From Cheilinus undulatus (Eukaryota; Chordata; Actinopteri; Labriformes; Labridae): a stretch of DNA of 64,000 bases. The translations under genes were made by a program, and so were the position numbers. Under the pieces are notes generated by a model. It did not search any database. It saw only the letters and a list, made by a program, of their open reading frames with translations, and had not been told where the DNA came from. The DNA is taken from assembly GCF_018320785.1 (NCBI RefSeq), contig NC_054877.1, positions 41,624,151-41,688,150 on the forward strand, given 5' to 3'. Below, in pieces: positions 1 to 64,000 of the stretch (its first letter is position 1; each line of letters begins with the position of its first letter).

Positions 1-232
1 ATTTCAATTATTCTCCTCTGTGCAAAATGTAAACATAAGTTCTTACAGTGGCGCCATGTAAAACCTTGAACAAACAGTATTTGGCAATGTTTTCATTTTG
101 ATCAATGGCAGCTTTCAATGGCTTGAGAAAGTTAGCAGTCTGATGCTGTCAGTGTTCTGTATCAGTGACGTGCAGGACAAAACTGTTCTGACAAGTCATC
201 TTCAATTTTTGTGATTTTGCACAATGTGGAAA

Positions 233-425
233 AAAAAAAAACAGAGAAATTGGTCACAGTGGTTAAGGCACAGCAAAACAGTTCCTGGTTTGGACTCTGG
301 TCATGAAGGGCCTTCTGTGTGGAGGTTTTCCAAGTTCTCTCTGTGCATGCATGGGATCAGTCCGAGTGCAATGGCTTCTTCTACAGACTAAACACATACT
401 TGTTAAGTTAAATGATTACTTGAAA
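233..425 (+). repeat. SINE-like interspersed repeat copy
   Basis: The stretch reads like the widespread fish repeat with a tRNA-like head (gtggttaaggcac, then a degraded B-box region) and the tail motif ending in a 'gttctctctgtgcatgcatggg' type block. It is diverged. A related tail in the opposite orientation lies near 51730-51950. Identification is from remembered consensus only. Confidence 0.5.
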
Positions 426-438
426 TAGTCCATAAGTA

Positions 439-1135
439 CAGAGCCTACAAAAAGTATTCACCCCCCTTAGGCATTTGACCCTTTTATTGATTTTGAAACT
501 CATTCATGGTCAATATCATTTGGCTTTTGGACATTTTTAATATAAAAAACCTCTTTAATTTCAAAGTGGAAAGAGATTTTTTACAAACTAATGTCAATCA
601 AATAAAAATATGCAATACAAAATAAGTGACTGCATAAAATTCACCCCTTTAAAGTGACTGGCCTAATTCAACAGAGGTCCAGCCAATTGGTGCTAGTAGT
701 CTCACATTTAGTGAAATGGGGATCACCTGAGTGCAGTGAATGTGCCTTTATATGTTGTATAAGACACCTGTGTCTGGGAGGTCCAGTCACTTGTTAATCA
801 GTATTCCTGGCTACCAATACACCATAACGACAAAAAAACCTCCAAGTAACTCAGACAGAAAGTTTTTGAAAAGTATGAGTCAGGGGATGGATGCAAAACC
901 AATTCTCTGCCTAGATTAGGCCGTCCTCACAAACTGAGTGACCGTGCAGGAAGGAGATTAGTGAGAGAGGCCACCAAAGACACCTATGACTACTCTGAAG
1001 GAGTTAAAAGCTTCAGCAGCTGAGATGGGAGAGACTCTGCATATAACAACTGTTGCCCTGGTTCTTCACTAGTCAAAGCTTTATGGGAGAGTGGCAAAGA
1101 GAAAACCACTGTTGAAGAAAACTCTGATTAAATAA
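439..1135 (+). mobile_element. Tc1/mariner transposon, 5' half
   Basis: The element starts right after a TA dinucleotide at 437-438 with the terminal motif cagagcctacaaaaagtatt. Between about 860 and 1120 the plus strand keeps recognisable Tc1 transposase residues: RLGRP-type linker, KLSDRAGRRLVREATKD, then SAAEMGETLH- and SKLYGRVAKR-like segments. Frames are interrupted and the copy stops near 1135, before the catalytic DDE region, so it is a dead 5' fragment. It lies in the open intron of the zinc-finger-like gene. Confidence 0.75.
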
Positions 1136-1311
1136 GATTGAATTAGATGAATCATTAACTGTTTTCCTGGCTTGTCTCCTACATTGGCAGTCCAACTTGT
1201 TGTACCAGTCTCAACCTGTTTGCATATCTTTTTCATGTTTAAACCGTCAGACAGAGTGTCAGTGTGGCTTAACCCTGAATTTTAACTCACTTTAATGCCA
1301 ACGTTCCTTAC

Positions 1312-3761
1312 CATTTAATATGTCTGTTTGAGGATCACTTCCAGCTGTTGTCTCTGCTTCAGACTCGTTAGGCTCCACCATATCCACGCTCTCCACTACA
1401 CTCTGATCAGAGAAAACAAAAAATAAATTAAAGCATGTCTACAAAGGTTATTACTGTTAACCAAAACTAGAAAGGTAACCAAAAAATAAAAGGTAAAAAT
1501 AATCTAAGTTCACTGAAACTAAGATAAAATGAGGCTTTGCAGAACAAAAAAGTATTGTGTGCTTACAAAATATTCTTAGTTTTAGTCCTTCTTATAAGCA
1601 TACTAAGATGTCCTCTCTTGTTTGTCTTTAGCACAGTGATTTACAATTTGGATGAGGTTATTTATTGACAAAGTTAGAAAGAGGTTCATTCTTGAACAAT
1701 ATTCTTGCCTGGGACCCTGAATTTTGATTTCAGATTTATTAAGTTTGTGTGCATCAGAGCGAATAGCATTTATACTTTCTAAGACATATTGCCAATAATT
1801 ATATACTTTAAGCTCTTTTATTAGCAGGCCTGCCCACAGAATTGGTTGGGCCCCTAAAAGACTGAGTCAATGGGCCAGATGTGATTTATTGACGATATAA
1901 ATGCATGCGTGTTGGACTGGTAGCATTAAAAGAAAACTTAATCCTGCCACTGTTTAACCCCTTTTCGTGACTGTTTCTGCCCATTTTCCCCATATTTCAT
2001 TTTTTTTTAAATTTTTGCAACTTTTTCCCAATTCCTTCACCAGTCTTATCTTTCTACACCAGCAGCTTTTGTCCCATTTATGCCTCTTTTAACCCATTTT
2101 TGCAACTCGGTATCCACTTTTTCTGCAAATCTTTGCCACTTGTCACCCATTTTATCCCATTACAATTACTTCACCATTTTTCATCTGACATTTCTGCAGA
2201 TCATGGCTTAGCTTTTAAGTTACTTTACTGATATTACTTTCCAACTCTTTTAGTCAAGTGCCCATCCACACTGTTCGCCTTTGCAAAGAAGCATTTTTTT
2301 CCCCAGAAAAGAGGTTTTCATTTTGAAAAAGGCTATAGAATGGTTATAATTTAATGGTTAAATATTAAAGGTGATTACAACAGATTAACTTTTATATGAA
2401 CTATAATTTTCCTGACCTCCATGGGCACCCCGTTTGGCTGGGCCCCAGAAAGCTCCCTTTATCCCTTTATCTTCCTTGACTATTAAAGTAAATTTGTGAG
2501 GCAAATCAACCCTTTCCTCACCCATGCCTAGTGAGTTTAAAATGGTCTGATATGATTTTTCAAGACTTCACACAATGGCGATTTCAGGCCTTGAATTGTA
2601 GTCAAAAATCATATTTGAATTAAAAAATGAAAAGGGAAGGTAAGCCTTTTTGAGAATATCCAAATTAAAATCCACATAACAGGGGAAACTAACACAAACA
2701 CCAAAGCAACCAAAACTAATCTGAAAAGAAGCATTTTTGCAGAATCAAATCTTAACTAAGCAAATCAGCAGTCAAAACTAAACACAAACTAAAGTAAAAA
2801 TTGAAAACTAAAAATGAAAGTAAAAACGAATGAGCTAACCAAAACGGTCATAACCTTGATGTCTACAGGACAGGGCATGTAAGGACAACAACCTTGATAC
2901 AGATAATGTAATTTCAGCACATGTATGATAAGATGTTCTGCAATAAAAACAACTCAGGCGCTGATTAAGTGCTAATGTAAAAGTCACAAAGCTGCTCACA
3001 GTTTCACCCAGCATGGTCCCCCCCTGAGTACACAGCTGATTTACACTCCTGTAAAACCCCACTGACCTGTCCTCTCAGTAAAGACCACTCGGGGTCAACT
3101 TGTCCATTATCTCCAGCCAGGAGGATTTCTGAGGGAATGAGGCATCCCTCCACCACCACCTCCACCTCCTCGCAGTCCTTCAAACAATCCCCATCTGAGA
3201 GGAGAGTGGGCCCTGTGGAGAAGAAAGGGGGGGAGGGTCAACGAAGAGAGACACATTCCTTTACATTGGGTTTGCATAGGAGACACCCTGCAGGACTTTT
3301 GTGCAACAGTGTCAATTAAAGAATATGCGCATGAGCTGAATGCAAATGCAACTCGTGCTAAATGTGTGTTATCTGCATGCAAATTTGCAAGATTCTAAGG
3401 TTATCATTAAGTTTAAGAAGAAACTAGTCTGCACCCCTCGATATCTTGCAAGCCTAGCCATGGACGTAAACAGGAAGTACAATCGATTTAATCTCAAAGG
3501 ACACCAACCACAAAGCGGCACGTAGATGTCCTCGTCCACTTGCACCCCGATGCTGCGTTTAGTCTTCTGCGTAAACAACCCACTCAGGGTCTCCAGTGTT
3601 TCGTTTTCCTTTCTGTCCTCAATGGGGCCCGACCTCCCATCCAACGCCGAGGCTCGGTACCTGCTCTCGAACAGTTTGGTCAACTCCACCGTGGCCGCTT
3701 TGACCAGCGCTCCCAGCACTGACTCCACCTGCGCCTGTAGGTTCGCACCACCCGCAGACAT
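1312..3761 (-). CDS. Probable C2H2 zinc-finger protein gene, first three coding exons (partial)
   Basis: Three exons join in phase on the minus strand: 3509-3761 (ATG at 3761, 84 codons plus one base, donor gttggt), 3067-3212 and 1312-1402 (acceptor after gatcag, donor gtaagg). The joined N-terminus begins MSAGGANLQAQVESVLGALV and continues with a VELTKLFESRY helix. This heptad-like leader is common at the start of fish multi-C2H2 zinc-finger proteins. It is followed by acidic, low-complexity sequence (EEVEVVVEG; SVVESVDMVEPNESEAE). No zinc finger is visible, so the finger exon must lie left of the window or after the unfinished intron that starts at 1311. The first donor was chosen for phase and is not a strong match. 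Family identity is inferred from the leader only; the gene itself is better supported than its name. Confidence 0.6.
1824..2470. repeat. Probable non-autonomous hAT-like element, degraded
   Basis: The segment is bounded by blocks that mirror each other (cctgcccacagaattggttgggccc at the left, gggcaccccgtttggctgggcccc at the right). Its interior is pyrimidine-rich, made of loose repeats of 'ttttgccact/ccattttt' type, as in the clearer hAT copy at 31522-32082. I could not define exact ends or a target duplication. Confidence 0.35.
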
Positions 3762-4071
3762 GGCGGCTGCTTTGGCTGTGCAGACGTGAAGGTTTAAAGG
3801 GGAAATGTCCGAAAACGACAGTTTAAGCGAAGCGTAGTTTGTTTTTTGCTATTAAAAGCCACATGGCTTGCAGACTGAAGGGGCGTGGCTCATCCTGGCG
3901 CAGGCGCGTAAAAACACAGAGAGGAAGCGGACATGACGAGGCGGAGCTTGAAGACTAGAAGAGCCGAGCCAAGTGATAGAGAGCACAATTCAGAGACATT
4001 TTATGATATATCGAGTTTAAAGCAAAACATTTGTGATATTTCTTAAATTTCCACGGGAATTAGTAGAGTAA

Positions 4072-4072
4072 A

Positions 4073-4122
<50 letters not shown>
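4072..4122. repeat. (TATC)n microsatellite
   Basis: About twelve uninterrupted TATC units abut the left end of the hAT-like element that follows, and seem to have replaced that element's terminal bases. Confidence 0.97.
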
Positions 4123-4793
4123 GATCAACCAAAGAGCCAAATTGTTTAAAAATACCTTTGCAAGAGTCACTTTCTAATTAGTGAAAAGTAGCAAAAACGG
4201 CTTAAGTAGCATTAAAAATAAATTAAAGGTGGCAAAAATAGGTGAAAATGGGGAGAAAAGTGGAAGAAGTATCAGAAAATAGCAAAAATGATGGAGAAGA
4301 GATTTAAAAAATGAGTTACAGGTGGCAAAAATGGTCCAAAAGTAGCAAAAACATTACCAAAAAAATGAGTGGAAATTGACTTGAAGGGGCAAAAAGCAGT
4401 CATTAGTGGCAAAATGGGCACAAAATAGGAAACAAGTGGTATGTAATGGCAAAACGTAGCTTAAATGGGCAAAAATGGGATAAAAGTGGCAAAAAGAAGT
4501 AGCAAAAATGGGCAAAAAAGGAAACAAGTGCTATTCAATGGCAAAAGTGGGTGAAAAGTGGTCAAAAATGGGAAAAAAAGGGAAAACAGTGGCAAAAAAG
4601 GAAACAAGTGGTATTTAAAGCAAAGGGTAGCTTAACTGGGCAAAAAGTGGCAAAAAATTGGAAAAATTGGATAAAAGTGGCAAAAAAAGTTTTATAAGGT
4701 TTTCTGGGGGAATAATATTTAAAATAAAGATATAAAAGAGCCACAAATAGTCACAAAAGAGTCACATGTCGCTCTAGAGCCAGGTGTTGAGTA
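4123..4793. mobile_element. Non-autonomous hAT-like element with degenerate internal repeats
   Basis: The left part reads gatcaaccaaagagccaaat and the right end reads gttgagtatcactg. These are the same ends, in opposite orientation, as the copy at 31522-32082, which has clear target duplications. The interior is a degenerate tandem series of 'ggcaaaaatggg' and 'aaaagtggc' units. The left terminus is lost in the TATC repeat. No transposase is encoded; the open frames here are accidental. Confidence 0.65.
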
Positions 4794-5305
4794 TCACTGA
4801 TCTAGAGCATTAAAATACTGGCCATATGATAAAAGTACATGGAGTATGACATTTAATGATAAACTCAAAAGTAACATTAAAATAGCCTGGGCCATTATGA
4901 AGATTTTCTCTCACTGTACTTGCTATGTGTGCTTTACAGTGTTACAGTGCTCTGACCTGCCCAAATGACAGTCGGCCTTTCATCAATTATTTCTTTTATA
5001 TGTACATCACCAGTTCATAACAAATGGCAGGCAGTTAACAAAAAATGTAAGTCCAGATTGTGCTTTTTGTTAAAATATCTAAGAACATGAATCCACTATG
5101 AGTTCAGCAGTAACAATCGTTTAACAAAGTGACAGTGGCAAGGAAAAAACAGCCTTTTACCAGACAGAAACCTTGAGCAGGACCGGACTCATGTTGAACA
5201 CCCTTCTGCTGAAGCTGTGCCAGGGTTGTGATGAGATAGAGGGAGATGGAGAAAGAGAGAGGCGGATGGAGAAATACAAGCAGAGCAACAACAAAAAACA
5301 GCATA

Positions 5306-6515
5306 CAGTGCCTTTTAAAGGTATTCGCCCCCTTGCATGTTTTACCCTTTAATTGATTTTATAAGTTGATCATGGCCAATTTAATTTGGCATTACAAAGT
5401 AATGTAATGTAAAGTAAGTGGCTGCATAAATATTCACGCCCTTTAAGTCGAACTGAGTCTGTGTGGATTTTACTCTATTCCTCTTTGCAAAACTGCTAAG
5501 GCTGATTATTATTTCCGGTTTTATTTTGTATTTTACTTACGCTTGCCACTAAAGTCACAAAACCTCTTTTACCTATTAGTAGGCCTATTTTTATTTTTAT
5601 TTTCTACGTTTGGCATCAGTTTTCAGTGAAATCCTACCGTTAATCTCGATCCTCAGCCGTTGTCATGGAAATCTACGAGCCGCTGTTGCTAGACGTTTAA
5701 ATTGTGAGACAACGATGACGTCATTGCCCGTGGCCGGAGTAGACGCCCGAATACATGCTTGTGTTTTGCAGTTGAGTGCACTGTATAGTCCACTATATGC
5801 TGCTCACTATATGGTGGATAGGGAGTAGGAAATGAGTGTGTGGTCTCGGACACAGAGCCTGCTCCTCATGTTTCCTGCCTCTTCTGTCAGCTCCACTCTG
5901 ATTACCCTCACCTGTGTCTGCTGTCCCCTCATTGTCTGTGTGTTTAATCCCGGTGTGTGCTCCCTCATGTTGCCAGGTCACAGCGTTCTCCTCCGTGTGA
6001 CCTCGTTCCAGCCCTGTTTTCTCGTGTCAGAACGCAAGTGATTTTTTTTGTGTGTTTTTTTGACTCTGCTTTTGCCAGGACTGTTTTTGAACACCCCATC
6101 TGGTCTGTGCTTGAATCCTTGTCACTTGTGCTGTTCATTTTGTCACAAGCTCTGTCAGGCTTTACAGTGATCGGTAATGAACAGCCTCTTTCAAGTCCAG
6201 CCAGAAAGTCTATTGGATTAAGGTCTGGGCTTTGACTCAACCGCTCCAGAACACTCACCTTGTCTTTGAATCATTTCTGTGTAGCTTTCACTGTATGCTT
6301 TGATTCGCTGTCTTTCTGGAAATGTAGTTCTCTTGCAGACTGAATAAGATTGTCCTCCAGGATTTTCCTATATTTTGTCACCCTCTGCTGCTGAGAAGCA
6401 TCCCCACAGCACAATGCTGCCACTACCATGCTTTACAGTGGGGATGGTGTGTTTGTGGTAATGTGAAGTGTTTGGTGTCTGCCAAACATAGTGTCTTGTC
6501 TGATGGCCAAAAAAA
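5306..6515 (-). mobile_element. Tc1/mariner transposon copy split by an insertion
   Basis: A TA-flanked end at 5306 (cagtgccttttaaaggtatt) matches the terminus of the copy at 439. The segment up to about 5515 and the segment from about 6146 to 6515 are adjacent parts of the same Tc1 consensus, read on the minus strand; the minus frame retains SQSPDLNPIDFL. Between them lies about 630 bp of unrelated DNA. The right-hand part fades out near 6515, so the element is broken and truncated. Confidence 0.7.
5516..6145. mobile_element. Insertion inside a Tc1 copy, partly LTR-like fossil
   Basis: This block interrupts the Tc1 element at 5306-6515. Its second half (about 5840-6060) resembles the long terminal repeats of fish Gypsy-type retroelements in composition and phrasing, with no internal coding region. 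It is best treated as a solo or partial LTR fossil. It is younger than the Tc1 copy it interrupts. Family assignment is tentative. Confidence 0.35.
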
Positions 6516-7054
6516 AGCACCATTTTATACAGCTTTCATACCAAACTGACATAAATATATATATGTTGTTTTTTTTAGTTATACCACTCTATAATTCACT
6601 TTCACAAACTCACACATACACTTTTAAAAAAGCTTTACACTTAGGGGTTTCTGTCCAAGCTGTCATTTATTTAAGACTTTACAGTAAGTTAAATTTATCT
6701 TGTTACAAAAATAAAATGAGGCTGTTGTCATATTTCATCATTGTAGAAAACATCCATATGATGTACAGCACTTTCAGTGTACAGTGTTACATTGATTTCA
6801 CAGAGTAGGCTGGCGATACTTCAGACCCGTCAGAAAAGCCTGCTAGCACCCTTGGATTAGACTTCAGTTTTTTTTTTTAAATACTGGGGTAAACAAGAAA
6901 AAAGTGGACGAATAAACACATTCAAACTGCAACACACTCTACAGATGGACTCAGACATAATGCATACAACATTGCAACAGTACTTTGGAAATAAATCTTA
7001 ATGAATATGAAAATCAAAAGCGGTGAATGGAAAGGTTTTGAAAGAATTTCTTCT

Positions 7055-7060
7055 TTTATT
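7055..7060 (-). other. Candidate polyadenylation signal of casq1
   Basis: AATAAA on the minus strand (ttatt context on plus), about 275 bp past the calsequestrin stop codon. It is the nearest canonical hexamer that I noticed on the correct strand. Confidence 0.45.
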
Positions 7061-7334
7061 GTACCAGACAGTGTTACATGTGGGAATAAAGGCACTGCAG
7101 GTTCTTAGAAAGTACTTAGTTACATGGAGGACTCTAAATATGTGGGGGAGAGGGACGAACAAGTAATGGAATATTGTTGTTGTTAGATGAAGAGAGAAGA
7201 TGATGAGAAGATGAGATATCAAAATGAACTGACATGTTTGAAATATGAACTAGATACACATGTGATGATTTGACAGTGTTGATGATGTTGACTTGAAACT
7301 GCATTGGTCAGAAGAATAAATGTAACTTGATGAT

Positions 7335-10300
7335 TTACCAGTCATCATCATCATCGTCATCATCATCATCGTCATCATCATCATCATCATCGTCGTCATC
7401 ATCATCGTCATCATCGTCATCATCATCATCGTCATCATCATCGTCATCATCGTCATCATCATCGTCATCATCATCGTCATCATCGTCGTCATCGTCATCA
7501 TCGTCATCATCGTCGTCGTCATCGTCATCATCGTCATCATCATCATCATCATCGTCATCGTCGTCGTCGTCATCATCATCATCGTCGTCATCATCATCAT
7601 CATCATCATCTGGGTCAATTTCACCTGACAGAGCATCCTCAATCCAGTCCTCCAGTTCATCTACAGATGGCAGGTCTTCCCCATCATCCATGTCCAGCCA
7701 CACGCTGTCAGCCTGTGAGGCAAAGAAGAGAAAGTACTGATAAACTGCTGATCCAGACAGAAAATCAGACACTGGATTTGAAACCTAGAAATAAAGGGTG
7801 TGCCTGCTGAGAAGGGTCGGACATGACATCAACAATATGGCACCATAACACTGATAACTAGCAGCCATCTCTTACAAAGTCTTCAAGTTCAAAGTCCAAT
7901 GGGCAGCATGTAGTTGCTGCTTAACCCTTACCAACAAGGTCAAAAATAAGTGCTTACCATGCTTTTATTTGCCGACAAAATGGTTGAAGCCACAGTTAGA
8001 GCGAAGGCCATGGTAACTGTATAACAAGATAAGTAGGCAAAGGAAGCCTATCAAGTAGCTCTAATACAGATACTTCACTTTCAAGGCAGCCTGTACAGTG
8101 GAGACACTTCCAAGACATATAAAATTTCAAGTATGGCATCAAATCTAGAGAACTCAGCCAATGTATCCTTGCACTATTTCAGAGCCAATGCAAGATAGAG
8201 TAGCCTTCGGTTAAGATGCAGATCCTCCAACCATGGTGTGAGGTGAAGACTGACAAACTGATAGACTGATATACACCAATAGATGAAAGCTTCGACAATT
8301 TATTTTGGCAACAGAAATCTAACCTGGAGCCCATCTGGAGTCAGAGACTCAAATTTTAGAGAATGTAAATCCAAATCTTTATTCAAAAAAAGTTACTGGA
8401 CTTAGGAGTGTAAAGTCTCATTGATGATAGGAAATTACCATGAGAGCATCTCTTTAACATTTACAGGAACCAATGACACCCTTTTGAAAAATCACTGACT
8501 GGGACCCCTCTGTTCTTTCAATGACAGGGACTGCAACAGCTTAATGGTGGCAACAGAGAGACCCTTATCCAACAACATCCACATACATTGAGCAATACTG
8601 GCATGCCCTTTGCCATGAGTGCTGAGTGTACATGTTGATCTCTGCACCGACTTTGACATACTTCACCCATTGGCATGCCTGGTGCCGTGTTTGAGGAGAC
8701 TTCAGTGTTGTTTTGGATGACGGTTAGTTTATTGCAGCAACCATGTCGCAGGACAGGTCTTTCCAAAGACCACATCACTAACTGCATCAACTTTAGGCCT
8801 GCAGTGCTCCGGTCCCCTGACAGCCGTCATCCAGGTCTGTGCCGAGCCAATGCCCCATCTCTCATGGTATCTTCTGAGCTGACCCCTCCATGACCTGTGG
8901 TAGTCCCTGAGGCCTGGTCCAGCCCATCAGGTCTTAGGTACCCAGTATGTGGTGAGCTGGATCAGGCCCAGGAAAGAGTGCCAGGTGCCCCGGTGACAAC
9001 CATATCCAGAAGCTGCCACTTCCCATCTCTAATCTCCTGAGCATGGTAGCATTATGCATGTGGTCTAGCAAACAATACCCAAAAATGTGCCAAAAGGAAC
9101 TTGTCACATAGGAGTCCAGGTGGCGTCTCTGACATGTCATCAATAATGATAGTCAGTGTAACTCCATTGGCTTTATGGGAGCAATATCTGAACTAGCCTC
9201 ATATCTTAAGAAGGTGTTCTTTGGCAGGATCTTTTGTTAATGCACCCATGGCTGCCAAATGGCAGGTTGTGGAACTGCTCAAAAGAGGAGCCTCTGACTT
9301 GCAAATGCAAAAAACTGGCTGCAGATCAAGGTGTCAAGTATGTCTTGTTTTCTCAAAATTTGCTCAATGTAACCCAGCAAACTCTTGGTTGAACTTTTGA
9401 TTACTTTCCCACAGTGTATTAAGGCTTGATGGGTTAAAGGACCAAACTACTTGGCCTGCAATAACTGGTAGTGTGCAAAGTTTCATCCTGGCCCTTGTTG
9501 ACAGCAAGTCTTGGAAAGCTAAACTTGGCAAGGCAAAGAGAACCTAGGATCAAAGAGGCAAGAATTATACTTACATCGTCAGCATCGACAACACCAATCT
9601 GGGGGTGGGACAGGTCGATTCCAAAGGTCTTCTCCCAGTGGGGCAAAAGCTGCAGAAAAAGATATTATTGGGCAGTGTCATGGAAATAAATGAGTACATT
9701 TATCTACGTTCCAACTAGTCTGCTGAGTGTTGATGGACTTTAACTAGTTTCTTGTTTTCTTACCAGGGGGAAGTCATCAGGGTCAATCCAGACAATGCTA
9801 AGATCTGGGTTATCAGTGTTATCCTCGGCAACTTGCTTCAGGATCTCAAGGAACTCAAAACCATCTAAGGAGGGGAGATAATGAATTAACGGGTTGTTGA
9901 TGGGCATCTTTTATTCCCCCATGTATCTGAACCAATTGCTGCCCAACAGGGCTTCTCCAAATATGCTTTAGGTAGGTGGCTATACATTATAATCATGCTG
10001 TATTTCTATCAGAAATGTTACAATGCATTCAAGGTTCCTTTTACCTGGGTCAGACTCCTCAGCAAAAGCAATGATGTGTTCACCGTCAACATCATCCTCC
10101 TGTGAAAAATATACAGACAAACTTAGCAAACTGTTTTCAACTTTTTGTCAGCAAAACCTGGTGTCCCATTGTTAAGCGTGATGCTTAGGCCAAATATGTA
10201 TGAGACATAATGCAAATTTCCCGAACTAAATGTCTGCCCGAAAAGAAATATGATTTGTTCTTCTTTAGAGTCACCCTAAGATGGGAATGAAACCAGAAGA

Positions 10301-13300
10301 TCTTGCTTTAATCCCCATTATATACTTAAACATTTAGTAAATTCCCATGCTGATGGTGTGCAGAAAGCCTGGCAGTAAGATTGCAGCCCATATATGGAAG
10401 CACAGCCTTCAAGGTTGGCAGCTAAAGTTCAAGTCCAACCGGTGGTGCTTTCCGCATGTGATTCCCCACTCTCCGGACCTGGATTCCCATGCTATCTACT
10501 GCCCTGTCCTAACTAATTATCAACTTAGTGTCGTCAGTGTTCATTGCAGCTAGAGTGTTTAAGGTCTTACCCAGATCTCGTACATGTTGTGTGGTTGCAG
10601 CTTCCTCAGAGTTGGTCTTGAAAAGAATAGTGAAATTTTTGTGTTTTTAATATCTTTTATTACAGAGGGTTAATTTTTAAGGAAGTATAGCATTGATGAT
10701 ATGTACCTGTCATGATCTTCAATGAAGTCCACCAGCTCATCCTCAGTGTAAGGTTTTCCTGGGATAACAACTGGGTCATCCATGAAGGGTTCGTAGAAGT
10801 CTACCTCATTGAGCTTAAGGTCCAGGGCCTTGGCCACCTATAAAACACCAGAAAAAGATCATAACCAACAATACAGTGTAAAAGATCAGTAAAGCTAAGG
10901 ATCAATTACTGGGAACCAGGAAGATGTCAATGTTCTGTATTTCTTTAAAGCAAAAATTCCATTCATAAAAAAGAAAATGTCACAAATTTAGTAAAAATTT
11001 ACAGCCTTTTGGTCTTGAGGCCTTTTGACTGCTTATGGACAAAGTTTATGTTTTTAAATATGTATTGAGAAAGATAGTAGATGATAATGAGATGTTGCCT
11101 TGTATGTTGTTTTTTTTTTCCTGTAAGCAGACTGTTTACTGAGCTTTATCAAATGTTTTGTAGTCAGGACTTGCGGGTATGGTTTTTAGCTTAGTTATGT
11201 AGCTATGTTAGCTACATGGTTAATGTAGCTAACATAGTCTTTTTAGCCTTGGATAGCTATGTTAGCTATGTCGCTAACATATTTTCATTAGTTTTAGATT
11301 AAGGTATGTTAGCTATGCTACCTACGTAGCTAATACAGGTTTGTTAGCTTGAGATTTACCTACATTAGCCAGTTTAGAATTTTTTCATGGAGGGAAAGCT
11401 TTTTCGCTGTCAGCAGAGTGTTAACTCGGCTCCATTATATGCTTTGAAATAAAGTTTTGCAGGTCAGGATTTTATCTTACCTTAGTTATGTTACCTACAT
11501 GGCTAAGGTAGCTAACTAAGTTTTGTTAGCTTTAGATTTAGCTATGTGTCCTGTATTAGAATGTTTTCATGGAGAACAAGTTTTTATTTATTTTTTGCTG
11601 GAAAAAGACTGTTTACTCAGCTTCATTTAATGTTTTTTAATCAGGTTTTGCAGGTCCGAATTTTTACTTTTAACTTTTGGTATCCTAACCATTACCTTAA
11701 CCTTGACCCTAACCCTAAACGAAAGTTTTATTAGATTTTATTTAGAAAGTTTTAGCGTGTATTATCATCTGACAGAGTCGGTGTTTGATATGAATGGTCC
11801 GTGAGAGTGGCTGACAGAGATGTATGCGCTGCTCCCAGACCTCCCTTGGGAAATTAGGTTCTTTTCAGTGATACAGATCATTTGGCCTAGCTCAGCAACA
11901 GCGGCCCCCAAACAGCTCTTCATTTTGTAGCACTTTGGCTTCATATAGGTCAGCTAACTTTGGAAATGCTTTGACTTATGACATACTTGACTACAATTGT
12001 GCTTGCTCTGTTTTAATTAATGAAAACCTCATGTAGTTATTTTGGAAATATAACTGGCTGGTCTTATGACACCCCTGGCATATAGAAATTAATGTTACAC
12101 AATTAAGCAGTTGTAGATGTGATAGAGCATAGTGAAGAAAAATATCATCACTAAACCGTCAGTCAGATTATTGACAGACAAAGAGAAAAATAGCTTTCAA
12201 ACAGGATCTGGATTTATTCGTTTATGTAAAGAAACTGGGATGTCTTTGAACACCTGCTCTTTCGCGTACGAAACTTTACTTATGTCACTAAAGACTCCAT
12301 CTGTTCCAAAGTGCTACCTCATTTGTAATGATAAAAATAAGGTATGAAATGAAATCATATTTTTCTAATCAGTTTTGCTGAACTTGCTCAGCTTAAAATT
12401 GGGAACAGAAATAAAATCTGGCTCACTTGCAAAGCCCTTGATGGTCATGCATCCTCACATCTCTCAAAGTACCCTGTAAACCACCTACAGCATTAAACTT
12501 GCAAAATGTAAGGCTTAGTTGTTGACCAAAAATCTTCAAAACCTCCATGTTGTGTCCGGAAAGCATACTCCCTTTCTACTTTCAGAGGTAGGGTTCGATC
12601 TCTCTGACGGAGAGCCTCAAGGCACATTATTTGGCCCACTGACAAAGTTCTGACATCAAACTATGACTTTGAAACAACAATGAATCAAATTAAACTTTGT
12701 ATCTACAGACTGAGAATGAACAGCCTTTCTCTACAAGTCAGAGAACTAACAACAACAATTTAAGGCTTTTATTTCATGGTAACTTACCTTTGGATTGAAT
12801 GTGGCGAAGAACTGGATATGAGGATGGAACTCTTCAGCAGCATCAACAAATGCCTCAAAATCTGAAATTTCAAAGACATTTATAATGAAGCTATTTCAGT
12901 AGACCGTCCCATGCATCGAGCATGTAAGACTGTAGACTTTCGGGTATCATTTATGTAGCTTCTAGTGTGCTCAAAAAGCAAAACTGAAGATGTTCTCTTT
13001 GACGCTAGCTTAACATGCTGTTATAAGCAATTACCCAGAGAAGCGACTGCCACAAACAAATTGAAACAGGTTATCAAGCCATCACAGTACAGATTCTTAC
13101 GTTCTGACTTGTGACTCTTAAAGTAGCCCACCAGTTTGATGTCCTCTTCGACGTTTTCGAAGCCCTTCAGCTCCCTACTATTGTCAATGATTTCCACTGG
13201 GTCTTCAAGAACCTACGAAGAAAACAAAGGTCATGGAAGAGAATGGGGAAGATGAAGGGAAGAGAAGCCCAGAGTTATTCTCGGGGGTCATCTTCCAACA

Positions 13301-16300
13301 AAAAAAAAAACTGTGAATTAGAGACTTTTTTTTGCTGAAATAAGGCAGGCTATTAACTGGGAGATTATATCCTCACGAACATCATAGATGAACTCCACAA
13401 GGGTGTCTGCTGCGAGCTCGCCATCATATTCTATGACTTCATCCTCTGTGAAGACGAAGATACTGTCGGACTCATCAAGGCCTGGGAAAATAAAGATGAA
13501 GAATTAGGTGTTAATGATGTCATGTTTAAATTTAAATTACATATGCCTATAAATTTATTCTCATTATTCTAGAGTACTTGGTGTTTATTTAACCTGACAC
13601 ACCGGACAGACCGTTCCTAACATCCATTGCATGGATATATTTCACACTCATCTGGGAAACCTCTCATTTTGAGCGTTTGGGAAGGGCAGGAAATTCTCAG
13701 AAGGTGATTGGACAGATGTTCTGTCTGCCGTGTATTACTGGCCAATCAGAGCCACAAGATAAACTGAGATAGTAAGCATGTGCTGCATTGTTGCAGATCA
13801 TGAACTGCGGAGCTTGTTGTTGGATAAAACTAATGCTGTGGCCGGTTGGTTAAAGTACTAAAACATCTTCTCTGCCAAGATAAGCTTTCAGTGTGACTCT
13901 GTGCTCTTGTTTTAATGTAGAAATGTGGGCCTGTTCTGATAATACTTCCACTATACTATAGCTACATCTGAGCTAATCGCTACACTGGCTGCAGTCATTG
14001 TGTAATCTGACTCAGAGTAGAACTTAACCCCACCCCTTAAATTTGCAAACTCATGCCAGAGCAAGTCAGGAGAATGGCGAACATGTTTACCGTCATGAAA
14101 AAGCTTTTAGTGCGGTTCTTTGCTGTTTTTCTAATAAAGGAAGTGTCCAGTTCTGATAAAACTACTGCTATAATATAGCTACATCCAAGCTAATTGCTAC
14201 ATTGGCGTTGCTTTGGTTTCCACAGCAACCGCCTTGTTTTCCTCAAAGGGCATTAATCGGTCAGGTCTGTTTTCAGACTGGGTGCAAATGTTTCAGACTC
14301 TAAGTTTGCAAGGTAGATTTGCCTGATGACACACAACGTGGAATCTGGCCAATCCTTCTGCTTTACAAGGTTAGTTTATGTTCTACGAATCTAATAATAA
14401 ATCCCTGACTTTTACCAAGTAACACCAGTTGTTTTAAATGATGAAATATTAAGATTAATATTGGTTACAAGCATCTGTAGCTATGATAATTCTGAGGTTT
14501 CTTTACCTAATTTCTTTGCTACGGCCTTGTCATGCTTTGCATCGATGAGACCGACTCCAATATCATCATCCTCAAATTCATCCAGGACCTGGGCTGCAAG
14601 CTGTAAAACAAAGATAGTATTATATATTTAAAGATGTTTTCTTACACCATGAACATGTAACACACCTATGTGAGGGAGCTGAAAAACAAGAGCTTATTTA
14701 CATGTTTGTTGCCCGTTATCACCTTTTTGATAAAGTTGTGTCACTCAGTAGTTTCATTACCATAAAAGCCTGCTTTCAGAGCGCTGCTTATGCACTTTCT
14801 AAATCTGTATGAAACTTGAACCTCATGACTGACGGCTCCTTCAGCCAATGGTAAAGCCACATTCACAGCCTGACTGCACTCAGGAAGTGGTTGTGTTGTT
14901 AGTGTGTTTGGAGAGCGCGCACACACACACACACAAATGGGCACACGCCAGTGTCAGAGATCTTGAGCAGCTGCTTTTACTGGCATAAATAGTTTAGCTA
15001 ACCAGGATGTCCTGGAGGTTGTCATCTAAACAATTCTTGGCATTTATTTCACTTGATTGGAGTACAGATGGGTGGGACGACAAGGAGATTTGACTTTGTT
15101 TATTTAGAGGGTTTTTTCAGACTGTCTTGTCACCATTTTTTGAAGACAAAAAAGAGCTTTACAGTACTTGATATTGAGGTGGACATGTTTCAGACAAGCT
15201 GGGAAAGTTGCAGTGTTGATCAAGTTGAAAGACATGTAAATGTCCTTTTTCTGTATAGGTGCTTTAGAATAACAAATATAAATCTGACAGGAAAGTTAGA
15301 AATTAATGTTTTAAAATGTTTCTAATCTTCATTTAAACATGTGATAAAATAATCCTGATGTATTTGGACAGCATGACTAATAATTTCTGGGCTTTATGTC
15401 TACATGTCGAAATATATGACAGGCAAAGTTGTCTTTAGTCCTCAGTGTTCAGAATGTACATCTGCTGTAATGTGACTGGCGTCATTTCTTCGGAGTAACT
15501 GAGACTCTCCAACTACATGTAAAGTTAAACCAAGAGCATAAGGGTGGGATTTCATTTCAGAGTTTGATATTGCATGTTTTCCAAATGCACAACATGCAAA
15601 GAGCACCGCAGGGCTACTAATCTGGACCACTTCACTTCTAAATTTACACTTGACAAAAAACTTTTTTTTTTTTAGTGTGTGAGACAAATTTACTGCTTGG
15701 ATTAAAAATTATTTATCCTCCTATTTCACTGGGCAAGGTTATCTTATTTAATTTCATGGGTACTTGACTATGAAAAGACTATTCAATTGAGAAATACAGT
15801 GTATTTACCCTGTAGAGTACCTGCCCTTTGATTTGAAACATGGGCACAACTACAAGGTTAACCTTAATCAAGAAAGAAAACCCTTCGTGCAGACTTCGTC
15901 ACTTACAGTATGTCATATTTCATTCCATTTTAACTGACACCCACAGAGCCTTGATCTGTAAGATTAAAAGCCCTCTCCTGTTGACTGTTACTATTATTAA
16001 ATCTTCATCAAATGTAAATCATAATACATTCATGAGGAGAAACACAAGCCTTCAGGGAGCTCCACCAGCCACAAAAGCAGCTCAGGGATAAATATAGTGC
16101 CAGAACCCACACAGGGACTATTTTGGCGAGGTGGCAGTGATGCTCAGCGCTCCGGGATCCGCTGACGAGTACAGTACTGCAAGTGTCAATCACAGTGCAG
16201 AGCTGAGCCGGCACTCCTGGAGCCAGACCCTCCAGAGCTGGCCTCCTGCCCTGAGACCGAGCCCTGACGCTCCCTTACAGAGACGGCTGCTGAGATGAGC

Positions 16301-17660
16301 AGCATCTGTGTTTCTTTCTCTTTTAGTTCTCTCTGTAGTGAGGTTTCATTATTTTCCTTCGATGTTTTTGGCATTACATGAAAGCTCTTAATTATAAACT
16401 TATTTTTGCCAGAATTTCTTTGTGCAAAAAAATTGGAGCTGTCCTTTAACTTGTTTGCTTATTTATTTCCTGACTTGTGTGATATTTATCACAGCTGTCA
16501 CTGAGTGTTCTTTACTTAGCTCCTTCTTAGGCAGAAAACACCTGCATAGCATGCAGCACTCCTTTAATAAAAGCATTAATGCATCAAATCTAAAAGGCTG
16601 CAGCCATTTACTTCATTCCCTATAATACTGACAGTTACCATCGATAACAGTTTGCTAGATATAAACTTGGAATAAATTTCACAAGTCACCACTAAACTAC
16701 AACTTGAACTGCAGAAATAAACTCAGCTTTTGACAAATGAAAGCAATTTGTGAAACTACTGTTAAAGATAAATTGATATTTATTTTTTTTGTCAGTAATC
16801 TGAATTAAAATTAAAATGGTAAATGTGTTTCAGTGCAAAGAATTAACCTCAACATAACAAGGAAAAGAAGTATAAAATTTAATGTTTTTGTGTGGAAAAA
16901 GTGATATTTTATCTTCACTGACCTGGGCCAGCTGTGGGTTGATACTGAAAGCTTTGTACAGAAAGATGATGTAATGTCTCTCTGTGAGGAATGTGATGAA
17001 AATGCTGAGTGTACATGCTCAGAGCAGGCCTGGGGAGTGATAGGCATACTGATAGAGGTGTGCTGAGTGCATCAACACCTATGCACATTCACAAACACAC
17101 ATACATGCACAGACACACATTTTGCACAAGCCATGATAATTCTTAGCTTAGCAGCTATTTTCACCTTGTAGCATCACTTAACTTGAACATGTTTCAGATC
17201 ATGCAGAAAATAGATCCTGCTAGCAAAATACTCCTATTCCTGTCTTACTATAAATAGGAATAATTTTTTCATCTACATCAAGCCAAAGCCCTTCAATAGG
17301 CCCAAACAGTCACATACATTGCCCCTGCATGGTTTCTAATCTTGCAGTCAAGTTAGATTGGTCAAAGACAAAATCACAACTTCTACTAGATCCTCCAGCC
17401 ATGCATTCCCTCTACAAACCCACCTCAAGGGCCAACTCCTCAATCTCAAATTGTCTCTGGGCGACGCGGCTGGATCCAGGATGGTCATGGTAGTACACTA
17501 CCATGACATCGTACTTCTTCATCACAGACTTATAGTTGTTGGCGTTGAGGTCATGGACACGGTCCTTGCCATCGTACTCAGGGAAGTCCAGGCTCTCCTT
17601 GCCCAGTGATAGCCCACAAAAGGACAGCAAGACCGCCACAAGCACCCAGGTCCACTTCAT
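7335..17660 (-). CDS. casq1: Calsequestrin (skeletal-type), complete 11-exon gene
   Basis: This is the sarcoplasmic-reticulum luminal Ca2+-binding protein that polymerises at the junctional SR. Exons: 17424-17660, 14507-14600, 13381-13481, 13101-13212, 12788-12861, 10707-10837, 10570-10615, 10045-10099, 9764-9864, 9575-9649, 7335-7712. Phases agree throughout and give 467 residues. The protein has a signal peptide ([20 protein letters not shown]), then [50 protein letters not shown], the thioredoxin-like repeats, [16 protein letters not shown] and [10 protein letters not shown]. After GEIDP come 90 consecutive Asp and a terminal Trp. Family members are usually about 400 residues with much shorter acidic tails. 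The exon 3 donor (gttcgt) is weak but fits the phase. [16 protein letters not shown] and [10 protein letters not shown] favour casq1 over casq2; a teleost duplicate (a or b) cannot be assigned. Confidence 0.9.
7341..7610 (-). repeat. casq1: GAY trinucleotide tract coding for 90 Asp in casq1
   Basis: Ninety consecutive GAT/GAC codons run from residue 377 to 466. GAC interruptions are scattered through the tract, so it is not a pure microsatellite. The opposite strand reads as an accidental poly-Ser or Met/Thr frame. Confidence 0.97.
7713..9574. other. casq1 intron 10 (1.9 kb), no recognised element
   Basis: The intron lies between the last two calsequestrin exons. The stretch 8460-9150 is unusually GC-balanced and looks like old element debris, but I could match it to no family. 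No splice-consistent coding exon was seen. Confidence 0.4.
11165..11560. repeat. TAGCTA-rich degenerate repeat in casq1 intron 5
   Basis: Many diverged copies of 'atgttagctacat' and 'gtagctaacata' occur in both orientations. The repeat is self-complementary at the unit level (AGCT core). The same sequence type recurs at 56450-57075. Confidence 0.7.
14601..17423. other. casq1 intron 1 (2.8 kb), no gene seen
   Basis: The longest calsequestrin intron. It holds a short CA repeat near 14919-14936 and AT-rich unique-looking sequence. The open frames in it lack homology and splice support. Confidence 0.5.
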
Positions 17661-17719
17661 GGCTCCTCTCTAGGATAAGCTAGATTTATTTGCAGTTTCA
17701 GAAATTAAATGTTGCAGGG

Positions 17720-18390
17720 TGCTAAAAATATTTATGAAAAGTATGGAGAACCCCTTCCAATCCGCGTCACCCAGAAGAGAGCAAGACCAACTCTTGCATC
17801 CACCTTATTAAAAACCTCACATGGGCAACTGGCAGAGGGGCACAGGGTGCAAGAGGGGCTGGGCTAAGTTTGACATAAGTGTGGGTTTGTGCGTCTACGT
17901 GGGGTGAAGCTGAGTTGGGGGCTCGCTGTGGTTGCTGGGGTGACAGTTTTGTGTGTTTGTGCATGCTTGAGTGTCTGTTGCAGATCTGCAAAAGTGGGTG
18001 GAGAGAGGAGATAAGGACCATCCTGCTGTCTCTCTCCATCCAGACTGAGAAAAGAGTAGGGAAGGGGAGGAAGTGGAGGGAGATGATGCAAAAGAGAGGA
18101 ATAAGGAGGTAAAGATGGTGTGGGCCAGTCTGCAGAGAAAAATTCATATATTGGATTTAGGGGTAGTTGCAAATACAAGACCCTCATTTCCCATATAAAG
18201 CTCAGATGGAGGCTTGGATCCCAGCTAAAAATAATGGATGCAGGACGGACAAGTACATATCAGGAGATGGTGCTGGTGTCTTATTTGCTGCTGCTGGCAC
18301 AGTCGCAGCGCTAGAATGTGCTGCAGGGTCACTTAGGGACAGTAAGAGAGTGAGGAGAGGAGAAGAGAAGAGAGGGAGGTGCACCTGCTG
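17720..18390 (-). promoter_or_regulatory. casq1: Candidate muscle promoter module of casq1
   Basis: Upstream of the calsequestrin ATG are a perfect MEF2-type site (CTAAAAATAA, 18225-18234), a near MEF2 site (CTAAAAATAT, 17722-17731), a CArG-like CCATATAAAG (18191-18200) and several CANNTG E-boxes: CATGTG and CAACTG around 17820-17830, and CACCTG near 18382. These factors are known to drive skeletal-muscle genes. Co-occurrence here is seen; function is inferred. Confidence 0.45.
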
Positions 18391-18929
18391 AGGGTTTGGA
18401 GCATAGGTGTCACTTAGCCCTGACTCTGAAGAAAGTGAAACATAGAGTTTTAAAGACAAGCAATGTGGCAATTTTTGGGATTTTTTCAGTCTGATGAGTC
18501 TGTACATACAGTACACGTGTGCCCAGTATGCTAAACATGATCACATATTACTTTACATATCGAAAGGGAAGAGCTATAGCTATAAATAAATGCAGGCTAC
18601 ATGGTATCGTAATACTTCATTTGACCCCCCTAACACACGTACACGACACACCCCTCATCTCTGAAGCAGCCCGCAGTATTGAGGAGGACAGGCTCTCAAA
18701 GGTTTATGAGACTGATGCACTGACTGTATGTTTATGTGTGATGGCAGCAGGACTGTCATTCCTGGTGTTAGGAAAAATAAAAATTAATGGTGGCTCATTG
18801 TTTCAAGTATGAGAGGTCAAAATCAAGATATTTAAAAGCCTTTGAAGTCATGATACATATTGCAACAAGAAAACATTGCATTGCAGAAAAGACAGTTTTG
18901 TTTCAAATGTGCAAAAGAACATAAGATCA

Positions 18930-20060
18930 TACTTGACTGATACGATACAATACAATCATACACAAAAGGACAACATCACATGATAAGATAGGACAGGATG
19001 GGACACAATGCAATACTACACGATGCAATACAAGATGATACGAAATGATACCATACAATAGGACACAACAAGATACAATTAAACATGATACTGTTGGCTC
19101 TGATTTGATATGATATGCCAAAATATGGCACCATATGATGTTTCGGTGCAATATGATAAAACACAGTACAATACAAGATAATCAGTGAACTATGATACAA
19201 CAAGATGCAATGTGATTTAAAGCAAGATGCAGAATGATATGATGAAACAAGAGGCAATGTGATTTAAAACAAGATGCAATGAGATTCAAAACAAGAGGCA
19301 ATGTTATTTTAAACAAGATGCAATGAGGTATGATACAAGATGTAATGAGATTTAAAACAAGATCCAATGAGATTCAAAACAAGATACAATATGATTTAAA
19401 ACAAGATGCAATGAGATATGATACTATATGTAATGAGATTTAAAACAAGATACAATGAGATTAAAACAAGATGCAATGTGATTTAAAACAAGATGCAGTG
19501 AGGTATGATACAAGATGTAACGAGATTCAAAACAAGATGCAATGTGATATGATAAAAAAAATGAAATGTGACATGATAAAACAAGACACAATGAGATATG
19601 ATAAAACAAAATGAAATGTGATATAATAAAACAAGATGCAATGTGATATGATAAAACAAGATGCAGTGAGATTTAAAACAAGATGCAATGTGATATGATA
19701 AAAAAATGAAATGTGATATGATAAAACAAGATACAATGAGATATGATAAAACAAAATGAAATGTGAAATGATAAAACAAGATGCAATGTGATATGATAAA
19801 ACAAGAGGCAATGTGATTTAAAACAAGATGCAATGTGATATGATAAAAAAATGAAATGTGATATGATAAAATTCAGATGCAATGTGGTATGATACAAGAT
19901 GCAATGATATATTATAAAACAAGATGCAATGCCATTCAAAACAAGATTCAATGAGATTTAAAACAAGATGCAATGTGTTATGATGTAATAAAAGACAGAA
20001 TGATAAGATATAACATGATGAGATATGATATGAATCAATACAAAGTGATACTATGTTATA
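18930..20060. repeat. AT-rich minisatellite between casq1 and selenoprotein J
   Basis: About 1.1 kb is made of diverged units such as 'acaagatgcaatgtgatat' and 'gatataataaa', with period about 20-25 bp and higher-order alternation of two unit types. The minus strand reads as long false open frames rich in S, C, H, I, L and F. A smaller, more diverged patch of similar wording occurs at 53250-53500. Confidence 0.9.
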
Positions 20061-20869
20061 ACATTATACAAATAATACTAGAAGAATAATGCAATGAGAT
20101 CCAATACAACATGAAATTATATGATGATCTTATGATGCAAAACAAACAAAACAAAATGCATGCATGTGTACACTTTTTTTCTTTAGTTATAGTTAGTCCT
20201 GCATGTATTTTGCTGCCTGTGCATGTGGAAAACATTTTTGTTTGCAGAGGTAGAACATCATGTGCTATGCTCATAGGGAACATGGTTTTAGAAATCTGGT
20301 TGTGGGCCCGGCAAATGGTAGGCTATTTTTTTCATTGTACAAATATAAACTGAACCAAAGTACTGTTCAAAATAAACCGCTTTCAGCTTGGATGTTGCAA
20401 AGTGTCTGATATTTTGATACCACATTTAAGAGCCTACTGTTTGGGTTAGATGTTTTTCACTCCTCAGCTCCTAAGAATTATGAAGTGTTTTTTCATTGTT
20501 GTTGTTTTGGACCTTCTGTGTTGCCCTGTGGAAATATTCACTATATAATACAACTTTGTCTCGAATATTAAACGAAGCTACGTTGTTACTGCACGTATGT
20601 ATATTTTATTGACACAGTAAAATCCATATTTGTGATGCAAAATCCATAAAAACTTTAAAGCACTTTATTATGATGCGTGTGGCTCAAAGGTTGATCACGG
20701 TGGCGTTACACTGTTTTCTCTCCGCTGCCGCTGGATGGCGCTAGAGACGTAAACATTTCATAACATTGGAGGAGGGCCCCATTTATGACTGTAATAAGTA
20801 TGTAATACACATCCTCGGACACACATCATACAGGCGGAAGAAAGGGGATAGACTATTGTTCCTTTAACT

Positions 20870-20926
20870 TTTACACGAGCTGGGCTGCAGTGCTAGTGTG
20901 TAGCTGAACAATATAAAGAGTCAAAG
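20870..20926 (+). other. selenoj: Probable non-coding first exon of selenoprotein J
   Basis: A good donor (tcaaag then gtaagac) at 20926 precedes the ATG-bearing exon, whose acceptor is at 21547. The upstream 100-200 bp is less AT-rich than its surroundings, fitting a promoter and 5' UTR. The transcription start is not visible; the left boundary is approximate. Confidence 0.45.
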
Positions 20927-21547
20927 GTAAGACAATCTAATGTTAGCCTTGGAACCGTTAGCGAGCTAGCAGTTAGCAATGTTAAACACTGTCTGTCCGA
21001 CTGTAACTAAAGCCACACAATATTTTCGGTTTAATAATGAAGAAAGACACCGTTGTATTTAAGTTGCAATGTAACAACTGTAATAATCATCGAAAAATAC
21101 CTTACACGGAGCTAATAACGGCTGGACAGTTTGTACATTTATGTAGCACAGATTGTTAGATAATAGGGGAGAGTAGTCGAGTACAGATACAATCAAACGA
21201 ACCCGCTGACTGTTATGATTGTTATTTGTAGATCACCAAAGCAATACCTCTGATTTATGGCTGACGTACTTTTGTAGTAGTAAAGAAATGTAAACAACAA
21301 ACTGCAAAGAATCCTGTTGCAAATGACCCAAAATAGTCTGCTTTAGTTTTCAAGAGTTCAGTAACTGTCTTGCCTGTTATGGCAAAACCTTCACAAGAGA
21401 GAAGGTGGAAAATAGACCGTCATTTCTTAATCAACAATTATAGTCCTAAACAACTGATTAGTCAAGGGAGTTGGTTTCATGCATAGTAATCAAAAATAAT
21501 AAGTAGTTTGTGTATTATAATGACTGTGTTCTAATGATGTTTTTCAG

Positions 21548-24500
21548 ATGGCTACAGCTCTGGCCAACAGAGCAATGGGAGCTATCGTGGGATCAGCTGT
21601 TGCAGATGCAGCAGGTAACAATAGTAAATGTTTAATTATTTAAATGTTATATTGCATTTAAGAGTGGGATAGATAGCTTTAAAAGAGAAAGTAAAATGCT
21701 TTCTGAAATTTTCTGTGCATCTCCTAAAACAAAAATGGGATTCATTACACCTGCCTTCAAACATACAAACATGCATGACATTTGGTTTTAAACTTTCTTA
21801 CAGATAGGGTCCAGCAGGTTTTTTGCAAATGGACTAATGTCTGTAAAAACACTGTCAAATACAGGCTGATCTCAGGGCTGTGTGTCACCTTTACTTTTTA
21901 TCGTGTACACCCCTTCAGGAGAACAGATTCATTGTTGAGTTTTCTGATGACACTGTCCTCGTGTCTCTGCTTCACGGTTCAGAGAATGGTCATAGTTCTC
22001 CTCTATCTGAGTTTGTAAGTTGGTGTGATGATAACTATCTTCAGCTAAATGTGACTAAAACTAAAGGTAAAGCTGTGTTTGACAATAAACTAAAGTTGGA
22101 TATTAGCACTGAGTCTCTTGTCAAACCAGGACAACAGATAATTTGATAAGGAAGCTGAACTATTTTAATGTTCACAGGGTGATTTAATGTAACTTTTATT
22201 GTTCGTTTATCAAAAGCATTTCATAATTTTCTTTCATTTTCTGGTTTAATGGTTTTCCACTGAGGACAAAAACAGCCTGAATAACATTGTTAAGGTCTGC
22301 TCCAAGATTATCAGTCAGGCAAAGAGACTTGTGTTGCCTCTGGGAGATTCAGGCAGAAAGGAAGGCAATGAACATTAGTAGCCAACCTCTTTGTATTTTA
22401 GCTTGTGAGTTTCCTGTTATGCCATTACTGGATACTTCTGAGTAAAAGTAACCATTATTCTAAATCTTTTATTCCATCTGCTATCAGGTTACTGAACTCT
22501 GTCATTTCAACTGACGTTTTTTAACTGCTATGACTTGTATCCATCTTTTTATTCACATTATTTTAATGTATTTTCTGATATAGTTATCCTGGACCTTGTG
22601 GTCCTTTGCTGACCTCTGTTTGTTGATATTAGTCTCAACATGTTTCAGCTGAATGTTGTGTGTTTTGGACATGTGTAGGTTGCAAATAAATTGCCCTTTT
22701 GGGATTAGAAAATAATGAGAATTTATAAAAGGAAGAGGGAGAAAGTTGCATTCATGTAAGTCCAAAGTTTTGTGCGACCTATCTAATTATTATTGCACAA
22801 TAATTGGATTCACATGAGAATGACAGAAATTAGGAGGCTCCAACCATTTTATTTCATCATTGAATAGAATCCTTGACAGCTCCTCTACTCACATGTTGCT
22901 TTCATTGGTTTATTTCATTGTATGGACTTTTGATTAAAACTACCAGTGGGTTTCTATGTGACTGTACAAATGCCTGCTTGTACTTATGAACTGAAGTTAT
23001 TGTTTTTGAGTTTTAGCACCTTTTCTACACCCTGCAAGCAGCTCAGTGAGAGATTAAAACTCTACTTGACTTCTGTCTTCTGTCTGTCTTCTCCATGCAG
23101 CACAGCCCCTCCACTGGGTGTATGACCTGCAGAAGCTACAGGGGATCCTGGCTCAGGAGCCAAACACTGAGTTTCGCTCTGAGTCGGCCAACCCATTCTA
23201 CAGGAGACAGACAGGCCAGCAGAGCTGTTATGGAGACCAGGCCTTTGTCCTGCTGGAGTCCTTGTCTGAGTGTGGAGGTAGGCTCATCACCTGTTAGATC
23301 TGTCTCCTGATCTCTTCAAACTCTGCGGTTTAATTGATTACCCTTGAATTGATTCCATTATGTTAGTGAAAAAGTAGTGTCAGCAGATTATGTGTTCAAT
23401 CTCTGTTATCATTGATACTATGATTAGACCTTTGACACTTCCAGATGGCCCCCTATCTGTTTCTGACATGTAGCAGACCAACCTCACCACGTCTGAATGG
23501 CTGTAACATTGAACCTTACATAAAAATGTAGTTAAAATTAGTTATTTAAAAGAAGATAGGAATTGAAAAGACATGAACACTGCCTAAAAGTGAATATTTT
23601 CATCGTAATTTTTGTATCTTTCTCCAAAAAGAAGACAATATATCATTCATTACAATACTTAATCAGATGTATGTTTCCTTTACTGTTTCTGGTGGGGAAA
23701 CTAAGTGATTATTTATATTTATTCATAGCTTGCCTCAGCTATTAATTTGTGTTAGTTGGCTCTTCAGTGTTTCAAATAAATTTTATCCCTTGATTCAACA
23801 GGCCTGAATGTTGATGATCTGAAGCAGCGCACCCTGAAATTCTTTGGGCCTGGATCAGAGTACGACACTCCCATCAATGATCCTTACAGAGAGAAAGGAG
23901 GTAGGAGAGCTGTCTTTCTTTTGTGTTGTTGTTGAGAACTGAAATTTTTTTTTTTCTTCTCTGAATGAGATGTGAATACAGATGTTTTATTTGTGTTCAC
24001 TACACACCAGGGCCCAGACCTCAGCTACCCATTGAGGGACCATGGAGACAAGCAAGTTTGAAGGGGTTTTTGAAGAATGTAGATGCAGGCAAAGAAGAGA
24101 CAGGTGAGTCTGTCGGCATTCTGTCACAAAATCATAAACATATTCCAGACAAAGAGCATCTTACAATTCCTGTTATTTCCACAGGCTGTGAGAATGACTG
24201 CCAGATTGATGGCGTGGCAAAGCTTGCGCCCATAGTGGCATTTTATGCAGGGAAGCCTGACATGCTGGAGAAAGTGGAACTGGCAATCCGAGTCACCCAG
24301 AACAACGACGAATGTGTGGCAGAGACTCTGGCAGCTGCAAGGTCTGTATTATTTATGTAGAAATCAACAGACTGTGGCATTATTATATTCTCTTTAATAC
24401 CAATATGAGATCTGAAAAATAATGTGACACAAATCACAGAAACTTAATGTGTAGGAGCATTTTTGAATCAGTGTTTTTCTGCTATTTTTAGTGCATGTCC

Positions 24501-26014
24501 TTCTTGTCTTTATAAGGAGCTGTTACAGATGGTATAATACTAGCTGCCTCAAACAGTATTTGGCCAAATAAATGTGGAAGGTGTGTTTTGAGACACCAAT
24601 GTTTACTGCCTGGAAACAGCCTTGTAAATCTGTCTGACTTAAACTTTGAACTCCAACATAACAAATTAACATGTGAAAAGGCTAATATTTTTTATTTGAA
24701 GTAATACAATTTCTTTAAAAATGCTTCAAGAAAGAAAACAAAGGGAGTAGCTGATTTATAATTTAAACTGAATCCTGGTTTGTTTCCCAGGATCTTGGAG
24801 CATTTCATCCTTAATGGTCCTGATCCAAAAGCTCTGGACTCTGTGCTCAATCAGCTCAGTGATCTGAACAGAAAGAACCCGCAGGATCTTGACAAAGCAG
24901 TCACTGGTATGTGAAACATGCCTCAATGTTGTAACCAAAATCATGAGACTGAGTCATGTGATATATGGCCTTAGACTTCCTCATTTAATGTCAGGGTAGT
25001 TTAACCTAACCTGTATTTACTTAGAGAAAAAGTTAAATATATTATTCTCTTAGATATTCGTTATTTAATGCATTTCATGGCCTGTAGGGTTAACCCTTTT
25101 TTTCTTTATTACAGCTCACCTTTATCAGGTGAAGGAAAATCTGTCAAAGACCCCTCAGGAGCTGATCCCAGCTGTGTTTCCAAACACATGAGGTAATCTC
25201 ACAAAGCTCATTTTAATGTCTTTTAGTAGTAGTTCTTTAAATAAGAAATGATCAGGATTTTAGAACTACTTGTAACTCAGGCAGATTTTTGCTAGAATCG
25301 AATGAAACAAGCAGTAGAGAAGACTATACGGCTAAAATGTGGCGCTGATGTTATCAGGTTAGATAACCTTTAATGTGAAAGCACAATGTACAGGGAATTT
25401 TCTTTGCATTTTATAAAAATCTAAATTTATTGCAGATGAATTCAACTATGTGAATATGTACTACATCTTTTAAAGGAACATGTAAAAAATAGATGAATCA
25501 AAGGTGCATTTACTTATGTCCTAAGTGCTGTGTGACCATTTTAGATATCATTGCACATTAAGTGGATTCAAGGGGGCTTTATTGTAATTTTACAGCACTT
25601 ATACATGAGGAAGATCAAAGTTAAGCAATGTTGCACACACCATTTTATGTCATCTTTGAAAGCAGTCATTGACTATTCCTGATGTTCTTTCAGGTTTGCC
25701 AGGTGCATTCCAGGCAGCGCTGCATGGTGTCCTGACAGCTACGTGCTATGAGCAGGCAGTCAGAGACACCATGAGCTGCGGGGGATGCACCTGTAGCAGA
25801 GGGTCCTTCATTGGGGCCTGTCTTGGAGCTCAGGTAGGGTTGGGCTAATCATATAATATGTAAGATATAATACAGCGATCGTTTATCTGATTCTTTACAA
25901 AATGTGCTGTTTTCACAGGTGGGTCTGGACGGAATTCCAGCTTCTTGGACGTCAAAAACCCTGCGTTACAACACAGTGTTAGAGCATGCCAAGAAGATCA
26001 CCAAAGACCACTAA
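21548..26014 (+). CDS. selenoj: Selenoprotein J (ADP-ribosylglycohydrolase / J1-crystallin family)
   Basis: Coding exons: 21548-21614, 23101-23277, 23802-23900, 24011-24103, 24185-24341, 24791-24906, 25115-25192, 25694-25833, 25919-26014. All phases agree, giving 340 residues if the TGA at 25189-25191 is read as selenocysteine (residue 262). The N-terminus MATALANRAMGAIVGSAVAD with AAAQPLHWVYD, and later YGDQAFVLLESL, match the ADP-ribosylglycohydrolase/J1-crystallin fold. The TGA falls in VFPNT-U-GLPGAFQAALHG, two bases before a donor. Conserved sequence (TATCYEQAVRD, GGCTCSRGSF, GACLGAQVGLDGIPASW) continues for 78 more codons, so it is not the stop. SelJ is known from ray-finned fish and has no firmly assigned enzyme activity. 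A SECIS lies 60 bp past the TAA. Intron 2 hosts a LINE fragment. Confidence 0.93.
21806..22530 (+). mobile_element. Non-LTR retrotransposon (LINE) fragment in a selenoprotein J intron
   Basis: Plus-strand frames keep reverse-transcriptase wording: TDRVQQVF, FSDDTVLVSLLHGSENGHSS, FVSWCDDNYLQLNVTKTK, then a NNIVKVCSKIISQAKRL-type C-terminal block and KSFIPSAIRLLNS near 22460-22500. The copy is frameshifted, 5'-truncated and lacks the endonuclease, so it is dead. Confidence 0.75.
25189..25191 (+). other. selenoj: In-frame UGA selenocysteine codon
   Basis: The TGA follows AACACA (Asn-Thr) at the end of the seventh coding exon. The two downstream exons stay open to a TAA at 26012-26014 and keep family-like sequence. 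Confidence 0.9.
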
Positions 26015-26059
26015 TAGTTTGTTGTTTTTCAATATGTGAACAAAAGAAAAACTGTTGAG

Positions 26060-26135
26060 CTTTTGCAGAACAGTGAATGAAAGCTCTTGTCTAAACTGTT
26101 AGATGGCAGGAGCTAGATGTTTTTGTCTCTGTTTA
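26060..26135 (+). promoter_or_regulatory. selenoj: SECIS element in the selenoprotein J 3' UTR
   Basis: ATGA at 26077-26080 forms the 5' half of the non-Watson-Crick core. It is followed by a 10-bp helix (agctcttgtc, 26082-26091, with ggcaggagct, 26105-26114; two G-U pairs). An apical loop carries AAA at 26093-26095, 12 nt after ATGA. The 3' core partner AGAT is at 26115-26118. Flanking bases (cagaacag and tgtctctg) can extend a lower helix. This matches the eukaryotic SECIS layout that recruits SBP2 and eEFSec. Confidence 0.88.
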
Positions 26136-26153
26136 AGTTTGACATTTTTCCTG

Positions 26154-26159
26154 AATAAA
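26154..26159 (+). other. selenoj: Polyadenylation signal of selenoprotein J
   Basis: Canonical AATAAA, 140 bp after the stop codon and just past the SECIS. Confidence 0.8.
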
Positions 26160-26164
26160 GTGAT

Positions 26165-27317
26165 TCTTAAATAAAAGAAACTTATTTTGCCTGTGTTTTA
26201 GTTTGGAATGCATTTTTGGCTTCTCCCACTTATTTGGGATCAGTAGGACCTGATAAGTTTTAAAACTCATTCTCCCCTTTGAACAGGAATTTTTCTTTTT
26301 TCTTTGTTTTACTAAAAATCATGCCTGCAAATCTCTTGTTAAGGCCCTGTTTCTGCAGAAAATTCAGCACTGGATCAATTTTAGACCCGATGTTTTGGCT
26401 GTATGTCAGCCAGTTGTCAGGGGTCGTGTGTCCAAGAGAGATATGGTGGATTTATTTTGATGATCAGCCAAAAGAGCTTCTTAAGGCCAAACATGAACAT
26501 AATTTTCAATAATAAACGTTCTGATTTTCTCTAAAATCCACACAAATTCCCTAAAATTTCAAAGAAATAAACTACAATTTCAAAAGGACATGAGCAGGAT
26601 TTTAACAGAACAAAAACAAATTGAAATGTATTATTGGTGCAAATAGTAGAAATTAAATTAAAAACAAATCCCTTATTCAGTAGCTGGTCATTTAAGCCCA
26701 TACAGGTATAAAAATCAAAATACAAGTGCAGACAATCGAGGTACTAAACTACTTTTATTCACATTTATTTAAACATGTGTCTACATCTTTTCTATTCTTG
26801 GGAAAACAAGTGACACATTCTGTTCATTTTGGACAAGTATTTTTATGACACGTAAACACTGTTTAATGGCATGGTGACTTTAAAAAAATACAACCCATAA
26901 ACAGTAAAAAAGAAATAGGCATTTTAGTCACTAACTAATGGCTTGCATAGTCCATCTTGGGAGCTTCAGAATAATTTATTATGTTGAAGTTCAACTTGAA
27001 AATCTTTTAAATATCTTTGGGATGTGTCATTAATGTGTTACATGGAGAGACATGAACTTGACCTTACAGAAGAACGTTGCAATGTAATAGTTATGAATTT
27101 ATAATCCAACACTGTATGCATTGGAAACATTAGATATGTCATCTGAAAACAACGTATTGACAAAACAAGTTTTTTATTCTCGAAACACTCTCTTTGTTCT
27201 GAAAAACCATGCGCGTAAACACTTGATGCACTAAAACATCGCATGAAGTTTGTCCTGCCGCGCATGCCGTAGAGGTTTCTGACGACAGAGTCGGTTAACT
27301 GCATTTGAGAATCAAAC
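26165..27317. other. Intergenic spacer selenoprotein J to eif2b5
   Basis: About 1.1 kb, AT-rich. No gene or clear repeat was recognised. The last ~100 bp before 27318 are richer in G+C and contain CpG-bearing GC(C/A) motifs, fitting a housekeeping promoter for eif2b5. Confidence 0.5.
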
Positions 27318-30300
27318 ATGGCCGGTAAAGGAGGAAAACAGAACCGTTCTGGTCCGGGCCTTTCTGGTAGGAAAGGAGGAGGTGAGCAAGAGGAAGAAGA
27401 GCAGCCGCTGCAGGCTGTTTTAGTCGCTGACAGCTTCAATCGGAGGTTTTTCCCGGTGACCAAAGACCAGCCGAGGGTAAGGAGCTGGCTAAGCTAACTG
27501 GATGCTTATGCTATCTGACTGATGTCCATGCTGTAAACAGTGACAGGGCTGCACTGGCACCCATGAAACATCTTTTTCACAGCTAAATGAGGAACTTTTA
27601 ACCATTCTTTTGATGTTTTAAGTTAGTTTTTCAAATATTGCTAGGATTTATATGCAGTTTCCAACTTGATGTGATGTATTAATTTAATCATGTCTCATGT
27701 ACTGTGTTGACAGGCTCTCCTGCCGTTGGGTAATATTGCCATGATCGACTACACGCTGGAGTTCCTCACCTCCACCGGGGTGCAGGAAACATTTGTCTTC
27801 TGCTGCTGGATGGCCAGTAAAATTAAAGAGCACTTATTGTTAGTCTCACTAAGACTTTCCTACATTTATATACACCTTTATGTAGCCTGTACATTTACAG
27901 TGTTTATTGTTTTTTTTAATGGTTAAAAAAAAAAAATACCGGAATTTACTTAAGTAGACAGCAGAATTTATCACTAGGTGTTACAATACCACAGCTGCAA
28001 TAGAAGCAGCTCCATATTGGGTTGTTCAGTATTGCATTTGCAGATAAACCCGTGCACACTGACTACCATGTCTGAGTCCAAAAGTTGCTGATGTTTTTTG
28101 GAATTTAAACAATATGCATGAGTTTCTTGGAATTTTTAATGCATCCGCTCTGTCCTATGCAGATGCATTTGATCTAAAACTGCTGTTCCTTTTGAAACTA
28201 TCATTTAAAAAGAGATAGTATTACTTTAAAACTAGAGATGTACAATATTAGATTTTTGCCGGTATCCTATATGCCGAAATTTACAAATTAATTTTGGCCA
28301 ATACTGATATCCATAGTAATGTTGTTCAGACCTCTAACCTCAGTCCTTAACACTAGACCCGTCAGGGATCTATATACTTAAAACAGCCAATTTACCTGTT
28401 ATTAAACTGCATTGATTTTCATTAATAGCACTGATAAAGAGCACATTTTTGAACTATAGAAGTGAAGAGCTCATTAGCCTCAGAAAGAGAACTAGATCAC
28501 TGGGGGGTGATGATCCATCACATTGAAAATTATATTAGAAGTGATTACTCAGTCCTGAAACTTCCACAACCTCAGATTCTTCTTCACTCAAAGCTTTTAG
28601 CAAATATAAATGAAATTTCACAATTTTGTCTGTGGTATCCATATTGAAGTTTGAGCTATGTCTTCTCTTTAGGCAGGGCATTCATAGAGAAAACGTGTTT
28701 CCACTGCAAAATCTAATGTTTATCTGCTATAATCAAATAAAACAGTATCAATGTGTTCTTATTGGATAAATTTTACCTGCATGGCAGTCCTAGTTATAAA
28801 TGATCATTTATAAAATTTAGGTCTCTGTAAAGATTTTTATGACACCAGATGCTACAAAACAAACTTTTAGGAAAAGTAGAAGACTGATAGACTTTAAAAT
28901 TTTATCAATACAGAGTTAGGGTTAAAGAACAGTACGAGGTAAATATCACCTGGTGGAGGTCCTGGTGTTGAAATGCACTTGAAATTTTAAAGATGAAGAA
29001 AGAAACAACTTAATTTCTTAGAAAACACTCTTAAATTCAAGGAATGTGGATGATCAAAGAATCAGACCTGCAGTTTTTGCACACTGAGCCCGAACTTTTT
29101 CCAATTTGGCATAGCTCTATGATGCATGAGCTGGTGTGGTATGAAGATTTCTTTCAGGATGGATTGACCCTGAGTGTTTGTCAAGGATTGAGAGAGGCAT
29201 AGAATCATCTTCACTCTCTTACCCGAGTATGAAACAATTTGCCATATTTTCCAATTACGTGCCCAAAAAAAAACCCAAAAAAACCATTGGAGAGTAACAG
29301 AATTAGTGTGCGGCAACCTTTACTCTGATGGTCTGTTGGTCCGGCCTAAAGCTTCACAAACTTTTTTATATACGGCTGATATTTACAGCCAATATAGAGC
29401 AGTATTTACAGTGATATACTGATTGAAACGTTTACATGCGCAAATAGAGATGATTCATTTTTAAGCCAACATCTGCTGATGCCGACATCATGACGGTAGA
29501 ATTGAACAGGATCTCTACTCAAACATACACTGGAAGTTTTGAAATTCATTCTTAGGAATAAGCCTTTGAGATGTATCATCTATCAGTAATGTACAAAAAC
29601 AGAACAAATGCTGAACGATGCATAACGGCTATGTATTGAACATTCTGGAAACTTTATCAAGACTGTAATTGTCAATTAAGATTATTGTAGCCATAGTTGA
29701 GTGAGTTTTGTTAAAAGGTGTTTCCCATATTTTGTCCAAAAAAGAGTCAAAATAGTCTGATAACTTTTCAATATATTGAACTCCACTATGCCAACTACAA
29801 CGACCCCACTAATAACCAAAAAGTAAAATTTTCATCATTTTTCACCATGTTATCAAAAACTTAAAATTAAGGGTCCGAAAAGTAGATTTATTGTTGGCAT
29901 TTGATTGCATTTTCTTGCACAGGTGATTATGACATTATGACTGATCAGTTTAAATCTCCATGTGTGCAAACTGTTCTCAGTTAATATGTTGATCTGTTAA
30001 TGTGCTTGACAGGAAGTCAAAGTGGTGTCGACCCACTTCTCCAAACACAGTTCACATCATCACCTCAGACCTTTACCGCTCCTTAGGAGACGTGCTCAGG
30101 GATGTTGATGCAAAGTCTCTTGTGCGCTCTGATTTTGTGTTGGTTTATGGAGATGTGGTATCGAATGTCGACATCAGTCAGGCGCTGCAGGAACACAGGT
30201 AAGCCCTAAGTGTTTTTTTATTTATGCCGAAGAAATTAAACTGCAAATGGACTGTGTGGCTGTAATACTTCTGCTGTTTGTTTGTGTGATTTTGCTTGTG

Positions 30301-33300
30301 TTCAGACATCGTAGAAAGATGGAGAAAAACATCTCAGTGATGACGATGATTTTCAAGGAGTCATCACCAGGTCACAGGTCCCGCTGTGAGGAAGATGATG
30401 TAATTGTTGCCATAGACAGTAAAAGCAAGCGGATTTTACACTACCAGAAAACACACGGGCTGAAAAAGCTACAGTTCCCTATGGTAAGGGTTCATCATTT
30501 CCACTCTGTTTACATCTTTATCTTCTGGCTTAGGAGTGATGGATGACAGTTGTTTGCTTTTTTGTTTCACAGAACATTTTCCACAGTGGCAGTGATGAGT
30601 TTGAAATCAGGCACGACCTGCTGGACTGTCACATCAGCATCTGCTCCCCACAGGTTAGTTTGTGTCATCAGGACTGGAGCGCTTGAACTCATTTTTACTA
30701 ACTCATGTAACAAGGGTGTTCTGATTTTCAGGTTGCTGAGCTCTTCACTGACAATTTTGATTACCAAACTAGGAACGACTTTGTCCGAGGGATATTAGTC
30801 AATGAAGAGGTAGAGCGCCGCCCAGAGTTGTAATCTTGTGTTCTTGCTGTAGCAGAGGTCATCATTTGTTTTGTTTCTGTTTAGATTCTTGGGAACCAGA
30901 TTCACATGCATACCACCAAGGACGGCTACGGTGTCCGAGTGTCAAACCTCCTCATGTATGACTCAGTGTCGTCTGACCTGGTACGGCGGTGGGTTTACCC
31001 GCTCACCCCAGAAGCCAACTTCATTGACCAGAAGGGGCGGAGCTGCACATATTCACGCCACAACGTCTACCGAGGATCTGGGGTCAGTCTGGGTCACGGA
31101 AGTCAGATGGAGGAGAACGTCCTCATTGGCTGTGACACCAGTATTGGTGCTAACTGTTACATTTCTAACAGTGTCATTGGAAACAACTGCACCATAGGTG
31201 AGCTCATAATAAACTAAAAATGCTTCATGCATTCAATTGTAAGAACAAGATTATGCACAAATACACCATAATAGTGGTTTAATCTTTTCCCTTTGTTGTT
31301 TTAACAGGTGATAATGTAACGCTGGACCATGCCTATATCTGGAATAATGTTCACATTGCCAGCAACGTGGAGATCAGCCAGTCAGTGGTTTGCGACAAGG
31401 TGGAGGTCAAAGAGGGCGTCAAGCTGAATAAACAGTGTGTCCTTGCTTATAATGTAAGCAGTGCATGAATTACCATGTCTTATTCTTGCTAAATTTGTGA
31501 GTTTAAACGTTTACTCTAGTGCAGTGTTAGTCAACGCGTGGCTCTTTTGTGATGATTTGTGGCTCTTTTATGTCTTAATTTAAAATATTATTTCCCCAGA
31601 AAACCATAAAAAGGAAAACTTTGACCTCAGAGATTATCCATTGCAAGTCACATTAATCAATTTGTTTCCCACACTTTTACAGCTGGCTTTGATTGTCAAC
31701 CAATTATCTGTATATTTCCATTGCCCTTATTTGCATTTTTTTGCCCCTTTATCAAATTTTTTTGCCACTTTAAATCCATTTTACTGCTTCAAGGCCACTT
31801 TTGCCACTTCTTTTGTTACTTTTTGCCCATTTTTGCCCCGTGTAACTCCTTTTTTTTTGTCACTTCTCATCCATTTTTGCTTTTGCTTTGTTTTTGTTGT
31901 TTTTTGCCACTTGATGCCTACTTTGCCCCTTTTCACCCATTTTTGCTGCTTTTTTATCATTTAACTTTTTCTTATTGCCACGTTTTCCCATCTTTGTCAC
32001 TTTTCACCACTTAGATTGTGGCTCTTGCAAAGGTATTTTTCAGCAATTTGGCTCTTTGGTTGATCAAGGTTGAGTAACACTGCTCTAGTGTTTTTACTTA
32101 GCTGAGGTTTTAAGCTATGTGGCTTTAAAATACCGAACAATCCAACTCATGTCTTCAACCTTTAACTTGTTGGCCTGTAGTAAACCAAAAAATAACAGCA
32201 TGAAGAATTTCTGCACCAAAATATCAGTATTAATTTAAAAGGAAACATTCCTATGTTATGTATATTTTTTAGTTGGGGTCCTACAGAATCACAGAAGTTT
32301 AAGTTTTTAAAGACTGAGAAAGTCTTAATTTGACAATGGCAATGTGTGCCAACTGCCTTTTTATAGAGGATGCATAGGTTGCGTGTTCGATCACCCAAAG
32401 TCACCACCATATCATTGATCCACCTGAGCACTGCTCAGGGCTGCTCCTCTCTGCAGTCTCCTTCACAGAATTAAAATGGCACCTCATCAAGCTTACTAAA
32501 CAGAAAACAGACGTTTCATTTTCATTCAAAAATTTCAAATGCATTGAAAAAAATCCCTTCCTAGTCACACTGGAATAGGTCCCAGGTTGCACATGCACTC
32601 TAGCATCACTTCAAGCACACTTGCGCAACCTGAGATCATGGCCAGGAAGTACTTTTTTTCAGCTTAATTCTCCATCAATATGAGAAATTCATACCGAACA
32701 ATCCATATAAGTTTGTTTCTGTTTAATAAATGTGGCTTATGAGCTGCTGTTTTTATTGAACAGAGTCCTCAATTCAAAACAAGAAATACAAACTCTCAAG
32801 TAGTGAAGTAATTTTGACATTTTAACTTAATTTACTAATTTTAAAAGAAAGAAAACCCTTCACAACTAACTAAAAAATACACTTAAACACTTAAATAAAG
32901 TGCAAGATTTATCTGCAAATACTGGTCATTCATGTTACATGTTTTATTATGCTGTTATTTTCTTTTTTGCAAATCTTGGCAAAAATTCACCCTGTGTTTG
33001 AGACAGTATTTTTTTAGATCCTGTAACACTGTGTTAGTAGGTTTATGTTGAGGTTTAGCTGATAGGTCTTTTAACGGTGAGTTTTTTTGCTCAACAGTGC
33101 CAGAAAACTTTTGATTAAATCTCTTATGTACTTCATTCAACACTGTAGTTTTCTGTGGTTCTTTGTTTTTTTAGGTGGTGATTGGACCAAACATCTCTCT
33201 ACCTGAAGGCACTGTGGTGTCCATGCACCACCCAGAGGAGGAGGAAGAGGATGATGATGAATTCCTCAGTGATGATGCTGAGGTCGGTCAAAGTAAAGAA

Positions 33301-36300
33301 AAAACAAAAAAGAAAGGTGTGTATATGAACAGTCTTCACTGATTAGTAAAAGTTTTAAATGTGTCTATAATGGAGCTGTTTTCTGCCGTCCGTCAGTGTT
33401 TAACCCTGCAGAGGTCGGAGCAGAGGGGAAAGGCTACATCTGGAAGGCCAGCAGTTTGGATGACACAGAGGATGAGGAGCTATCTCAGTGTCTGTGGGGT
33501 AGGAGAGCAGTCGGGCTTTTTAATAGTCATTAATGGGTCCATTTTCTTTCCACATGATGCTGTAGTCCATGGATTTTGTATTTAATGCTTCAGGTTTGGT
33601 GTTGAACCCCGACCCTGAGAGTGAAAGTGAGGACAGTGAGCCTGATGGTCCTGACGATCCAGTGATCCCCTCACCTGAGATGGATGATGTCAAAGGTGAG
33701 TTGTTCATTTATTTTAACTTAATGTGGACTCTAATTACTGACCCCTACTGGCAAAATACCAACAAAAAAATCTGATTTAGCCACTCTCCTGATCACTCAC
33801 ACAAGCTTTTAAATGGAACTTTTGTTCAATGTTTTCGTTAATGCTCTTACATTTTGTAGGACACCAGAATGTAAAGATAACCTCAAGTTAAAGAAAAACA
33901 ATTTACAGCTCCGGCAGTGCATTTTTAGACAGTTATGAAACAGACAAAAGGAAATACAGATGTCACACTCCAGCACCTTTAATCCTTAAAAGTCTTAAAC
34001 CAGTTTTTGAAATTTAAAGTGGACACATGCAAAAATCACTTTTTCAGGCTTCTCTAACAGAAGTATTTGCCCCTGGCCTGTACTTGAGGGGATTGTGGAC
34101 AGGCCAGAGGCAAATACTTTTGTTAGAGAAGCCCCCCCTTTTTAGAAACTGTATGAAACAAGCAGTTCTCAGATCTTCCCCTCATGATGTCATGTGGGAA
34201 GTTAGCCTCGCCTCAACCATTTCCTTAGAAGGGCGGAGGCAGACAGCTCATTAATATTTAAAGCCATAGACACAGAAACAACTCATTCTGGGCAGGGCTG
34301 AAGCAGAGGGCTTTTTAGAAATGTAAAAATCCAATACTGGAGTGTTTATAGCAACAACGTTCACAGGCATATTTTGGGGACCTCTGACACCAATGTAAAC
34401 TTTTCTTAAAGGGTAAAATAATGCCCCCTTTAAGGCCATTAAAAGTCTTAATTTGACCACTGAGAAGTCTTGGATTTTAGAAGGCACATTGGGTCACTTT
34501 TCATTTTAAATTAGAATCAAGCCTTGAGAATGAGAAGTCCCTGTCAAAAGTTATTGTTTTGATTAAGAGCCGCCTGGCAAATCAATTTACATTTACTCTG
34601 TACGTTTATTCCAAATAACGTTTAAGAAAGTTTTCTTTCAAGAACCAAGTTATTTAGTTACATTTGCAAGATAACAGCTTAACTCAGCCTCAGTCAATCC
34701 AAAATTATCACAGATGTCATTTATTTACAATTGGCACTTCTGTCATTATAAAATTATTTAAAAAAATGAATAAAGGTATATTTATTATGATGTTCTTGAT
34801 AAATCCATAATTTTAAAATATTTTACTAACAGTTTTACATGTATCTGTTCAGGGTTTTTTTAAGGAAAATTGCAAACCTTCAAACTGCAGCTAAAAATGA
34901 ATTCTTCTCTCACTCTCGCTTTACCGTGTTCATGTTTTAGTCTTCCAGTTGGAGGTGTTTGGGACTCTTCAGAGAGGTCTGGAAGAAAACATCAGCTTTG
35001 ACAATCTAGTGCTTGAGATCAACTCTCTTAAGTAAGGAGAAATTTAAAGTTACCTGTGCTTCTTTTATTTATTACAAAGAGATTATTTTGGTCAGTTGAA
35101 CATGCTCTGTTTCTGCAGGTACGCCTATAACATCAGTCTGAAGGAGGTGATGCAGATTTTAACCAGAGTGGTGTTGGACTACCCGTTCCAGCAGCAGGGA
35201 AACCAGATTACCACGTCACAATACGTTGCTCTGCTACTACCTGTGAGTATGATCGATTTTAGAGAACATTAGAGCAGACATGATAGAGACAGATATTGTG
35301 TGATGAATTTTCCCAATGTCCTCCTTTCAGTTACTGAAGAAATGGGCTCCAGTGTTTAAGAACTATGTAAAGAGGGCTCAGGACCATCTGGACTGTCTAT
35401 CTGCATTTGAGGAGCATTTTCTGGAGCAGGAGAGTCACTGGGCAGCGATGGTCAAGGTCAGAGCCTATTATCAGCACACCACTGTTAAATAAAATGTTTG
35501 GATTACAGTGTAATAGAATGATTATTGGACATGAGGAACTGCATAAATTATCTGTGTCCTCTGTGTTGATCAAGCCTTGTTGGTTTGTCACCTGCAGGTT
35601 CTGATGAACATGTACCAGCTGGAGATCCTGGAGGAGGAGATGATCCTGCACTGGTTCTCGCAGGGAGCTACAACAGATAAGAGCAGGCAGCTCCGCAAGA
35701 ACCAGGGGGTAAGTACAGAGCAAGGTTAGCACAGAAAACAAGGCTTTAGCACAGGATTAGTCTGACCTGTGGACCTCTGATAATTTGTAATATTCACGTG
35801 TGTTTTAATCATGTGCAAATCAACCATGCCTATAATTTGCAAGGTAAATATTCCAGGATAAATCACCCATAGTATTTCAGCAAACAGAGGTCCACAAATA
35901 ATACTATTCCTGTGCAAATCAGCATCTCTGTAATTTAGGGTGGTAACTGTGGTTTCTTTATGGTCCGTGCTGCTTTTTCTGACTGAAAAAATAAAAGCGG
36001 CTGCACAGGACACTGTCAACAAAGATTTGACACAAATGCATTGTTAATAGTGCTTTGCTTTCAATTTGAATCAGATAATGTCCACAAATTACTTTATTTC
36101 TTTTAAATCATTAGTTTAAACTCTACAGAAGATTATTAGGGCCACTGAAAAAAAATTTGAGATAATTTTTTTTTTCACTTGTGAGAAAAAAGTCAGAATT
36201 CTGAGAAAAAAGTCAGAATTCTGGGATTAAAATCAGAATTCTGAGATTAAAGTCAGAATTCTGAGAAAAAAGTCAGAATTCTGAGAAAAAAAGTCAGAAT

Positions 36301-36762
36301 TCTGGGATTAAAGTCAGAATTCTGAGTTTAAAGTCAGAATTCTGAGAAGAAAGTCAGAATTCTGGGATTAAAGTCAGAATTCTGGGATTAAAGTCAGAAT
36401 TCTGGGATTAAAGTCAGAATTCTGAGTTTAAAGTCAGAATTCTGAGAAAAAAGTCAGAATTCTGACTTTATTCTCAGATCAGTAATACCTGTTGACCTCT
36501 ATGTATGCTGAAATATTGTAGGTTATTTGACCTGATTTTTTACTGAACAAATTAGACAGACCCTTTATTTTTCATACTTATTAGAACTACTTTAAGTTTA
36601 TTGTATCTGCAGTCATTCAGCTTTCTCAGTGGGTTTCAGTTAACACCAGTCCTCCAGCTGCTCTTGCATTGACCTTGACTTTTAATTTCTCTTCGACAGC
36701 TTCAGAAGTTTATCCAGTGGTTGGAGGAAGCAGAGGAGTCTTCAGAGGAGGAAGGGGAGTAG
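27318..36762 (+). CDS. eif2b5: Translation initiation factor eIF2B subunit epsilon
   Basis: This is the catalytic GDP-GTP exchange subunit of the eIF2B decamer, which recharges eIF2. Exons: 27318-27476, 27714-27838, 30013-30198, 30306-30483, 30573-30653, 30732-30809, 30885-31197, 31308-31453, 33175-33316, 33397-33498, 33594-33695, 34941-35031, 35119-35242, 35331-35456, 35598-35708, 36700-36762, giving 708 residues (human about 721). Order of domains: Lys/Gly-rich leader; nucleotidyltransferase-like domain ([42 protein letters not shown]); left-handed beta-helix hexapeptides ([46 protein letters not shown]); acidic linker ([16 protein letters not shown]); C-terminal HEAT/W2 domain ([20 protein letters not shown], ending [18 protein letters not shown] with CK2-like sites). 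All donors are GT and phases agree. Nothing is missing. Confidence 0.97.
27839..30012. other. eif2b5 intron 2 (2.2 kb) with degraded hAT-like sequence
   Basis: Between about 28235 and 29520 the wording (gatgtacaatattagatttt; ccggtatcctatatgccg; later tacggctgatatttacagcc) resembles a fish non-autonomous hAT family whose interior plays on 'ccgatatccgatatgccg'. Ends and target duplications were not resolved. Confidence 0.4.
31522..32082. mobile_element. Non-autonomous hAT element with perfect 8-bp target duplication
   Basis: The 561-bp element in eif2b5 intron 8 begins cagtgttagtcaac and ends gttgagtaacactg, an imperfect inverted pair. It is flanked on both sides by ctctagtg (31514-31521 and 32083-32090). 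An 8-bp duplication with CAGTG ends is diagnostic of hAT. The interior is pyrimidine-rich tandem wording with no transposase. Confidence 0.9.
34018..34433. mobile_element. hAT-type MITE ('gggacatat...gcaaaaatcac' family) in eif2b5 intron 11
   Basis: The left end is gtggacacatgcaaaaatca and the right end is taatgccccctttaa. The body shares 'caacaacgttcacaggcata', 'tttggggacctctga' and 'acaactcattctgggcaggg' blocks with the copies at 47368-47796 and 58738-59243. It contains a long inverted repeat (separate entry). It is diverged and non-coding. Confidence 0.75.
34047..34133 (+). repeat. 35-bp-arm inverted repeat inside the intronic MITE
   Basis: The left arm 34047-34081 and right arm 34099-34133 are reverse complements at 33 of 35 positions around a 17-nt spacer. 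Transcription of eif2b5 would carry it as an RNA hairpin. Confidence 0.9.
36181..36476. repeat. 20-bp tandem array in eif2b5 intron 15
   Basis: Fourteen copies of a unit like 'aaagtcagaattctgagatt', each carrying GAATTC. Two variants alternate (ctgagaaaa and ctgggatta). At the right edge the sequence turns into its own inverse (agaattctgactttattctc), giving a terminal palindrome. Confidence 0.95.
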
Positions 36763-36955
36763 GAGGAAGCTCTCATAACAAAGGACAAAGAGGACTTGTT
36801 AAAATTTGAGAACTGTTGCATGAAAAAAGGGATTCAGACAGTTTATGTCCCCCTCAACCGCAGCTTCCTGCCTCTAACATCCATCATCTGACACATGTTT
36901 TGACACACCGTGCCACGCCATGTAAGAGCTGTGTGCTCTGAATGTCATCATCCAA

Positions 36956-36961
36956 AATAAA
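36956..36961 (+). other. eif2b5: Polyadenylation signal of eif2b5
   Basis: AATAAA about 195 bp after the stop codon, followed by an A-rich stretch. Confidence 0.75.
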
Positions 36962-36962
36962 G

Positions 36963-38654
36963 AAAAAAGATGCTCTGACTTCTTGGAAATGTGTTTCACC
37001 ATCTTCCTTTCTTTTTCATGATGAATGTAAAAAAGTCACACTGGGCATAAACTGTTCAAAAAGTAGATTTATTGAATAATCAGACTGAAACAGTCACCTT
37101 AAAAGAACAGTGTTCAATGATTTTTTTAAATCTCCAAACTGACTGATGTCAGAAAATACAAGCATATTGATCCAAGAGGTAGAAGATTACCTGATTAACT
37201 GATAAAGACCTAATCACATTAGAAAAGTCTTAATCCTATCCCGTCCAGACATGATGAACATGAGCACACAATGACTGCACAAATCTTTTCTGTATCTGAT
37301 TCACAGTTAATTCACACCCAAAATTATTATAAAAAGTCATATTAAAAAATATATGGTTCCCTTAATACAGTAGCCGTGACTTGCTTTATTATAAATAAAC
37401 TACATAAAAACAGGTCATATATATATATATGGAATGTTTCTGATGAGATCATCTCTTCATTAAGAAGGATGGCCACTTATTTAACATAGCTGGCTCTCTA
37501 ACTGCAGGGAGCTTAAATTGTCAGTTTTAACCAAACTCTTTCATTCAATAAGTCAGTAGAACAACATTAGACTGGCCATGAGTTTCTCCTCTAGTAAGAA
37601 TCTATTTATTTACATTTAATAGACCTGAATGCAGTAACCTGCCAGTGCTCTTGTCATCATCTTGTAGGAATTCAGTTTAGAGAGAACTACATGGTACTGC
37701 ATTTTTGACTTTGTTAGTTGTTCTCATTTAGTACAGTAGCCACTGAGGGAAAAACTTTGAAGCACTCTGGACTAACTGCTATCATACTGGACACTGAATC
37801 TTTGTGCCTAATTTGATTTTTTTTTACAAATAAAATGGCCATTTTTAAATCAGCTTGAACTGGACACACTGTTTCGACACAGTTACACCAAACCTTAATA
37901 AACACAGAAAAACGGATGAAAACAATCACTAAGAAACAGTTAGTTCTCAGGTGATTTGTGCTGCCAGTCAATTTAAGATACAACTTAAGGAGAAATTTGA
38001 TGGATTGTGTTTGCCATTGCTGTGAGAAGCAGTGCATCACAGATAGACCTGGCTGTATTTTCCAGTTTCACTTTGCTTATATTTATTTTGCATGTTTTAA
38101 CTTTACACATTCTTAATGGTTAATTCGTAACTGTAATGTGATCATTAAAGTGTCCACAAACGAACCACCACTACCACCGTTCTCTGCACAAGGCTGCTCG
38201 TCCTGCCTCATCATCTGTTCTTCAGCAAGAGTCATAAAATCTGAGCTTTTTCCTTGTGAATGTTTTCACAGTAAGCAAGAGCAAACAACCGTTTCCTTCC
38301 AGAGTTGCTCCAAGTGATTAATATCTGACAAAATGCTTAGAATTATAACATTTTTAATTATAACATTTTACAAATTAGTCCCTAATAAACTTACGAATTA
38401 TTCACAATACTGTGAAACTGTTTCGAGTGAGGAGAATTTTTACACCACTTTAAAGCTTCTCAGGCAGAGAAAAGTGTTTAAAACACTGAATGAAGTATAT
38501 TTGAACGGCATTATATTTAGGATGGACTTACATTTCAGTCCATTTTGGACTTAATTCATTGCATGCTGTGGCTTAATTGCGAGTCTCTCTGGCTATGGTC
38601 TACCCCACAGGTGTGTCTTAACATCAACAAAAAGGCTCCTCACATGATGATAAT
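36963..38654. other. Intergenic, no gene recognised
   Basis: AT-rich sequence with a short (AT)n run near 37418. Open frames here have no recognisable motif. Confidence 0.5.
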
Positions 38655-39526
38655 CAGGGCTTGATGTTAATACCTGCACACCTGCCAAATGCAGGTGGAG
38701 TCAAGCCATGGCAGGTAGTTCAGTGACTCCCACTGTCCCTTTTAGCATGCTGATTTTTACCTCCGCCAAAGAGGTTATGTGATCGGCAGGGTTTGTTTGT
38801 TATTTTGTTGGCAACATAACTCAAAAAGTTATGGACGGATTTTGATGAAATACATCAAGAGATGGCATAAGGAAGAACTGATTAGATTTTGGGAGTGATC
38901 TGGATCACCGTCTGGATCCAGGAATTTTTTTAAAGGATTCTGTACTATTGGGAGATAGGGCTAATGGCTGAGGTCTGCGCTCTCCGACTGCTTTTCTAGT
39001 TTATCCTGTGCTCTACTCTGACTGGGCCCAGCTGTTAGCACCTGTGTTTGTGAACACTGTTACACTGGTAGATGCTAATTGAACTGAGGCTGTTTAGCAC
39101 AAAAAGGGGGAAAATTTTCCCAAAAATAAATGCAACGTGCTAAATTTGTGCTTACTTTATGTTAGACCACAACCTTTGTTCGCCAATTTGTGTGTTCTGC
39201 AGGGTGGATGAGAAAAAATACTTTAAAGTTAGTGTTGATTTAAAGATACAGCATGTAATATTCAACCTTATAGCATTAAGCAGATAAAAGTTGGTAGAAA
39301 TGGAACATAATATTATAAGTAGGGCTATCTATGTAAGTGTTTAATCACCTTTAAAGGATTGCAAATCTAGTTCAAGACAATTTTAGCACACCACAGTAAA
39401 CCTTCATCATATAATATTATTTATAACAAGAAAACTGTGGCTAGTTTTTTTGATAGTGGCTAAGAATTTTTGAAAACTATTAGCCACAGTAGCTGGTGAG
39501 CAAAAAAAAGCCCATCTTAAGCCCTG
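38655..39526. mobile_element. hAT-like element with a nested repeat
   Basis: The ends are cagggcttgatgttaa and ttaagccctg (inverted). The flanking 8-mers atgataat and atgaccct agree at 5 of 8 positions, consistent with an old target duplication. A different repeat sits inside it (38759-39002). Confidence 0.55.
38759..39002. repeat. Interspersed repeat nested in the hAT-like element
   Basis: The wording acctccgccaaagaggttat, gatcggcagg, aaaagttatggacggatttt and gatctggatcaccgtctgga belongs to a repeat found in very many animal genomes. It lies within a larger element, so it is the later arrival. The family name is not certain. Confidence 0.6.
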
Positions 39527-40041
39527 ATGACCCTTATATCAAAGAGCCTGTTGTGCAAGGGGACGTTTAAAGTGGCTTACTATTTATTCAACATAGATGT
39601 TCATTTCATAAAAGTATTCATGATTACACAATTTCAGAGTAGATTTTATGATTAGGCTTATTGATTTCACATTCAAATGCTCATTATCACCATTTTGTTT
39701 TTTTGTCTCTTTTTTGGCTCAGCCAATCACAGCTCCTAAAAAAAGTGTGTCCATCCTAGCAACAGGGTCAACCCTGCCTTCTCACTAAAATTAAGGTTGC
39801 TTTCGTTTTGCTCAGATGCTCTGAGACTGTTCCAAAATCAATTTAAAGCTAGGAATTCTTTCTAGGAATGTTTTATGGATGTTTATGTACACAGGCCCAG
39901 ATATGTAGAGGAGGATTCCTGTTAAAAATGTAACATAAAAATTTAAAAGAGCGTGACTCTGAAAGAAATCTTAACTTTTCACAAGCTTGAAAACAGAAAA
40001 AGTCACTACATTTATACTGCTATGCTTTTTAGAGTTTAGGT

Positions 40042-40852
40042 CAGGGGTGCCAAACTCAAGGGGAACAGTTAAATCTGGCCCACAAGATTATCTCATTTCT
40101 GTTATAACTGGCCCACCAGTATGGGGTCTGCAGATTTCCTCAAGTATAAAAATGTAAACCTATTCTTGATGATTTAAGACATCCTTAAGACACAAAATCT
40201 GAAAAAGTAAGGAGTAAAATAATAGTTAAGAAGTCAGGAATGTGGGAAAATAAATTAATTTTTGTTTTAATTTCACATTTTCAATTTTGCATCACACAAT
40301 TAGAGCTCAAACTTAGGATTTTGACTTTTTATTTCGTACTTTGAGCATTTCAACTCATAATTTTGACTTCTCATATAATATTGAGCTTTAAGATTCATAA
40401 TTCTAAATTTTAGGTCATATTTTGACCTTTTAACCAGTTATTTTGTATTTTATCTCATATTTTCAACTCCAAACTTTGACTTCATAATCCCATAATTTGA
40501 CCTTTTAGACTCAATATTTAAAATTTTGAATCATATTTTGACTTTTTATTTCATATTTTGACCTTTTAAACTCATAATTCTAACTTTCATTCTAATATTT
40601 ATTTGCTTTTAAAAACTTTTTTTTTTTTACCTTTTCAAACAAATAAATTTACTTTTCTCAGATTATGAGCCTTAAAAATGATCTTTTAAAATTCCAAAAT
40701 CATTTATCATCAGTGCTAAATTTCTTTTTCAGATTTTATTTCTGGTGAAATGAGGTTGACAGTTTATGGTTAAAAAGGTGACCCTGTTAGGCCCTCAGGT
40801 TAGACCTGAATCCAGAATCCAGCCCCTGCTGTGATTGAGTTTGACACCCCTG
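40042..40852. mobile_element. Non-autonomous hAT element with 8-bp target duplication
   Basis: 811 bp with ends caggggtgccaaactca and tgagtttgacacccctg. Flanks gtttaggt (40034-40041) and gtttagat (40853-40860) match at 7 of 8. The interior is a degenerate series of 'tcatattttgacctttta' units. A related, inverted copy occupies about 49300-50333. Confidence 0.88.
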
Positions 40853-41466
40853 GTTTAGATATAGAGTATCAGCAGGTCTGCGTTTGTATCTTTCTCTGTA
40901 GAGGAGAGGGAGGAGCAGAGATTAAGGACAGACTGTCGAATTATTAAGTGATACTTGATGGTGATGTTCTCTCAGCTGGATAAAGTAAGAAAATAAAAAA
41001 AGCCTGTGAAATTTTCGAGTTTAAAAACTACTGTGGGCGGTTGTTACACCAGTGTGATTAATCTGCCCTTTTTTTTTCCCTTTTTCTTTTCATCTGTGAT
41101 TATTCACAGAATTGGTGGTTATTTTAACAGACCTACAAATAAAACTACTGACTGTTTCTCTTGAATAATGATATGGGTTTGTGGCTGTTACCAGTATTAT
41201 GTAAAATTTCACAACTTCTATTATTCTGTTTTTATTTCTAAATTATATCATCTAATGTGGTTGTGTTTTGACTCTCACAGTCACCATACAAGACACTTTG
41301 CTGCACCCTGAACCATGACAAGAAAAATAATCTGTCAACATAACATCTTAACTTATCTTAGAGTGTTGCTTCGGAAATAAGATAAATATCCCAAGGCAGT
41401 GTTTGGCTCCATAAACCTGTGACACAGCTTTTCAAGTTGTTCCACTTGCAGCCTCATGTCTCCAGC

Positions 41467-42653
41467 CTACTTTGACCTGTCGTCCTGTTTTCCTACCAAG
41501 TCGTAAAGGACTTTGACTAGAATAGTTGCTCCAGTGATGCCGGTTACAGCACTCAGTGTCTTCCACATGCTCGCTGCACTCTCATGCCTGTCCATGAAGC
41601 TCTTATGGTCAGAGGGTATCAGGATAAACTTGCGCCCATCCTGCGGAGCCTGCAGCCTCATCGTCTTTCCCCCCTCTAGCACCACCTCACCAAAACCAGT
41701 CAGGGTGCTCCCCACCCGCAGCAGCTCCTCCCTCTCCTCCATCGCCACAGGTTTCTCCCCGCTAAGGCCCTGAACCACCACGTCCACCAGGCCCTCCTCA
41801 GCACGTCTCACTTTGAAATAAACCCTCTCCAGGAAGTCGCCAGAGGCCTGCAGAGGATTTTGAACCTTCACAAAGTAGTCATTGATGTAGGCTCCGGGGC
41901 TGACCAGGCTGAAAGGCACTGAGTTGTTGGTTTCTTTTTTATTCATTGTCCGAGAATTCCTGTAAAAAAAAAGTCAGATATACAGGTGCATCTCAAAACA
42001 GTCAATCATTTAAACAGAAAACTCTTGAAATATTTCACTTTGTATGAGATGAATCTAGAATATATAAAAGTTTCACTCCTGACATTAAATCACAGGGGAT
42101 GCACCTGCACAGGGACAGGCAAATGAATGATCAAAAGTTATCTTCTGTGTTAATTCTGAAGTCTTTTGTACCATGTCCTAGTGAGGGAGTTCCAGTATTT
42201 CCATGTTTCCTCCACTGAAATCTTCTGAATCACACCAAAGCTTCGTGGGACAAACTGGCTGGCCAGAGGCTCCCCATCAGCCTGGACCAGACCTGGAGAT
42301 CAAGAAACTATGAGTCACATTGTAAGCCAGAAACAAAACTAAATTTACTCAGCTGCTAGTTTAAGAGTTACCTTCCACAGCCACATATCGGAGTCGCTTC
42401 TGCTGAGATGATTTCAGGACTTGAACCAAATGACGATCAGGCTTGAAAACGGGTATTTCCTATGATGGAAAGTGAATTAAAACAAGCTACAGCCGTATAA
42501 ATAACTTCATTAAGACTAAAAAATAGGCTGACTTGCCTTTAGTTTGACCAGCTCTTTCTTCTTTTCTTGGTATAAATGATAAAAGAGGCTTGAGAACGCA
42601 AAGCTGGACCCAATACCAACCATGACCAACGGGTTAACAGGAAAATCACCCAT
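41467..42653 (-). CDS. MUL1-like mitochondrial membrane protein lacking the RING finger
   Basis: Exons: 42537-42653, 42372-42459, 42172-42292, 41467-41959, giving 272 residues. The layout follows MUL1/MAPL: an N-terminal membrane helix (NPLVMVGIGSSFAFSSLFYH), a GIDE domain (RYVAVEGLVQADGEPLASQF, TWKYWNSLTRTW, NNSVPFSLVSP, LSGEKPVAMEEREELLRVGS, TLTGFGEVVLE) and a second membrane helix (WKTLSAVTGITGATILVKVL). The protein then stops at DLVGKQDDRSK. MUL1 proteins continue past this helix into a cytosolic RING ubiquitin-ligase domain, which I do not see here or just downstream. Intron 1 begins with gcaagt, a GC-AG intron. Retained parts fit an outer mitochondrial membrane protein; ligase activity is not expected unless another exon supplies the RING. 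Confidence 0.85.
41983..42107. mobile_element. 125-bp MITE in the MUL1-like gene
   Basis: Starts caggtgcatctca and ends ggggatgcacctg, an inverted pair, next to the last-exon acceptor in intron 3. The ends match a common fish MITE family ('caggtgcatctcaat'). Confidence 0.65.
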
Positions 42654-43190
42654 GTCTGTAGGATATCTTGGACAGAAAAGCACAAACAACATCAAGTCAA
42701 AACAAGCTGATGGAAACTACTGTATACTTAAAAACAGAAGTAGGTGCGGTCGGTTACAAGAATAATACGACTAAAAACTGCAAAAAGCATAGAAAATACC
42801 TGATAAAGCTGTACGTTAAACAATAGCTTGAGAAATGTGATATCTAATCGCACAAATCGAAAACAAAACCCTCTGTTGCTTTGGTATCACTTCCTCGTTT
42901 GTTCATGTAACGTCACGTTTTGCCAGCCAATAGAAAACGACCAACGTTTGTGAAGGCTACTGCTGTATGTGGGCACTAGGCGGCAGCAGTGTCCTTAAAA
43001 ACATTGTACCTTCATTGTACCTGTTAAATAGACATGTTTAAGTTTTACATTTTCTATTTACTTAACCATATACTCTGCCGGAAATCGATTACTTTATCGC
43101 GTTGGTTCCCAAAGGTTACTTAAAATCTCTGTTTACCCTTTGTTTTTAACCAAACACACACCCCAAAATCAGTGTTGAATAATTATTTTA

Positions 43191-44669
43191 CAGCCCTAAT
43201 TCCAAAAAACTGCACCGTAAAAAATATAATTGAAAACAGAATGTCATATTTTGCAGGCTTATAAACCCATGTTTTATTCCCCAAAACCCTAAACAATATT
43301 TCATGAAAATATTAGCTTGTTTTTCATTTGATGGCAGTCACACATCTCAAAAAGTAGGGATGTGGGAAAAAGCTGGAAAAGTAAGTGAAATTTTTTGTAA
43401 AATAGCTTCAAGAGCATGTTGAAACTTATTAGGTGAATTGGCAGTAGGTTAGTGGCATTACTGGGTGCAAAAGGAGCCTTTTGAGAAGCAGAGTCTCAGA
43501 AGTCAAGAATGACTGGGTTTCACTAATCTGCAAAAAAAGTGCATTCAAAAATTGTGGAACAATTTGAGAAAAATTCTACCAGCATCTACAGTACATAATA
43601 TCATCAAAAGATTCAGAGGATTTGGAGAAATCTTTGTATGCAAGGGGCAATGCCGAAGGTCAATATTTGATGTGATCTTGAGCCTTTAGACAGTACTACA
43701 TTAAAAACTGGCATGACTGTACTGGAAATCACTGCATGGGCTCAAGAACACTTCTAGAAGTATTGTTTGTCAACACCGTTTATCGTGCCGTCCACAAATA
43801 TATATTAAAAGCTATCATGCAAAGAAGAAGCCATATGGGAACATGATCCAAAAACACCTCTGTCTTCTCTGGGCCAAAGCTCATTTAAAATGGACTGAGG
43901 CAAAAAGGAAAACTGTTCTATGGTCAGATGAAACACAATTTGACTTTATTTTGGAAACTACAGACATCGTGCCCTGTGGCGTAAAGAGGACAGGTACCAG
44001 CCCATTTTTTATAAGCGCACAGTTCAAAAGCCTACATCTCTGATGGTATGGGGTTGCATTAGTGCCAATGGCGTGGGCAGCCTACACATCTAGAAAGGCA
44101 CTATCAATTCTGAGAAGAATATAGAGATTTTAGAGCAACGTATAGTCCAATCCAGACAACTTCTCTTTGAGGGAAGTCCTAGACTATTTCAACAACCACA
44201 CTGCACATCCATCACAACACCATGGCTTCACACTGTAAAAGTCCAATGGTGAACTAACTTGCCTGCAGTCCAGACCTTTCACCAACAGAAAACATTTGTG
44301 GCATCATAAAATAAAAAATCCAGCAAAGAAAAGCCAGGACTGGTGAGCAGCTAGAGTCTTACATCAGAAAAGAATGGGACAACATTCCTCTCCCAAAACT
44401 CCATCAACTGGTCAACTGATATCAAAAGAAGAGGGGATGCTATACAATGTTAACCATGACCCTGTCCCTACTTTTGAGATGTGTTGCTGCCGTCATATTC
44501 AAATGAGCTTATGTATTTCATAAAATGGTAAAATGTCTCAGTTTCAACATCTAAAATGTTGTTTATGTTCTACAGTGGATAAAATATGGGTCTATGCAAT
44601 TTGCAAATCATTGCATGCTGTTGTTATTTATATCAAACACAGTGCCCCAGCTTTTTGGTATCAGGGTAG
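43191..44669 (+). mobile_element. Full-length but decayed Tc1/mariner transposon
   Basis: TA target duplications (43189-43190, 44670-44671) flank a 1479-bp element. Its terminal 22 bp match as an inverted pair at 17 of 22 (cagccctaattccaaaaaac at left). Plus-strand transposase remnants include KWTEAKRKTVLWSDETQFDF, with the first catalytic Asp region, and 'SLMVWGCISANG'- and 'TENICGIIK'-like pieces in shifting frames. It has many stops and shifts; inactive. Confidence 0.85.
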
Positions 44670-44671
44670 TA

Positions 44672-45515
44672 CATCACATTAATTTATAAGGTAAATCTAG
44701 GCGTAGTCTATAACTATGTTTTATACATATACAGATGACTAAAATATGAAAGATATTAACATTTAAAAACAGTGTAAAAGTTAGCATTTTATAACCATTG
44801 TAAACATTACGCGTTGAAAAGAAAAAGAAACATTACTGAGCAACAAAGTTGATAAAGTTAACTCGATATAATAATGTTTTGCAGTAGAAATTCAAAGTGT
44901 CATAACTTCTCTTTACATGTATATTAATATACTACATGACTAATGCAAATGCATCCTTCCACTGCTGCTGTAAAAATGTCTGATGTGTGCAGGGCTTCAT
45001 ATGAAAACCAACAACAACACAGAGCCACATAAAAGTACTCAGTGGTTAAACCAAATGATCCAAACATATGAAAATAGAGCGTCTAACAAGTCTTGTCAGG
45101 TTTATTTGTACAGGCAAATATTGCTGTACATACAGTACAGTGTGTCAATGGGCTTGTCTGGTCATGTGATACAAGAACTCTCACATGAAGTAGTGACAAG
45201 TTTTCACATTCTCTTTGCATGGTGTTTTAAACTTAACCCCTGAGTCTAGCATAAACTGATCAGATTTCAGGGGTCATAGGTCAAAGGTCACTGGACCTGA
45301 TGCACATAAAAGTGCATCAAAACCTTGTGAATGATTTGAGGAATTACTTTCAAACTTGAGTCCACTCTGACTCAAGAATTGATTTCAGAGGTCATTGTTC
45401 AAGGCCATTAGGCCTTATGGTTCGGCCCTTGTTTACCACAGAGAACAGCTCTAACCCTTCTTCTCGGGCTACCTCTGTACTTTCACTTTTAAGCAGTTGT
45501 ATACCCCATGGAGGC
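44672..45515. other. Intergenic, no gene recognised
   Basis: AT-rich. The stretch 45265-45440 (ggtcataggtcaaaggtcac ...) looks like part of an interspersed repeat but was not placed in a family. Confidence 0.4.
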
Positions 45516-46065
45516 CAGTGTCAACTTCATCGACTAAAACTATGACTTAAAATGTTCATCGACAGCCTTTTTTCCATGACGAAAACTAGACTAAAACTAG
45601 CCAAAGATGGATCTGTGATGACTAAAACTGACAAAAAGTAAGTTTAATTTTCATCAAAATGACTAAAACTAAATGAAAATGTAATGGAGTTTTTCGTCGG
45701 ACGTTAAAGATCCATGATATTTCTCCACTGTGGGTAAATCTGTCAAAAAACACAATGTATCTGTAGCTATTCTGCCTTTTAGCAGTAGAAAGCAGGGACC
45801 CCAGATTGGGCAGGGTGCAGAGAACACACTACCATGATTTGGTACCAGATTTAGGTAGGAGAATAAATGCCTGGAGTAAAGGTAAAAAATAAAATGTGAG
45901 GACTTTTATGGACCAAAACTAGACTAAAATGTTTTCAAATTTTTGTCAACTAAAACTAGACTAAAACTAAAAAGGGTAGAAATGACTAAAATGTGACTAA
46001 AACTAAAAGGCATTAAATTAGAAGACTAAGACTTAAATTAAAAATAGCTGCCAAAATGAACACTG
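45516..46065. mobile_element. Non-autonomous hAT element with perfect 8-bp target duplication
   Basis: The 550-bp element starts cagtgtcaacttcat and ends ccaaaatgaacactg. It is flanked by atggaggc on both sides (45508-45515, 46066-46073). The interior repeats 'gactaaaact' many times. It is non-coding. Confidence 0.92.
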
Positions 46066-46073
46066 ATGGAGGC

Positions 46074-47367
46074 CTTTAACAGCCAGACAGTAGTTGTGTG
46101 ATCTGATAAAACAGAGCCAGGGATAATATTTTGAATCTGAGACGTTTTTATCATCATTAGGTTAGCTCTCACGTTCTCGTTATCTTTGTGGTGTCATGTT
46201 GATTAATGCTACCAATCTGAATGATGCAGTCATAATTTACAGCCTGAGTACCGCTGCTTTTATTGAGTCTATCACTGCCTCCGCTCTGCTGACGTCTGTG
46301 AGGTGTTAGCTGTTCCACCAGGCAGGATTTTCCCTAAAACATTCCAGTATATCAAAAGATAGTCGAGAAGTCCGGAAAAATGCCATTTCATTCTCTGTAG
46401 ATCATCTCACCCAGTCAGATTTATTTCTCCTGTGGCGTTTAATCCTCTGATTGTTTTTCCTGAAAGCAGACGAGCGTCACAGTCTCTGCCAGCTTCCTTT
46501 TTTCTCTGCCTCCCTTTGTGTACTAAACAGCTGACTACCATCTCTCAGTAAGCACACTATGAATACACACCTGTTTTAAATGTGCAGTTGTATTTTCTCC
46601 GGTCATTTGGATGTTATCTACATCTGCTCTTTCCAGTCCCTCTCCATTTTTGCTCCAGGCTGTACACATGTGGGCAGAGTAATCAGATTACTCTTATGGT
46701 CCATTTAGTTCCACAAATAGCAGTTGATTCTCCTGCTCCTTATGATAAAGTTTTCTGTTTTTCTCCTCATATGTACATGTGTATTTGTCTGTTCACTGAA
46801 AGCAAAAGAGAATTCAGGTCATATAAATGTCATTTTTATTATTGTTTAAACACTCAAACATACAGACGCCTTTGTGAACCTGATGACCCCCCATGACAAT
46901 ACTGACATCTTTATAGCTTTATATGACAACAGGTATAATATGACTGAAGCAGGGGTCTGTCTTGTTACTTAGTAGTTATCATGCTGGTTTCTATCAATTA
47001 CGATAAAGTCGAGATGTAAGATGATGATTGGCATATCTGTTGACATATGCAATGAACAAGAAGCCAGGAGTCAGTGAGTTTTTGCTTCAAATCAACAGAA
47101 GAATCTGTTCTGCTGTGGATTTTACCAACCTGAGGGGTCTATGACATTAAATCAGTTTGTTGAAATGTCTTAAATTGGTAAGCTCTGGTTACTCGAAGGA
47201 GGGCTGCATCATTTCAGGGAAATTACAGAAGCCTTCTCCTTCCATCGGACTCATTGGCCCTTATGTATCAAACTTACATAGAAACCTGTGCAGATTTGAG
47301 TGTAGAAATCATCTTATGGTCCGCACGACTGATATGCTGATGAATACTGCAACTAAGAACAATAATT
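46074..47367. other. Intergenic, no gene recognised
   Basis: No splice-consistent coding sequence or named repeat was seen. Confidence 0.4.
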
Positions 47368-47796
47368 TAAAGGGGACATATATTAATGTTTTAAGACAAG
47401 TTTATTTTGTTCTCAGAGGTCCCCAAAACATACCTGTGGAGTTTATTGCTGAAAAATCACTCCAGTATAAGACTTTTGCATGTCTAAAAAAACCCTCTGT
47501 TTCAGCCCTGTTCAGAACGAGCTGTTTCTGTGGCTTTAAATGTTTAAACGTTGAGCTGTCTGACTCTGACCACAACACGGGACGGCCAACCAAACCTGGG
47601 AGCAGGGCTAACTCCCCACATGAGGTCATGAGGGGAGAATATGAGAACTGCTTGTTTCAGCACATATTTTCTGAAAGGTGGAGAAAGAGAAGGTGGAAGG
47701 GAATGGATTTTCCTGAGGGGATTGTGGACAGGCTAGGGGCACATATTTATGATAGAAAGCCTGAAAAGTGATTTTTGCATAATATGTCCCTTTATA
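47368..47796. mobile_element. hAT-type MITE, nearly whole
   Basis: Ends read aaaggggacatatattaatg and gcataatatgtcccttta (inverted). The body has ctcagaggtccccaaaacat and ctgtttctgtggctttaaat blocks shared with the copies at 34018-34433 and 58738-59243. The 204-codon open frame that covers it is a chance reading, not a gene. Confidence 0.8.
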
Positions 47797-49300
47797 AAGA
47801 AGCAGCAAACAAAGAGTACAATTAAAGTCCTGTGTTTTTTTAGCTTCACTGTTAACTTCATCTATGGCTTTCTGTTACCTCTGTGACCAAATGATAACTT
47901 TTTGCTTGTGCCACAGGATGAGACATAATGTAGAAACAGTGTTAAGATTTACAGCCATGAATTTGTGCATCGTGTTGTATTTTAAGTAAGTGCCAAGTAG
48001 ACCTGGTTTATATCTGGAGTGGAATGGCTTTTCTGGGATGCAGATGAACCGGAGTGCGCGGTGTTAACCTGCACAGGGAGTGACATGTACTCTGCAGTGT
48101 GCTGTGATTGCAGATGGCTGTGGAGACGGAGTATGTGTGATTTAAGGATTAAGGGCAGAGCAGCACTGTGCATGATTGTGTTCTTGTCTGACCTCATGTG
48201 AATGTGGAGCTCCCACCGTGTGTTGGTGTGCCCTGCATTCTCATGCTTCTCCATGCCCATAATGTCTCTGTTGTGGAAATAATTAAAAATTACAAAGGCA
48301 TCGTAATGGTGAAGCTTCCTCATGGGGCTCTTGCAGAACTGCTCACTATAAAAGTCTTGAAAAGAATGTCATCCATGGTTTTCTAAAAAAAATCATCTAC
48401 AAAAATCAAGTCACTGAAACCTCTTTCCTGACTTCCATGGCTCTTTTTTCTCTCATATTTGTGTTTCAAAGATGCTGACACTCTTTGGCCTCTCTCTGAA
48501 GAGTGGAAGCAGACTAAAACACATTTCTGCAGACCGGCCTGTCTGAATGTTTATACAGAAATGTTTATCTTTGTTTCTTGAGGGAATAAAAGTCATTAGA
48601 GAGAGATTCTTAAGAATGCACAATCTAAATAAAACAAGGAAACATTTTTGACACATCAAAAAGTTTTACTTATATAATCTTCACAATGCAATGTTTGATT
48701 CTCAGAAGGTAGGAAAAGACTTTTACACCTGACCATAAGGACCTGAACTTTTCAACAGGCTGCTCTGTAAGACTTTGTTTTGAAAAATTAAAAAACGTGT
48801 TTTTGAGTGTTTATATTCTCACAGTAACAATTCTAACACACTAATATAACTAGGATATAGTGAGTACAGTACCACCATCTGAGTGTGCAGTGTAAGCATG
48901 CGCTATTTACACTTGAAACAAGCTTCCATAAAACTTCAATAAAAGCCCATCCCAAATAAAGCCAAATGATTGTGCTGTAACCTTTGACTAACCTATTTGT
49001 GGCACATTTAGACAAATAGGTGTAGGATTCAAAAGAGCCCCCTATGGATTTAGTGCTGAAGTAGTTTGCAGATAAAAAAAAAAAAAATAAGAGCATTAAG
49101 GCACATGTGTTTGCTGGCTTAGGAGACAAAAATGGACGGTGTTACAAAATCAGACATTTTTACAATCCTTACTAAAATTTAAACACTATAATGTATGCAT
49201 TAAACAGCCAACGACACTCGTATGCCATTACATAGCTCCATACACACAAAATTATTGGTACCCTTATATACTTTTAAAGGCAAATATACGAAAAAAACAA
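47797..49300. other. Intergenic, no gene recognised
   Basis: AT-rich, without clear repeats or conserved coding signals. Confidence 0.4.
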
Positions 49301-50333
49301 AAAAACAAAATCCTGGGTTGTAAAGGTCAGAACACGAGTAAATATTTTAAATTGTGCGTCTAATAGGTCAAAATAATGTTTTTAAAAGGCAACTGTATGT
49401 AGCAGAAAGTCCAAATCATGTTTCAAATGAGAGAATATGTGATAAAATTAAAAACCATAAGTTTTAAAGGTGAAAATATGAGTTTAAATTTTTAATTGTG
49501 AGATTAGTAGTTCAAAATACTGGATTAAGAGTCAGAGTTAGGAGTTGAGAAAGTCAAAACATGAGATAAAATTTAAGATATTGAGTAAAAAAGGTCAAAA
49601 ATATGTCTAAAATGTAAAACTGTGAACCTAAAAGGTCAAAGTATAAGATCAAAAGTTTAAATGCAGTTAATATATTAACTTAAGTTCGGGAGCAGGGCCA
49701 CACCAAAACCACACCCTCAATCACCTGACTAGCCTACTTAAACGTAGTCAACCTACACCACGCTGCCTGTCTTAGAGTCTACAACCCACCCTCCCTCATT
49801 TCTCTAACTCAACAATCTCCTCCTTCATCCATTTGCTTCACCCAAGACTCATCTAATTCCAGTTACAGTCTGGGTTGAGATCAGCTCGGGCAGAACGACG
49901 CCTGAGACGGAACCCCCATCCTGAGTCTCCCTCTGCCGAGCCTCCATGCATCTCCCAGACTAGACTAAAACTACTTACCAACATCCCTCATCTTCATCTC
50001 AACAGACAACAGTCTCGCTGCACATTCTTATCAATCTCGATTAAACCTTTAAACGCATTCCGTTGTGGTGTGGTCCTTGCTAGTGAAGTCTTACTTGTGA
50101 GATGAAAAATTTTAAAATATGAAAACAAATAAATTTCTTTACCACATCCTGACTTTTAATCTAATTATTTTTAGTCTTTACCATTTCGTTTTAAATAATC
50201 AAGGTAAATGTTACATTTTCATACTGGAGGAAATCTGCAGACCTCATTCTGGTGGGCCAGTTATAATTAAAATATAATATGATCTTGCGGGCCAGATATA
50301 ACTGTACCCCCAGGCCTTGTTTGACACACCTGT
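49300..50333. mobile_element. hAT-like element copy, truncated, with an internal insertion
   Basis: The right end (gcgggccagatataactgta ... tttgacacacctg) is the inverse of the left end of the element at 40042-40852, including the 'ctgcagacctcattctggtg' block. The interior shares the 'gtcaaaatatgag' wording. The expected left terminus is missing. A compositionally different block (49681-50105) interrupts it. Confidence 0.6.
49681..50105. mobile_element. C-rich insertion, possible solo LTR fossil
   Basis: About 425 bp, much richer in C and in unique sequence than the AT-rich hAT copy around it. It has a TTAAA-type signal and a GT-rich tract near its right end, as in retroviral-kin terminal repeats. 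There is no coding part. Family is unknown and the call is tentative. Confidence 0.3.
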
Positions 50334-50759
50334 CTTACATCTTCTTCTATGCGTATTTAGCACAACTTTTCACTTTGAATAAGTCAAAATCATAATAAAA
50401 ATGTTAAAATGCTAAAAGGGATCATGACCAGTTGGTCAAAAAATGACAAGCTGGGAGTGAGAAAGTGTTGTATCTCCAAAATTTAACCTGTTTGAGACTC
50501 TGGCCTAGTTGTGGCCTTGAACAGAGACTGTGGTCTCTGATTTCACAGAGCTTCACTGTTTTTGGAGTGCTTTGTAACTTACTTAATGGTGTAGTTTTAA
50601 CAGTAAATGACTAAAAACAGGCAAACCGTAACAAGCTCATCAAAGTTTGCAGCTGTGTCCCATTAACCATGCCGGCTGGTTAAAGTTTGATGTTCTAACT
50701 CCTGATCTGGGTGTCTGGTAAGCTTCATGTTGAATTAATCAACTTAAGATTGTACCAGA

Positions 50760-51020
50760 ATGAATCTAAGTTACGTATGGCACATGATGGCTCAGAGGTA
50801 GAGGAGTTTTAGTACTTCAGAGAGTGCCAATGTATCATTGGACAAGATACGTAAGCCCTTAGGACCTAACGTATGACGCTGTATTGATTAGATCATTGGA
50901 CAGATAGACAATTTATCACTTTGCATTGCAGCTCTGCCATCAGTGTATGAAACTGTGTGTGAAAGTTGTAGTGACATGCTTGAGGATTAGAAAAGCATTA
51001 CAAAAGGCTTAGTCCATCCA
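50760..51020 (+). repeat. SINE/LINE-tail-like fish repeat
   Basis: Contains diverged 'gccatcagtgtatgaaactgtg' and 'gaggattagaaaagcattac' blocks. These correspond to a common fish repeat whose tail reads like 'gactagaaaagcgctatata'. Confidence 0.5.
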
Positions 51021-51729
51021 TGTTGTCTTTTGGCATGGATATAGAATTTACCCGGGTCATAGACGTCCATCCATTGATCATGCATAGGCCTACTGCTGGT
51101 GTAACGTGGTATATGCAGGCATATGGAGTACACCCAATCATTTGTCAGCCTCCATGAGGTATATGTACTTCTGAATCTTCTCTGATTTATATCACCTGTG
51201 TGGTACAGTGCTTTTTTCCTTAGGAAAGTGTAGGCACAACTTGCCTTACTCTGCCTCTAAGGGTGCTTTTCCGCTATGCTCAACACTGCCCCCACAGTTA
51301 ATGGTGGTATGACAACGATAGGTCTGTAGTCTTTACCTTCAAGAGAACATGCAAGAAATACAGATGAAGAGAATACATGGTTTGAGCAGAAAGTTCCATC
51401 CGTATGCCTATGCATTTAAACACAGAGCATGAATGTGCCTTAAGAAAACCAGGTAAGCTTTTTAGACACAGGGTAGAGCAGGTCATACTCCCTGGTTCCC
51501 TAGGATATCTCATGATGTGAACGGCGCTGGTGGTTCTACTTTTATCAGCTTGAAGTCAAGCAGCAGAAGCTGAGTATCAATGTGCAAACACAAAAGGCCT
51601 ATTTTTAGATGTGCTCAGTATGCAAAAGCAGTCTATGATGCAAGTGACAAATCTAGTGCTAAAAAATGTGGGGCAAAAATATACTCTCTTTGCAGGAAAA
51701 CACTATACCACAGCTTTATCGTTTGGGTT

Positions 51730-51960
51730 GCTGGAACAGATCTTAGCTGTCACTGGTAGACTCTGGATATGTCACCAGTGAATCACAGAGACATACAAGC
51801 AAACATTCCTGCTCTCACTCACCAACAGGCAATTTAGAGTCACTGATTAACCTAAGCAGCAGGTCTCTGATCTGTGGGAGGAGGCTGCAGTACCCAGAGA
51901 GAACCCAGCATGCAAAGGGAGAACATGCAAACTCCACAATAAAACTGTGCTCTCATTCTC
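51730..51960 (-). repeat. SINE-like repeat copy (antisense)
   Basis: Blocks 'caatttagagtcactgatta', 'tgtgggaggaggctgcagta' and 'ggagaacatgcaaactccac' are the reverse of the tail seen at 233-425. The copy is diverged. Confidence 0.6.
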
Positions 51961-53240
51961 CTGAAAACTTCTAGACCTAAGGGGATGATGTATGACATAC
52001 AATAACAAAATTATTTGGTTAGCTAATGTTGGGGTTGTACTGTCTATGGTCAAGCAGTGGCCTAATAATCGTCACTGACCTCTACCATTCACTAGTGGTA
52101 CATTTTTCTGAATTAAACATTGGAGTAAAAAGAAATGGCTCTTTGAATTCACACATGCAGCTGCAGCTAAACATTTTCAGATTTTGCTTGCTGTGATTTG
52201 AGAGCACTGACTCATATGCAGCCCTCATAGAAGTCATGCACTGCTCACATCAGACACATTTGGGAAAAAATAGTAGATTCTAATGTCAGATCTTGAACTT
52301 AGTGGCACCATAAAACACTCAAAATGTTGTCAAACTAACATAATGCCTTTTTAACTATTTTATGTGTAAAGCAGAGCTGACTTGCTGTTCAGTCTAAATG
52401 CGTTTATCCAGACTTTCCTAAGCTCTGTTTGGAAACAATTCACCACATTTATATCTAAAGCTAATCTCAGTGCTGCCAAATAAGAGGCCTTTGAATACAT
52501 AAAACATGCTAACTGCTGACAGAAAACGTTATACTAAGTGGGGCATATTTTTGACCTATTTTGTTGGAACAGCAGCATAATGCCCACATGCTCACATATA
52601 TACATATATACATTCATACTGTTGACACACAACAGAGCTTCCCACTCCCAGCCCCGTCTTTATGTAACTTCGTGATTGATTTTGTTTAAAAAAAATCTTT
52701 AGTTTAATTTTAAAATGTTGACAGTGGTGGTCTGTTCTGGGCTCTGTGGGCGGCTTGGTCCACATGTTAGCTCCTGTTATAGAAACCAATCTGGGTAAAG
52801 GAAGTGCTCCGGCACGACATTTTACAGTTCCCAGCAGCAGAATTCCTCACGGACGATCTCTCAGTTTCACTGAGCGCACAGAGAGCTGGAGGACCCTAAT
52901 TGGGGAAACACTTGTGGGTTAGACTGTCATTGTGCAAATGAAATGTGGTTGTTTAAGCTCTGTATGATCAGGTTTACAGGATGTGGAAGTGGTCAGATCT
53001 GAATGTGGCCCAATGTCTTTATATACAATACTACATAACCCCTACATGAGTTAGTCACTGAATATTTGCAGTCATTGAGTTTAAATGTGTAAATGCTAAA
53101 CAATATGAAACATGCATGAGTTGAGTTTGATTATTTTATAACATGTTTTTCAAATTAAAAGCGAGGATCCAACATTAGATCACCATATTGGACTATTATA
53201 AACTTGACCAACTGTCAATCCCAATGCCAACTTCTAAAGG
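51961..53240. other. Intergenic, no gene recognised
   Basis: AT-rich; short (TATA/CATA) run near 52595-52610. Nothing else was identified. Confidence 0.4.
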
Positions 53241-53249
53241 TACAAAAAG

Positions 53250-53500
53250 ATGCACTATGACACAATTCAATATGTTACAATTCGATTCTACACAACATCC
53301 GATATAATACAATACAACAAATTTGATACGATACAACACATGCAATATATGATAAATACAGTACAATATGACACATATTATAGAATTATTAGGATATGAT
53401 ACAAAACAATACAATACATGCAATATGATATGATATAATGTGATTCAATACAATGCACATAATAAAATCTGATACAGTGCAGTAAATACTGTATGACATA
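53250..53500. repeat. Diverged 'gatacaatac' minisatellite patch
   Basis: Loose repeats such as 'gatacaatacaat' and 'atgcaatatgatat', similar in wording to the larger array at 18930-20060. Confidence 0.65.
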
Positions 53501-53600
53501 ATTCAATGCATTAAAAATGTCCAATAAAAACTGCAGTCAAATATATGTTTTATGGATTTCTCCATGATATATATATATATATTTTTTAATTGCTTACATA

Positions 53601-53962
53601 TTAAGCCTGATTTATGCTTCTTTGTCGCCGTCACCGTGAAGCCATTGGTGACCATTCAAAGTTCTGCGTCGAGGGAACTTGTCGCTCTGCAATTTACCGC
53701 CATGCTGCTAGGGGGGTGTGGCTGTGTGCGTGCGTGGCTTCATGGTGGTGTTGCAGGAAGATAGACCTAAAAAAGCAACTGCTGGAAATGACGTTTTGAG
53801 CGGACCAATCACTGCCTTTGTGGTCCACACATAGTTAGGATTTTTTGGAGATGCACATCAGGCTACGGCTGATTATTGGGGGATGGTGGACAGGCCAAGG
53901 GAACCTATTTTTTCTAGAAAAACCTTAAAAAGTGTGTTTTGCATACTATGTGACCTTTAATG
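53601..53962. repeat. Two abutting transposon remnants
   Basis: 53601-53870 (taagcctgatttatgcttct ...) is GC-richer and resembles Harbinger-type MITE ends. 53875-53962 (ggacaggccaagg ... gtgttttgcatactatgtg) is the right end of the hAT-type MITE family also seen at 47368. Both are truncated. Confidence 0.45.
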
Positions 53963-54059
53963 TACTTGAGCCAATAATGAGTCATCAAAATATTGATTAA
54001 GATAACATGCTCCTCGAAAGGGTAAGTACAATTACTGAATTTAATCACAGCTCACATTT

Positions 54060-54600
54060 TTTTTCCAAAGATTTCTTTTTGACTTTTTATTGCTTTGTTA
54101 TAGGGACAAGACAGTAGTTAGAGTTGAAAACAGAGCCTAAAGAGTGGGCAGTGATGGGCGGAAAAAGAGCCAGAGGTCAAACTTGAACCCTGGCTGCCAA
54201 CATGGGACGTGACCTCACAGCTTAGCTGTTTGTACCCCACCATTTTAATCGCTCATTATACGTCAGATCTTAGCCTCTTTCACTGTCTGACATCTCACGG
54301 TCTTCTTTTTTGGACGTCACAACAACAAAAATGAATAGTTTAAATATTGTTTGACTTTTCTTCCACTCAAAAAGACTCCATCACCAGCTGTCTGCTTCTG
54401 TCAGATAAAAAGATGATAAATAGGTCTACACACAACACTCACGGAAAACTTCATTAGTTATACCTGTCCAACGGCACTGACGTAAAGATCTAATCAGCCA
54501 ATCACATGGCATCTATCAATGCCTTTAATCACGTGGACAGTCAATCTGGCGTGGCAGGTTATTGTTTGCAATCGTCACTTTGCAATCATCACTGCAGACA
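54060..54600. repeat. SINE-like and MITE-like remnants
   Basis: 54080-54235 ends with a 'gtcaaacttgaaccctggct' block that resembles a tRNA-derived SINE head in reverse. 54440-54600 (catcaatgcctttaatcacg; ctaatcagccaatcacatgg) matches a widespread fish repeat. Boundaries are approximate. Confidence 0.4.
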
Positions 54601-55669
54601 GCAGGTGCATTGTCTCACTGGCTTGCTGAGGAGTCTAATGTATGCATTTCTTAGATTAAAGGATACAAAATAATTTGAAACTGTCCTCATATCTGTCATC
54701 TGTCACATTTTTAAAATAGATTTGTGAATACTGAGACCAGCATTTCTGGCAACGACATCCAGGACATGTTAAAAATCACTTAAATCCCCTTTTCTTCCCA
54801 TCCTCAGTTTGAACTTCAGCAGATCGTCTTGGCCATGTCTAAATGCCTAAATAAATTGGTCGATGTCATGTGGAGTGTTATTCTAACTACACGGCCCCAT
54901 TCAGCAACATTACAAATGTGAAGTTTCCAAAAACATATCAATTATCCTAAAGGTTTAAAATTCCTGTGAAGAACATTAACTCCTACTGATGGAAACCTCA
55001 CTTTTCATTCAGTGATAACAAAAAATACAAAACTCTACAGCCAATTCAAATCTGTCTGTTCAAAGAGAGCCAGCTTTGTGACACTGAAACTCTAAAAAAT
55101 ACATTTCTGTCCTGAGATTTTTGACTTCAGTCCCAGGAGAAGGTAAATCTGACATCCTTCAAAGTGATCCAGATCCTCCCTGACTAATTAGTCCAGTTAA
55201 ACTTGAGGTGAAGCTCATGGAGGAAATGGAGCGAGCAGAAAACAAAGCTCACTACTGTGTATTGTTGTCACTAACATGTTTTCCTCATGTTTGGGAGGAA
55301 ATGAATTAATGCTCATGTTTTCACGCTGAAACCATCTGACCAGAGACAAACATGTTTGCATGTTTTTCACTCGTGTTCTCCGTTCACATGTATCCACAGG
55401 GAAATTACATACATATGTTTTCAGTCTTCCCACACTGTTGCTGATGAATGATGTACTTTAAATCTCACTATTCTGCACAGTTTGGTAGAAAAATACTGAT
55501 GTATGTGTACCATGCTTCATGTACAGTAACATTATCTTATCTGAAAGTAATATGATGGCCTTGGATAGCTGTGAAAACTCATATTTATTGCATGTACCTG
55601 CCCTGTTCAGCTGAATGTACTGTATATAGTTTGCTATATATAACCTGAAGTAATGATAGAGGGACTATT
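54601..55669. other. Intergenic, no gene recognised
   Basis: No repeat family or coding signal recognised. Confidence 0.35.
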
Positions 55670-56198
55670 CAGGGTATATGCGGGAATCTTGAAGTTAATT
55701 TTAATACCTTTTTAAGACTTTTTCAAGACCATCTCAATATATTTTAATACCTCACCACCACTTCAAACTGTAACCATTTACATCAGTGATATTTTTAACT
55801 TAACAGTTTTAGTTTGTGATAAAGACTATAGACCACTATGATACAACAAAATTCAAATAGGCTGGGATAGTAAGTCTTTGTGCTTCTGAATTTCCACCCG
55901 CCTGCCCACTCGCTCACTCTGGTGCTCTCAGAGACAATTTACAAACACACCCACAATAGCCTAGTTTTTATATGTACCTGTTCATCTTTGTTTTTTAATA
56001 AAAATGAATAAATTCACACACCTTTACGATGTTTTTGGGACTCAAACTCTTGGGCAGCTAATTCAGAAAAAATACTTTCAAAATTTAAGGCTTTATAAAG
56101 TTATAAAGCGTGTTAAGACTTTTTAGTACTTTTTAAGGGTCTTAATTTTCCCAAAATTATCACCTTTTAATACTTTTCAAGACCCCGTTGATACCCTG
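55670..56198. mobile_element. Probable non-autonomous hAT-like element
   Basis: Begins cagggtatatgcggg and ends gttgataccctg, an inverted CAGGGTAT pair. The interior repeats 'aagactttttcaag' and 'ttttaatacc'. Flanking 8-mers do not match, so the ends or the duplication have decayed. Confidence 0.5.
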
Positions 56199-56449
56199 TT
56201 ATTAGGGCCTTGATTGTTAAGTCACAGTTGTATGAATGTTATTTTATTTTTTGAGTTATGTTGTCTCAGCTAAAACTAAACTAAACTAAACACTCTCCTA
56301 AACCTTGTGGAAAGCCTTCCCATAAGAGTTGAAGCTGTTATAGCTGCAAAGGGTGGACCGACGTCATATTAAACCCTACGGATTAAGAATGGGGTCACCT
56401 AAGTTCATATGAGAGTCAAGGCAGCGAATACTTTTGGAAATATAGTGTA

Positions 56450-57075
56450 TATAAGCTACATAGGTACCTTGTCTACTTTAGATTTAGCTGCACTGTCTAA
56501 ATCTAATGTTGCTACAGCTTACTTAGCTATAGATAGTGTAACTATGTAGCAAATGTAACTAAAGAGAAGCTTACAAAGTGACTATGTAAGCTATGTAGGT
56601 ACTTTATCTATGTAGCCACGTTAGCTATAGCTACATTTTCTTAAGATCATGTTGCTTAAGCTCACTTTGCTCAAGCTCCCTTTGCAATGTACCATATGTA
56701 GCTAATGCTTTCAGAGCTACATAGCTACGTAGCTAAAGCAAAGCTTAAAAAGCAGCTATGTAAACTTCTTGGGTAACTTATCTATGTAGCAACCTTAGCT
56801 TTAGCTACTTTAGCTGAAGCTCATGTGGCTGAAGCTCACATTGCTATGTAGCATACATAGCTAAAGCTAACTGGGGTATGGCACTATGTAGCTAATGTAG
56901 CTATAGCAGAGCTTATAAAGCAACTATGTACGCTACATAGGTTCCTTTATCTATGGTAGCTTTAGCTATGCTTGCTAAAGTGCATGTTCCTAAAGCAAAT
57001 TGAGCTACACTGGCTTATGTAGTAACTTTAATTACATAGCTAGCATAGCTACGTCAAGTTTAGCTAAAGCTGACG
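56450..57075. repeat. TAGCTA-rich degenerate repeat
   Basis: Dense 'gctatgtagctaatg', 'tagctaaagct' and 'agctacatagcta' wording in both orientations, of the same type as the array in casq1 intron 5 (11165-11560). AGCT-centred units make the single strand highly self-complementary. Confidence 0.75.
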
Positions 57076-58449
57076 AAGTTCTAGTGAGCCACTGCTCATG
57101 TAAAAAAAAATCAAATCAAAGTGTAAATACATTTTAAGATTATGTCTCTTCTTTTCTGAGACATTCGGTGTCTCAGATAAGCGTGAGAGTGATGTACAGT
57201 CTGCAGCCAGAACCCTCTCAGTCACTGGGTTTCATATTCATCCCTTACTTGTGGGCTGAAAATCTCAAGAATGCTTTAAATGTCTTTCTTCAAACTTTGC
57301 TCAAACGTTTGCTCCATAAACGCTCTTGGACATCTGTAATCCACAACCCACTACTGCACTTTCCCCAGCAGGCAACTGTATGACTCAAGGAAGCACACGA
57401 CCCTGTGTTACTGCGACTTTAGCACAGAAGTATAAACAGGAAGATATATATATGTAAATGTAACAAAGCTAAAGCTCTTCTTCTGCAATGAAAAAAGATT
57501 TTTAAAAAAATCCCATTTAGTTTATTTGCATTTCACATTTCCGGCATTATTGATTATTTTACACTGCTATCATTTACTACAGTATCTGTTAACGTCTCAT
57601 TTTTCTAATGTTGCTGCTCTCAGAGGTCTTTAGATAAATCTGAGGAGTCATGATATGATGAAAAAAGCAGAAGAAGAGAAAGAACAACTCTACTCCACAA
57701 ATTTGTTTTCATTTCTTTGATATGTAATCCTTGTCCTGAAAGATATTGGATTATTTTACCTCTTTGGACCTCCAGCTGTCTTTAAAATGAAACCACATGA
57801 GGAGTTTAAAGGTCAAATGTGTCTGAGGTAAAAATTATGATAACTTTTCAAGCCAAGGTTTCAAACCACATATGTAATCAATAACTGTGAACTGTGTTCT
57901 GAGTACTTCTCCATGTTTTATACACATTCTCTATCTGAAAATAAAGACACCACACATATATTAGCAGTAGTCCAACTAGCAACTTCACTTCAAGGCATTG
58001 CAAAGCCTCATGCACCTTTTTCAGCTGGCTCCTGTTGAATTCTTAGTTTTAGTTTACACAAACAAACTCTGTCCACATCTGGAGAGTGAGCTCACTAAAG
58101 CTGATGTTAACGTTCCTGAATGTCACTGAGCACAGAAGAATCTTTATCTTTTGGTTATTTTGTACTTAACTTAGGATTCCACAGTGTATTTTCTCCTCTA
58201 AAGATCGTTTAAGTTCATTGTGTTGGTGTACAGGATTTACCCCAGATAAATATCCAGGAAAGACAATATATAATATGATACGAACATAAAACCGTACACA
58301 CACATACAAAAAGATGACAAATAAGAAAACAACATCACATCGTGGCAATAAAACAAAAATTAAGAAGATTAATAGCAGATAAATCAAATTGAAAACAGAG
58401 GATATAAAGATGGTAATGGAAATTTTTTAAAAAATAGTTAAAAGAAGCA
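57076..58449. other. Intergenic, no gene recognised
   Basis: AT-rich; no supported features. Confidence 0.4.
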
Positions 58450-59910
58450 TTACATAAAAGCAATCCTATCAAAGTGAGTTTTATGGAGTGATTTAAACGA
58501 TGTTAATGAATCTGCAAGCCTTATCTCCTCTGGCAGGTCTTTCCAAAGTCGAGCGGCCCTGACAGCAAAAGATCTGTCTCCTTTAGATTGGAGTCTTGAC
58601 TTTGGAACGACCAGGAACCCCTGGTCTGAGGATCTAAGGCTGCATGAAGGCTCATCAGGGGTCAGCATCTCAGAAATATAACCTTGGGTTAAACCCATAA
58701 GAGCATTAAAAATGATCAGTAAAATCTTAAAAGTCACATATTTTTCCGTTTAAGACAAATTCATATTGGTCTCAGAGGTCCCCAAAACATGCCTGTGAAA
58801 TTTGTTGCTGAAAAAATATTTCAGTTTAGGATTGTTGTATGTCTAAAAAACCCTCTGCTCAGAACGAGCTGTTTTTGTGTCTGTGGCTTTATTTGTTGCT
58901 AACTGACTCCGCCCCTGACCACGCCCCTCTCAGGAAAATGGATGTGGCTCAATGGGTGTGGCTCTACTGATCTGAGGAAGATCAGAAGAGGAGAGCTGAA
59001 CTCTCTTCCAAGTGGGGAGGGGCAACTGAACCTGGGGGCGGGGCTAACTCCCCATATGACATCATGAGGGGAAAATTTGAGAACTGCTTGTCTCAGCACA
59101 CATTTTCTGAAAGGTGGAGAAAGAGAGGGGAGGAAGGAATGGATTTTTCTGTTTCTTAAGAAGATTGTGGAGAGGCCAGGGGCACATATTTTTGTTAGAA
59201 AAACCTGAAAAAGTGATTTTTGCATAATATATCCCCTTTTAAATAAATTCTAAAAGTGACAGGGAACCAGTGGAACCAAGCGAGGATAAGGCTGATGTGA
59301 TGCTGTCTATTGAAACCAGTAAAAAGCCTGGCTGCTGTGTTCTGGACCAGTTGGAGGCAGGAGAGGGATTTTTTGGTGATGCCAGAGAGGAGGAAGATAC
59401 AATAGAGAATATTAGGGCTGGTATGACTTTTTCCAGATCAGCAGGGGGCAGGATGGGTTTGATTTCAGAGATTGTTCTGATGTGAATGAAGCAGGACTGT
59501 ACAACTGTTTTTATGTGTTTTTCAAAGATGAGGTTTGCATCAAAGATTATTTCAAAACTGCTACCTGTGGTTGAGATATTTGAGGATAGTGGACCAAGGG
59601 AATTTGGATCTGAGTGATTTGTGGGTTTGGGTAGTTGAATAGGATTACTTCTGATTTTGAATCATTTAATTGTTAAAAAAAAACAAACAAAAAAACCTTT
59701 TGGCTATCAAATATATCATATCTTTAAGATAGTTAAAAACAGCAGCTAGGCTAGTAAAATCACCAGATATCAGCAGGAGGTATGTCTTTGTGTCAGCTGC
59801 ATAAAAATGGGAATACAGATTATGACGTTTAATGATAAAACTTAAAGGAAGCATGTAAATAAAAAATGAAAGAGGACCTGAAATAGAACCTTGTGGTGCA
59901 CCTCAGGTAA
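58450..59910 (-). mobile_element. L2/Rex-like LINE fragment split by a MITE
   Basis: On the minus strand, 59910-59640 keeps reverse-transcriptase wording (GAPQGS-SGPLSFFIYMLPL and HFYAADTKTYL, corresponding to the YADDT motif). 58737-58450 keeps the C-terminal block (FKILLIIFNALMGLTQGYIS, SLRSSDQGFLVVPKSRLQSK, GDRSFAVRAARLWKDLP, SLTSFKSLHKTHF). The two parts are separated by the MITE at 58738-59243. No ORF1 or endonuclease is seen. The catalytic Asp pair is altered, so it is inactive. Confidence 0.8.
58738..59243. mobile_element. hAT-type MITE inserted in the LINE
   Basis: Contains ggtctcagaggtccccaaaa, gaacgagctgtttttgtgtc and the right end gcataatatatcccctttta, shared with the copies at 47368 and 34018. 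It sits exactly between two halves of one LINE reading, so it inserted later. Confidence 0.8.
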
Positions 59911-60470
59911 TAGCAGAGGTGGAAGGTGTGTGGTTAGAAACGGTGACCAAAAAGTTCTGCCTAATAAATGGGACAGAAATCAGAAAAGTGTACACTGAAC
60001 CAGAAAGTCCTCCTCCATCATATTCCATTTACATTCATTGTGTATAGTGATTGGTCCTCGCAGGTGGGGCTTCTCCAACTGCATCAGCAACTTCACTCAT
60101 GGTGCAAAAGTGTTAAATACCCAACGGCATTCTGGGAAAACTTTGCAGGTTACAGAATGACTGTCAAATAATTTGAGTACAATGACACAGTATGACTGAG
60201 TACTGTTAACTGTTAACTAAAAATGTGTTCAGTCAACTCAGATAAACAGAGCTGAAATAGCTATTTTGGATTTTTAAGTAAATGTGACACACATAAATGT
60301 GTGATCCCAATTTTTGTTCATTTATTTTGTTTATAATGAGTTGAATTTTATGCAAAAATCTTTGAATGGAAGCATTTTAACTGTAATTTTTCTACCTAGC
60401 CTGTTTTGGATGTAGTTCCAGATTGCGCCACTAGGGGGCTCAACCTTCCAAGGAGACGGCTTAGCATTGC

Positions 60471-61994
60471 TGGCTGTCGTACTCCTGGAATCTGTCTCCT
60501 TCAAGCAGTGTAGCACTGATTAGGTGTTTGGTGAAGGCAAACCTCTCCTTAGCATGGCCCAGGATTGTGTCACAAACCTATAAAAAAAGACAGATTATAT
60601 CATACAGGACCTACATAAAAGTGTCTTGTCCAACTGTTCACATCACACCTTACTATGTTTAACACTGTATAATACCTATACTACACACTCAGGTCATGTC
60701 CATGACCATGACAATGTGTATTTGTAGTAGAATAGAAAAGAATATACTTTATTGTCCCCTTGGGGAAATTTGCTGTGGACCCAAAATGCTTATAGATCAA
60801 ACTGTCCAAGATCATAAATAACAAGATATGACTGACACATTGCACATCAGTACATGACGTCCACTCCGGCATTTTAGGAGCCCTTAAATGGAGACTTCTA
60901 TGAATGCTGCTGGTCCCATTTCAGTTTGAAAACAATGGTGTTGCATTTGAGAAGAACTGACCAACTTTTGGGATGCGGGATGTCACCTGCTGCATGATGA
61001 TGTTGAGCTGATGAGCATAGCAGTGGACATAGTGTGCATTCACATACACATCGCTCACCTTCTTCTGGACACCACCTGGGGCTCCTCTCATGACGCTCGC
61101 ACCATCATAGGCTTGGGAGATGAGCTTGCTCTTTTGGTCATCAGGGAGAATGAGGCTCAGCCTCTCCAAAACTGCTGTGGCAATGGAATCAGCTGTGGCA
61201 GATTGCAGAGGTATAAACTCAAAAAATCTCTCCTGCACTTCATTCACTCTGTCTATGTAGCGGACCACAAGAACAAGCTGACACTGAGTGGAGATGTCCA
61301 TTGTTTCATCAGCCTGGATGGATATAAAGTCTGCACACTGAACTTCCTCAATAATAGACTCTCTCAAAACTGCCAGCATGCAGTCAAGGAGTTCATTCTG
61401 CACTGTTCTGGATGTCCCTTTAAACACAGTCGCAGTCTGAAGGTGCTCATGGACAGCTGCATCTAGTGATGCTACAAAATCCACCAGTCCTCTGAAAGCA
61501 CCTGGATTTTCTGAGCTTTCACTCTCATCATGGCCTCTCAGGGCGAGCTCAAAGGCACCACAGAACTTTATGCAGTCTATTATTTTAGACAGGACATGCC
61601 TATTTTTGTCGACCTCCTCATTATGCTTAAGAAGTCCTATCCTGTAGCCTTCATCAAGCTGAGCTGCAATGTAAGCTCTCCCAAACATGCCCAGGCGCAT
61701 AGCATTTTCCATATGGCTCCTAGCTTGCTCATGCCTTTTTACTTTCTCAGAAAAATGCTTTAAATCTGCCATACCTGTCTGAATCCACGCTTGATCAGTC
61801 CCTTTGGTTTGGAAAAGCAGACAAGGGAAGCAAAATAAAGCACCTGCCTCACTGCATCCAGTTAGCCAAGACATCCTCTCATACCAGCTCCGTGAAAAAG
61901 ACCACGTATATCTCCGTCCTCTGTCGTTGGACTGCTGTGTTATTAATACGTCCGGCCGGTCAGGTCCTAGCTCCTTCACTATTTGACTCAACAT
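60471..61994 (-). mobile_element. hAT transposase (DUF4371 / ZMYM-like), C-terminally disrupted
   Basis: A 357-codon frame (61994-60921) encodes the N-terminal two thirds of an hAT transposase. It has a TTF-type zinc finger (SWYERMSW, then GCSEAGALFCFPCLLF), DUF4371-like sequence (HVLSKIIDCIKFCGAFELAL, RGHDES), the first catalytic Asp context (SIQADETMDIS), AYDGASVMRG and HCYAHQLNIIMQQ. It then runs out at FFSNATPLFSN. A further piece at 60577-60471 (VCDTILGHAKERFAFTKHLI, SATLL) reads as the following family segment after a tatag acceptor-like site. The terminal hATC dimerisation block is not seen. A foreign repeat (60727-60790) lies in the gap. The long intact frame suggests a fairly recent insertion or a domesticated fragment; either is possible. 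Confidence 0.82.
60727..60790. repeat. LINE/SINE 3'-tail-like repeat in the hAT copy
   Basis: The block 'tactttattgtccccttggg' followed by 'gaaatttgctg' resembles the tail 'tactttattgatcccagggg' common to several fish retroposons. It lies between the two recognisable transposase segments. Confidence 0.45.
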
Positions 61995-63233
61995 TAGTGC
62001 TTAGGTGTACCCTAGTAGTGATATAGTAATTGCATATCACATGGTTGTAAACATAATGTACATTAATTCTTGTATTCCAGCATTGCTGACTCTGCTTTTT
62101 GGTTTGGTAAATTAAATGCGCCCCCCCAAGAGAAAAATTCACCAGCCGCCACTGGGGCATACTGTGTTTTTAATGATACCACAGCCACTGTCCCTTTTTT
62201 CTACAGGAGAGACAAACAAACGCACAAACAAATGTGTACACGTTGTTTTATGCTTTATAGAGGTCAGCAGTATGGTTCTGGAAGTAAAAAATGCCGTCAA
62301 TTTTCTCCATAGTCAGTTAGATTGGTAGCCATATTACTGAAAGTAAACAAGTTAAACTTACTGGAAACTATCTGCAAGTGAAATGATGGCAAAATCTCCT
62401 TTAAAAGACAAAAGTTCTTAAGATATTAATCTGATTTAAGAAAAATATAGTTTATTTGCAATCCCAGCCGAAAAATACTACAATACCCACAATCCTTGAG
62501 TGTCACAGGGATGTCCCTAATTGGTTGGCATGAAAACGCCGCCAGCTGCAATATATATTGAAATGCAAAAGCATTTTGTGCATGTACAATATTTTGTAAA
62601 ATTATTTAAAAAGAGAAACTAGTGACATTTCATGTAGCAAAAGGACAACAAAATAATGTTTCATGAAACATATTTCTGTTTTGTATTTTATTCTTCTTAT
62701 TATTATTATTAAGTTTTTTTTTTTGTTTTTGTTTTTTTGCATTTAGTTATATGTTTTTGTAGTTGAACCTCACGGCCACCATAGTTCGTACAATAAGTCA
62801 ATGTAACAAATTGCAGAACCGGAACTTTGCCCCCACAGTTGCAGCATAAGCACACAGTCCAGCATTACAATAGCATGATAACATTGTTGCTTCTTCTCCA
62901 CAAAGGCTCAGTCGTGTCCTGGTGAGAATTTACGGGCACACAGTAGTTTCCTTCTTTCCGTGCAGCTTCGTGTTGACGCCCTCATTCATGACGTCCACTG
63001 CACATCTTTCATTGGTTACTTGTTTGCTGTTCAAGGTGAAGCCTGGTGGGAGGAGGGGGAGGAGGGAGGAGGATTTCAAGAGCGGAGAAATTCGGTCCGC
63101 TCAGTGCGCAAGAACGCACGGAGGAGAGCCAAACGACGCTACGGCGGAATATTATCACATTAAATTTCACTTTTACCCACTTTTATGTTTTGCAAAGTAG
63201 TTCTCTCCACTTAAATCGACTCTTGTGAAGGAT
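61995..63233. other. Spacer and promoter region of the right-edge gene
   Basis: No gene recognised. The last 250 bp (62980-63233) turn GC- and purine-rich (ggaggagggggaggaggg) with several CpGs, fitting the promoter and 5' UTR of the gene whose first exon follows. Confidence 0.45.
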
Positions 63234-63293
63234 ATGATGGAGGAAATTTCAAAGAGCGCCTTCATCCTGCTTTGCTGCCTGTTGCTCCAACCT
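63234..63293 (+). CDS. First coding exon (signal peptide) of an unidentified secreted or membrane protein, partial
   Basis: ATG at 63234 (a second in-frame ATG follows at once) opens 20 codons reading MMEEISKSAFILLCCLLLQP, a short polar start and a hydrophobic core typical of a signal peptide. A strong donor (cctgtgagt) is at 63294 in phase 0. The upstream GC-rich purine tract fits a 5' UTR. The next exon lies outside the window or deep in the remaining 700 bp, where I found none, so the protein cannot be named. Confidence 0.5.
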
Positions 63294-64000
63294 GTGAGTA
63301 TTTTATAAACTCCTCTGACTTCTTCTTAATGGCTAAACTTTGCATTTATTGGCCACTTCCGCAAATTATTTAGCAAAATAAGTATAACCATGAATATATG
63401 TCATATTAAACGTTGCCTGTTATGACTTTAGAGCATGAGAGGATGCGTGACTCCCTGCTGGTTGCTGTGCGTAAAATTATGATGCAATTAGAAGCATTAG
63501 GAGAGTTTAACCATCAATACAGAAATATTTAGCTTTATTTTGGTATGGCTTTAACCATGATACATACCCACATTTTCAGAGAACACTTTTTTTGATCAAG
63601 AGTGAAATCTCCCTTGATGTCCTCACCAATCTCTCTTCACTGCGTTATGTGACAATTTCTCCATTTCCTCAGACCTTGAGGGCAAAACCCACAGCCTTTA
63701 AATTTAATTCTGCACCCAGAAGTTGATTTGTTTTCTGGGACATTCGTATGTCTTTATCCCCTACTTGACCTCCTTTTACAGCTGAGGTTAAGGTGAATTA
63801 CCAGATGGAGACATGAGGTGCTTGTTTCTGCACACAGGACTCCATGGTGATGGCCTCTTTTTTTGCCTCACATGTCTTTATCCACCTCTGTCTCCAATAG
63901 AGAAGCATGTCAGTTATGATTCATGCAGGAATTCAGCTGGAGGTCGGAGCCTTTAGAGAAAGCATGCTGGCTTTTTTTTGTTTATCCATTTGTCCTCCTG

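Follow-up and report, generated by a model that had tools for sequence, protein, structure and literature searches.

A probable selenoprotein J gene of Cheilinus undulatus with its Sec UGA at a splice donor, and a second copy that retains the codon

Results

A nine-exon gene with one in-frame TGA

We analysed a window of 64,000 nucleotides (C13:41624151-41688150) from the genome of Cheilinus undulatus (1.17 Gb, 46 contigs). On the + strand lies a gene of nine exons (21548-26014), all introns of which are GT-AG in the predicted joins. Coding exon 1 (21548-21614) opens with the ATG at 21548 and ends in phase 1, as do exon 2 (23101-23277), exon 3 (23802-23900) and exon 4 (24011-24103); exon 5 (24185-24341) ends in phase 2 and exon 6 (24791-24906) again in phase 1. 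Exon 7 (25115-25192; 78 nt, flanked by phase 1 introns) terminates one base past a TGA at 25189-25191, exon 8 (25694-25833; 140 nt) ends in phase 0, and exon 9 (25919-26014) carries the TAA stop at 26012-26014. An AATAAA polyadenylation signal follows at 26154-26159 (+), with another at 26170-26175. The joined reading frame comprises 1,023 nt and gives a 340-residue protein; its sole in-frame internal stop is the TGA, at codon 262.

The protein matches Pfam PF03747 (ADP-ribosylglycohydrolase) with 147.8 bits over residues 11-317, that is, across nearly its whole length. The match spans the TGA and is continued by exons 8 and 9, so that the sequence-only reading was right to describe family-like sequence over two exons beyond this codon: the internal UGA has conserved coding sequence downstream, as selenoprotein J (SelJ) does.

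Several other features were observed around the gene. A 99-aa open frame in intron 1 (21847-22146, +) looks by eye like a LINE reverse-transcriptase fragment and has no Pfam match. EIF2B5 seemingly begins about 1.3 kb 3' of the SelJ stop (27318 onward, +; start set by eye), and an LbH_EIF2B domain match at 30885-31217 supports this neighbour. A neighbouring calsequestrin-like gene lies on the - strand; its N-terminal exon (17412-17669) matches PF01216, and its last exon (7341-7610, within an ORF at 7335-7784), assigned to it by eye, apparently ends in 90 uninterrupted aspartates (62 GAT and 28 GAC codons) before a Trp and the stop. Vertebrate calsequestrin tails are generally much shorter. A 359-aa open frame (60921-62000, -) has DUF4371, as hAT-type transposase-derived genes do, and a near-perfect inverted repeat at 34046-34134, with sub-threshold Rfam microRNA-family matches, is probably a small mobile element.

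A second copy keeps the TGA and the sequence behind it

A genome search with the SelJ protein revealed a second complete gene, SelJ2, on contig C19 (C19:27471343-27480210, - strand), encoding 344 residues in nine exons. Intron phases are identical at 8 of 8 introns and seven of the nine exons are equal in length, exon 1 agreeing in both respects; exon 2 is longer by 3 nt and exon 9 by 9 nt, while introns 2, 3, 6 and 8 are longer and introns 1, 4, 5 and 7 shorter than in SelJ. The C19 copy likewise has TGA at the Sec codon, with a single G between it and the donor GTGAGC. The two proteins share 220 of 340 aligned residues: 173 of 261 upstream of the TGA (dN 0.25, dS 1.74) and 46 of 78 downstream (dN 0.33, dS 1.28), the resulting dN/dS being rough because dS is high. 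These rates indicate that purifying selection acts on both sides of the TGA. A SelJ duplicate named SelJ2 is reported from medaka and stickleback in the accessible text of PMC3316567.

We also weighed a locus on contig C24 (L020, C24:706000-715900) as the second copy but set it aside as more distantly related, the best by E of its three rows in the SelJ search covering 33 residues at 42%. It is a PF03747 gene lying among long tandem repeats, with a GENCNRG motif in place of DxDT, unlike ARH1/ARH3, and is possibly a further non-canonical member of the family.

A SECIS-shaped hairpin lies in both 3' UTRs

In the 3' UTR of SelJ, a SECIS-shaped hairpin starts 62 nt past the TAA stop. A pattern search placed its core motifs at 26077-26080 (ATGA), 26093-26095 (AAA) and 26115-26118 (AGAT); helix II and the apical loop occupy 26082-26114, with 26082-26091 pairing with 26105-26114 over 10 bp, and this core forms one arm of a longer hairpin. 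Rfam RF00031 (SECIS_1) matches 26071-26131 (+) with 18.7 bits, where the cut-off is 35 and E over all families is 0.29. No other family scores more bits on this UTR, though nearby a chance-level match to mir-22 has the lower E value (0.17). The C19 copy carries a SECIS-like hairpin 107 nt past its stop, with core motifs and helix likewise present and a SECIS_1 score of 17.9 bits, also below cut-off.

We assessed how far such a hairpin could arise by chance. Of 20,000 dinucleotide-shuffled versions of the 160-nt UTR, 10 contained a helix as long or longer in the same pattern. On both strands of the window, the SelJ site alone combines the strict pattern with a helix of at least 9, and 30 shuffles gave a mean of 0.3 such sites per window. 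Our SECIS pattern has low sensitivity, recovering 6 of 10 SECIS-like elements of this genome (a set that leaves out locus L019). Applied to 225,404 strand-bases of C. undulatus DNA, a looser pattern matched 11 times with at least 10 bp, or about 0.008 times per 160 nt; both SelJ elements are among these 11, and five of the 11 lie in the window, SelJ's own included. The loose motif is thus not rare in 64 kb but is rare per 160-nt UTR, and the SelJ element is informative because of its placement in the 3' UTR.

Covariance searches were less favourable. SECIS_1 was not recovered at SelJ in a 25-kb Rfam scan at E<=1, and a genome-wide RF00031 search at E<=10, which scored 150 of its 33,994 first-look candidates, listed 11 matches, two of them passing the cut-off and none of them the SelJ element. 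From these 11 we built a local model of nine, L016 and L019 being dropped by eye; its members count as SECIS-like by their RF00031 match, and L014 alone adjoins, by eye, a GPx4-like exon. With default filters the local model missed the SelJ element and gave a single match in the window (7263-7354, 13.9 bits); with filters off, it scored the element at 8.0 bits (E 0.023 over 211 bases). A SECIS is therefore present, but it is not strong by automatic score: the "textbook" element of the sequence-only reading has the described ATGA, 10-bp helix, AAA and AGAT, while its Rfam score stays sub-threshold.

This score, together with the ordinary meaning of TGA, is what speaks for a true stop, whereby the protein would end at residue 261 or the gene would be decaying, with exons 8 and 9 as leftovers. 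We regard this as extremely improbable, since the C19 copy retains the TGA and both later exons, with dN below dS after the TGA; since a SECIS-like hairpin is found in each 3' UTR; and since the lost C-terminal part would contain Gly293 and Arg298, which are invariant in 79 of 79 covered sequences among the best 80 of 113 bacterial relatives. Were the TGA not read, there would be little reason for two diverged copies to have kept it along with a SECIS and the coding sequence that follows, and the C19 copy is the evidence that argues most strongly, and in our judgement decisively, for a SelJ with a Sec UGA.

The UGA overlaps the donor of intron 7

Exon 7 ends at 25192 and the GT of intron 7 begins at 25193 (donor GTAATC, 25193-25198), which confirms the placement of the UGA two bases from a donor. 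The last two letters of the codon are thereby exon bases -3 and -2 of that donor. The exon 7/8 junction lies 1 nt past the UGA, and 141 nt separate the UGA from the exon 8/9 junction, as they also do in the C19 copy. Under the 50-55 nt rule, as given in the accessible text of PMC4911915, the first junction is too close to count, and the mRNA would be eligible for decay because of the second. The earlier proposal that a UGA read as stop could target the mRNA for decay thus holds for eligibility, but not in attributing it to the nearness of the UGA to the end of its exon.

Predicted U1 pairing at the intron 7 donor is -6.7 kcal/mol, the second weakest of the eight donors (range -6.1 to -12.7). 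This weakness is compatible with alternative splicing round the UGA, through exon skipping or use of a different donor in exon 7, to give a Sec-less isoform, with the UGA form serving as a decay switch. Such an arrangement is highly unlikely in our estimation: skipping exon 7 would keep the frame, yet it would delete Sec and 25 other residues. For a UGA that is read as Sec, the same overlap may hinder a change from Sec to Cys. Replacing TGA by TGT or TGC is predicted to cost one U1 pair in either gene, weakening the donor from -6.7 to -5.1/-5.3 kcal/mol in SelJ and from -9.7 to -8.1/-8.3 kcal/mol in the C19 copy.

Bacterial relatives carry Cys at the Sec site

We examined the best 80 of 113 bacterial relatives and found Cys at the Sec site of 76 and Ser at that of three, one sequence not covering it. 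These SelJ-like PF03747 proteins (from Granulosicoccaceae, Vibrio, Endozoicomonas, Desulfobacterota and others) have no TGA at the site. They share with both fish copies Asp20, His27, Tyr66, Thr183, Gly293 and Arg298, all invariant where covered; at position 294, in contrast, all 79 covered bacterial sequences have Asp and both fish copies Cys. We also built a tree of 36 rows from both fish copies, 32 of the 80 bacterial loci and two DraG-type rows. In it, a branch with 100% SH-aLRT has SelJ together with its bacterial relatives on one side; where SelJ falls among the bacteria has no support, and the outgroup sits on long branches.

We looked for conserved neighbours in 20 flanking ORFs from 16 loci, taken from 36 ORFs at 18 of the 80 loci. 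They have no Pfam family in common, four of the 20 matching none, so gene context gives no function. Four stretches of viral contigs fit a pattern and none encodes a SelJ relative; tblastn against phages gave no match; plasmids gave five records at 22.9-28.4% identity. A literature search for SelJ, with most subscription journals outside its reach, found no paper on the bacterial relatives, which is no proof of novelty.

The fold is that of ADP-ribosylhydrolases, and the metal-ligand aspartates are replaced

SelJ has the ARH/DraG fold, whereas the aspartates of the binuclear metal site (TDD; DxDT) are not conserved. The TDD stretch of DraG aligns with Ser64-Cys65-Tyr66. Opposite the two GGDTDT aspartates stand Cys294 and Cys296, of which the second is Ala in the C19 copy, and Ser297 adjoins them in the DxDT alignment. 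We take the TDD and DxDT positions to be metal ligands and the GGDTDT aspartates to be Asp314 and Asp316 of hARH3. Asp316 of hARH3 is named in the accessible text of PMC7050489, according to which every ARH enzyme characterised so far uses a binuclear metal centre. In view of these replacements and of that common chemistry, it is improbable that SelJ, for all its fold, is an active ARH/DraG-type ADP-ribosylhydrolase in which Sec is a bystander. The alignments rather indicate that SelJ is a fold relative of these enzymes that is without their metal-site motif.

Discussion

With PF03747 at 147.8 bits and a C19 copy bearing the same TGA, the identification as selenoprotein J made from the letters alone is borne out. 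We consider it almost certain, on the combined sequence evidence, that the gene is a working, ordinary fish SELENOJ. The 3'-UTR SECIS would direct Sec insertion at UGA 262, and ribosomes would continue through exons 8 and 9 to yield the 340-residue protein of ADP-ribosylglycohydrolase fold; recoding in this species is the probable course, and a UGA read as stop would expose the mRNA to decay through the exon 8/9 junction. In zebrafish larvae, Selenoj protein was detected by mass spectrometry, and in sbp2-/- larvae it is among the lowered selenoproteins, although it is, with Selenop, the least lowered (PMC8881744, accessible text). This lowering agrees with the prediction of SECIS-dependent synthesis. 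The restriction to few lineages suggested earlier is true of vertebrates, among which SelJ is placed only in fishes by the accessible text of PMC3316567, but it does not extend further, given the algal SelJ proteins, with Sec and with Cys, reported in that of PMC7539508 and the Cys-bearing relatives in bacteria. The gene itself is an expected component of a fish genome.

We know of no established biochemical activity of SelJ. A structural crystallin role, reportedly proposed by Castellano et al. in 2005, may also apply; similarity to jellyfish J1-crystallins counts among the marks of SelJ. That all but three of the 79 covered bacterial relatives have Cys at the Sec site suggests that Sec262 replaces a functional thiol, and alignment would place it beside the adenine-stacking tyrosine of DraG. 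Together, a pocket Cys replaced by Sec and metal aspartates replaced by Cys suggest a selenol/thiol function over metal-dependent hydrolysis of ADP-ribose. A broader proposal, which we offer tentatively and consider more doubtful than probable, is that SelJ may be the animal branch of a thiol subfamily running from bacteria to fish within the ADP-ribosylhydrolase fold, in which the near-invariant pocket Cys became Sec, metal-ligand positions became Cys65 and Cys294 in both copies, and a di-metal hydrolase pocket was turned into a selenol/thiol centre for redox or soft-metal chemistry. To this it adds that, since the Sec codon ends in the A that is base -2 of the donor in both copies, replacing Sec by Cys would impair splicing too and might be held back on that account. 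The bacterial Cys relatives, as single-exon, Sec-free proteins, could reveal the role of the Sec site, and the Asp-to-Cys change of the fish proteins yields a testable prediction.

Compared with known systems, SelJ belongs to the same Pfam family as the ADP-ribosylhydrolases DraG and ARH3 and shares their fold (the fold comparison was run on a bacterial relative of SelJ); it differs from them in its metal-ligand positions, and its Sec site aligns with Ala in DraG and Val in MJ1187. A single-sequence search of solved structures ranks mt-SAF23 of the trypanosome mitoribosome (6sga), known as an assembly factor from its entry name, first with E 5e-7; the match is mainly C-terminal (query 240-326), and there a GGxxCxR stretch replaces DxDT. 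Fish selenoprotein J (SELENOJ) itself was reportedly described by Castellano et al. in 2005. Compared with it by description rather than alignment, the present gene showed no differing feature, and it agrees in fold family, single internal Sec UGA, 3'-UTR SECIS and fish host.
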